A stretch of DNA of 36,039 nucleotides, taken from the NCBI GenBank assembly GCA_003567955.1, contig PWYF01000189.1, positions 1-36,039 on the forward strand, written 5' to 3'. Origin of the DNA: Thiotrichales bacterium (lineage in GTDB: Bacteria > Pseudomonadota > Gammaproteobacteria > UBA5335 > SLRW01). How positions within the stretch are numbered: the first letter of the stretch is position 1; every line of letters starts with the position of its first letter. Under the pieces are notes generated by a model. The model did no database searches and had not been told where the DNA came from. It saw only the letters and a program-made list of their open reading frames with translations. Below, piece by piece: positions 1 to 36,039 of this stretch. The translations under genes and the position numbers were made by a program.

Positions 1-1
1 G

Positions 2-340
2 GAGTTGTCGGCGGAGGTGCCCATGCGCGCGCGCGAGCTGCTGCGCCTTACCGGCGCCCACAAGCAGCCCCCGCCCGATTTGATCAAGCCACTGCTGGAT
101 CGCCCGCTGTCGGCGCTGAGTGGCGGTCAGTTCCAGTTCCTGCAGACCTGGGCCTGTATGGGCGGCGAAGCCGATGTGGTGTTGCTGGATGAGCCCACCA
201 ACAATCTGGATCAGCGCGGCATGGAAGCACTCTCGGAGTTGCTCGGCCAATGCGCCGCGCACCGGGGTGTGATTATGGTCAGCCATGAGCCGGCCTTCCT
301 GGCCCGTCACTGCAGCCGGACTGTGGAGGTGGCGGCATGA
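2..340 (+). CDS. Metal (Zn/Mn-type) ABC transporter ATP-binding protein, 3' part only (5' end outside window)
   Basis: ABC signature LSGGQFQFLQ, Walker B VVLLDEPTNNLD, switch His (VSHEP); stop overlaps the start of a ZnuB-like permease. Confidence 0.85.
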   Translation, partial: ELSAEVPMRARELLRLTGAHKQPPPDLIKPLLDRPLSALSGGQFQFLQTWACMGGEADVVLLDEPTNNLDQRGMEALSELLGQCAAHRGVIMVSHEPAFLARHCSRTVEVAA

Positions 341-1128
341 GTCTTGAGCTGCTGTGGGATCCGCTGTTTCGCGCCGCGCTGCTCACCGGGCTGGTGTTGG
401 CGGTGGTGCTGCCGCTACTGGGGGCTTATCTGCATCTGCGCCGCGAATGGCTGGCCACGCTGGGGCTGAGCCATGTGGCAGCCGCCGGCGGGATTCTGGC
501 GCCGGTGCTGGGCTGGCCGGTGCTGGTGACGGCCTTTGTCGTCACGGCGCTGGCTGCGGCCGTGAAAAGCCTGCTGATGCGCCCCGGGAATGACCGCTAC
601 GTGATTCTGATGCTGGCCGGCTGGGCCTTCGCCATCCTTGCCGCCGGGGTGTCGCATCAGGGCGAGTTACTGGCGCAATCGCTGATGCGCGGCCAGTTGT
701 ATTTCGTCTCCATGACGCACGTGTGGACGGCGCTGGGGTTGCTGGCGCTGGTGGCCGTGCTCCTGCCCTGGCTCTCGCCCCGACTGCAACTGGAGCGTTT
801 TTTCCCCGATCATTTCAGTGCCAATCGCCTCTCGCCCTGGCCGCATCGGGGCGGCTTTGAACTGCTGGTGGTCAGTGGCGTGGTGCTGGGCATTGTGGTG
901 ATGGGGGTGATGGCCGCCTTTGCCCTGATCTTTGTGCCGGCCTGGGTGGCCTTCCACCTGGCGCGCGGCTGGCGTCAGGCACTGGCGCTGTGTGTGGGTT
1001 TTGGTGTGGTCAGCTACCTGCTGGCTTACGGGCTGGCGATTGTCTTTGACCAGCCCTTCGGCCCGGTGCTGGTGGCGGTGTTGCTGGGGCTGGCGCTGCT
1101 GCGCCTGTGGCCCCGGGGGATCCGCTGA
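337..1128 (+). CDS. Metal ABC transporter permease (ABC-3/ZnuB family)
   Basis: 263 aa hydrophobic protein with ABC-3 features (LGLSHVAAAGGILAPVLG..., ALIFVPAWVAFHLARGW); start overlaps ATPase stop. Confidence 0.85.
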   Translation: MSLELLWDPLFRAALLTGLVLAVVLPLLGAYLHLRREWLATLGLSHVAAAGGILAPVLGWPVLVTAFVVTALAAAVKSLLMRPGNDRYVILMLAGWAFAILAAGVSHQGELLAQSLMRGQLYFVSMTHVWTALGLLALVAVLLPWLSPRLQLERFFPDHFSANRLSPWPHRGGFELLVVSGVVLGIVVMGVMAAFALIFVPAWVAFHLARGWRQALALCVGFGVVSYLLAYGLAIVFDQPFGPVLVAVLLGLALLRLWPRGIR

Positions 1129-1335
1129 GGCCCGTCTGATCGGGCGATGTTTCTTCGGTGGCTGATTGAGCCGGAGGCGGTATAGCGCCTATACTTGCGG
1201 GGTTCTGGCGACGGCTGTGCGGATTCCTGGCAGCCTCCTTGCCTGAGTTGTCATAATTGCCCGATACGCAGGGTTCTCCGCCGGGGCGAGATTCCGGTGG
1301 CAGAAGCGCGCCGGGCCATGCTGCGGGGGTGCGCC

Positions 1336-2697
1336 ATGGAAAACACGGAACAGGCCCGGACCCTGCGCGAATACCTTGCCGCCGAGGACTGGGCCGCGCT
1401 GCGGCGGCATTTCGAATCCCTGCCGGTGCAGGATATTGCCGCCGCCCTGGCGGAAGTCGACGAAGCGGAAGAAGCTGTCGAGTTGTTCCGGCAACTCGAC
1501 AGTGAACAGCGCCCCCAGGTTTTCTCCTATCTGACACCGGCTTTCCAGGCCGGGCTGCTGGAATCTCTCAGCAACCAGGAAGCCCGCTTCCTGCTGGCCA
1601 ATATTTTTCCCGATGACTTGACCGCGCTGCTTGAGCGACTGCCGCACGAGACGCTTGAGCAGACCCTGAAGCTGTTGTCGGCTGATACCGTCAAGCAGGT
1701 CATCCGCCTGCTGGGCTATCCGGAAGAAAGCGCGGGCCGCTTGATGACGCCGCATTTTGTCTCGGTGCGGCCGGACTGGAGTATTGAACAGGCGCTGGCC
1801 CATATCCGGGAAGAAAGCGAGAAAGGTGAAACGGTCAATGTGATTTTTGTGACCGATGCCGGTGGCCGTTTGCTTGATGCGGTCAAGCTCAAGCGCTTCA
1901 TCCTCACGCCGCCCGAAAAACGGGTGGATACCCTGATTGCCGAGCAGGCAATCAGTGTGCCGGCCTGGGAAGATCGTGAGGAAGTAGTGCGCCAGATGCA
2001 GCACTATGACCTCGAGGCCATGCCGGTGGTAGACAAACACAACGTGCTGCTGGGCATTGTCACCATCGACGACGTCATGGACGTGGCCGAGGAAGAGACC
2101 ACCGAGGACTTCCAGAAAATGGGTGGCGTGGGCGTGCTCAACCTCAGCCTGCGTGATGCCCGTCCCTCGCTGCTGTATCGCAAGCGGGTGGGCTGGCTGG
2201 TGCTGCTGGTGTTCGTGAATATCTTCAGTGGTGCGGCCATTGCCTATTTCGAGGCCACCATTGAAGCTGTGATTGCGCTGGTGTTTTTCCTGCCCATGCT
2301 GGTGGCGAGCGCCGGTAATGCCGGCGCCCAGGCCTCCACCCTGATGGTGCGCGCGCTGGCGACCGGGGATGTGACCGCGGCTGACTGGTTGCGGCTGTGG
2401 GGCAAGGAGCTGGCCGTCTCCGGCGCACTGGGGATTACCATGGGTGTGGCCGTGTCGCTGATCGGTTTGTGGCGGGGCGGCCCCGAAGTCGGCCTGGTGG
2501 TGGCGCTGTCCATGTTCTGCGTGGTGGTCATGGGCAGCATGCTGGGCATGTTGCTTCCGATTGTGCTGGCGCGCTTCAAGCTGGACCCGGCCACGGCCAG
2601 CGCCCCGCTGGTGACGACGGTGGCCGATATATTCGGCATCACCATCTATTTTTCCATTGCCACGGCAATCCTGGGGGTGACGCCGCCCGGCGGCTGA
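1336..2697 (+). CDS. mgtE: Magnesium transporter MgtE (start chosen at MENTEQ; ORF open from 1195)
   Basis: MgtE N domain (LLERLPHETLEQTLKLLS), CBS pair (MPVVDKHNVLLGIVTIDDVMDV), TM domain GNAGAQASTLMVRALATGD and ATASAPLVTTVADIFGITIYF. Confidence 0.93.
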   Translation: MENTEQARTLREYLAAEDWAALRRHFESLPVQDIAAALAEVDEAEEAVELFRQLDSEQRPQVFSYLTPAFQAGLLESLSNQEARFLLANIFPDDLTALLERLPHETLEQTLKLLSADTVKQVIRLLGYPEESAGRLMTPHFVSVRPDWSIEQALAHIREESEKGETVNVIFVTDAGGRLLDAVKLKRFILTPPEKRVDTLIAEQAISVPAWEDREEVVRQMQHYDLEAMPVVDKHNVLLGIVTIDDVMDVAEEETTEDFQKMGGVGVLNLSLRDARPSLLYRKRVGWLVLLVFVNIFSGAAIAYFEATIEAVIALVFFLPMLVASAGNAGAQASTLMVRALATGDVTAADWLRLWGKELAVSGALGITMGVAVSLIGLWRGGPEVGLVVALSMFCVVVMGSMLGMLLPIVLARFKLDPATASAPLVTTVADIFGITIYFSIATAILGVTPPGG

Positions 2698-2776
2698 CGG
2701 TTGCGGGCGGCGCCAGTTTCGCCTCTGCCCGGCATCGGGTAGGATGCGGTTTTCCAATGTGCCGGGCCGCTCGGGC

Positions 2777-4117
2777 ATGCAATCAGAAAACATCGTCACG
2801 CCTGCTCATGTCTACGATCGCTGTTGGCACTACATCGGGATCACCGGTGTGGTGTTGATGTTGCTTGGTGTGGGCAGCTCCAAGGGTTTGCAAAGTCTGG
2901 GTATGGTGCTGGCGGTGCTGGCCTTGCTGGCCACCGCCTGGCGCCCTGATACCCGGGCTTTCTGGCGTGATCCACTGGTGCGGCTCGGGGGAGTCTGGGT
3001 TGCCCTGTTGTTGCTGTTGGCAAGCCTGGCGGCGTGGCGCTTCCCGGATACGGCCGCCTTGCAGTTTGATTATGTCTGGAAGTTGTCCCGCTTTCTGCTG
3101 GTGGTGGTTGTCGCCTGGTGGGTCGCACGCGCTTTGCGCTCGCCCGTGACCGCGGCCTGGTGGCTGGTGGCCGGCTATGCGCTGGGGGCCTTGTATTTTC
3201 TGCACCAGGCCGGCTGGCCGTGGTATCAGCCCGGCGTGAATTTTGTGGATATCTGGGAAGGGCGGCAGTTTTATGCCCTGCTCAGCGCCTCGATAATCAT
3301 GCTGCTGGTGCTGCTGGCCCGGGATCTGCTTCAGCCAGGGCGGGGTGGCGCGGGCTTCTGGCTGCGACTGGTGCCCTGGCTGCTTACCTTGTTAATAGCG
3401 ATCAATGGCTTTTTGTTGTCACAGTCCCGGGGGGCAGTACTGGCGCTGGCAGTGGGCACATTGCTGGCCGTGATTCTGGCCTGGCGGGCCGTGCCCGAGG
3501 CCCGTCGCCGGGGCATTTGGTCATATGCACTGGCGGTGTTGTGTCTGGTGGGTCTGGTCTGGCTGGGGACAGGGGAAACAGCCGACCGCTTTGCCCGGGA
3601 CTACCAGGCACTGTCGGTTGCCCTGGAAGATCCTGACGCTGTCCCCGAAACCGATATGGGCATCCGCTGGTATCAGTGGCGGGAAGGCTGGCGACTGTGG
3701 CTGGAACGGCCGGTGTTGGGTTGGGGCCCGGGTTCGGGACGTATGCTGCACGAAATGGCTGACTTGCCCCCCGTATCCTCTGAAAGGGCCCTGCATCATT
3801 TCCATAGCGTGCCGCTGGATTTGCTGATGTGGACGGGGCTGATCGGCCTGGCCCTGTTCGGGTGGCTGGCATGGCGCTGGTCGGTGGCCCTGGGATCGCT
3901 GGCACGACGGTCGGATGAAGCCGGGCGCAGCGCACGGCTGGCGCTGGTGGTGGGGCTCATGTTTGTGGTGGCCTCGCTGACCCAGACTTATATTACTTCC
4001 CAGGTGACCTGGTTTTATCTGGCGGGCTTTTTGGGGCCGGCCTATGGCCTGGTTATGCGGGCTCGCGAGCATCAGGCTCGGCATATGCTAGTATCTGATA
4101 GCTGCTCACAAACATAA
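2777..4117 (+). CDS. O-antigen ligase/polymerase family (Wzy_C) membrane protein
   Basis: ~10 predicted TM segments, Wzy_C-like core (INGFLLSQSRGAVLALAVGTLLAVIL), large loop with RPVLGWGPGSGRMLHE and HHFHSVPLDLLMWTGLIGL. Confidence 0.8.
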   Translation: MQSENIVTPAHVYDRCWHYIGITGVVLMLLGVGSSKGLQSLGMVLAVLALLATAWRPDTRAFWRDPLVRLGGVWVALLLLLASLAAWRFPDTAALQFDYVWKLSRFLLVVVVAWWVARALRSPVTAAWWLVAGYALGALYFLHQAGWPWYQPGVNFVDIWEGRQFYALLSASIIMLLVLLARDLLQPGRGGAGFWLRLVPWLLTLLIAINGFLLSQSRGAVLALAVGTLLAVILAWRAVPEARRRGIWSYALAVLCLVGLVWLGTGETADRFARDYQALSVALEDPDAVPETDMGIRWYQWREGWRLWLERPVLGWGPGSGRMLHEMADLPPVSSERALHHFHSVPLDLLMWTGLIGLALFGWLAWRWSVALGSLARRSDEAGRSARLALVVGLMFVVASLTQTYITSQVTWFYLAGFLGPAYGLVMRAREHQARHMLVSDSCSQT

Positions 4118-4183
4118 AGAACAAGGCAGCTTCAAAGAATTTATCTCTTTATGTAAACAATGTAATGAGTCGTGGAGGCGGGT

Positions 4184-7100
4184 ATGCGTACATGGGTACG
4201 GGTTGGGGTCAGTGTTGCCGCAGGGGCGATGCTGGCGGGTTGTTTTGGCTCCAGCGGGGATGTCGCTTTGCCCGATACGCCGCCGGTGACGGATCCGTAC
4301 AAGAATACGGGGACGGCGATGAGTGTTTTGCCCCCCGGTCAGTCCGATGGGCTGGCGATTGCGGGTCTGGCGCTGGAACCGGGGCAGGAATCGGTTTACA
4401 TCAATGATGTGGTTGACTTCCTGCAGTCCGGTGAAGAAGAACCGGATGAAGAATTGCAGGCGGGCCTGGACAACCTCGATCTGGCATCGTTGGCTTTTAC
4501 CGATGATCAGGTGGACCTTTACTGGTCGATGACCCAGGCCGCGCCCGGGTTGAATGCGTCTGCACTGGGCCAGTATTTCAAGGATGCCCCCATGCTGGCG
4601 CCTGATGCCGTGGCCTGGCTGGAGGAAATCGACATCGCCCAGGGGCCGTTTGACGTGACGGTGCGTATTGAGCCGGAGTATGGCGTGCCGCATATCTACG
4701 GTGCTGACCGCGACAGCGCCTTTTTCGGCCTTGGTTATGCGACAGCGCGTGATCGCCTGTTTTTGATGGATGTCCTGCGTCGTGCCGGTCGGGGTGAGCT
4801 GTCACGCTTCATGGGGCGCGCCGATTTCAGTTTTGATCAAGACATCAACCGTAGTGCGCCTTACACCGAGGCGGAGCGCACTGCCCAGTTTACATCGCTG
4901 CCGGATCGTTTCGGCGCGCTCGGCGAGCGCATTCTTGCCGATGGCGAGGCTTTCCTGGAAGGCGTCAATTACTACGTCAGCCAGGTGCGTAACGGCGAAC
5001 TGGATATTCCTCTTGAATATGTGGCGCTGAATATACCGCTGGAAGAGTTCGTGCTGGCTGATGGTGTGGCCGTGGCCACCGTGATTCAGGCCGAACTGGG
5101 TTCCGGTGGTGGCGGAGAGCCGCGCAATGTGGAACTGGTGCAGGCACTTATGGATGAATTCGGCGATGTCGATGTCGCTTGTGACATGTATCACGATATT
5201 CGCCACGCCAATATGCCCGGCACCAGTGTCAGTACCCGGGAATCCTTCCCTACTCAGTCACCCAACACGCTGGACGACACAGTCTGTCCGCTGCGGGCCG
5301 ACTTTGCCACCCGCTTCCCCGGGGCGGCCATTCCTGATCAGGGTTCGTATGAGTCCTGGCAGCCGTTCAACGCAGAGCCCTGTGGCCGGGATGGTCAGCC
5401 GGCCTGCCCCGGGCAGGCCCCCAGCCTGATCGACGTACCCAATACCGAAATCCTGCCGCTGCTGCTTGATCTGGTAGCGCTGCTGGACATTGATGCCGGG
5501 GGCGTGTTGTCCGCGCCACTGGGCACCCGCGCTGAAGGTGGCGTGGAACTGCTGCAGCCTCAGTATGCGGTGTTGCTGGATGACGAGCAGGACGCAGAAG
5601 CTGATGCGCTGGCACAGGTACGTGAAGCGGTTATCACGCGGGTGAAGGCCACGCTGGGCAGCCTGCACGGCTGGCGGGACCGTTTCCCCGAGACCGCAAG
5701 CAATGCCCTGCTGGTCAATGCCGAGCACACCGCCAGTCAGAACCCCATCGCCGTGTTCGGGCCCCAGGTGGATTATTTCGCGCCGCAGCTGTTGATGGAG
5801 GCCGCCATGTATGCGCCCTCCGACAACGTTGCAGTGCGGGGTGTCACTTTTCCGGGCTTGCCCTACGTGATTATGGGTCGTGGGGTGGACTTTGCCTGGA
5901 GCCCGACTTCCAGCGGGGTGGATATGGTCGATATCCGGGTGCTGGAGTTGTGCGACGATCCGCGTATAACCACCCCCGGCAGTTATGTGCATCAAGAAGG
6001 CGGGTGTGTTGAGTTTGAACGTCTTGAGGACGAATGGACTGCGGCCTGGAATCTGGCGTTGCTGGATACCATCGGCACCGAAGAAGAGGGCCAGGATTAC
6101 ATCGCCGAGCGGCGGGTGATTCGTTCGCCGCATTATGGCCCGGTGGTCGGTTTTGCCACGGTCGGTGGCCAGCCGGTGGCGCTGGCGCGCCAGCGCACCA
6201 CCTACATGCGTGAGGCCGATGCCACGCCCCCCTTCGCGCTGGCGGTGGATAACAGCATCCATGATGCCGAGAGCTTCCACGATGCCTTCAGCAAGATGGC
6301 CAGCGCCTTCACCTGGTTCTACGCCGATTCACGTGATACTGCGATGATCGCGGGCTCGTTGTATCCGGATCGCCCCGACAGCTACTACCCGGACTTCCCG
6401 TCCTGGGGTAATGGCGCGAATGACTGGCAGGGCTTCCTGGAAAAAGAGCGCATGCCCAAAGACATCAACCCCGAGCACGGCTATATCGCCAACTGGAACA
6501 ATCAGATTGCCGCCGACTGGTGGCCGGCGGATCGTCAGCACTGGGGCAGTGTGGACCGCAACAATATCCTGGAAGTGCGGCTTGACGCACTGGTCAATGC
6601 CGGTGGTGTGACCGTAGAACAGGTGGTCGAAGCCATGTCCGATGCCGCCTATGTGGATCTGCGCGCCCAGGAATTGTTGCCCCGGGTGATGGAGATTATT
6701 GACGATGCTGCGGACGCGGATCAGCAACAGGCGCTGGACTTGCTCAGCGAGTGGGCCATTGATCGGCCGCTGGAAACCCGTGCGCAACGGCGGGATCGCA
6801 GTGGCGATGGCGTTTACGACGACACGGCCGCAGTGGCGTTGATGGATGCCTGGTATGACCACATGATCGACGCCACATTGCCGCAGATGACTTCACCTGC
6901 GGTGGAAGCCCGGGCCCATACCGGGCGTGACAACAAGCCGGGTTCGCGTGGCAGTGCCTATAACAGTGGCTGGTACAGCCATCTGGGTCGGGTGTTTGAT
7001 ATGGCCATGGGTGATGTTGAGGGGCCGTTCCGGCAGCTTCGGTGCGCCGACTCCGACGCCTTTGAAGATTGTCGCAATGCCCTTCTGAGCAGCCTGGATC

Positions 7101-7267
7101 TGGCCATTGCTGATCTGGGCGGTATCGGAGAGATTAATAACTGGACAGCGAATCAGGCGGCTGACGAGGTTACTTTCGAGGCTATAGGCCTGGATTCTTT
7201 ACCCAATCAGCACTGGATCAATCGTCCCACTTTCCAGCAGGTGATCCAGTTCAATAGCCAACGCTGA
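4184..7267 (+). CDS. Penicillin acylase family (Ntn hydrolase) lipoprotein
   Basis: Lipobox LAGC; GVPHIYGADRDSAFFGLGYATARDRLFLMDVLRRAGRGELS; candidate Ntn Ser in ETA|SNALLV (codon 5699-5701); C-terminal NQHWINRPTFQQ. Confidence 0.88.
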   Translation: MRTWVRVGVSVAAGAMLAGCFGSSGDVALPDTPPVTDPYKNTGTAMSVLPPGQSDGLAIAGLALEPGQESVYINDVVDFLQSGEEEPDEELQAGLDNLDLASLAFTDDQVDLYWSMTQAAPGLNASALGQYFKDAPMLAPDAVAWLEEIDIAQGPFDVTVRIEPEYGVPHIYGADRDSAFFGLGYATARDRLFLMDVLRRAGRGELSRFMGRADFSFDQDINRSAPYTEAERTAQFTSLPDRFGALGERILADGEAFLEGVNYYVSQVRNGELDIPLEYVALNIPLEEFVLADGVAVATVIQAELGSGGGGEPRNVELVQALMDEFGDVDVACDMYHDIRHANMPGTSVSTRESFPTQSPNTLDDTVCPLRADFATRFPGAAIPDQGSYESWQPFNAEPCGRDGQPACPGQAPSLIDVPNTEILPLLLDLVALLDIDAGGVLSAPLGTRAEGGVELLQPQYAVLLDDEQDAEADALAQVREAVITRVKATLGSLHGWRDRFPETASNALLVNAEHTASQNPIAVFGPQVDYFAPQLLMEAAMYAPSDNVAVRGVTFPGLPYVIMGRGVDFAWSPTSSGVDMVDIRVLELCDDPRITTPGSYVHQEGGCVEFERLEDEWTAAWNLALLDTIGTEEEGQDYIAERRVIRSPHYGPVVGFATVGGQPVALARQRTTYMREADATPPFALAVDNSIHDAESFHDAFSKMASAFTWFYADSRDTAMIAGSLYPDRPDSYYPDFPSWGNGANDWQGFLEKERMPKDINPEHGYIANWNNQIAADWWPADRQHWGSVDRNNILEVRLDALVNAGGVTVEQVVEAMSDAAYVDLRAQELLPRVMEIIDDAADADQQQALDLLSEWAIDRPLETRAQRRDRSGDGVYDDTAAVALMDAWYDHMIDATLPQMTSPAVEARAHTGRDNKPGSRGSAYNSGWYSHLGRVFDMAMGDVEGPFRQLRCADSDAFEDCRNALLSSLDLAIADLGGIGEINNWTANQAADEVTFEAIGLDSLPNQHWINRPTFQQVIQFNSQR

Positions 7268-7322
7268 TGCGTCGGGTTTCGCCAGTAGCGCCAAACTGCT
7301 GCCAGCGTTGCAGTCTGGATTA

Positions 7323-7367
7323 AGCCACTCTCTCCCCGGGTCAGCCCGGGGAGAGAGTGGCTTTTTT
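7323..7367. terminator. Intrinsic terminator after the penicillin acylase gene
   Basis: AGCCACTCTCTCCCCGGG-TCAG-CCCGGGGAGAGAGTGGCT perfect 18-bp stem followed by a T run. Confidence 0.93.
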
Positions 7368-7411
7368 ATATGGTGCTCCCATAGCTCACAGCCCGCAGAG
7401 CAGGGCCAGGG

Positions 7412-8992
7412 TCAGATCCGGACTGCTGCCGTTTTCGGGGGGGTGGTGGCTGGTTCGGTGACGGGCCGGCTTTTGCGTACCACAGCATATTTCGCGGGCG
7501 GCAGCTCGGCGGCACGGAAATCATATTGCGGCCAGCGTTCTGGCGCGTAGTAGCGCGAAGGAATCGGCTGTGACAACGATGGCATGAGATAAAATCTCAA
7601 CGCATACCAGAAATCCCAGAAAAACTCCCCGGTGCGAATGCCACGCAGCAAACGTCTGGCGATAAACCCCGGGTTGTAAAGAATCGCCTTGCGATAAGCG
7701 ATATCCGTGTAGTGTTCGATGGTTTCCTGGGTGAGATGTTCGTGTGTCGCCAGGGTTTGTGACGAGTACATGAAGTAATCATCCCAGTTATATGAACGAA
7801 TCAGCCCCTTGCGGTGATAATCATGAAACATGGGTGTGCCGGGGAAGGCGATGGTGCGGCCGAATTTGAGCATATCCAGCGGCAGTTCCCGCGCGTAATT
7901 GATGGTGTCCATCATGGTCCCGGCGTTGTCAGCGCTGAGCCCGAGCATGAAAAACCCGTTGGTGTCGATGCCCGCCCTGCGTGCCTGGCGTACAGCCCGT
8001 CGCCCCTGTTCGACACAGGCCCGGCCGCCTTTGCCGAATGCCTTGAGCACTTCGTCATTACCTGATTCGAAGCCAAAGGAGACCCGGTAACAGCCGGCGG
8101 CGCGCATTTTACGGAATAGCTCATCGTTGGCGCTTTCCACGCGAATGCCATTGGTGCACGTCCAGTTCATTTTCACGCCGGCTTCGCTAATCGCTTCACA
8201 TACCCGGGTCGCCCAGTTCTGGTCCGAAGTGAAGATGTCATCGGCCACCATGGCCTCGCGGAAGCCAAGCTCCTGCAATTTTTTCATCTCGGCCGCACAG
8301 CGTTCCGGTGATTTTTTTCTGTAACCGAGCGCCATGGTCATTTTGCTGGCGCAAAAATCACATTTATAGACGCAGCCGCGTGAAAATTCGATACCGGCAA
8401 GCGGTGGTGTGCGCACATACAATCGGGAAACATGCCGGCGGTATATTTCAGGGTCATAGAGCTCCCACGCCGGCATGGGCAAGTCGTCGAGGTTGGCCAC
8501 GGGTGGACGTACCCCGGTGAACAGAATCTGCTCACCGTCACGATAATAAAGCCCCGGGATGTCTTGCCAGGCTTCGCCGTCACACAACTCGGCGAAAGCC
8601 AGGTCCGCCTCACCGGCAAAAACGACATCAAGGCGAGATTCATACAGTGATTCCATGGGCAGCGACGACGGATGCGGGCCGCCTGCAACCACTGTGATGC
8701 CGGGGGAGATGTCTTTGGCCAGCACGCTGATATCACGTAGTTGATTCATCAGTGGCGTGGTGGCGGTGACCCCGACAATATCAGGCTTGAATTCCAGAAT
8801 GCGTTTCTGGACGGTTGCATAGTCGTAGGGCATATAGGACATGTCCAGGATCTGAACGGTATGTCCTCTTTGCATGGCGGTGGCCGCCACTGTGGCCAAT
8901 CCGAGAGTCGGGAATACCGGATTGACAATGGAGGCCCTGGTGCCGCTGTAGCTGGGCACATAGGACGGGTTAATCAACAACACGCGTGCCAT
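7412..8992 (-). CDS. B12-binding domain radical SAM protein (start at MARVLLINPSY; ORF open to 9007)
   Basis: N-terminal cobalamin-binding-like fold (DIVGVTATTPL, VVAGGPHPSSLP), radical SAM cluster motif CVYKCDFC (CxxxCxxC), BchE/HpnJ-like layout. Confidence 0.88.
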   Translation of the reverse strand: MARVLLINPSYVPSYSGTRASIVNPVFPTLGLATVAATAMQRGHTVQILDMSYMPYDYATVQKRILEFKPDIVGVTATTPLMNQLRDISVLAKDISPGITVVAGGPHPSSLPMESLYESRLDVVFAGEADLAFAELCDGEAWQDIPGLYYRDGEQILFTGVRPPVANLDDLPMPAWELYDPEIYRRHVSRLYVRTPPLAGIEFSRGCVYKCDFCASKMTMALGYRKKSPERCAAEMKKLQELGFREAMVADDIFTSDQNWATRVCEAISEAGVKMNWTCTNGIRVESANDELFRKMRAAGCYRVSFGFESGNDEVLKAFGKGGRACVEQGRRAVRQARRAGIDTNGFFMLGLSADNAGTMMDTINYARELPLDMLKFGRTIAFPGTPMFHDYHRKGLIRSYNWDDYFMYSSQTLATHEHLTQETIEHYTDIAYRKAILYNPGFIARRLLRGIRTGEFFWDFWYALRFYLMPSLSQPIPSRYYAPERWPQYDFRAAELPPAKYAVVRKSRPVTEPATTPPKTAAVRI

Positions 8993-9206
8993 CGGCGCTT
9001 TCCTCAATACAGCTCATGATGCGCTTGAAGTTGCCAGCGCTTGCTGTGACCGGGTGATCCCGGTGCAGTTCCAGTCTAACATCGTCGGCAGTCGCTCGCT
9101 TTTACAATGTTGTCTCTGCGCAACCGCGCCTGTCAGCGAGTGCGGTTCATGTGGTACCGGCGGATTTTGCCCCCTGGCCCTGCTCCATTGCCTGAACCGA
9201 AAATGC

Positions 9207-12056
<2,850 letters not shown>

Positions 12057-12127
12057 CAGTAAAGGCCTCGTTCAGGGGCAACCATCCAGTGTACTGCGCG
12101 CCCGGCGGGCACCGCAAAAATAGTTGT

Positions 12128-12307
12128 GGCCGTGCTGCGGCACGGCCGTTTCAGGTTTCAGGTTTTAGGTTTTATGACTTTTTGGAGCGCGGCATAGCCG
12201 CGCGGGTTTGATCGAGGCGCTTGATGGCGAGGTGCGCGAAGCGCACGAGCCGTACGTCCTCAAACTTAAAACCTAAAACCTAAAACGCCCCGCGCTTTAG
12301 CGCGGGG
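12128..12307. repeat. Composite intergenic element A: inverted 7-bp-period arrays with GC-rich mini-hairpins
   Basis: GTTTCAG-GTTTCAG-GTTTTAG-GTTTTAT (12148-12175) faces inverted AACTTAAAACCTAAAACCTAAAAC (12264-12286); hairpins GGCCGTGC-TGCG-GCACGGCC (12128-12147), GCGCGGC-ATA-GCCGCGC (12187-12203), GTGCGC-GAA-GCGCAC (12232-12246), CCCCGCGC-TTTA-GCGCGGGG (12288-12307). Confidence 0.9.
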
Positions 12308-12348
12308 TCATGCTAGAATCGCCGCCTTTCCGGGCAGGCACTTGCGAC

Positions 12349-13545
12349 ATGGTGACAGCGACAGAACAGGTCAAGGCGGGGCCGTTTACCGGGCTGGAGC
12401 GTCGGGTCAGTATCACGCTGGGCGCGATTATGGGCCTGCGTATGCTGGGCCTGTTTTTGATCCTGCCGGTGTTCACCCTTTATGCCGATGAACTGTATGG
12501 CGCCAGCGCCCTGCTGGCGGGGGTGGCGCTGGGCATCTATGGCCTCACCCAGGCGCTGATGCAGATCCCTTTCGGGGTGCTGTCAGATCGTATCGGCCGC
12601 AAACCGGTCATCATTGTCGGCCTGTTGATATTCGCGGCGGGCTCGCTGGTGGCGGCCGGTGCGGAAACGATTTTCGGGGTGATCGCCGGTCGGGCGCTGC
12701 AGGGGGCGGGTGCAATCGCAGCAGTACTGAGTGCGCTGCTGGCGGATTTTACCCGCCCCGCGCAACGTGCCAAGGCCATGGCCATTCTGGGCGTGAGTAT
12801 TGGCGGGGCTTTCGGGGTGGCCATCGTGGCCGGCCCGGTGCTGGCGGCCTGGATCGGGCTGCCGGGGATTTTTCTGCTCACCGCAGCGTTGGCGCTGGTG
12901 GTCGTGCCGGTATTATGGCTGCTGGTGCCAACACCACCAGTGACAAGCGTGGCGAGTGAATCCGCCACCACGGGGTTGCGGGAAGCACTGCGTGACCCCA
13001 CCTTGTTGCGTCTGGATGGCGGCATTTTCACGCTGCATCTGATTCTGACGGCGTTGTTTGTGGTGTTGCCATTAATACTGCGGGATGTGGCGGGGGTTGA
13101 ACCGGCCCGCCACGGGCTGGTCTATCTCGGCGTGATGGCGGCTTCCGTGGTGGGTATGGTGCCACTGGTGATGCGTGCGGCGCAGGCGGCGCAGGCGGTG
13201 GCGGTGCTGCGTGTGGCTATTGTGCTGCTGGCGCTGGCGGCGGTGCTGTTGTGTCTGAGCAGTGCCTCGTTTTGGCTGCTCCTGTTGGCCCTGTGGGTGT
13301 TTTTTGTGGGCTTCAATACCCTGGAGGCCACGCTGCCGGCGCTGGTGTCACGGGCCGCGCCGGCGGCCGGCCGGGGCGGCGCCCTGGGCGTGTATTCGGC
13401 CTCACAATTTCTGGGCGCGTTCTGTGGCGGTGTCCTGGGCGGGACGCTGGCCACGTTCACAGGGCCCAACGGCGTATTTCTGGTGGTGGCGGCGCTGGCG
13501 CTGTGCTGGCTGATGCTGGGGACCCGCCTGCAATTGCGGGAATGA
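12349..13545 (+). CDS. MFS transporter (start chosen at MVTATEQ; ORF open from 12310)
   Basis: 12-TM MFS with GVLSDRIGRKPVIIVGL signature; divergent from uvrA. Confidence 0.9.
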   Translation: MVTATEQVKAGPFTGLERRVSITLGAIMGLRMLGLFLILPVFTLYADELYGASALLAGVALGIYGLTQALMQIPFGVLSDRIGRKPVIIVGLLIFAAGSLVAAGAETIFGVIAGRALQGAGAIAAVLSALLADFTRPAQRAKAMAILGVSIGGAFGVAIVAGPVLAAWIGLPGIFLLTAALALVVVPVLWLLVPTPPVTSVASESATTGLREALRDPTLLRLDGGIFTLHLILTALFVVLPLILRDVAGVEPARHGLVYLGVMAASVVGMVPLVMRAAQAAQAVAVLRVAIVLLALAAVLLCLSSASFWLLLLALWVFFVGFNTLEATLPALVSRAAPAAGRGGALGVYSASQFLGAFCGGVLGGTLATFTGPNGVFLVVAALALCWLMLGTRLQLRE

Positions 13546-13598
13546 ATGATGCCGTGGTGGCCTTGCACGGGCGCGCATCAGTATACTGGCTAATATAC

Positions 13599-13629
13599 GT
13601 TTTAAGTTTTAGGTTTTAGGTTTTAAGAC
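13599..13629. repeat. Element B: single 7-bp-period array upstream of miaB
   Basis: GTTTTAA-GTTTTAG-GTTTTAG-GTTTTAA-GAC, four units, no inverted partner nearby. Confidence 0.9.
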
Positions 13630-13644
13630 CTGAGAATTAATTGA

Positions 13645-15030
13645 ATGGAGAGAATCAAGTACATCATGCCGGGTAAGCTGTATATCAAAACCTGGGGTTG
13701 CCAGATGAACGACTACGACTCCGGCCGGATGGCGGATGTCCTGCGGGAGTCTGATGGTCTGGAACTGACGTCGGCGCCTGAGGAAGCCGATGTGCTGTTG
13801 CTCAATACCTGCTCGATTCGCGAGAAGGCCCAGGAGAAAGTGTTTTCCCAGCTGGGCCGCTGGCGCGAGTGGAAGCAGCAACGCCCGGAGCTGGTGATCG
13901 GCGTGGGCGGCTGTGTGGCGTCGCAGGAAGGTGAGGCGCTGCTTGAGCGCGCGCCTTTTGTGGACCTGGTGTTCGGCCCCCAGACGCTGCACCGCCTGCC
14001 GGCGATGATCCGTGATTCACGGGCACGCAAGGCGCCGGTGGTGGATATCAGCTTCCCCGAGATCGAGAAATTCGACAATCTCCCCGAGCCGCGTGCCGAG
14101 GGGCCAGTGGCCTTTGTATCCACCATGGAAGGTTGCAGCAAGTATTGCAGCTTCTGTGTCGTGCCCTATACCCGCGGCGAGGAAATCAGCAGGCCCTTCG
14201 ATGACGTGATCGCCGAGGTGGCTGATCTTGCCGACCAGGGGGTGCGTGAGGTCAACCTGCTGGGCCAGAACGTCAATGCCTACCGTGGCGAGATGCATGA
14301 TGGCGCGATTGCGGACCTGGCGCTGCTGATCCACTACGTGGCCGCGATCGAAGGCATTGATCGCATTCGCTTCACCACCTCGCATCCGGTGGAATTCTCC
14401 GACAGCCTGATCCAGGCCTACGCCGAGGTGCCCGAGCTGGCCAGCCACCTGCATCTGCCGGTGCAAAGCGGTTCGGACCGCATCCTCGCCCTGATGAAGC
14501 GGGGGCACATGGCGGCGGAGTATCGGGCGAAAATCCGCAAGTTGCGGGAGGCCCGCCCCGGGCTCAGCATTTCTTCCGATTTTATTGTGGGTTATCCCGG
14601 CGAAAGCGAGGCCGACTTCGAACAGACCATGCGCCTGATCGAGGACATCGGCTTTGACCAGTCGTTCAGTTTTATCTTCAGCTCGCGCCCGGGCACGCCG
14701 GCTGCAAGCCTGCCGGACGAGACCCCGCTGGCGGTCAAGCAAAAGCGACTCAAGCAGTTGCAAAGCCATATTGACGCCAACGCGCGGCGGATCAGTGAAG
14801 CCATGGTGGGGACGGTGCAGCGGGTACTGGTGGAGCGCCATTCGGTGAAAAATCCGGCCGAAGTGGCGGGGCGCACTGAAAACAATCGCTGGGTCAATTT
14901 TGCCGCGCCGTCAGCCGTGATTGGTCGTTTTGTGGATGTGGAAATCACTGCGGCCCTGCCCAATTCGCTGCGTGGCCGGCTTGGCGAGCAGGCCGAAACG
15001 CCCGTCGAAGGCCGTCATGCCCTGGCGTGA
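13645..15030 (+). CDS. miaB: tRNA-2-methylthio-N6-dimethylallyladenosine synthase MiaB
   Basis: [23 protein letters not shown], radical [15 protein letters not shown]-like C-terminus. Confidence 0.98.
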
Positions 15031-15078
15031 ATGCGACTGCCATCTTCCCTGTTGTCCCTGTGATCACCCGAGGTCGAA

Positions 15079-16062
15079 TTGAAGTCAGTCGAACAGTCTC
15101 TGGACCTGGCCCTGGAACCCGTTGATAACCACCGGCTGGCTAACTTCTGTGGCCAGTATGATGAACACCTGCGCCAGATCGAGCGGCGCCTGGGGGTGGA
15201 GATCAACAGCCGCGGCAACCGTTTCCAGATTATTGGTGAGCCGCAAAGCCTGGAAGCCGCCAGTAGTGTGTTGCGCCGGCTCTATGACGCGGCGGGACAC
15301 GAGGCGCTGACCCCGGAGCGTGTGCATCTGCTGCTGGCCGAAAGCGTGGTGGACAGCCCCGAAACGCAAGTGCCCGAGCCGGTGCATACCGTCACCGTGC
15401 GCACCCGCCAGGGGCTGATCCAGGGGCGCACTCCCAGCCAGCGGCGTTACCTCGCCGCTATCCAGCAACACGATGTGAATTTCGGCATCGGACCGGCCGG
15501 CACCGGCAAGACCTACCTGGCTGTGGCCTCGGCGGTGGATGCTCTGCAGGCCGAACATGTGCGCCGTATCGTGCTGGTGCGCCCGGCGGTGGAGGCGGGG
15601 GAGCGGCTGGGGTTCTTGCCCGGCGATATGGCGCAGAAGGTGGACCCTTATTTGCGGCCGCTGTATGACGCCCTGTATGAAATGATCGGTTTCGACAAGG
15701 TCAATCGCCTGATCGAGCGTCAGGTCATTGAGGTGGCGCCACTGGCCTTTATGCGCGGGCGCACCCTGAACGAGTCTTTTGTGATCCTGGACGAGGCCCA
15801 GAACACCACCGTCGAGCAGATGAAAATGTTCCTCACCCGCATCGGTTTTGGTTCCACCGCGGTGGTCACGGGCGATGTCACCCAGACCGATCTGCCGGCC
15901 GGGACCACCTCGGGTCTGCGCCATGTGGTGCAGGTGCTCAACGGGGTTGAAGGGATTGGCTTTACCTTTTTCAAGAGCCAGGACGTGGTCCGCCATCCAT
16001 TAGTACAGCGCATTATCGATGCCTATGAAGGGGCCGGTGAGCATCCCGGAGGGGGTGGCTGA
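15079..16062 (+). CDS. ybeZ: PhoH-like ATPase (YbeZ)
   Basis: GPAGTGKTYLAVA Walker A, VILDEAQNTTVEQMKMFLTRIG, followed by ybeY. Confidence 0.95.
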   Translation: MKSVEQSLDLALEPVDNHRLANFCGQYDEHLRQIERRLGVEINSRGNRFQIIGEPQSLEAASSVLRRLYDAAGHEALTPERVHLLLAESVVDSPETQVPEPVHTVTVRTRQGLIQGRTPSQRRYLAAIQQHDVNFGIGPAGTGKTYLAVASAVDALQAEHVRRIVLVRPAVEAGERLGFLPGDMAQKVDPYLRPLYDALYEMIGFDKVNRLIERQVIEVAPLAFMRGRTLNESFVILDEAQNTTVEQMKMFLTRIGFGSTAVVTGDVTQTDLPAGTTSGLRHVVQVLNGVEGIGFTFFKSQDVVRHPLVQRIIDAYEGAGEHPGGGG

Positions 16063-16551
16063 ATGACTGTGCCCGCGATTGAGGTGGTGTTGCAGTCTGC
16101 CAGCAATGTTGACGAAGTACCGGATGTCGACGCCTTTGAACGCTGGATTGGCGCGGCGGTGAGTGCCGTCCGACCCGGTCCGGCCCAGGTCAGCGTGCGG
16201 CTGGTGGATGAGTCAGAATCGGCCGGCCTGAACCAGCGTTATCGCCAGCGCCAGGGGCCGACCAATGTGCTGTCATTCCCTTTTGAAATCCCGCCGGGCG
16301 CACAAGACGCAGGGCTTGAGGCCATGTTGGGTGATCTGGTGATCTGTGCTCCGGTGGTGATTCGCGAGGCCGGCGCGCAGGGCAAGCCGGTGGGTGCTCA
16401 CTGGGCGCACATGGCAGTTCACGGTACCCTGCACTTGCTGGGCTATGACCATATAGAACCGGAACAGGCTCGGGAAATGGAGACGCTGGAGACCAAAGTG
16501 CTGGCGGCGATGGGATATGCCGACCCTTATCTGGAAAGCGAAAATGGCTGA
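16063..16551 (+). CDS. ybeY: Endoribonuclease YbeY
   Basis: Metal motif HGTLHLLGYDH; TNVLSFPFE. Confidence 0.97.
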   Translation: MTVPAIEVVLQSASNVDEVPDVDAFERWIGAAVSAVRPGPAQVSVRLVDESESAGLNQRYRQRQGPTNVLSFPFEIPPGAQDAGLEAMLGDLVICAPVVIREAGAQGKPVGAHWAHMAVHGTLHLLGYDHIEPEQAREMETLETKVLAAMGYADPYLESENG

Positions 16552-17488
16552 ACAACGCGAACAATCGGGCAGTAGCCCTCGTGGCTGGCTGGAGAAACTG
16601 GGGCGCACGTTGTCCGGTGGACCACAGGACTACGACAGCCTGGTCGAATTGCTGCGTGATGCCGAATGTCGCGGGGTTATCGACCAGGATGCCGAGAGCA
16701 TGCTGGAAGGCGTACTGCAGGTTACCGAAATGCAGGTGCGCGATATTATGATTCCACGGGCCCAGATGGTGGTGGTGGCGCGCAGCCAGAGTCTGGAGGA
16801 ATTGTTGCCGGTGGTCATTGAGTCGGGTTGCTCGCGCTTCCCGGTGATAGGTGAGGACCGTGACGAGGTGGTCGGCATTCTGCTGGCCAAGGATCTGCTG
16901 CAGTATTTCCCCGAGGACAGTCGCCGCAACTTTAATATCCGTGAACTTCTGCGGCCCCCCGCTTTCATTCCCGAAAGCAAGCGCCTGAATATGTTGCTGC
17001 GGGATTTTCGCGCCAGTCGCAATCATATGGCGATGGTGGTGGATGAATACGGTGGCGTATCCGGCCTGGTGACCATCGAGGATGTGCTGGAGCAGATCGT
17101 CGGCGAAATCGATGACGAGCATGATATCGAGGATGAAGACGATATTCTGCGCTATAGCGATACCCGCTACATGATCAAGGCGCTGACCGAAGTTGAGGCC
17201 TTCAATGATTACTTTGAGGCCGATTTCAGCGATGACGAGTTCGATACCGTGGGCGGGCTGGTCATGAGCGCTTTCGGTCGCCTGCCGCGGCGTGGCGAAA
17301 GCGTGGTGCTGGGCCGTTTCCGTTTTACCGTGCTGCGTGCCGACAATCGCCGGATTCACTTGCTGCGCCTGCATCTGCTCTCGCCTGGTGAAATTGCCGA
17401 GGCAGATGACGATGAGGCAGAGCCCTCGCCGGATTCCGAATCGCCTCATGGCGACGGCAATGAGCCCGGCTCGGAAAAGTCTGTCTAG
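16544..17488 (+). CDS. corC: CBS/CorC_HlyC domain protein CorC (YbeX)
   Basis: VRDIMIPRAQMVVV..., MVVDEYGGVSGLVTIEDVLEQIVGEIDDEHD; start overlaps ybeY stop. Confidence 0.95.
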   Translation: MAEQREQSGSSPRGWLEKLGRTLSGGPQDYDSLVELLRDAECRGVIDQDAESMLEGVLQVTEMQVRDIMIPRAQMVVVARSQSLEELLPVVIESGCSRFPVIGEDRDEVVGILLAKDLLQYFPEDSRRNFNIRELLRPPAFIPESKRLNMLLRDFRASRNHMAMVVDEYGGVSGLVTIEDVLEQIVGEIDDEHDIEDEDDILRYSDTRYMIKALTEVEAFNDYFEADFSDDEFDTVGGLVMSAFGRLPRRGESVVLGRFRFTVLRADNRRIHLLRLHLLSPGEIAEADDDEAEPSPDSESPHGDGNEPGSEKSV

Positions 17489-17506
17489 CCCGGGGTGCTT
17501 GCCGGT

Positions 17507-19054
17507 ATGAAAAGATCAATCCCGGGTATGGCATCAGTATTGTCAGTGGCCAGCAGTTTGTCCCCCACAAGCTGGCGTCTGCTCGGCGCCCTGCTTGCCG
17601 GTATGTTGATGGTGCCGGCTTTTGCCCCGTTTGATCTGTTTTGGCTGGCCCCCCTGTCCTTGCTGGCCCTGATAATCCTGATTCGTGATTGCACGCCCCG
17701 GCAGGCGCTGGGCACCGGCTATGTGTTCGGGCTGGGGTGTTTTGGCGCGGGAGTCTACTGGGTCTACATCAGCATGCATACCTTCGGGGGTGCGCCGGCC
17801 GTGCTGGCAGCGGTAATGACTGTGGCTCTGATTGCCTGTCTGGCCGTTTATCCCGCGCTTGTGGCCTGGCTGCTGGCGCGCTTCTGGCCGTCTGCCTCGG
17901 CGACACGGCATTTGCTGGCCTTCCCCGTACTCTGGACCCTGGCTGAATGGCTCAGAAGCTGGCTGTTCAGTGGTTTTGGCTGGCTTTCGACGGGGTACAG
18001 CCAGCTTGATACACCCCTGGCTGGTTTTGCCCCGGTGGGTGGGGTCTTGCTCCTGAGTTTGCTGGTGGCCCTGAGTGCCGGATTGATGTGGCAGATCTGG
18101 CACTGGCGTCATCGATTCTGGCTGTCGGCTGTGGCGGTTTTATCGCTCATGCTGGTTTGGGCTGGCGGGGCTTTGCTGGAGCGGGTGCAGTGGAGTCAGC
18201 CGGCTGGTGATCCGCTATCGGTGGCCCTGGTCCAGGGTAATGTGTCCCAGGACAAAAAATGGTTGCCGGAAATGCGTCGCCCCACGCTGGAGCGCTATCG
18301 CGATCTCACCGTGGAGCACCTGGGGCGGGATCTCATCGTGTGGCCGGAGGCCGCCTTGCCGGTGCTTTTCAATCACCTCGCCGACGAGTATCTGGAAGAG
18401 TTAAACCAGGCCCTTTTCAGCTATGGCAGTGAGCTTCTGATGGGGATTCTGGTGCGTGATTACGCCCGTGATGCCGAGTACAACACCATCCTCGCCATGG
18501 GCGAGCCCTACCAGTTTTACACCAAGCATCATCTGGTGCCTTTTGGTGAATTCTTCCCGGTTCCGGCCTTCGTGCGGCGCCAAATGGCGTTGCTGAATCT
18601 CCCCTATACCGGATTTGAGCGGGGTTCGGTGCGCCAGCCGCCGCTGCGTGTGGCGGGGATCCGTATCGCTGCCTCTATCTGCTATGAAGATATTTTCGGC
18701 GCCTGGTTCGCGGGCACGGTGGTGAACGCCGATATGTTGGTCAATGTCAGTAATGATGCCTGGTTTGGCGACTCCATCGCGCCGGCACAGCACCTGCAAA
18801 TTGCCCGCATGCGCGCACTGGAAAATGGCCGCTGGATGTTGCGGACCACCAATACCGGAATTACGGCTATTATTGATCATCGTGGTCGGGTGGTGCGGGC
18901 CAAGCAGCAGTTTGAAACCGGCGTACTGACCGGAGTTGCTTATCCCTATCAGGGCATGACGCCCTATACCCGCTGGCGCGATCTGCCACTGTTGGTGATG
19001 ATGTTGCTTGCCCTGGCAGTGGCCGGTGGGTTGGCTATGAAACGCCGGAGCTGA
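17507..19054 (+). CDS. lnt: Apolipoprotein N-acyltransferase (start uncertain, ORF open from 17495)
   Basis: Nitrilase-type catalytic residues in WPEAALP, KHHLVPFGEFFP and ICYEDIFG; multi-TM N-terminus. Confidence 0.95.
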   Translation: MKRSIPGMASVLSVASSLSPTSWRLLGALLAGMLMVPAFAPFDLFWLAPLSLLALIILIRDCTPRQALGTGYVFGLGCFGAGVYWVYISMHTFGGAPAVLAAVMTVALIACLAVYPALVAWLLARFWPSASATRHLLAFPVLWTLAEWLRSWLFSGFGWLSTGYSQLDTPLAGFAPVGGVLLLSLLVALSAGLMWQIWHWRHRFWLSAVAVLSLMLVWAGGALLERVQWSQPAGDPLSVALVQGNVSQDKKWLPEMRRPTLERYRDLTVEHLGRDLIVWPEAALPVLFNHLADEYLEELNQALFSYGSELLMGILVRDYARDAEYNTILAMGEPYQFYTKHHLVPFGEFFPVPAFVRRQMALLNLPYTGFERGSVRQPPLRVAGIRIAASICYEDIFGAWFAGTVVNADMLVNVSNDAWFGDSIAPAQHLQIARMRALENGRWMLRTTNTGITAIIDHRGRVVRAKQQFETGVLTGVAYPYQGMTPYTRWRDLPLLVMMLLALAVAGGLAMKRRS

Positions 19055-19092
19055 AACCTGCCTGGCATGAACCTCAAGGTTAGAGTGGCGCC

Positions 19093-20454
19093 ATGCATCT
19101 GCATATATTGGGTATCTGTGGAACATTCATGGGCGGGGTGGCTGCACTGGCCTGTGCCGCCGGACACCGTGTGACCGGTTCCGATGCCGGCGTTTACCCG
19201 CCCATGAGTGATCAGTTGCGGGCCCTTGGGGTTGATCTTTACGAGGGCTATTCTGCCGCTAACCTGCAGCCCGCGCCGGATTGTGTGGTGGTGGGTAATG
19301 CCTTGAGCCGGGGTAACCCGGAAGTGGAGGCCTTGCTGGAAAGCGGGCTGAACTGGACCTCCGGACCGCAATGGCTGGCGGACAATGTATTGCGCGAGCG
19401 CTGGGTGTTGGCCGTGGCAGGCACCCATGGCAAAACCACCACCGCCAGCATGCTGGCCTGGATTCTGGAGCATGCCGGGCTGGCGCCCGGCTTTCTGATC
19501 GGCGGCGTGCCGGGTAATTTCGGGACTTCGGCGCGTTATGGTGAGACACCGTTTTTTGTGGTGGAGGCGGATGAGTACGACACCGCCTTTTTCGACAAGC
19601 GCTCCAAGTTCGTGCATTACCGGCCACGGACCCTGGTGCTGAATAACCTCGAATACGATCACGCCGATATTTTCCCCGACCTGGCCGCGATCCAGCGCCA
19701 GTTTCACCATCTGGTGCGCACCGTGCCGGGTACCGGGCGGATTATCCGGCCTGCGGATGCCCCGGCCCTTGATGAAGTGCTGGCACTGGGGTGCTGGAGT
19801 GAGGTCGAGACCTTTGGCGCTGGTACCGACACGGAAATTGAAGCCCTCAGCGAGGACTGGCGGGAGTTCAGGGTATGGGTGGGTGGTGAGATACAGGGCG
19901 AGGTGTGCCAGACCCTGCCCGGTGAGTACAACGCCCGCAATGCCCTGGCCGCCATCCTGGCCGCTCGCCATGCCGGGGTGACGGTGTCACAGAGCTGCGA
20001 GGCCCTGGCCGCTTTCAAGGGGGTGCGCCGGCGTATGGAGCAGTTTCTGGAGTACCGTGGGGCGCGCTTTTATGATGATTTCGCCCACCACCCCACAGCG
20101 ATCACCGCCAGCCTGAAAGCTCTGCGCGATGCGGGCGGTGGCCGCCGACTGGTGGCTGCGCTGGAGCCCGGCTCCAACACCATGCGCCAGGGTGTGCATC
20201 GTGACAGCCTGCCGGGCGCGCTGCAGCAGGCCGACAAGGTGTTTGTGCTTGACGGGGCGGCGCTTGAATGGAGCGTCAGCGAGCTGAAATCGACTCACCC
20301 GGCGCTGTCTGTCATATCAGATGTGGACGATTTGTGCCGCGATTTGCTGACAGAGGCCGCTCCCGACACCGATATCGTGCTGCTCAGCAATGCAGGGTTC
20401 GCGGGGCTGCGCGGCAAGCTCGTTGACGTCGCGAATGAATCGGCCCCCGGCTGA
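19093..20454 (+). CDS. mpl: UDP-N-acetylmuramate:L-alanyl-gamma-D-glutamyl-meso-diaminopimelate ligase Mpl
   Basis: MHLHILGICGTFMGGVAALA, AGTHGKTTTASMLAWILE, DDFAHHPTAI. Confidence 0.97.
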   Translation: MHLHILGICGTFMGGVAALACAAGHRVTGSDAGVYPPMSDQLRALGVDLYEGYSAANLQPAPDCVVVGNALSRGNPEVEALLESGLNWTSGPQWLADNVLRERWVLAVAGTHGKTTTASMLAWILEHAGLAPGFLIGGVPGNFGTSARYGETPFFVVEADEYDTAFFDKRSKFVHYRPRTLVLNNLEYDHADIFPDLAAIQRQFHHLVRTVPGTGRIIRPADAPALDEVLALGCWSEVETFGAGTDTEIEALSEDWREFRVWVGGEIQGEVCQTLPGEYNARNALAAILAARHAGVTVSQSCEALAAFKGVRRRMEQFLEYRGARFYDDFAHHPTAITASLKALRDAGGGRRLVAALEPGSNTMRQGVHRDSLPGALQQADKVFVLDGAALEWSVSELKSTHPALSVISDVDDLCRDLLTEAAPDTDIVLLSNAGFAGLRGKLVDVANESAPG

Positions 20455-20488
20455 AGCCCGGCAACACGATGGCACAGAACCGCCCCGT

Positions 20489-20589
20489 GTTTTAGGTTTA
20501 AGGTTTCAGGTTTTAAGACGCGCGCCGAAGGCGCGCAAATCACTTAAAACCTAAAACCTTAGACTTAAAACGCCCGGCCGGAGGCCGGG
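20489..20589. repeat. Composite intergenic element C: inverted 7-bp-period arrays with GC-rich mini-hairpins
   Basis: GTTTTAG-GTTTAAG-GTTTCAG-GTTTTAA-GACG (20489-20520) faces CTTAAAA-CCTAAAA-CCTTAGA-CTTAAAAC (20543-20571); hairpins GCGCGCC-GAA-GGCGCGC (20520-20536) and CCCGGCC-GGA-GGCCGGG (20573-20589); a further CCCGCG-CTACG-CGCGGG (20598-20614) covers the RND stop codon. Confidence 0.92.
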
Positions 20590-20603
20590 TTAAAACTCCC
20601 GCG

Positions 20604-23600
20604 CTACGCGCGGGCCCGGGTGTAGCCGCGGCTTTCGAACCAGTTTTCCGCCAGCGAGTAGATGGCCGGGATCACCACCAGCGTCAGGGCGGTGGAGCTG
20701 ACCATCCCGCCAATAATGGTCACGGCCAGCGCGGCATTGGAGTCACCGCCCACGCCAACCCCCAGTGCCGCCGGCAACAGGGCCAGAATCAGGGTCAGCG
20801 AGGTCATCAGTACCGGCCGCAGACGCACCGGGCAGGCCTCCCGCAGGGCCTCGTCCACGCCCATGCCCCGTTCACGGTACTGGTTGGTGATGTCAACCAG
20901 CAGGATGGCGTTCTTGGCGACCAGCCCGATCAATAGCAGCATGGCAATCATGGAGAAGATGTTCAGGGTGTTACCGGTGAGGAACAGTCCCCAGAAGCCA
21001 CCCAGCATGGCCAGGGGCTGGGCACCCATAATCATCAGTGGCTGGGCGTAGGAGTTGAACTGGCTGGAGAGCACCATAAACACCAGGATCAGTCCCAGGA
21101 CAAAGGCAAACCGGATGTGGCCCACGGTTTGCTGCATTTCGTCGGCCTCGCCGATATAGCGAACACCATAGCCGAGTGGCAGAATCTCCCCGGCGATGCG
21201 ATCAATTTCCTCCACGGCCGAACCCATGGGCATGTCCGGGTCAAGATAGAACTGGGCGGCAAAACGCATATTGAAACGGGTGATGGCCGCCGGCCCGATG
21301 ACGGGCTCGAAACTGGCCACCGAGTCCAGGCGCACCAGTTCGCCGCTGCTGGCTCGCAGGTAGATCTGGCTGAGGTCTTCCTCAGTGGCAAAGGTGCCCT
21401 CTCTTGCCTTGACCCGCAGGTCATAGCGCTGTCCGTCGCCGGGAACATCATTGTAGCGGGCGACATCCAGCCCGCCGGCCATCAGGTTGATGGCAAAGCC
21501 GACATCCCGGGCTGTGATGCCCAGATCAGCGGCGCGGTCACGATCCAGCCGGATTTCTGTCTGCGGCAGATCAAGTTGCAGATCCTTGTCCGGGCGTCCC
21601 ATGCCTTCGATCCGGCGCAGGCGCTCGAACATTTGATTACTGAGTTCGGCAACCTGTTCCAGATTGGGTCCGGAGAGCATGAACTGCAGTGGTTCGCCGC
21701 GCATGCCGCCACCAATGACTGGTATAGGCGCGGCGAAGGCACGTACCCCGGGAATATTGGCCAGCTCCTCCCGGAGCAATGCCATTTGCTCCTGCTGGCT
21801 GATACGGCGCTCGCTGCGATCCACCATATTGACGAAGGCGATGGCCTCGTTGGCCTGGCTGCTGCGGCCCAGGCCGATGGCGGTGAAATAGGTGCGCACG
21901 GCCTCCTGGCGGCCAAGCGCCTCTTCCACTTTGCGCAGACGGTTATCGGTGTATTCCAGTGACGAGCCCAGTGGCGCGCGCACCATCACAATGAAACGGC
22001 CTTCGTCTTCGGCGGGGGCAAATTCCGTCTCGATGAAAAAAATCGGCAGCATCATGCTGACTACAAATACGACGACGGCGATGCCCAGCGTGGTCCAGCG
22101 GGCCTTGAGCACCTTGTCCAGCAGGCTGCGATAGGCGCTTTCAATCCGGATGAAGCTTTGTTCCAGGCGTTCATAGACTTTGCCATGCTTTTGTTCCACC
22201 ACCAGAAAGCGGGAGGCCAGCATGGGGACCAGGGTCAGGGCCACGAAGGTTGAGACCAGGATGCCAACCGTGACAACCACGGCGAAGGACTCGAAAAAAC
22301 GGCCGATAATGCCCCCCATGAAGATCACCGGGGCGAAAATTGCCACCAGCGTGAGGCTGGAGGCCACCACCGCGAAGAAGACCTGGCGGCTGCCGTCGGC
22401 GGCTGCCTTGAAGGCGTCCTGTGTATGCTGCTCGCGGTGGCGATATATGTTTTCCAGCACCACAATGGCGTCGTCCACGACCACACCGATGAGCAGCAGC
22501 AAAGACAGCAGGGTGAGCACATTAATGGTGTAGCCGAAGCCGTACATCATGGCGATGGCGCCCAGCAAAGACACCGGGATAGCGGTCGCGATCATCAGGG
22601 TGGAGCGGAAGTTGCGCAGGAACAGGAACACCACCAGCGCGGCCAGCAGTGTGCCCTCAAGCAGGCGACTTTGCAGGGCGCGTACGATTTCCTGGATCAG
22701 GTCGGCGTTGTTGGTCGCCAGCTCGATGGTGATGCCGGGTGGCAATTGCGGTCTAATTTCGTTTTCAATACGTTCGGTAATTTCCTCGGCAATACGTACG
22801 GTATTGCTGCCGGTGATGCGCACCACCCCGAGTCCAACGGTCGGCTCGCCGTTAAAACGTGCGAGCTGGCGGAAATCCTCCAGGCCGTCTACCACTTCAC
22901 CAATATCACGCAGCCGGATGGGTGCGCCGTCACGGTGGCTGACGATCAGTCTTTCGAGCTCACGTACATTGTGATACTCGAGGTCGACCTTGATCATGGA
23001 TTCACGATCGCGGCCGACAATGAAGCCTCCGGGGAACTGGACGTGTTCAGTGCTTATGGCGTTGTAGACCTCGGCCGGTGTGACACCAGCCGCGGCCATG
23101 CGATGGGTGTCGAGTTCCACCCGGATATTGCGATCGCGGCGGCCACCAATGCGGATTTCACCGACGCCGTCCACGGTTTCCAGACGCGGACGAATTTCAT
23201 TTTCGGCATAGACATTGAGCTGCTGCTGGGTGCGGTCCCCGCGCAGAGCCCACCACATTACCGGGGCGGCGCCCACCTCGACCTTGTTGACCACCGGCGC
23301 TTCGGCGTCATCCGGCAGTTGCCGGATGATCTGGTTGATCTGGCTCTGAATCTCATTGAAGGCAACGTCAATGTCCTTGTCCAGGTTGAAGGACACATTA
23401 ACGATGGAGGTGCCGGGCGAGGAACTCGAAGAAATTTCCTCAATGCCCGGTACGGTATTCACTGCGTTCTCGATAATATCGGTGACGCTGGTGTCGACGA
23501 TTTCCGGAGCCGCGCCCGGCAACACCGTCACGATGGAGATAATCGGAAAATCGATTTCCGGGAAACGGTCCACGCCCAGCCGGTCCAGGCTGACGATCCC

Positions 23601-23672
23601 GAACAGCACCAGCACCGCGCTGAGCATCACGGCCAGCACATGCCGGCGAATGGCAATTTCGGGCAATGTCAT
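20604..23672 (-). CDS. RND efflux pump inner-membrane transporter (HAE1/AcrB-type)
   Basis: 1022 aa; TM4 proton relay GVVVDDAIVVLENIYRHRE; typical RND N-terminus LDRLGVDRFPEIDFPIISI. Confidence 0.96.
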   Translation of the reverse strand: MTLPEIAIRRHVLAVMLSAVLVLFGIVSLDRLGVDRFPEIDFPIISIVTVLPGAAPEIVDTSVTDIIENAVNTVPGIEEISSSSSPGTSIVNVSFNLDKDIDVAFNEIQSQINQIIRQLPDDAEAPVVNKVEVGAAPVMWWALRGDRTQQQLNVYAENEIRPRLETVDGVGEIRIGGRRDRNIRVELDTHRMAAAGVTPAEVYNAISTEHVQFPGGFIVGRDRESMIKVDLEYHNVRELERLIVSHRDGAPIRLRDIGEVVDGLEDFRQLARFNGEPTVGLGVVRITGSNTVRIAEEITERIENEIRPQLPPGITIELATNNADLIQEIVRALQSRLLEGTLLAALVVFLFLRNFRSTLMIATAIPVSLLGAIAMMYGFGYTINVLTLLSLLLLIGVVVDDAIVVLENIYRHREQHTQDAFKAAADGSRQVFFAVVASSLTLVAIFAPVIFMGGIIGRFFESFAVVVTVGILVSTFVALTLVPMLASRFLVVEQKHGKVYERLEQSFIRIESAYRSLLDKVLKARWTTLGIAVVVFVVSMMLPIFFIETEFAPAEDEGRFIVMVRAPLGSSLEYTDNRLRKVEEALGRQEAVRTYFTAIGLGRSSQANEAIAFVNMVDRSERRISQQEQMALLREELANIPGVRAFAAPIPVIGGGMRGEPLQFMLSGPNLEQVAELSNQMFERLRRIEGMGRPDKDLQLDLPQTEIRLDRDRAADLGITARDVGFAINLMAGGLDVARYNDVPGDGQRYDLRVKAREGTFATEEDLSQIYLRASSGELVRLDSVASFEPVIGPAAITRFNMRFAAQFYLDPDMPMGSAVEEIDRIAGEILPLGYGVRYIGEADEMQQTVGHIRFAFVLGLILVFMVLSSQFNSYAQPLMIMGAQPLAMLGGFWGLFLTGNTLNIFSMIAMLLLIGLVAKNAILLVDITNQYRERGMGVDEALREACPVRLRPVLMTSLTLILALLPAALGVGVGGDSNAALAVTIIGGMVSSTALTLVVIPAIYSLAENWFESRGYTRARA

Positions 23673-23673
23673 C

Positions 23674-24792
23674 TTATTCTTCCCCGTCGCGGTCTTCGTC
23701 GCTGATGCTCACCCGCGCACCGTCGGAGAGAAAATGCGCGCCGGCCACGGCAATGGTTTCGCCGGCTTGCACGCCGTCGACAATCTCGATGCGGCCATTG
23801 ATGCGCACGCCGGTTTGCACCTGGCGTTGCAGTGCGCGCTGCTCCTCGATGACGTAGACCACTTGCCCCAACGGGCGGCGGATGACGCTGTTCTCGGGCA
23901 CAGTGAGGGCATTCTCGCGGGTTTCCAGCACCACTGTGCCGGTGACACTGGCGCCCGAGCGCCAGCCGCCCGGGTTGGGGATATTGATTATGGCGTCAAT
24001 GGAGCGACTTGCGGTGCCAATGGTCGGGCGCAATTCCGAGATTTCAGCCGCGTGGGCTTCACCGCCCCCGGCCGGTTGCAGTTCCACTGCCAATCCGGGC
24101 GCCAGACGATGGGCGATGCGTTCAGGATAGGGCAGGGTGATGCGCAGCAGCTCGCCCCCCACAATCCGGTACAGTGGTGTGCCCATGCTGACAAAATCGC
24201 CCTCCGAGACCATGCGCTGTTCAACCACGCCGTCTACAGGGCTTTGAACCCGGGTTTTCTCCAATGCCAGCTGGGCCTCCTCCAGTCGTGCCTGGGTTTC
24301 ACGTAACTGGGCCTGGAGTGATTCCAGCTCCGCCTCGGCGGCATCAAACTGGCTGCGCGAAATTGAATTCTGCGCCAGGAGTTCGCTCAGGCGGCGCACC
24401 GTACGTTCCTGATTGGCAATCATGGCCTTGAGACGGTCGGCGGCGCCATCGGCCTGGCGCACCGCAAAACGCTGGTTGAGATCATCCAGGCGCAGCAGGA
24501 CTTCGTCCTTTTCCACCCGGTCGCCCACATCGCGCACAATTTCCAGCACCCGGCCGCTGGTTTCGGCACTGATGGCCGGCAGGGCACGACTCTGGGTGCG
24601 CCCTACAGTGGTTTCAGTCTCACGCACCGCGCCGCGTTGCACCTCGGCGACGGTGATCAGCGTCGCCGGCTCCTGCGGGCCGTTGTTTTCGCTCTCGTCG
24701 CTGGCGCAGCCAGCAAGCAGGGCCAGCGAAGCCAGCAGGATCAGGCTGCACTGTATATAAACTCGGGCACAGGGTTGACGTAAACGAGTCAT
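23674..24792 (-). CDS. RND efflux periplasmic adaptor (MFP) lipoprotein
   Basis: Lipobox-like LLAGC, HlyD/biotinyl-lipoyl fold with RVEKDEVLLRLDD, coiled-coil hairpin, adjacent to RND gene. Confidence 0.94.
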   Translation of the reverse strand: MTRLRQPCARVYIQCSLILLASLALLAGCASDESENNGPQEPATLITVAEVQRGAVRETETTVGRTQSRALPAISAETSGRVLEIVRDVGDRVEKDEVLLRLDDLNQRFAVRQADGAADRLKAMIANQERTVRRLSELLAQNSISRSQFDAAEAELESLQAQLRETQARLEEAQLALEKTRVQSPVDGVVEQRMVSEGDFVSMGTPLYRIVGGELLRITLPYPERIAHRLAPGLAVELQPAGGGEAHAAEISELRPTIGTASRSIDAIINIPNPGGWRSGASVTGTVVLETRENALTVPENSVIRRPLGQVVYVIEEQRALQRQVQTGVRINGRIEIVDGVQAGETIAVAGAHFLSDGARVSISDEDRDGEE

Positions 24793-25439
24793 GAGGTGGT
24801 TTCCTGGTTGCGGATGCCGTTGAAGAGCAGATCGAGCAGTCTTTCGCTGAACAGCCCGGGGTTATGGGCGAAATCAACCTCGGGGAAATGGCTGAGCCCG
24901 TCCCGGCTGATGGTAAAAAAAACATTCATGCCCACCAGCACAGTGGCCAGCGTGGCCGGATCAAAGTCGGCACGCAGGGTGCCGGTGTGCTGTCCATCAC
25001 GGATGATGCGCACCAGAATGGAGAAATTTTCGGCAAAGCCTTCGCTGGTGAGTAACGAACTTTTCTCGCCCTGCACCGGGTCGAGGGTCTCGCGCATGAT
25101 CAGGCGCGCGGTATCGGCTTCCTGCTGCAGATTGTCCATATGTGCTACAGCGAAGGCCTGAAGACGGGTGAGGGCATCGCTGTCATCATCCATCAGCGAG
25201 ACCAGCATCTCACGCGAAGGGCGTGAGACATGACGCAACACCGCGACGTAGAGTTCATCCTTGTTGCGGAAATGATGAAACACATTGGCCTTGCTGGTGC
25301 CGGCGGCCTCGGCGATGGCGTTGATGGAAACGCCGTTGTAACCATGCCGCGAGAACAGGTCGGCCGCCGCCTGCACGATACGCTCCACGCAGGAATCGTC
25401 CGTCGACGCCGTGGCATGTTGAGGGGCGTGGGTCACCAT
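24789..25439 (-). CDS. TetR/AcrR family regulator (start at MVTHAPQ; upstream ORF extension rejected)
   Basis: HTH ERIVQAAADLFSRHGYNGVSINAIAEAAGTSKANVFHHFRNKDELY; stop overlaps MFP start. Confidence 0.94.
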   Translation of the reverse strand: MVTHAPQHATASTDDSCVERIVQAAADLFSRHGYNGVSINAIAEAAGTSKANVFHHFRNKDELYVAVLRHVSRPSREMLVSLMDDDSDALTRLQAFAVAHMDNLQQEADTARLIMRETLDPVQGEKSSLLTSEGFAENFSILVRIIRDGQHTGTLRADFDPATLATVLVGMNVFFTISRDGLSHFPEVDFAHNPGLFSERLLDLLFNGIRNQETTS

Positions 25440-25465
25440 GAGCCTGTTCCCGAAAAATGACTGAC

Positions 25466-25479
25466 TGACCGGACGGTCA
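25466..25479. promoter_or_regulatory. Candidate TetR operator downstream of a candidate tetR promoter
   Basis: Palindrome TGACC-GGAC-GGTCA; on the - strand TATAGT (25484-25479) directly precedes it. Confidence 0.5.
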
Positions 25480-25502
25480 CTATACCGGAAGGCCTTGAAA
25501 AT

Positions 25503-25911
25503 GCCTACCCGCGCTATCGCGCGGTGTTGTAGGCGGGAAAGCGGGAAGGTGGGAAAGTGAAGAAATTTGGAACCACCGAATACACCGAAGGCACCGAAAA
25601 ACATCAGGTATTTCTCCGTGCCCTCTGTGTGCTCTGTGTGCTCTGTGGTAAAGAATCCAGTATTGCCGGGGTTTCAGGCCATAAGGCCAACCACAGAGCA
25701 CGCAGAGCGCACAGAGTTCACGGAAATAGTTACTACAAAACATTTCGGTGTGTTCGGTGGCTGAATTTGAATTTTCATAGCCGCGTTGGCGGATCCATTT
25801 TTGCGGAACACAGAACACGGTGTTTGCAGTGCCTTCGGTGGTTAAAAATGCCTTTGCTTTCCCACCTTCCCGCTTTCCCGCCTGCAACCCCCGCGCTCCG
25901 CGCGGGATTGC
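25503..25911. repeat. Composite nested palindrome D (8- and 9-bp-period repeats, MITE/REP-like)
   Basis: Perfect 26-bp inverted repeat GGCGGGAAAGCGGGAAGGTGGGAAAG (25532-25557)/CTTTCCCACCTTCCCGCTTTCCCGCC (25857-25882); internal ACCACCGAA-TACACCGAA-GGCACCGAA (25572-25598) and TTCGGTGTG-TTCGGTGGC (25744-25761); CTCTGTGTG x2 + CTCTGTGGT (25623-25649) versus ACCACAGAG-CACGCAGAG-CGCACAGAG (25690-25716); terminal GC hairpins 25509-25524 and 25890-25906. Confidence 0.93.
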
Positions 25912-25942
25912 CTGCCGGTACGGGGTGGATTAGGCTGCGGGC

Positions 25943-26566
25943 ATGAAAGCAGAAGATGATGTGATTGCGCTGGCCATTACCGGGGCGTCGGGGTTGCAGT
26001 ACGGCTTGCGGCTGCTGGAGTGCCTGCTGGCCGAACCGCGCACGGTGTATCTTATGGTTTCAAAACCGGCCCGGGTGGTGGCCGGGCTGGAGATGGACCT
26101 GAACCTGCCCTCGCGGCCGGCGGAACTGGGTCGTGCCCTGCAGGAGTACATCGGCCAGTCAGCCGGTCGACTGGAGATATTCAGCCAGGACCAGTGGACG
26201 GCGCCGGTTGCCAGCGGCTCGGCGAAGGTGCGCGCCATGGTCATTTGTCCCTGCAGTACCTCCACCTTGTCCGCTGTGGCCACCGGTGCCAGCAATTCCC
26301 TGATTGAGCGTGCTGCCGATGTCACACTCAAGGAGGGCCGCAAGCTGGTGATGGTGGTGCGTGAAACGCCTCTGTCGGTGATTCACCTGGAGAACATGCT
26401 GCGTCTGGCTCGCATGGGCGCGGTTATGCTGCCGGCCAACCCCGGGTTTTATCATCGCCCCGATAGTGTGGCGTCGTTGGTCGACTTTGTGGTTGCAAGG
26501 GTGCTGGATCAGCTGGATGTGCCGCACCGGTTGCTGGCCCCATGGGGGCAAAACCCGGAACACTGA
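25943..26566 (+). CDS. ubiX: Flavin prenyltransferase UbiX
   Basis: ALAITGASGLQYGLRLLE, CPCSTSTLSAVATGASNSLIERAADVTLKEGRKLVMVVRETPLSVIHLENMLRLARMGAVMLPANPGFYHRP. Confidence 0.97.
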   Translation: MKAEDDVIALAITGASGLQYGLRLLECLLAEPRTVYLMVSKPARVVAGLEMDLNLPSRPAELGRALQEYIGQSAGRLEIFSQDQWTAPVASGSAKVRAMVICPCSTSTLSAVATGASNSLIERAADVTLKEGRKLVMVVRETPLSVIHLENMLRLARMGAVMLPANPGFYHRPDSVASLVDFVVARVLDQLDVPHRLLAPWGQNPEH

Positions 26567-26654
26567 CTCCATTCCCGCTTTCTCAACAGAATCTTTTCGG
26601 CTTTGTAAGCAAGGTGTTGTTCGAGGCGCCAGACGGGTTATGGATGCTCTGCGG

Positions 26655-28661
26655 CTACCGATCAGCCGCTGTCTGGTCAGGGTGATCGGTTTTCAGATAG
26701 TTGCTTATCAGCAGCCATTGCTGTCTGTTCGCATCTGTCACCCGACGAAGCGGTTGGTTACTGTCAAGGAATCCGCCCAGCATGGCGGGGTCCAGGGGTG
26801 ACGGTGACAGGGTCCGCGGATAATGCATCATGCCCATCAGGGTGGCATGTTGTTGCTCGGTCAGCCAGACCAGCCACACAGGGCTTTGATCATCCGCAAT
26901 CTCGACCCCGGATTCCCAGAAAAACAGCAGCCACTGGCGGGTCGCATCGCGTGGCCAGATCAACATCAGTTCCGGGTTGCGACCCTCGTAAACCACTGGC
27001 ATGACGGGCAGGTCGGCAATATCGGGCTCTCTGCGTAACCAGCCGGTCACGCTCTGGCCGGATAGCCGTGCAGGGACACGCCAGCCGGCGGCCTCGAGCT
27101 GGTTGCGGATGTCGTCCAGCTCGGCATGCCACTGGATCCGCGGGCGGTTGCCGGGACGTGACAGGGGGTTGTCAGCCGAATCCCGCCAATCCCCTCGCCA
27201 CCATTGCTGGAATGTCATCTGGGTAGGGGGTGGCGGACTTATCAGACGCTCGCGTTCGCTGACAAAATTAAATGACCAGTGGATCAGCAAGGCTGTGATA
27301 AATACAGGCACGACCATGTTGAGCAAGGTGCGAGCCGGGATCAGGCGTTGACTGTGGCGTCGGTAGGCCATGCCCAATAAGGCCACCCAGACCAGCGCCA
27401 GCAGCGCGCCGGTTAACAGCTGGCTGAACCACTGCATATCCAGGTAAAGTCGGGCCATCATCACCAGCGCCAGACCGGCCGCCGTCAGGGAATACACCAG
27501 CCAGCGCCGGCTTTCCCGACTGCGATGCGCGACCATGGCGGCAAAGAACAGCCACACTGCCACACTGATGGCGCCATCATCCAGAAACAGCACAGCATTA
27601 CCCGGGGTGGCTTCAAACCAGCGCAGCCATAACCAGCTGCCAAGGGCAAACGCCAGTGCCGGCACGAGCGCCGCCAGCCAGTGCCAGGCGGCGGCGTAGT
27701 GGCGTCGGAAGAGCAGGAACAGGCAACTAAAGCCCAGGGTCACCAGCCACACCTGCCAATCACCGGCTTGTGCCAGCAGTAGCATTAACTGATCGCCGGC
27801 AGGGTTTCGCAACTGGCCAAACAACCAGGAGATACCATGATCGATGGCCAGCGGGTCAGCTGCGCCGCCGGGAAGCCGCGTGAGCACAAGTATCAATCCG
27901 GCCGTCAGCGTCAGCAGCGCCGTGAGTATGGCCAGGCCCCGGAATTCCGGGTGATAGGGGTCGGCAATGCTGGCGCTGATTCGCCCCAGCCGCCGGTGAC
28001 CGGCACTCCAGGCCAGCAGGCGTTCAATTGCGCCGCCGATTCGGGGTACGAGCATGCCGTTGAACCAGCGTATTCCCCATACCAGCAGGAGAATCCCCAG
28101 CACGATGATAAGCAACAGTGGAACCATGCGGGAGCCGATTTCGGTGGCCAGTTCCATGGAGGCGCCAAGAATCAGGCCAATCAAGATAAATATTGGCGCC
28201 CACAGCATGGATGCGATGACATCGACGACCAGAAAACGTGTCGGCGACATGCCCGCCATGCCGGCAATGGTGGGCAGTATGGGCCGAACCGGGCCCATGA
28301 AGCGGCCAAAAATCACCGAGCCGGTACCATGGCGACGGAAAAAGCTGTCGCCCCGTGAAACCAGCCAGGGCACTGTCGACAGGGGCCAGCTTTCCCGCAG
28401 TGCATCGCGGTAAAAATAGCCCAGGGCAAAACTGAGTCCGCCCCCCAGAATAGAGCCTGTCGTGGCCCAGGCAATGGCCGGTAACAGGCCAAAAGCATCC
28501 ATGGCGACCAATGCGCCGATGACCAGCAGCAGCGGTACGCCGGGCAGGATGGCGCCCACCAGCAGCACAGATTCGAGAAAGGCAATCAGAAAAATGACGA
28601 AATAGGCCCAGCTCGGGTTTTCGCCTATCCAGGCCAGCGTGCTGGTCAGAAATTCCGGCAT
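26655..28661 (-). CDS. Three-domain membrane protein: DedA (SNARE-associated) - PAP2-like - LssY C-terminal domain
   Basis: DedA motifs FLESVLLVGAILPGVPLLLVIGAL and FGRFMGPVRPILPTIAGMAGM; PAP2-like TM block; LssY_C region IQWHAELDDIRNQLEAAGWR. Confidence 0.85.
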   Translation of the reverse strand: MPEFLTSTLAWIGENPSWAYFVIFLIAFLESVLLVGAILPGVPLLLVIGALVAMDAFGLLPAIAWATTGSILGGGLSFALGYFYRDALRESWPLSTVPWLVSRGDSFFRRHGTGSVIFGRFMGPVRPILPTIAGMAGMSPTRFLVVDVIASMLWAPIFILIGLILGASMELATEIGSRMVPLLLIIVLGILLLVWGIRWFNGMLVPRIGGAIERLLAWSAGHRRLGRISASIADPYHPEFRGLAILTALLTLTAGLILVLTRLPGGAADPLAIDHGISWLFGQLRNPAGDQLMLLLAQAGDWQVWLVTLGFSCLFLLFRRHYAAAWHWLAALVPALAFALGSWLWLRWFEATPGNAVLFLDDGAISVAVWLFFAAMVAHRSRESRRWLVYSLTAAGLALVMMARLYLDMQWFSQLLTGALLALVWVALLGMAYRRHSQRLIPARTLLNMVVPVFITALLIHWSFNFVSERERLISPPPPTQMTFQQWWRGDWRDSADNPLSRPGNRPRIQWHAELDDIRNQLEAAGWRVPARLSGQSVTGWLRREPDIADLPVMPVVYEGRNPELMLIWPRDATRQWLLFFWESGVEIADDQSPVWLVWLTEQQHATLMGMMHYPRTLSPSPLDPAMLGGFLDSNQPLRRVTDANRQQWLLISNYLKTDHPDQTAADR

Positions 28662-28806
28662 GCTGTGCTTTCCGGGTTAGTATCAGGGTAGTACAGGGCC
28701 GGCCCGGTGTCAGGGAAGGCCGCGCCCCGCAATCATGAACGTGCATTGTACATTGCCAGAGAGCGCTCGACGCACACATTCACCGCTTAAAAGGGTTCAG
28801 GCTAAC

Positions 28807-30522
28807 GTGGAGTTTAGTAACGAGGTCATCTTTTTCGGTGCCCTGCTGTTTCTGGTAAGTATTCTTGCCAGCGTGGTCTCCGCGCGTCTGGGGTTACCCG
28901 TGCTGCTGGTGTTCCTGTTGATTGGCATGTTTGCCGGTGCGGAGGGTATAGGCGGGATCGCATTTGATAATGTACAGCTCGCCCACCTGATAGGCAGCCT
29001 GGCGCTGGCTATTATTCTTTTTGACGGCGGGCTGCGTACCGAATTCCGCAATTTCCGCGTGGGTTTGCGACCGGCCCTGGTACTGGCGACCGCAGGGGTG
29101 GTGATCACCGCCGTGGTGATGGCCTTGTTCGCTGCCTGGGTTTTTGATCTGTCTTGGTACACGGCGCTGTTGCTCGGCGCCATCGTGGGATCCACTGATG
29201 CGGCGGCGGTCTTTTCCCTGATGCACTCGCGGGGGCTTGAGATCAAGCAACGCGTTGCTGCGACGCTGGAGATCGAGTCGGGCAGCAATGATCCCATGGC
29301 CATCTTTTTGACCGTGGTGTTGGTTGAAGCTGTGGTCGCCGGTCAGGCCCACGCTGGCTGGTTCCTGCTGCGGGAGTTTGTGTTGCAGATGGGTGTGGGT
29401 GGGGTGGCCGGTGTCGTGGGTGGGGTCTTGCTGGCCTGGCTGGTCAATCAGGTGCGGCTGGGGCCGGGGCTTTATCCCTTGCTGGTGCTTTCAGGTGGTT
29501 TACTGGTTTTCGGGTTGGCGGCGGCGATCGGCGGCAGTGGTTTTCTGGCGATTTATATTGCCGGACTGATGGTGGGTAACCGCCGTCTGCAAAGGGGCCA
29601 GAATATCCGTCGCTTTCATCACGATATGGCCTGGCTGAGCCAGATCAGCATGTTTTTGATTCTGGGTTTGCTGGTGGTGCCCACAGAACTGCTTGAGGTG
29701 GCGCTTTACGGTATTGCCTCGGCGGCGGTGCTAATACTGGTAGCCCGTCCGCTGGCGGTGGCGTTTTGCCTGTTGCCCTTCAGGTTTGCCTGGCGAGAGC
29801 AGGTTTTTATTGCCTGGACCGGGCTGCGCGGGGCGGTGCCGATTATTCTGGCTTTGTTCCCGCTGCTGGCGGGAGTTGAGGATGCCGGGCTGCTGTTCAA
29901 TGTGGCCTTCTTTGTGGTGTTGATTTCACTGCTCGTACAGGGCTCGACGATCAATACAATGGCCCGCTGGCTGAAGGTCGAAGTCCCGCCCGAGACCGGA
30001 GTTTTCCATCGTCTGGAAGTCGATTTGCCCGGGCAGCCCGAGCACGAACTGGTCAGCTATCGCGTGCGTCCTGGTAGCGCGGCCGCTAACCGTGCACCGG
30101 ATGAGTTGGCGTTACCTCAAAATATTGCTCTGTCGCTGGTCATTCGTGGTGCGGAACTGCTTAACGCGCGTCAGGTGGATAAGCTGGTGCCCGGTGATTA
30201 TGTGTATTTTCTGGCACCGGCCGGCGATCTCAAATCACTTGATAATCTGTTTGTGGAGTTGCATGTACCCGAGCGCCTGCAGCCACGGCGCTTCTTTGGC
30301 GAGTTTGTGATCAACGCCGATGCCCGGCTGGATGACCTGGCTGATATGTATGATCTGGATCTGCCGGATGAGGCCAGCGGTTTCAGTGCCGGGGAATTGT
30401 TGCACCGGCGTTTTGGTCAGCCGGTGGTCGGTGACCGGGTGCGGTTGGGGCCAGCGGAGCTGGTGGTCCGTGAAATGGGCGGCGGCCGGGTGAGTCGCGT
30501 GGGGCTGAAACTGCTGGAATAA
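28807..30522 (+). CDS. Potassium/proton antiporter, CvrA/NhaP2 family (GTG start proposed; ORF open from 28735)
   Basis: GLPVLLVFLLIGMFAGAEGIGGIAFDN, ALLLGAIVGSTDAAAVFSLM, TGLRGAVPIILALFPLLAG, C-terminal RCK_C-like domain. Confidence 0.92.
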   Translation: MEFSNEVIFFGALLFLVSILASVVSARLGLPVLLVFLLIGMFAGAEGIGGIAFDNVQLAHLIGSLALAIILFDGGLRTEFRNFRVGLRPALVLATAGVVITAVVMALFAAWVFDLSWYTALLLGAIVGSTDAAAVFSLMHSRGLEIKQRVAATLEIESGSNDPMAIFLTVVLVEAVVAGQAHAGWFLLREFVLQMGVGGVAGVVGGVLLAWLVNQVRLGPGLYPLLVLSGGLLVFGLAAAIGGSGFLAIYIAGLMVGNRRLQRGQNIRRFHHDMAWLSQISMFLILGLLVVPTELLEVALYGIASAAVLILVARPLAVAFCLLPFRFAWREQVFIAWTGLRGAVPIILALFPLLAGVEDAGLLFNVAFFVVLISLLVQGSTINTMARWLKVEVPPETGVFHRLEVDLPGQPEHELVSYRVRPGSAAANRAPDELALPQNIALSLVIRGAELLNARQVDKLVPGDYVYFLAPAGDLKSLDNLFVELHVPERLQPRRFFGEFVINADARLDDLADMYDLDLPDEASGFSAGELLHRRFGQPVVGDRVRLGPAELVVREMGGGRVSRVGLKLLE

Positions 30523-30812
30523 TCTGTTGCGTCCCGCCATGCTCATGACACGGAATGCCTCGCTGAATGCGACGTGAACGCGGAATTGTCCACAGCTTTG
30601 CCTCCGGGAACCCCCTTACCCGGCAGGCACCAATACGCTTCTGAGCCCCGCACAGGGGGCATTTCAAGGAAGTTCATGCGCTTGCGGCCGCTCCCCGGAA
30701 TTGCAGTGCATGGCGGGACTTGGCAGGCTAATAGCACGCTGTGATTATCAATTTAACGGTGATTGCAGTTCTTTACGGCAATTCATGCACAAGTACAGTG
30801 AGGAGGAAACTC

Positions 30813-31244
30813 ATGACCCACTCCAGGCAATCAATTTTTGCGGGCGCTGCGCTGACGGCGCTGGCACTGGTGATGGCCCCTGCGGCCATGGCCCAGGGGC
30901 CCGAAGCTCAGCCGGGACAGCAGCCGCCTGCCGAACAGCAGCAGCCCATGCAGCAGGAAGCCCCGGCTGTTGAAGAGCACAGCTTTAGCGATGCAGAGCT
31001 TGAGCAGTTCGCCCAGGCCTTTGTGGAAGTTGAAGAAGTACGCAATGAATACGGCCCGCGGCTGAGTGATGCCGAGGATATGGAGGCTGCTACCGAGATC
31101 CAGCAGGAGGCCAACGAGCTGATGACCTCGGCAATCGAGGACAATGGCCTGACGGTGGAAACCTACAACGCCATTGCCCAGAGTACCCAGGCCGATCCGG
31201 AGCTGCGTGAGCAGATTCTGGAGAAGGTTGAAGCCAGTCGCTGA
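30813..31244 (+). CDS. DUF4168 domain-containing secreted protein
   Basis: Signal peptide ending AAMAQ, Q/P-rich linker, FSDAELEQFAQAFVEVEEVRNEY...YNAIAQSTQADPELREQIL; SD-like GAGGAGG upstream. Confidence 0.85.
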   Translation: MTHSRQSIFAGAALTALALVMAPAAMAQGPEAQPGQQPPAEQQQPMQQEAPAVEEHSFSDAELEQFAQAFVEVEEVRNEYGPRLSDAEDMEAATEIQQEANELMTSAIEDNGLTVETYNAIAQSTQADPELREQILEKVEASR

Positions 31245-31266
31245 TTCCTGAGTGACGCTCAACGTA

Positions 31267-31303
31267 AAAGCCCCCACCGGCATTCGCCGGCGGGGGCTTT
31301 TTT
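31267..31303. terminator. Intrinsic (possibly bidirectional) terminator after the DUF4168 gene
   Basis: AAAAGCCCCCACCGGC-ATTC-GCCGGCGGGGGCTTTTTT, one A/C mismatch. Confidence 0.92.
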
Positions 31304-31312
31304 ATAACCAAG

Positions 31313-31418
31313 GTCTTATAAAAAACGTCTTAAGTCTAAGGTCTTAAGTCTTAAGATGGTCGGGCCTTCGGCCCTTCCCTGGTAACGTAGTCACGTAACA
31401 ACGCCGCGCGCAGCGCGG
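31313..31418. repeat. Element E: 7-bp-period GTCTTAA array plus GC mini-hairpins, downstream of pilE
   Basis: GTCTTAT (31313-31319), GTCTTAA-GTCTAAG-GTCTTAA-GTCTTAA (31327-31354); hairpins GGGCC-TTC-GGCCC (31362-31374) and CCGCGC-GCA-GCGCGG (31404-31418), the latter next to the pilE stop. Confidence 0.85.
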
Positions 31419-31829
31419 TTACCAGCAGTCTTCGGTGTTATCGTCGCCCCCCGCAGTGGCGGCGGTGCGTCGACCAGCCTGGTCCAGAGTGTAGCTGCGG
31501 CAGTCCTCGTCCCGGGCTTGTACCCCCTGGGTTGTGGCGGTAAGGAGAAAGGTCTGGCTCTCCAGTTCGGTCACTTCGATCTCAAAGTGCCCTTCAGGAG
31601 AATCAAAGCTGTCACCCTCATCCAGATCACACGCCGTGTAGTCGTTCTCCAGCGTGTAGCAGCGCTCCAGACGCTGGGCGGTGTTGTTGAGCCCGGTCAT
31701 GGCGTCGGTACGCCGGGTCTGGTCAATCTGGTCGGTGAACAGCGGGAAGGCAATGGCAACCAGCAGGGCGATAATTGCCACCACCATCATCAGCTCAATC
31801 AGGGTAAAACCGGAGCGGGTCCGTTGCAT
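31419..31829 (-). CDS. pilE: Type IV minor pilin PilE
   Basis: Prepilin motif SGFTLIELMMVVAIIALLVAIAFP; located directly after pilY1. Confidence 0.92.
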   Translation of the reverse strand: MQRTRSGFTLIELMMVVAIIALLVAIAFPLFTDQIDQTRRTDAMTGLNNTAQRLERCYTLENDYTACDLDEGDSFDSPEGHFEIEVTELESQTFLLTATTQGVQARDEDCRSYTLDQAGRRTAATAGGDDNTEDCW

Positions 31830-31883
31830 TGTTGATCACTCCTTTATCGCGGGCCGCCCGGCCTGGCCGGGCGGCCCGGGTTG

Positions 31884-34800
31884 TTAGCGCAATTGTTGCC
31901 AGGACTGGCGGCCGCCACCCGTTGCGCTGCTCTCGTCAGGTAATTCTCCGATCTCACCGGAGGAGCCACTGACGTACTTGTACTCACGGTCACCGCCACC
32001 GACGACGCCCGGGGTTTTGATCACGCCCACTTCGGAGCGAAGGCCGCTGATAGGCACGCGTATCGTTTCACCGTCAATATCCACATCGACCCAGTCATCT
32101 TCATTGAAGTTGCCGTCACCACTCAGGTCAAAGGGTGTGACGGCCAGCCGCGAGCCGGAGAAAGCCTGCATTTCCATCAGCCAGCTTTCGCCGCCAAATC
32201 CGCAGGGGTCTTCATCCGGGATCATGGTGACGAAGATCACCCGCTCCCCCCGCACCAGAGCCCGGCTCACCACACGTTCGGTCTGGCGACCTTCCTCGGG
32301 TGAAATCAGGTCCAGGTACCAGCCGCGTTCACCGGCCGCATGATCAGTAGTGACTCTCAGATCAAAGCCGAAATCGCCGAGCGGGCCTTCATGGGTGATT
32401 TCCTGTTGCTGCAAACCCATCGCTTCACGGTCAGCACCGGTCATTTCCTCGCCGACATCCGTATCTCGCAGACCATAGAAGCTTTGCACATCCCGATTGA
32501 TCGGATTCTCATCCACATAGGCGTCGCCCTCACGGAAGAACGCGCCCGTGCCAAACAGGATCATGATGTCGCCATCCGGATCACGTGTGAGCGCCGGACG
32601 ACTGGTAACAGGCTGAACTTCACCGCCAGGTCCGCGGGCAGTAAACAGTGGATCCGGCGTAAAGTTGGGGCCGCCACCTGAGCCGAATTCCGAGCGCATA
32701 TTATCCAGATCAATACGCCACATATTGCCCTGCATGTCGCCGGCATACACGGTATTGGCAACACGGCGATTTTGCCCTCGCAGGCTTACCGGTGCCGGCG
32801 TGGCCAGCCCGTTTTCACCACCATCGATGAGGGTGATCTTTTCAATAAGATCACCCGAGAACAGTTCGATCACATACAGGTGGGCACCTTCACCGTAGCC
32901 GTTGCCGAACAAGGCCGCCCAGCGGCCGTCAGACAGGCGCACTACAGAGGGTTTGCTGGTGCTGTAGTGCATATCCTCATCGCTGAACTCCCACAACACA
33001 TCGTGGCGACTGAAGTCACCCGGTTCAGTAACATCCAGCGCGAATACGCCGCCGCCCCCGGCGCCAGTGGTGCCGACCACCACGGTACGCCATTGTTCGG
33101 TATCGGCATTCCAGGCGTCACTGACGCTGGGTGCGCCATCCACATAGAAGTGGTGGTCGTAATCCGGGTCTGGCAGCAGGCTGAGATTCTGGTATACCGC
33201 GTTGCGAACAAAGGCCATCAACTCACGACCGCCATTGGGGCCAGCGTCGGCATCCACGCCATGCAGCATGCCGTCACTGGCGCCGAAAAACAGCACTTGT
33301 GGGCGATTGGCTTTTTCCTGTACGTAGTTGCGGTAGCTCAGCCCCTCGTCACCCGGTAGCTCGGCAAAGCCGAAGTCCTGGTTGCCGGCAATGGCGGGGT
33401 CGGAATTAATCACCGCGCCCAGCGCTGTTTGCGGACGTTCGCGCATACCCGGGATATCACGGCCTTCAAGCCATTCCAGGCGCAGCAGGCCCTGGCCGTC
33501 CAGAGCGCCGTTCGGGTCCCTGTTCAGCGCATCCTGTTGCGCCGGAGTGAGGTCCACCCAGCGGAACGGGCGGCCGCTGTTTTCGACGTCATCCCAGGTA
33601 AAAATATTACGGGCCGCGGGCGCAGGGAGTTCCCGGCCGGCATCCCACACCATGTCCCCCACACTGCCATCAGCTTCCAGCTGAAAAGCCAGCACCTGGC
33701 CACTCCAGTCGGTGGTGTCAAACCGGGCCTGGTAGATCAGCGTTTCGGAATCGAGGCGGGTGGAATTGGTGGCAATGGAGGCAGAGCCGCCGGTGGTTTC
33801 GCGCACCAGGGCAGAAAGAATAGAGGCCAGTTCTTCAGAGAACACATCCGGGTCCATGGCGCTGAAGAACCCGCCCCGCGAATTAACGCCGGCATGGAGC
33901 AGGTCGTCAATCTTGGCGGCATCGCCTCCGGTATGCGGATCAGGCCAGGCTACCGTGTCACCGGTGCTGATTGCCCCAAAGGCCGTATCAGGATCAATGG
34001 AGCCTTCAACGCCCAGCCCCACGCCATAGGTGACCATGTGTTGCCAGAAGGCCGGGTTACGCTGTGTCGTGGGCACGTTATTGGGCAGATCCGGCTGCAG
34101 GTCATTCTTCCAGTAGTACATGGCCACATCGGCGAGGGTGTCATCGAAGTCGTCCTCGAAAGGCGCGCCGGCCTCATACTGGAACTGCTGGTCGTCCTCG
34201 CCCGTAATCAGGTCTCCGTCGGTGCCATCGGCGTTGCCGATGCCCGCGGGTGCGGGGCCATTCCAGAAACCGTCGGTCATCAGCACGGTCGAGCTGCGGG
34301 TACAACTCAGTAGCCGGCCGTCACTGTCTCCCGGGCTGGTGCTCATGGGGCCGTGTTGGTCATCACGGGAAAAATACTCCCCCGCACCCTGTAATGCGCG
34401 ACGCAAGGGGGTGCCGGCGGTTGGCATGACATGGTCATACAGGCTGTTGAAGAAATTCTCGCGGTCATCGCCTGAAAATCGACGAACGCCGGTTATTACG
34501 GTATTGCCTGCGACACCGTCAACGTTTTCGCCGGTGGTGTTAATAGAGCCGAAACCGACGCGGATATTGCCGCCCTGGGCTGCAAAAGCCCGTCCGATAC
34601 CCGCCCGCGAAGCGTTAACACGTGAACGGTGGTACTGGAACCAGTTGGCGAAATTCCGGATTTCCTCGTCACGCGTGCGCACCGTGCCGTTGGGGCTGGT
34701 AAAAACCGCGCTCGCCGGGGTGCTTTCGGTGATTTGTACGCGGTCGAAGTTGTCCGCGTCGTCGGTGTCGCCCCCGGTGTGAACGTAATAGGTGATGGGC

Positions 34801-35429
34801 GAATAGGTGAGTGCGGTGCCATTACAGTCGAAATCGAACCACTGTATGTTTGTGGCGGAATTACCTTCAAACCAGTGGGCCAGTTCGGTCTGTTCCTGCA
34901 GAAGGTTTTTGCCGTCACTATCAGGATCAGCCGGGTTGTAAAGTGCATTTTCAGGATCGGCATCGGCCCAGGGCTCGCCATTTGCGTCTACCCAGGGGCG
35001 GTAGGCTATGTCCGGGTTATAGTACTGGGGGTTGGTGGTGTGCGAACGCAACTGAATATTGTGCCAGTTGTCGTCATCGAAAGTCGGCACGTAGTAAAAG
35101 CTTGGAGATCCCCCGCAGGCAATAGCGTAGTCACCGGCGCCATACACGCCACGCGGCTGGGGATAGACATAGGGTCGCCAGCTGTAGCGGTTGCCGACGG
35201 CATCCGGAATGTATTCCCAGTGCATGGAGCCTGAGTCATCCAGCACAAACATGATGTTGGGCGGCGCATCACCCGAGACCAGCAGTGGCGACTGGGCCAC
35301 ATCGGCATTTGCCGTGGTCGCACCCAGAATGGCGCCTGTCAGCAGCAGTGACTGCAACATGGCACGGATACGCGCCATGCGTGTGAGTCTCCAGGTGCGA
35401 ACGTTTGTGTTCTGTGTCTGCGTATTCAT
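31884..35429 (-). CDS. pilY1: Type IV pilus tip/assembly protein PilY1
   Basis: vWA-like MIDAS region NIMFVLDDSGSMHWEY, C-terminal PilY1 beta-propeller (VLFFGASDGMLHGVDA, GGGVFALDVTEP), Ca-loop-like DLSGDGNFNEDD. Confidence 0.94.
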   Translation of the reverse strand: MNTQTQNTNVRTWRLTRMARIRAMLQSLLLTGAILGATTANADVAQSPLLVSGDAPPNIMFVLDDSGSMHWEYIPDAVGNRYSWRPYVYPQPRGVYGAGDYAIACGGSPSFYYVPTFDDDNWHNIQLRSHTTNPQYYNPDIAYRPWVDANGEPWADADPENALYNPADPDSDGKNLLQEQTELAHWFEGNSATNIQWFDFDCNGTALTYSPITYYVHTGGDTDDADNFDRVQITESTPASAVFTSPNGTVRTRDEEIRNFANWFQYHRSRVNASRAGIGRAFAAQGGNIRVGFGSINTTGENVDGVAGNTVITGVRRFSGDDRENFFNSLYDHVMPTAGTPLRRALQGAGEYFSRDDQHGPMSTSPGDSDGRLLSCTRSSTVLMTDGFWNGPAPAGIGNADGTDGDLITGEDDQQFQYEAGAPFEDDFDDTLADVAMYYWKNDLQPDLPNNVPTTQRNPAFWQHMVTYGVGLGVEGSIDPDTAFGAISTGDTVAWPDPHTGGDAAKIDDLLHAGVNSRGGFFSAMDPDVFSEELASILSALVRETTGGSASIATNSTRLDSETLIYQARFDTTDWSGQVLAFQLEADGSVGDMVWDAGRELPAPAARNIFTWDDVENSGRPFRWVDLTPAQQDALNRDPNGALDGQGLLRLEWLEGRDIPGMRERPQTALGAVINSDPAIAGNQDFGFAELPGDEGLSYRNYVQEKANRPQVLFFGASDGMLHGVDADAGPNGGRELMAFVRNAVYQNLSLLPDPDYDHHFYVDGAPSVSDAWNADTEQWRTVVVGTTGAGGGGVFALDVTEPGDFSRHDVLWEFSDEDMHYSTSKPSVVRLSDGRWAALFGNGYGEGAHLYVIELFSGDLIEKITLIDGGENGLATPAPVSLRGQNRRVANTVYAGDMQGNMWRIDLDNMRSEFGSGGGPNFTPDPLFTARGPGGEVQPVTSRPALTRDPDGDIMILFGTGAFFREGDAYVDENPINRDVQSFYGLRDTDVGEEMTGADREAMGLQQQEITHEGPLGDFGFDLRVTTDHAAGERGWYLDLISPEEGRQTERVVSRALVRGERVIFVTMIPDEDPCGFGGESWLMEMQAFSGSRLAVTPFDLSGDGNFNEDDWVDVDIDGETIRVPISGLRSEVGVIKTPGVVGGGDREYKYVSGSSGEIGELPDESSATGGGRQSWQQLR

Positions 35430-35482
35430 GATCTCGGCTCTCTCAAGTATTCAGTCACACGAAACCCGTGCGGTTTTGCGCA

Positions 35483-35794
35483 TCAATCAAGCACTGTCAA
35501 CCGGTTGATGTGTGGTCGCTGCGCATCGCGGCCCGTGGAGCGCAGGCTGTAGCTGACATTGGCCCCTGGCAGCCGTTCTATGCTCACGATGTCCGGCGCA
35601 TCATGGGCAAAACCAAGATTGGCATCGGACGGAATGAAGTATTCGCGCCCGTCAATCGCAATGACCCGGGCTTCGGAATGCACCCCGGTGACCTGGCCGG
35701 TGCGTTCCTGGGCCATGACCTGGGGCACACCGGTCAACCCCAGTATCAGGGCGATGAGAATACCGCCTGCGGTTTTGCGTAATTTCGTGTCCAT
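35483..35794 (-). CDS. Small secreted protein in the minor pilin operon (possibly PilY2-like)
   Basis: Signal peptide (GILIALILGLTGVPQVMAQ), 104 aa, SD-like CGGAGG before ATG at 35794, lies between pilX and pilY1. Confidence 0.7.
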   Translation of the reverse strand: MDTKLRKTAGGILIALILGLTGVPQVMAQERTGQVTGVHSEARVIAIDGREYFIPSDANLGFAHDAPDIVSIERLPGANVSYSLRSTGRDAQRPHINRLTVLD

Positions 35795-35810
35795 GTGTTG
35801 CCTCCGGGCA

Positions 35811-36039
35811 TCATTCACGTCGGTAGATGGTTTGCAGTATGACCAGCGTGTTCGGGTTGCCGCCTACACCTCGGGCGGTCACGCGATAGAGGCGTTCCTC
35901 GCCCACCGGCAATCCCAGTCCGATTTCGCCGCCTTCGCTTTGCGGGCGAACCTGTAATTCCTCGATGATGTAGGCTGGCGGAGCGCTGCCGCCGAAATCC
36001 TCGCCGTCATATTGGCGGGCCTCACTGGCCCAGTTAAAA
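35811..36039 (-). CDS. PilX-like minor pilin assembly protein, C-terminal part only
   Basis: - strand reading ...RLYRVTARGVGGNPNTLVILQTIYRRE*, a typical PilX ending; N-terminus beyond window. Confidence 0.82.
   Translation of the reverse strand, partial: FNWASEARQYDGEDFGGSAPPAYIIEELQVRPQSEGGEIGLGLPVGEERLYRVTARGVGGNPNTLVILQTIYRRE

Follow-up and report, generated by a model that had tools for sequence, protein, structure and literature searches.

Comparison of the intergenic block between uvrA and a divergent MFS transporter gene with repeat arrays of many other bacteria indicates that this block is probably (at a rough probability of 0.7) a non-autonomous, MITE-like derivative of an S23 element. 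The window, that is, the whole analyzed stretch of 36,039 nucleotides, comes from a Thiotrichales metagenome-assembled genome (MAG). Several results of the sequence comparison support this reading: (i) facing heptamer arrays are associated with S23 genes, (ii) the two ends of an element match each other in inverted orientation, (iii) S23 elements and gene-less minis with one heptamer occur together, and (iv) reciprocal filled and empty sites are found in homologous plasmids. The association between arrays and S23 is strong at the class level; the history of the window copy and the chemistry of movement are what we infer.

The preliminary description of two inverted heptamer arrays and four hairpins between uvrA and the MFS gene was confirmed. 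The left array (12148-12174, plus strand, 27 bp) reads GTTTCAG GTTTCAG GTTTTAG GTTTTA followed by TGAC, and the right array (12260-12286, minus strand, 27 bp) reads GTTTTAG GTTTTAG GTTTTAA GTTTGA followed by GGAC. These period-7 arrays face inward and are inverse copies of each other, as in S23 elements; the 35-nt arms are 83% complementary, and the inner 20-nt pair reaches 95%. Outer hairpin 1 (12128-12147; GGCCGTGC TGCG GCACGGCC, 8-bp stem, 4-nt loop) abuts the left array, and inner hairpin 2 (12187-12203; GCGCGGC ATA GCCGCGC) has a 7-bp stem and a 3-nt loop. Hairpin 3 (12232-12246, 6-bp stem, 3-nt loop) lies inside the recurrent inner module GGCTCGTGCGCTTCGCGCAC (12232-12251, minus strand), which reads inward from the right array. 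Outer hairpin 4 (12288-12307; CCCCGCGC TTTA GCGCGGGG, 8-bp stem, 4-nt loop) is located 6 bp upstream of the putative MFS -10 box TAGAAT (12314-12319, plus strand), which stands outside the element and is preceded by TGC, giving it the look of an extended -10.

The block is composite and non-coding, as previously proposed. Its 85-bp interior carries neither an S23 (PF05635) gene nor any other gene, and therefore we classify it as a gene-less derivative and not as a full S23 element. It shares with MITEs small size, lack of genes, terminal inverted repeats, and a high copy number, being one of dozens of such short copies. It does not resemble a standard intrinsic terminator, since the U tract is absent on either side: the sequence from 12308 onward is TCATGC, and past hairpin 1 the opposite strand continues with ACAACTATT. 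The predicted RNA fold of 12128-12307 has an energy of -97.8 kcal/mol (z = -7.3), and an Rfam search of the window returned zero matches. The block sits between uvrA and the MFS gene and not in a helix of 23S rRNA. Integron attC sites (GTTRRRY) and CRISPR were set aside on our reading of the sequence.

The array belongs to a repeat family, and the refuting condition set in the preliminary description, uniqueness to this locus or occurrence at chance frequency, clearly fails. The motif GTTTYAGGTTT with at most one mismatch has 14 matches in the window versus 0.41 expected, a number reached by none of 100 shuffles, and the whole MAG contains 117 one-mismatch matches to the doubled heptamer (14-mer) versus 1 for the reversed control. 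More array sites are present in the window, so that the uvrA/MFS element is not unique even there: a single array GTTTTAAGTTTTAGGTTTTAGGTTTTA followed by AGAC (13599-13625, plus strand) between the MFS gene and a miaB-like gene (UPF0004/radical-SAM/TRAM), an inward array pair around a GC hairpin (20489-20515, plus strand, and 20545-20571, minus strand) with two more GC hairpins outside on the right, and a variant array GTCTAAGGTCTTAAGTCTTA (31334-31353, plus strand). The array copies of the window are located between genes. Throughout the MAG, arrays are typically 27 bp long and consist of three heptamers and GTTTTA, followed inward by AGAC, with element interiors ranging from a few bases to some hundreds; the smallest pair found is nearly back to back around the centre AGACGTCT (L010). 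Module GGCTCGTGCGCTTCGCGCAC was found in seven copies among the fetched loci of this MAG, six of them just inside a GTTTTAG-type array.

The proposal that each array is accompanied by a GC hairpin holds in part. An immediately adjacent outer hairpin, defined by a stem of 5 bp or more that begins no further than 3 nt from the array, accompanies 36 of the 62 GTTTTAG-type arrays examined (2.0 in shuffles); the feature is not universal, and some of these hairpins are AT-rich. The presence of 33 different stems among the 36 argues against one single REP sequence. Outer hairpins were not obvious by eye around many minis of other phyla, and thus they look like a local habit rather than a defining feature. 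At an orthologous tRNA spacer compared with the sister MAG G001 (L009 760-890 and L050), the inner hairpin and the flanks are conserved and the right array is shorter by one unit (4 to 3); the right outer hairpin of the sister MAG still forms a hairpin, but its stem sequence is entirely different.

A scan for exact arrays in 85,462 species genomes revealed them in Bacteroidetes, Acidobacteria, Planctomycetes, Patescibacteria, cyanobacteria, Wenzhouxiangella, and others. Array pairs in Saprospiraceae (L060) and Planctomycetota (L097) each enclose one gene, assigned to PF05635, the S23 or 23S rRNA intervening-sequence protein. Best flank periods of 62 S23 genes, drawn from gammaproteobacteria and array-selected genomes, were 7 in 52 cases, 8 in 6, and 6 in 3, whereas period 7 was the best for only 4 of 157 non-S23 control genes from S23 genomes. 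These 157 genes replaced a first control built on array-selected loci, which proved biased, with period 7 the best for 110 of its 254 genes. A period-7 sum of at least 1.4 was observed for 68 of 85 S23 genes versus 1 of the 157 controls. An inverted flank-to-flank match of at least 16 of 21 nt was found for 61 of the 62 S23 genes and for 2 of 62 in shuffles; control genes reached 16 in 15 of 80 cases and 18 in none of 80. Further S23 matches, taken from plasmids and one further family, with a pair of identical sequences and a split gene among them, have period 7 in 26 of 28 cases. In the S23 elements inspected, the arrays enclose no gene other than S23. Beyond the preliminary description, arrays thus appear, by sequence comparison, to be the ends of S23-type elements in many phyla, the window copy being a probable gene-less version.

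The heptamers vary from element to element, with 50 distinct units among 57 S23 elements, while the left and right arrays of an element are inverse-matched. Read inward, the S23-flanking heptamers are G-rich and C-poor (35% G, 12% C). Units resemble each other about as much as by chance when S23 identity is below about 45%, and their similarity climbs once it exceeds 55%; since units and proteins diverge in parallel only above about 55%, this pattern fits shared descent as well as recognition. S23 genes of cyanobacterial plasmids are also flanked by heptamer arrays. In a type I-D CRISPR operon of the Anabaena sp. 90 plasmid pANA02 (L227), an S23 element with GGTGACA arrays separates cas6 from cas4. 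A further locus, L226, has an S23 element between ribonucleotide reductase subunit genes.

The S23 protein (PF05635, about 120 aa, "four helix bundle protein") is homologous to XCC0516 (PDB 2GSC, five chains in the entry) and weakly to bAvd. In comparison with known families, it matched no recombinase and no DDE or Y1 transposase family. Avd is a retroelement accessory protein, and the likeness of S23 to it raised the idea of reverse-transcriptase dependence. Of 23 genomes tried, 10 gave a PF00078 match; the closed S23 genomes G130 and G133 gave none, so that a resident reverse transcriptase of this family is not required.

Gene-less minis and full elements with the same heptamer occur in other genomes. 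Doublets of GTTTYAR flank S23 in 5 of 30 loci, mostly from array-selected genomes (L139, L142, L145, L147, and L152), and in none of 30 loci of the unselected class sample. The heptamer of the window was thereby found at S23 genes elsewhere (L060/L139, L097/L145, L142, L147, and L152). In Acidobacteria MAG9 (G239), an S23 copy bears AGTTTCAAGTTGCAGGTTTCAGGTTTCA (L142), and nearly the same arrays recur in no fewer than five minis without a gene (L058, L061, L068, L075, and L101). Rhodopirellula SM50 (G245) has GTTTCAG arrays both at S23 (L147) and at L066, so that each of these two genomes contains an S23 partner together with minis. An S23 search of the array-selected genomes G236, G244, and G248 returned none. 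In our MAG (92.7% complete, 270 contigs), S23 with GTTTTAG ends was not found; a single S23 sequence turned up, a fragment (L107/L214) cut by a contig end and located behind an 8-mer array. The subterminal GTCGCGGG-type sequence of this fragment was also found within 31 arrays of 8-mers and 6 of heptamers, which suggests that heptamer and 8-mer units are two branches of a single family of elements.

Plasmids of Nostoc ATCC 53789 (L225) and Nostoc C052 (L232) share an operon. An S23 element is present on each, and the two differ in their heptamers; where one plasmid has its element, the corresponding gene junction of the other is unoccupied. Such reciprocal empty junctions in homologous plasmids mean that S23 elements evidently move. 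Site A reads GGTTCTAGGTTATGC when empty and GGTTCTA, element, TTATGC when filled, with no duplication. Site B reads GAGGTAATGGGATTTG when empty and GAGGTAATG, element plus 33 bp, ATGGGATTTG when filled, with ATG possibly doubled. Both insertions are exactly between stop and start codons, and a uniform target duplication was not seen at these two sites.

At the uvrA/MFS site, the empty state was seen in order-level relatives only, where the distance from the uvrA start to the residue aligned with MFS residue 14 is about 66-74 bp without an array, compared with about 292 bp here. The same-family relative G002 (L217, first 130 bases of the reverse complement) has at this position a long GCTGTTA array of about 18 units, which runs to the contig end, uvrA itself being beyond that end. 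It is followed by a hairpin with a different stem in place of hairpin 4 and then by the conserved sequence ATGCTAGAATC with TAGAAT, as in the window, in agreement with the candidate -10 box named in the preliminary description. Two more orthologous gaps contain different unit families in sister MAGs, with interiors and units replaced between relatives. Different arrays in orthologous gaps suggest that sites are re-used or arrays rewritten, and in-place turnover or insertion hot spots must therefore be added to plain insertion.

A full S23 element consists of one small gene between two inward-facing arrays of about three to six heptamers, the heptamer varying among elements and being inverse-identical at both ends; in minis, just the two facing arrays remain, around a short interior that is often rich in hairpins. 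In the proposed mechanism, the S23 protein, solved as five-chain assemblies, may act on paired arrays in trans and so move minis. Because array sequence turns over, the arrays may serve as ends by repeat geometry and base pairing as well as by sequence. Cutting and joining could be performed by host enzymes or by an unrecognised activity, and settlement between genes could reflect selection or target preference. The strong transcript fold (z = -7.3) and the known excision of rRNA intervening sequences (IVSs) by RNase III (PMC4990558) make an RNA or single-strand stage possible. Most likely, the uvrA/MFS copy is selfish, a passenger with strong hairpins that keep the two divergent genes apart as a secondary effect.

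Among other explanations, a host regulatory element is improbable; here the facing arrays and hairpins would fold in RNA as a two-sided structure that ends transcription or shields uvrA from the MFS gene, and copies would be retained for that role. The stable fold, the hairpins at 36 of 62 arrays, their persistence with different stems at orthologous sites, and the intergenic location of the window copies all suit such a function; the missing U tract at uvrA/MFS, similar arrays enclosing S23 genes in many phyla, the order-level relatives lacking the element, and the replaced interiors and units count against it. A little less probable still is an unrelated transposon with a transposase not identified, to which the minis would belong and of which S23 elements would be passengers. 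The failure of S23 to match a recombinase family, the lack of a clean target duplication, and array-bearing genomes without S23 would be accounted for in this way; against it, S23 stands alone between the arrays in the inspected elements, and 50 different heptamers would require equally many transposase specificities. Simple slippage, which would give tandem repeats of the SSR/STRR or G-quadruplex type without mobile origin and with S23 merely nearby, is strongly disfavoured and the least credible of these explanations. Such an origin has been published for heptamers (PMC4692102) and agrees with the unit number differing between orthologues (4 to 3, L009/L050) and with long arrays (L217), but slippage does not place inverse-matched arrays on either side of the genes of one family (61/62), nor does it lead to reciprocal empty sites or to period 7 at 52/62 S23 genes versus 4/157 controls.

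The heptameric repeats of cyanobacteria, previously named as the nearest precedent, were a sensible choice: STRRs of filamentous cyanobacteria are likewise 7-bp tandem units in intergenic DNA, and the likeness is one of layout. The block resembles MITEs and REPIN/RAYT systems in being short, inverted, gene-less, multi-copy, and probably served in trans by one small gene; it differs in that its ends are tandem heptamer arrays varying per element and that S23 matches no DDE or Y1 transposase family. The Coxiella IVS contains an S23 gene, terminal inverted repeats, and GACAGAT heptamers just upstream of the ORF, and has been termed a selfish element (PMC4990558). 23S rRNA IVSs share these three features with S23 elements, but they reside inside 23S rRNA and are excised by RNase III, whereas the elements described here are intergenic and the window copy is gene-less. 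TAACTGA heptamers form intergenic arrays in Beggiatoaceae, cyanobacteria, and Bacteroidetes, and their author proposed that the mobile element might be a protein binding the repeats; by description they are set apart as mostly direct, unpaired arrays with a regulatory reading (PMC4679880).

Xanthomonas GGGAATC heptamers, with which the Nostoc heptamers GGGGA(C/T)T have been treated, occur mostly as four units in 70-75 convergent, mostly intergenic pairs per genome and are said generally not to accompany mobile elements (PMC4692102). We found an exact GGGAATC triple repeat in 1 of 369 gammaproteobacterial genomes (G386). In contrast to the published description, arrays of the CGGGAATC type border the S23 genes of this genome and of its family. 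A protein from a member of this family matches XCC0516 (E = 1.8e-42), and the family is presumably that of Xanthomonas.

Intergenic heptamer repeats of cyanobacteria, xanthomonads, and Beggiatoaceae have been described separately without a common origin, and the gene for S23, the "four helix bundle protein", is common among bacteria. In the literature covered, which leaves out most preprints and subscription papers, no link of S23 with heptamer arrays in general was found. Such a link offers a testable explanation of both, namely a mobile element with changeable repeat ends, and the old question of how 23S rRNA IVSs spread becomes open to direct experiment. We regard as evenly balanced the broader proposal that S23 elements form a class of bacterial transposable elements that is widespread and has so far escaped recognition, with one 120-aa four helix bundle protein, no recognisable recombinase, and changeable facing-heptamer ends that keep their geometry and inverse matching; gene-less copies would then explain many heptamer families, and rRNA IVSs would be copies landed in 23S genes.

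Other repeats were also observed in our MAG (G000). The second, very abundant family consists of 8-mer arrays GTGATTAC (190 two-mismatch matches, 0 in the control), which also occur in inward pairs with conserved subterminal GTCGCGGGA...GTTGC (for example, L193 1063-1314, L194 1041-1263, and L195 1087-1390). The third unit family is GTGTTCC/GTTTTCC (L276, about 2000-2420; L205, about 1145-1180), one copy of which surrounds an interior rich in GGGACACCCATCA-type repeats. A separate dispersed repeat of about 270 bp, GGAAACACTGATTTATTCGTCACG... (L015 1743-2010, L103 487-754, and other loci), is present in this MAG and in the sister MAG G001 and is sometimes nested between heptamer arrays.

Follow-up and report, generated by a model that had tools for sequence, protein, structure and literature searches.

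How does a long hairpin assembled from several families of short-period repeats come to lie between two divergent genes, and what kind of DNA is it? The window analysed here, a stretch of 36,039 nucleotides from a Thiotrichales bacterium (contig PWYF01000189.1), carries such a structure at positions 25503-25911. We consider it probable that the hairpin consists of nested gene-less copies, or relics, of selfish insertion elements that have arrays as their ends. A complete element would consist of a small GxxExxY gene between two inverted arrays, each of about three 7-nt cores with one to three free bases between them, and gene-less copies would retain the arrays around a short, variable inside. 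The argument draws on observations that the data support, namely the modular make-up of the repeat, its presence or absence at orthologous sites, the unity of gene and arrays, the agreement of core with protein, and the occurrence of relatives in other phyla.

Architecture of the hairpin

From the outside inwards, the structure consists of a GC hairpin, an octamer array (O, GCGGGAAN octamers), a first nonamer array (A, CACCGAANN nonamers), a second nonamer array (B, CACAGAGNN nonamers) and an apex, so that the module order across 25503-25911 is O>A>B< apex B>A<O<. The individual features are as follows.

25502-25506: left TGCCT of a possible target duplication; at five bases it may be a coincidence
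25507-25525: left GC hairpin of the O layer; with GTTGTA and octamers it repeats elsewhere in the host, for example at loci L013, L016 and L023
25527-25557, plus strand: O> array, TTGTA and GCGGGAAN octamers; holds the perfect 26-bp inverted repeat
25573-25598, plus strand: A> array, three CACCGAANN nonamers (ACCGAA type); pairs with 25744-25761
25614-25649, minus strand: B< array, CTCTGTGNN nonamers (CTCTGTG type), with CTCTGTGGT at the end
25650-25689: apical stretch, with GGCCATAAGGCC at 25677-25688; kindred apices in the composites L002, L003 and L006
25690-25724, plus strand: B> array, ACCACAGAG-type nonamers (CACAGAG)
25744-25761, minus strand: A< array, TTCGGTGNN nonamers (TTCGGTG type), with TTCGGTGGC at the end
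25803-25820: remnant of a GGAACAC heptamer array, present on the right side alone
25830-25841, minus strand: lone extra TTCGGTGG unit (A type)
25857-25887, minus strand: O< array, complements O> perfectly over 26 bp
25890-25907: right GC hairpin of the O layer
25909-25913: right TGCCT of the possible target duplication, bordering a block upstream of ubiX that genome G002 conserves

Re-reading of the sequence bore out the coordinates and layers of the original prediction, including the perfect 26-bp octamer inverted repeat inside the arms 25527-25557 and 25857-25887 and the joining of different periodic families, here O, A and B, in one inverted structure. The very long hairpin that had been proposed agrees with RNA folding, in which 25490-25920 reaches -250.6 kcal/mol, as against -142.7 +/- 6.6 for 100 dinucleotide shuffles, none of which was as low (z = -16.4). 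The description as a nested palindrome needs amending: the layers are indeed inverted, but the arms are unequal, with about 95 bp on the right that have no counterpart on the left, and several nested gene-less elements describe the structure better. The likeness between the two arms lies mainly in the 7-nt cores. As for the target duplication that was to be sought, TGCCT does flank the hairpin, but it is only five bases long and occurs also at 25830 and 25849.

The A and B arrays of the window fit a common inverted motif, C[AG][CT]NRA[GTA] with a period of 8-10, and the O arrays (GCGGGAAN) do not match this core. No match was obtained in the window with Rfam, nor for the 409-bp element against plasmids (blastn). 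One feature of the hairpin counts against the element reading: its B arrays face outwards, with CTCTGTGGT and ACCACAGAG toward the apex, opposite to the arrangement in gene-bearing units. Outward-facing B arrays are also present at L112, L121, L097 (Chlamydiae) and L210 (host contig C1, 3882-3945), and in the Chlamydiae copies the apex is A/T-rich.

Genomic setting

The hairpin separates a TetR-family gene (24789-25439, minus strand, PF00440), which adjoins the genes of an HlyD-type and an AcrB-type protein, an RND pump pair, from a divergent flavoprotein-family gene (25943-26566, plus strand, PF02441) that we read as ubiX. The flanks were compared, through exact shared blocks, with those in genome G002, which belongs to the same family. 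Two blocks, CCGGACGGTCACTATAC and GTGGATTAGGCTGCG, are both conserved; they lie 50 bp apart in G002 versus 439 in the window, and no array occurs between them in G002. Since the flanks are conserved and the array is not there, the hairpin was either inserted in the host or lost in G002. Directly upstream of ubiX, both genomes keep the sequence TTGCC(T/A)-17 bp-TAGGCT, which reads as a candidate promoter, and by this comparison the insertion (or the loss in G002) would adjoin that block without falling within it.

Copies in the host genome

Blast with the hairpin as query gave 79 matches in this genome. The layers were then read in 41 host sequences, made up of the window and 40 stretches (331 kb) most of which were picked for having matches. 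Here they occur as separate units, with at least nine O>O< clusters, three short A pairs and one B<B> alone, and also in three A>B<B>A< composites besides the window, which is the fullest nest among the 41. The original prediction was to fall if other copies and inverted pairing were absent; both are found in the host, as O pairs, A pairs and composites. The three-unit A pattern occurs 18 times in the host genome (12 forward, 6 reverse), and among 398 genomes of the phylum just one besides the host contained it, with a single match; the composite A+B pattern had no match in the genome contigs searched.

The commonest period-8 core in the 41 sequences is GCGGGAA. The host stretches also contain a period-9 family (CATGAAGNN), the octamer CACGTAAC, a period-10 family (GTCTTAA) and several heptamers, GTCTAAG and GGAACAC among them. 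On contig C200 (L002), GTGTTCC is repeated next to a composite copy. A general rule for the arrays seems to be a 7-nt core plus 0-3 free bases.

Two minor observations concern these families. At L013, L016, L019 and L023, octamer arrays often begin with a GC hairpin, seemingly just past a stop codon, followed by GTTGTA and then the octamers; such arrays may be terminators, or may have been inserted at stop codons. Across L190-L229, the families GTCTAAG, GAAAACT and GGAACAC (period 7), CACGTAAC (period 8) and GTCTTAA (period 10) are without a known gene partner.

The B array across Bacteria and Archaea

The original prediction mentioned similar strings in other bacterial genomes, and the B array does recur, in Archaea as well as Bacteria. 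The pattern ACCACAGAGNNCACAGAGNNCACAGAG was found in at least 116 stretches, with hosts among the matches listed that include Deltaproteobacteria, Chloroflexi, Bacteroidota, Planctomycetes, Acidobacteria, Chlamydiae, Cyanobacteria, Cloacimonadota, Gammaproteobacteria, Methanosarcinales, ANME-2, Methanoperedens and others. Some single elements have perfect arms (L076, L112), and a B element of B. finegoldii has long perfect arms that fold with z = -12.9. On the other hand, 75 of 160 long B arrays lack an inverted partner at the distances covered, a result that counts against the element reading. Around the B. finegoldii element, the same intergenic place could be followed in 20 loci; one has a B pair, three (L496, L497, L504) have arrays of the CGCGGAT/CACGGAT type, and the remainder have unrelated hairpins or none, so that two core types share one site across species. 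CACAGAG arrays also occur in at least 120 stretches (L351-L470) of contigs called viral. A profile search of the fetched viral-contig stretches gave no GxxExxY gene, and a protein-based scan of viral contigs gave no relative of it; these arrays may be genuine phage copies or may belong to flanking host DNA.

Could the arrays instead be regulatory or terminator hairpins, that is, binding sites or bidirectional terminators selected between genes? B arrays do avoid long open frames, with 35 of 141 inside them versus 2353 of 2820 random points, and the Bacteroides pair lies where several relatives have unrelated hairpins just past a stop codon. However, no intrinsic terminator (a stem followed by a T run) was found in 25380-26000, and the window copy is flanked by divergent genes instead of following a 3' end. 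Moreover, the bases preceding ACC in B arrays are mostly TT(A/C), the last place never being G (0 of 148), so that by symmetry AA, and not a T run, follows the B stem. The same core in Archaea, Bacteroidota, Chlamydiae and others is unexpected for a host-specific binding site, and gene and arrays agree as units (see below). With these points weighed, a regulatory or terminator role for the arrays appears unlikely.

It is also difficult to see the arrays as satellites, in which tandem repeats grew by replication slippage and an inverted duplication produced the hairpin. The tandem form would fit, as would the equal spacers in some arrays, but in general the cores are kept and the spacers vary: neighbouring spacers are equal in 27 of 157 cases versus 13% expected. 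Covariation between arms was tested and not found, spacers being equal between arms in 10 of 53 cases versus 14% by shuffling. What is kept is therefore, on the whole, the core and not an exact hairpin. In addition, 141 of 148 B arrays have exactly three units, in a set selected for three or more, and slippage leaves both orientation and gene linkage unexplained. We regard slippage as quite improbable.

A GxxExxY gene between inverted arrays

If the arrays are the ends of insertion elements, what gene lies between them? The GxxExxY family (TIGR04256/PF13366, PDDEXK_3), encoded by the host and by related elements, is assigned to the PD-(D/E)XK nuclease family. Its members are predicted nucleases on the strength of the Pfam assignment and of a D...(E/Q)xK pattern, which 110 of the 121 proteins share; we know of no enzyme activity for a GxxExxY protein. 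A PDB sequence search gave no match, and an AlphaFold2 model built from four sequences had a mean pLDDT of 50.

The host has one TIGR04256 gene, on contig C121 (L230), where it lies between CATGAAG arrays in a unit inserted between genes read as ribD and ribE. The gap between ribD and ribE is six bases or fewer in the five order-level relatives with a visible junction. G002 likewise has CATGAAG units and a GxxExxY gene after the end of ribD, with ribE on another contig. Gene-less CATGAAG arrays are scattered through the host and the same-genus genome G001, and most of the five gene-less inverted pairs that were read have ends like AAAGC..TTAACCATGAAG and its mirror. The host assembly, which is 92.7% complete, yielded no GxxExxY gene with A or B ends. 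With the sole TIGR04256 match of the genome on C121, there is no such gene between the window arrays, and the window copy is therefore classed as a gene-less relic and not as a complete member. In other genomes, a GxxExxY gene lies between inverted B-type arrays in 3 of the 116 B-array stretches listed (L105, with two genes, L116 and L151). Among the matches listed, then, most copies are gene-less, which again counts against the element reading.

The association was measured around 121 GxxExxY loci. Of these, 51 were drawn evenly across the host's phylum and 70 came from genomes chosen for B arrays; fragmentary matches were left out. A motif array in the right orientation was present within 400 bp in 86 loci and one in the wrong orientation in 14, and control stretches far away gave 9 of 222; the 35 loci with no exact motif array within 400 bp count against the element reading. 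In a motif-free test, the two flanks had the same array in inverted orientation at 56 of 121 loci versus 362 of 4000 mismatched pairs. The 51 loci drawn regardless of arrays had a motif array in 34 cases and the same array on both sides in 20, with cores that were mostly CGCAGAG and CACGAAG, not CACAGAG. Periods 8, 9 and 10 exceed the control at GxxExxY loci, and period 7 does not. At the level of whole genomes, a period-9 array occurred in 38 of 58 genomes with GxxExxY versus 40 of 241 without it in a draw of 299, counts for which the Fisher test treats related rows as independent. GxxExxY was present in 36 of 40 array-bearing genomes versus 58 of the 299, a comparison of chosen genomes with a draw from another group.

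The original prediction knew of no function for such strings; what can now be added is that A- and B-type arrays would be terminal repeats of a GxxExxY-bearing element. In the text available from the open-licence literature, outside which most subscription journals lie, there was no description of arrays flanking GxxExxY, and the array strings appeared there as primers or in unrelated uses only.

Core type follows protein clade

The final base of the core (G versus T/A) changes 2 times on a tree of the 121 GxxExxY proteins, as against 11 or more in 300 shuffles. Among the 86 labelled loci, a T clade of 34 proteins, named after the tree was viewed with its labels, has 18 T/A cores to 1 G, and the other proteins have 0 T/A to 67 G. 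This is a quick tree in which 13 of 118 forks are well supported (starred), the T-clade fork being unstarred with an SH-aLRT of 91. In six genomes with both core types, the core agrees with the element's own protein in 7 of 7 and 9 of 10 cases, and host ancestry is therefore not the cause of the match. Relatives with 72-73% identity across phyla were found at L275 (genome recorded as Alcanivorax), L298 (Deltaproteobacteria) and L317 (Cloacimonadota). The agreement of core and clade shows that gene and arrays are inherited together, and binding of the array by the protein would be one step beyond it.

The pairing of a small nuclease-family gene with an adjacent short tandem array, and a core that tracks the protein clade, might also suggest a type III toxin-antitoxin-like system in which the array is a repeated RNA that restrains the GxxExxY protein. 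However, the arrays are on both sides and inverted, copies without the gene number in the dozens, and a GxxExxY unit is inserted between ribD and ribE. Furthermore, the repeats of known type III systems are far longer than the periods of 8-10 nt found here. An RNA antitoxin is accordingly a poor candidate, and we give it little credence.

How the nest could have formed

We return to array-ended insertion elements as the origin of the hairpin. The first step of such a model is that the arrays would bound a unit that is mobile as a whole, for which the agreement of gene, left array and right array and the empty sites are indirect evidence. Empty sites, which the original prediction suggested looking for in relatives, were found at the window site in G002, between ribD and ribE, and at the Bacteroides site; they support mobility, as judged from presence and absence. 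We infer that the protein of each element recognises its own array, and such reading would account for the match between core and clade. Copies between genes or inside operons may be tolerated because the inverted arrays would pair in RNA and be cut or ignored, a form of silencing modelled on the handling of 23S rRNA intervening sequences by RNase III. Finally, gene-less copies could spread in trans, or could be decayed relics. To give O>A>B<B>A<O<, A elements with an inner B pair would have landed in, or grown within, an O element. Counting the O layer among such elements, alongside A and B, is an assumption; no gene with O-array ends was found.

Relation to known systems

The four-helix-bundle family TIGR02436, which we take to be the S23p family, provides a tie between array-ended elements and the 23S rRNA intervening sequences. 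Inverted arrays of period 7 were present on the left of 19, on the right of 13 and on both sides of 10 of 30 TIGR02436 genes, versus 4 of 56 far controls, and no other period clearly exceeds the control at these loci. The heptamer differs from locus to locus (L513-L542; for example L524, in G002).

The 23S rRNA intervening sequence of Coxiella is taken as the nearest described system, by analogy. According to PMC4990558, the intervening sequences of Coxiella and Leptospira are selfish inserts with a small S23p ORF and terminal inverted repeats that form a 28-bp stem. The ORF of the Coxiella insert has three tandem heptamers ahead of it, and RNase III excises the insert. The window hairpin likewise has terminal inverted repeats that form a long stem. 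The intervening sequences, however, are described inside 23S rRNA, whereas the window hairpin lies between the TetR and ubiX-like genes, and the elements considered here carry a nuclease-family gene or none, have periods of 8-10 and reach Archaea.

How far might the likeness extend? We see an even chance that these elements belong to an undescribed, domain-wide selfish class, a one-gene unit with ends made of 7-nt-core arrays with a fixed spacer, in which spacer length plus core would form a code that matches the protein. In that reading, period 7 would correspond to the four-helix-bundle S23p, and periods 8-10 with a core ending in G or in T/A to the two GxxExxY clades. The 23S rRNA intervening sequences would join this larger class as its one known corner, and much of the unexplained short-period intergenic repeat DNA of Bacteria and Archaea would be its gene-less debris. 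Such a class would give an origin to the CTCTGTGNN/CACAGAGNN-type strings that recur across phyla and a genomic context to the GxxExxY family, and the match of core to protein opens the way to a direct test of binding and cleavage.

The elements resemble MITEs in being short and gene-less, with inverted ends and many copies. Ends in common with a gene-bearing element are seen for the CATGAAG family of the host and, outside the host, for B arrays; the host yielded no gene copy with A or B ends. They differ from MITEs in that their ends are three-core arrays with free spacers, with no known transposase and no clear target duplication. A MITE containing a minisatellite is reported for Porphyromonas gingivalis (PMC4596501). 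The cyanobacterial STRR heptamer repeats are likewise described as short-period intergenic arrays.

REPIN-RAYT systems also combine a small enzyme with a crowd of palindromic copies, and both the protein and the sequence differ from those found here. That the hairpin copies are REP/REPIN-like elements moved by a RAYT (Y1) transposase is the least credible of the alternatives: the host has two Y1_Tnp genes and the copies are palindromic, intergenic and many, but the host Y1_Tnp genes have no array nearby and have their own GTGCGGTC hairpins instead, and Y1_Tnp occurs in only 3 of 9 genomes searched, the host included. At G000:C219 (L070, L073), two adjacent RAYT-like Y1 genes are accompanied by GTGCGGTC...GACCGCAC hairpins, a REP-like family unrelated to the arrays.
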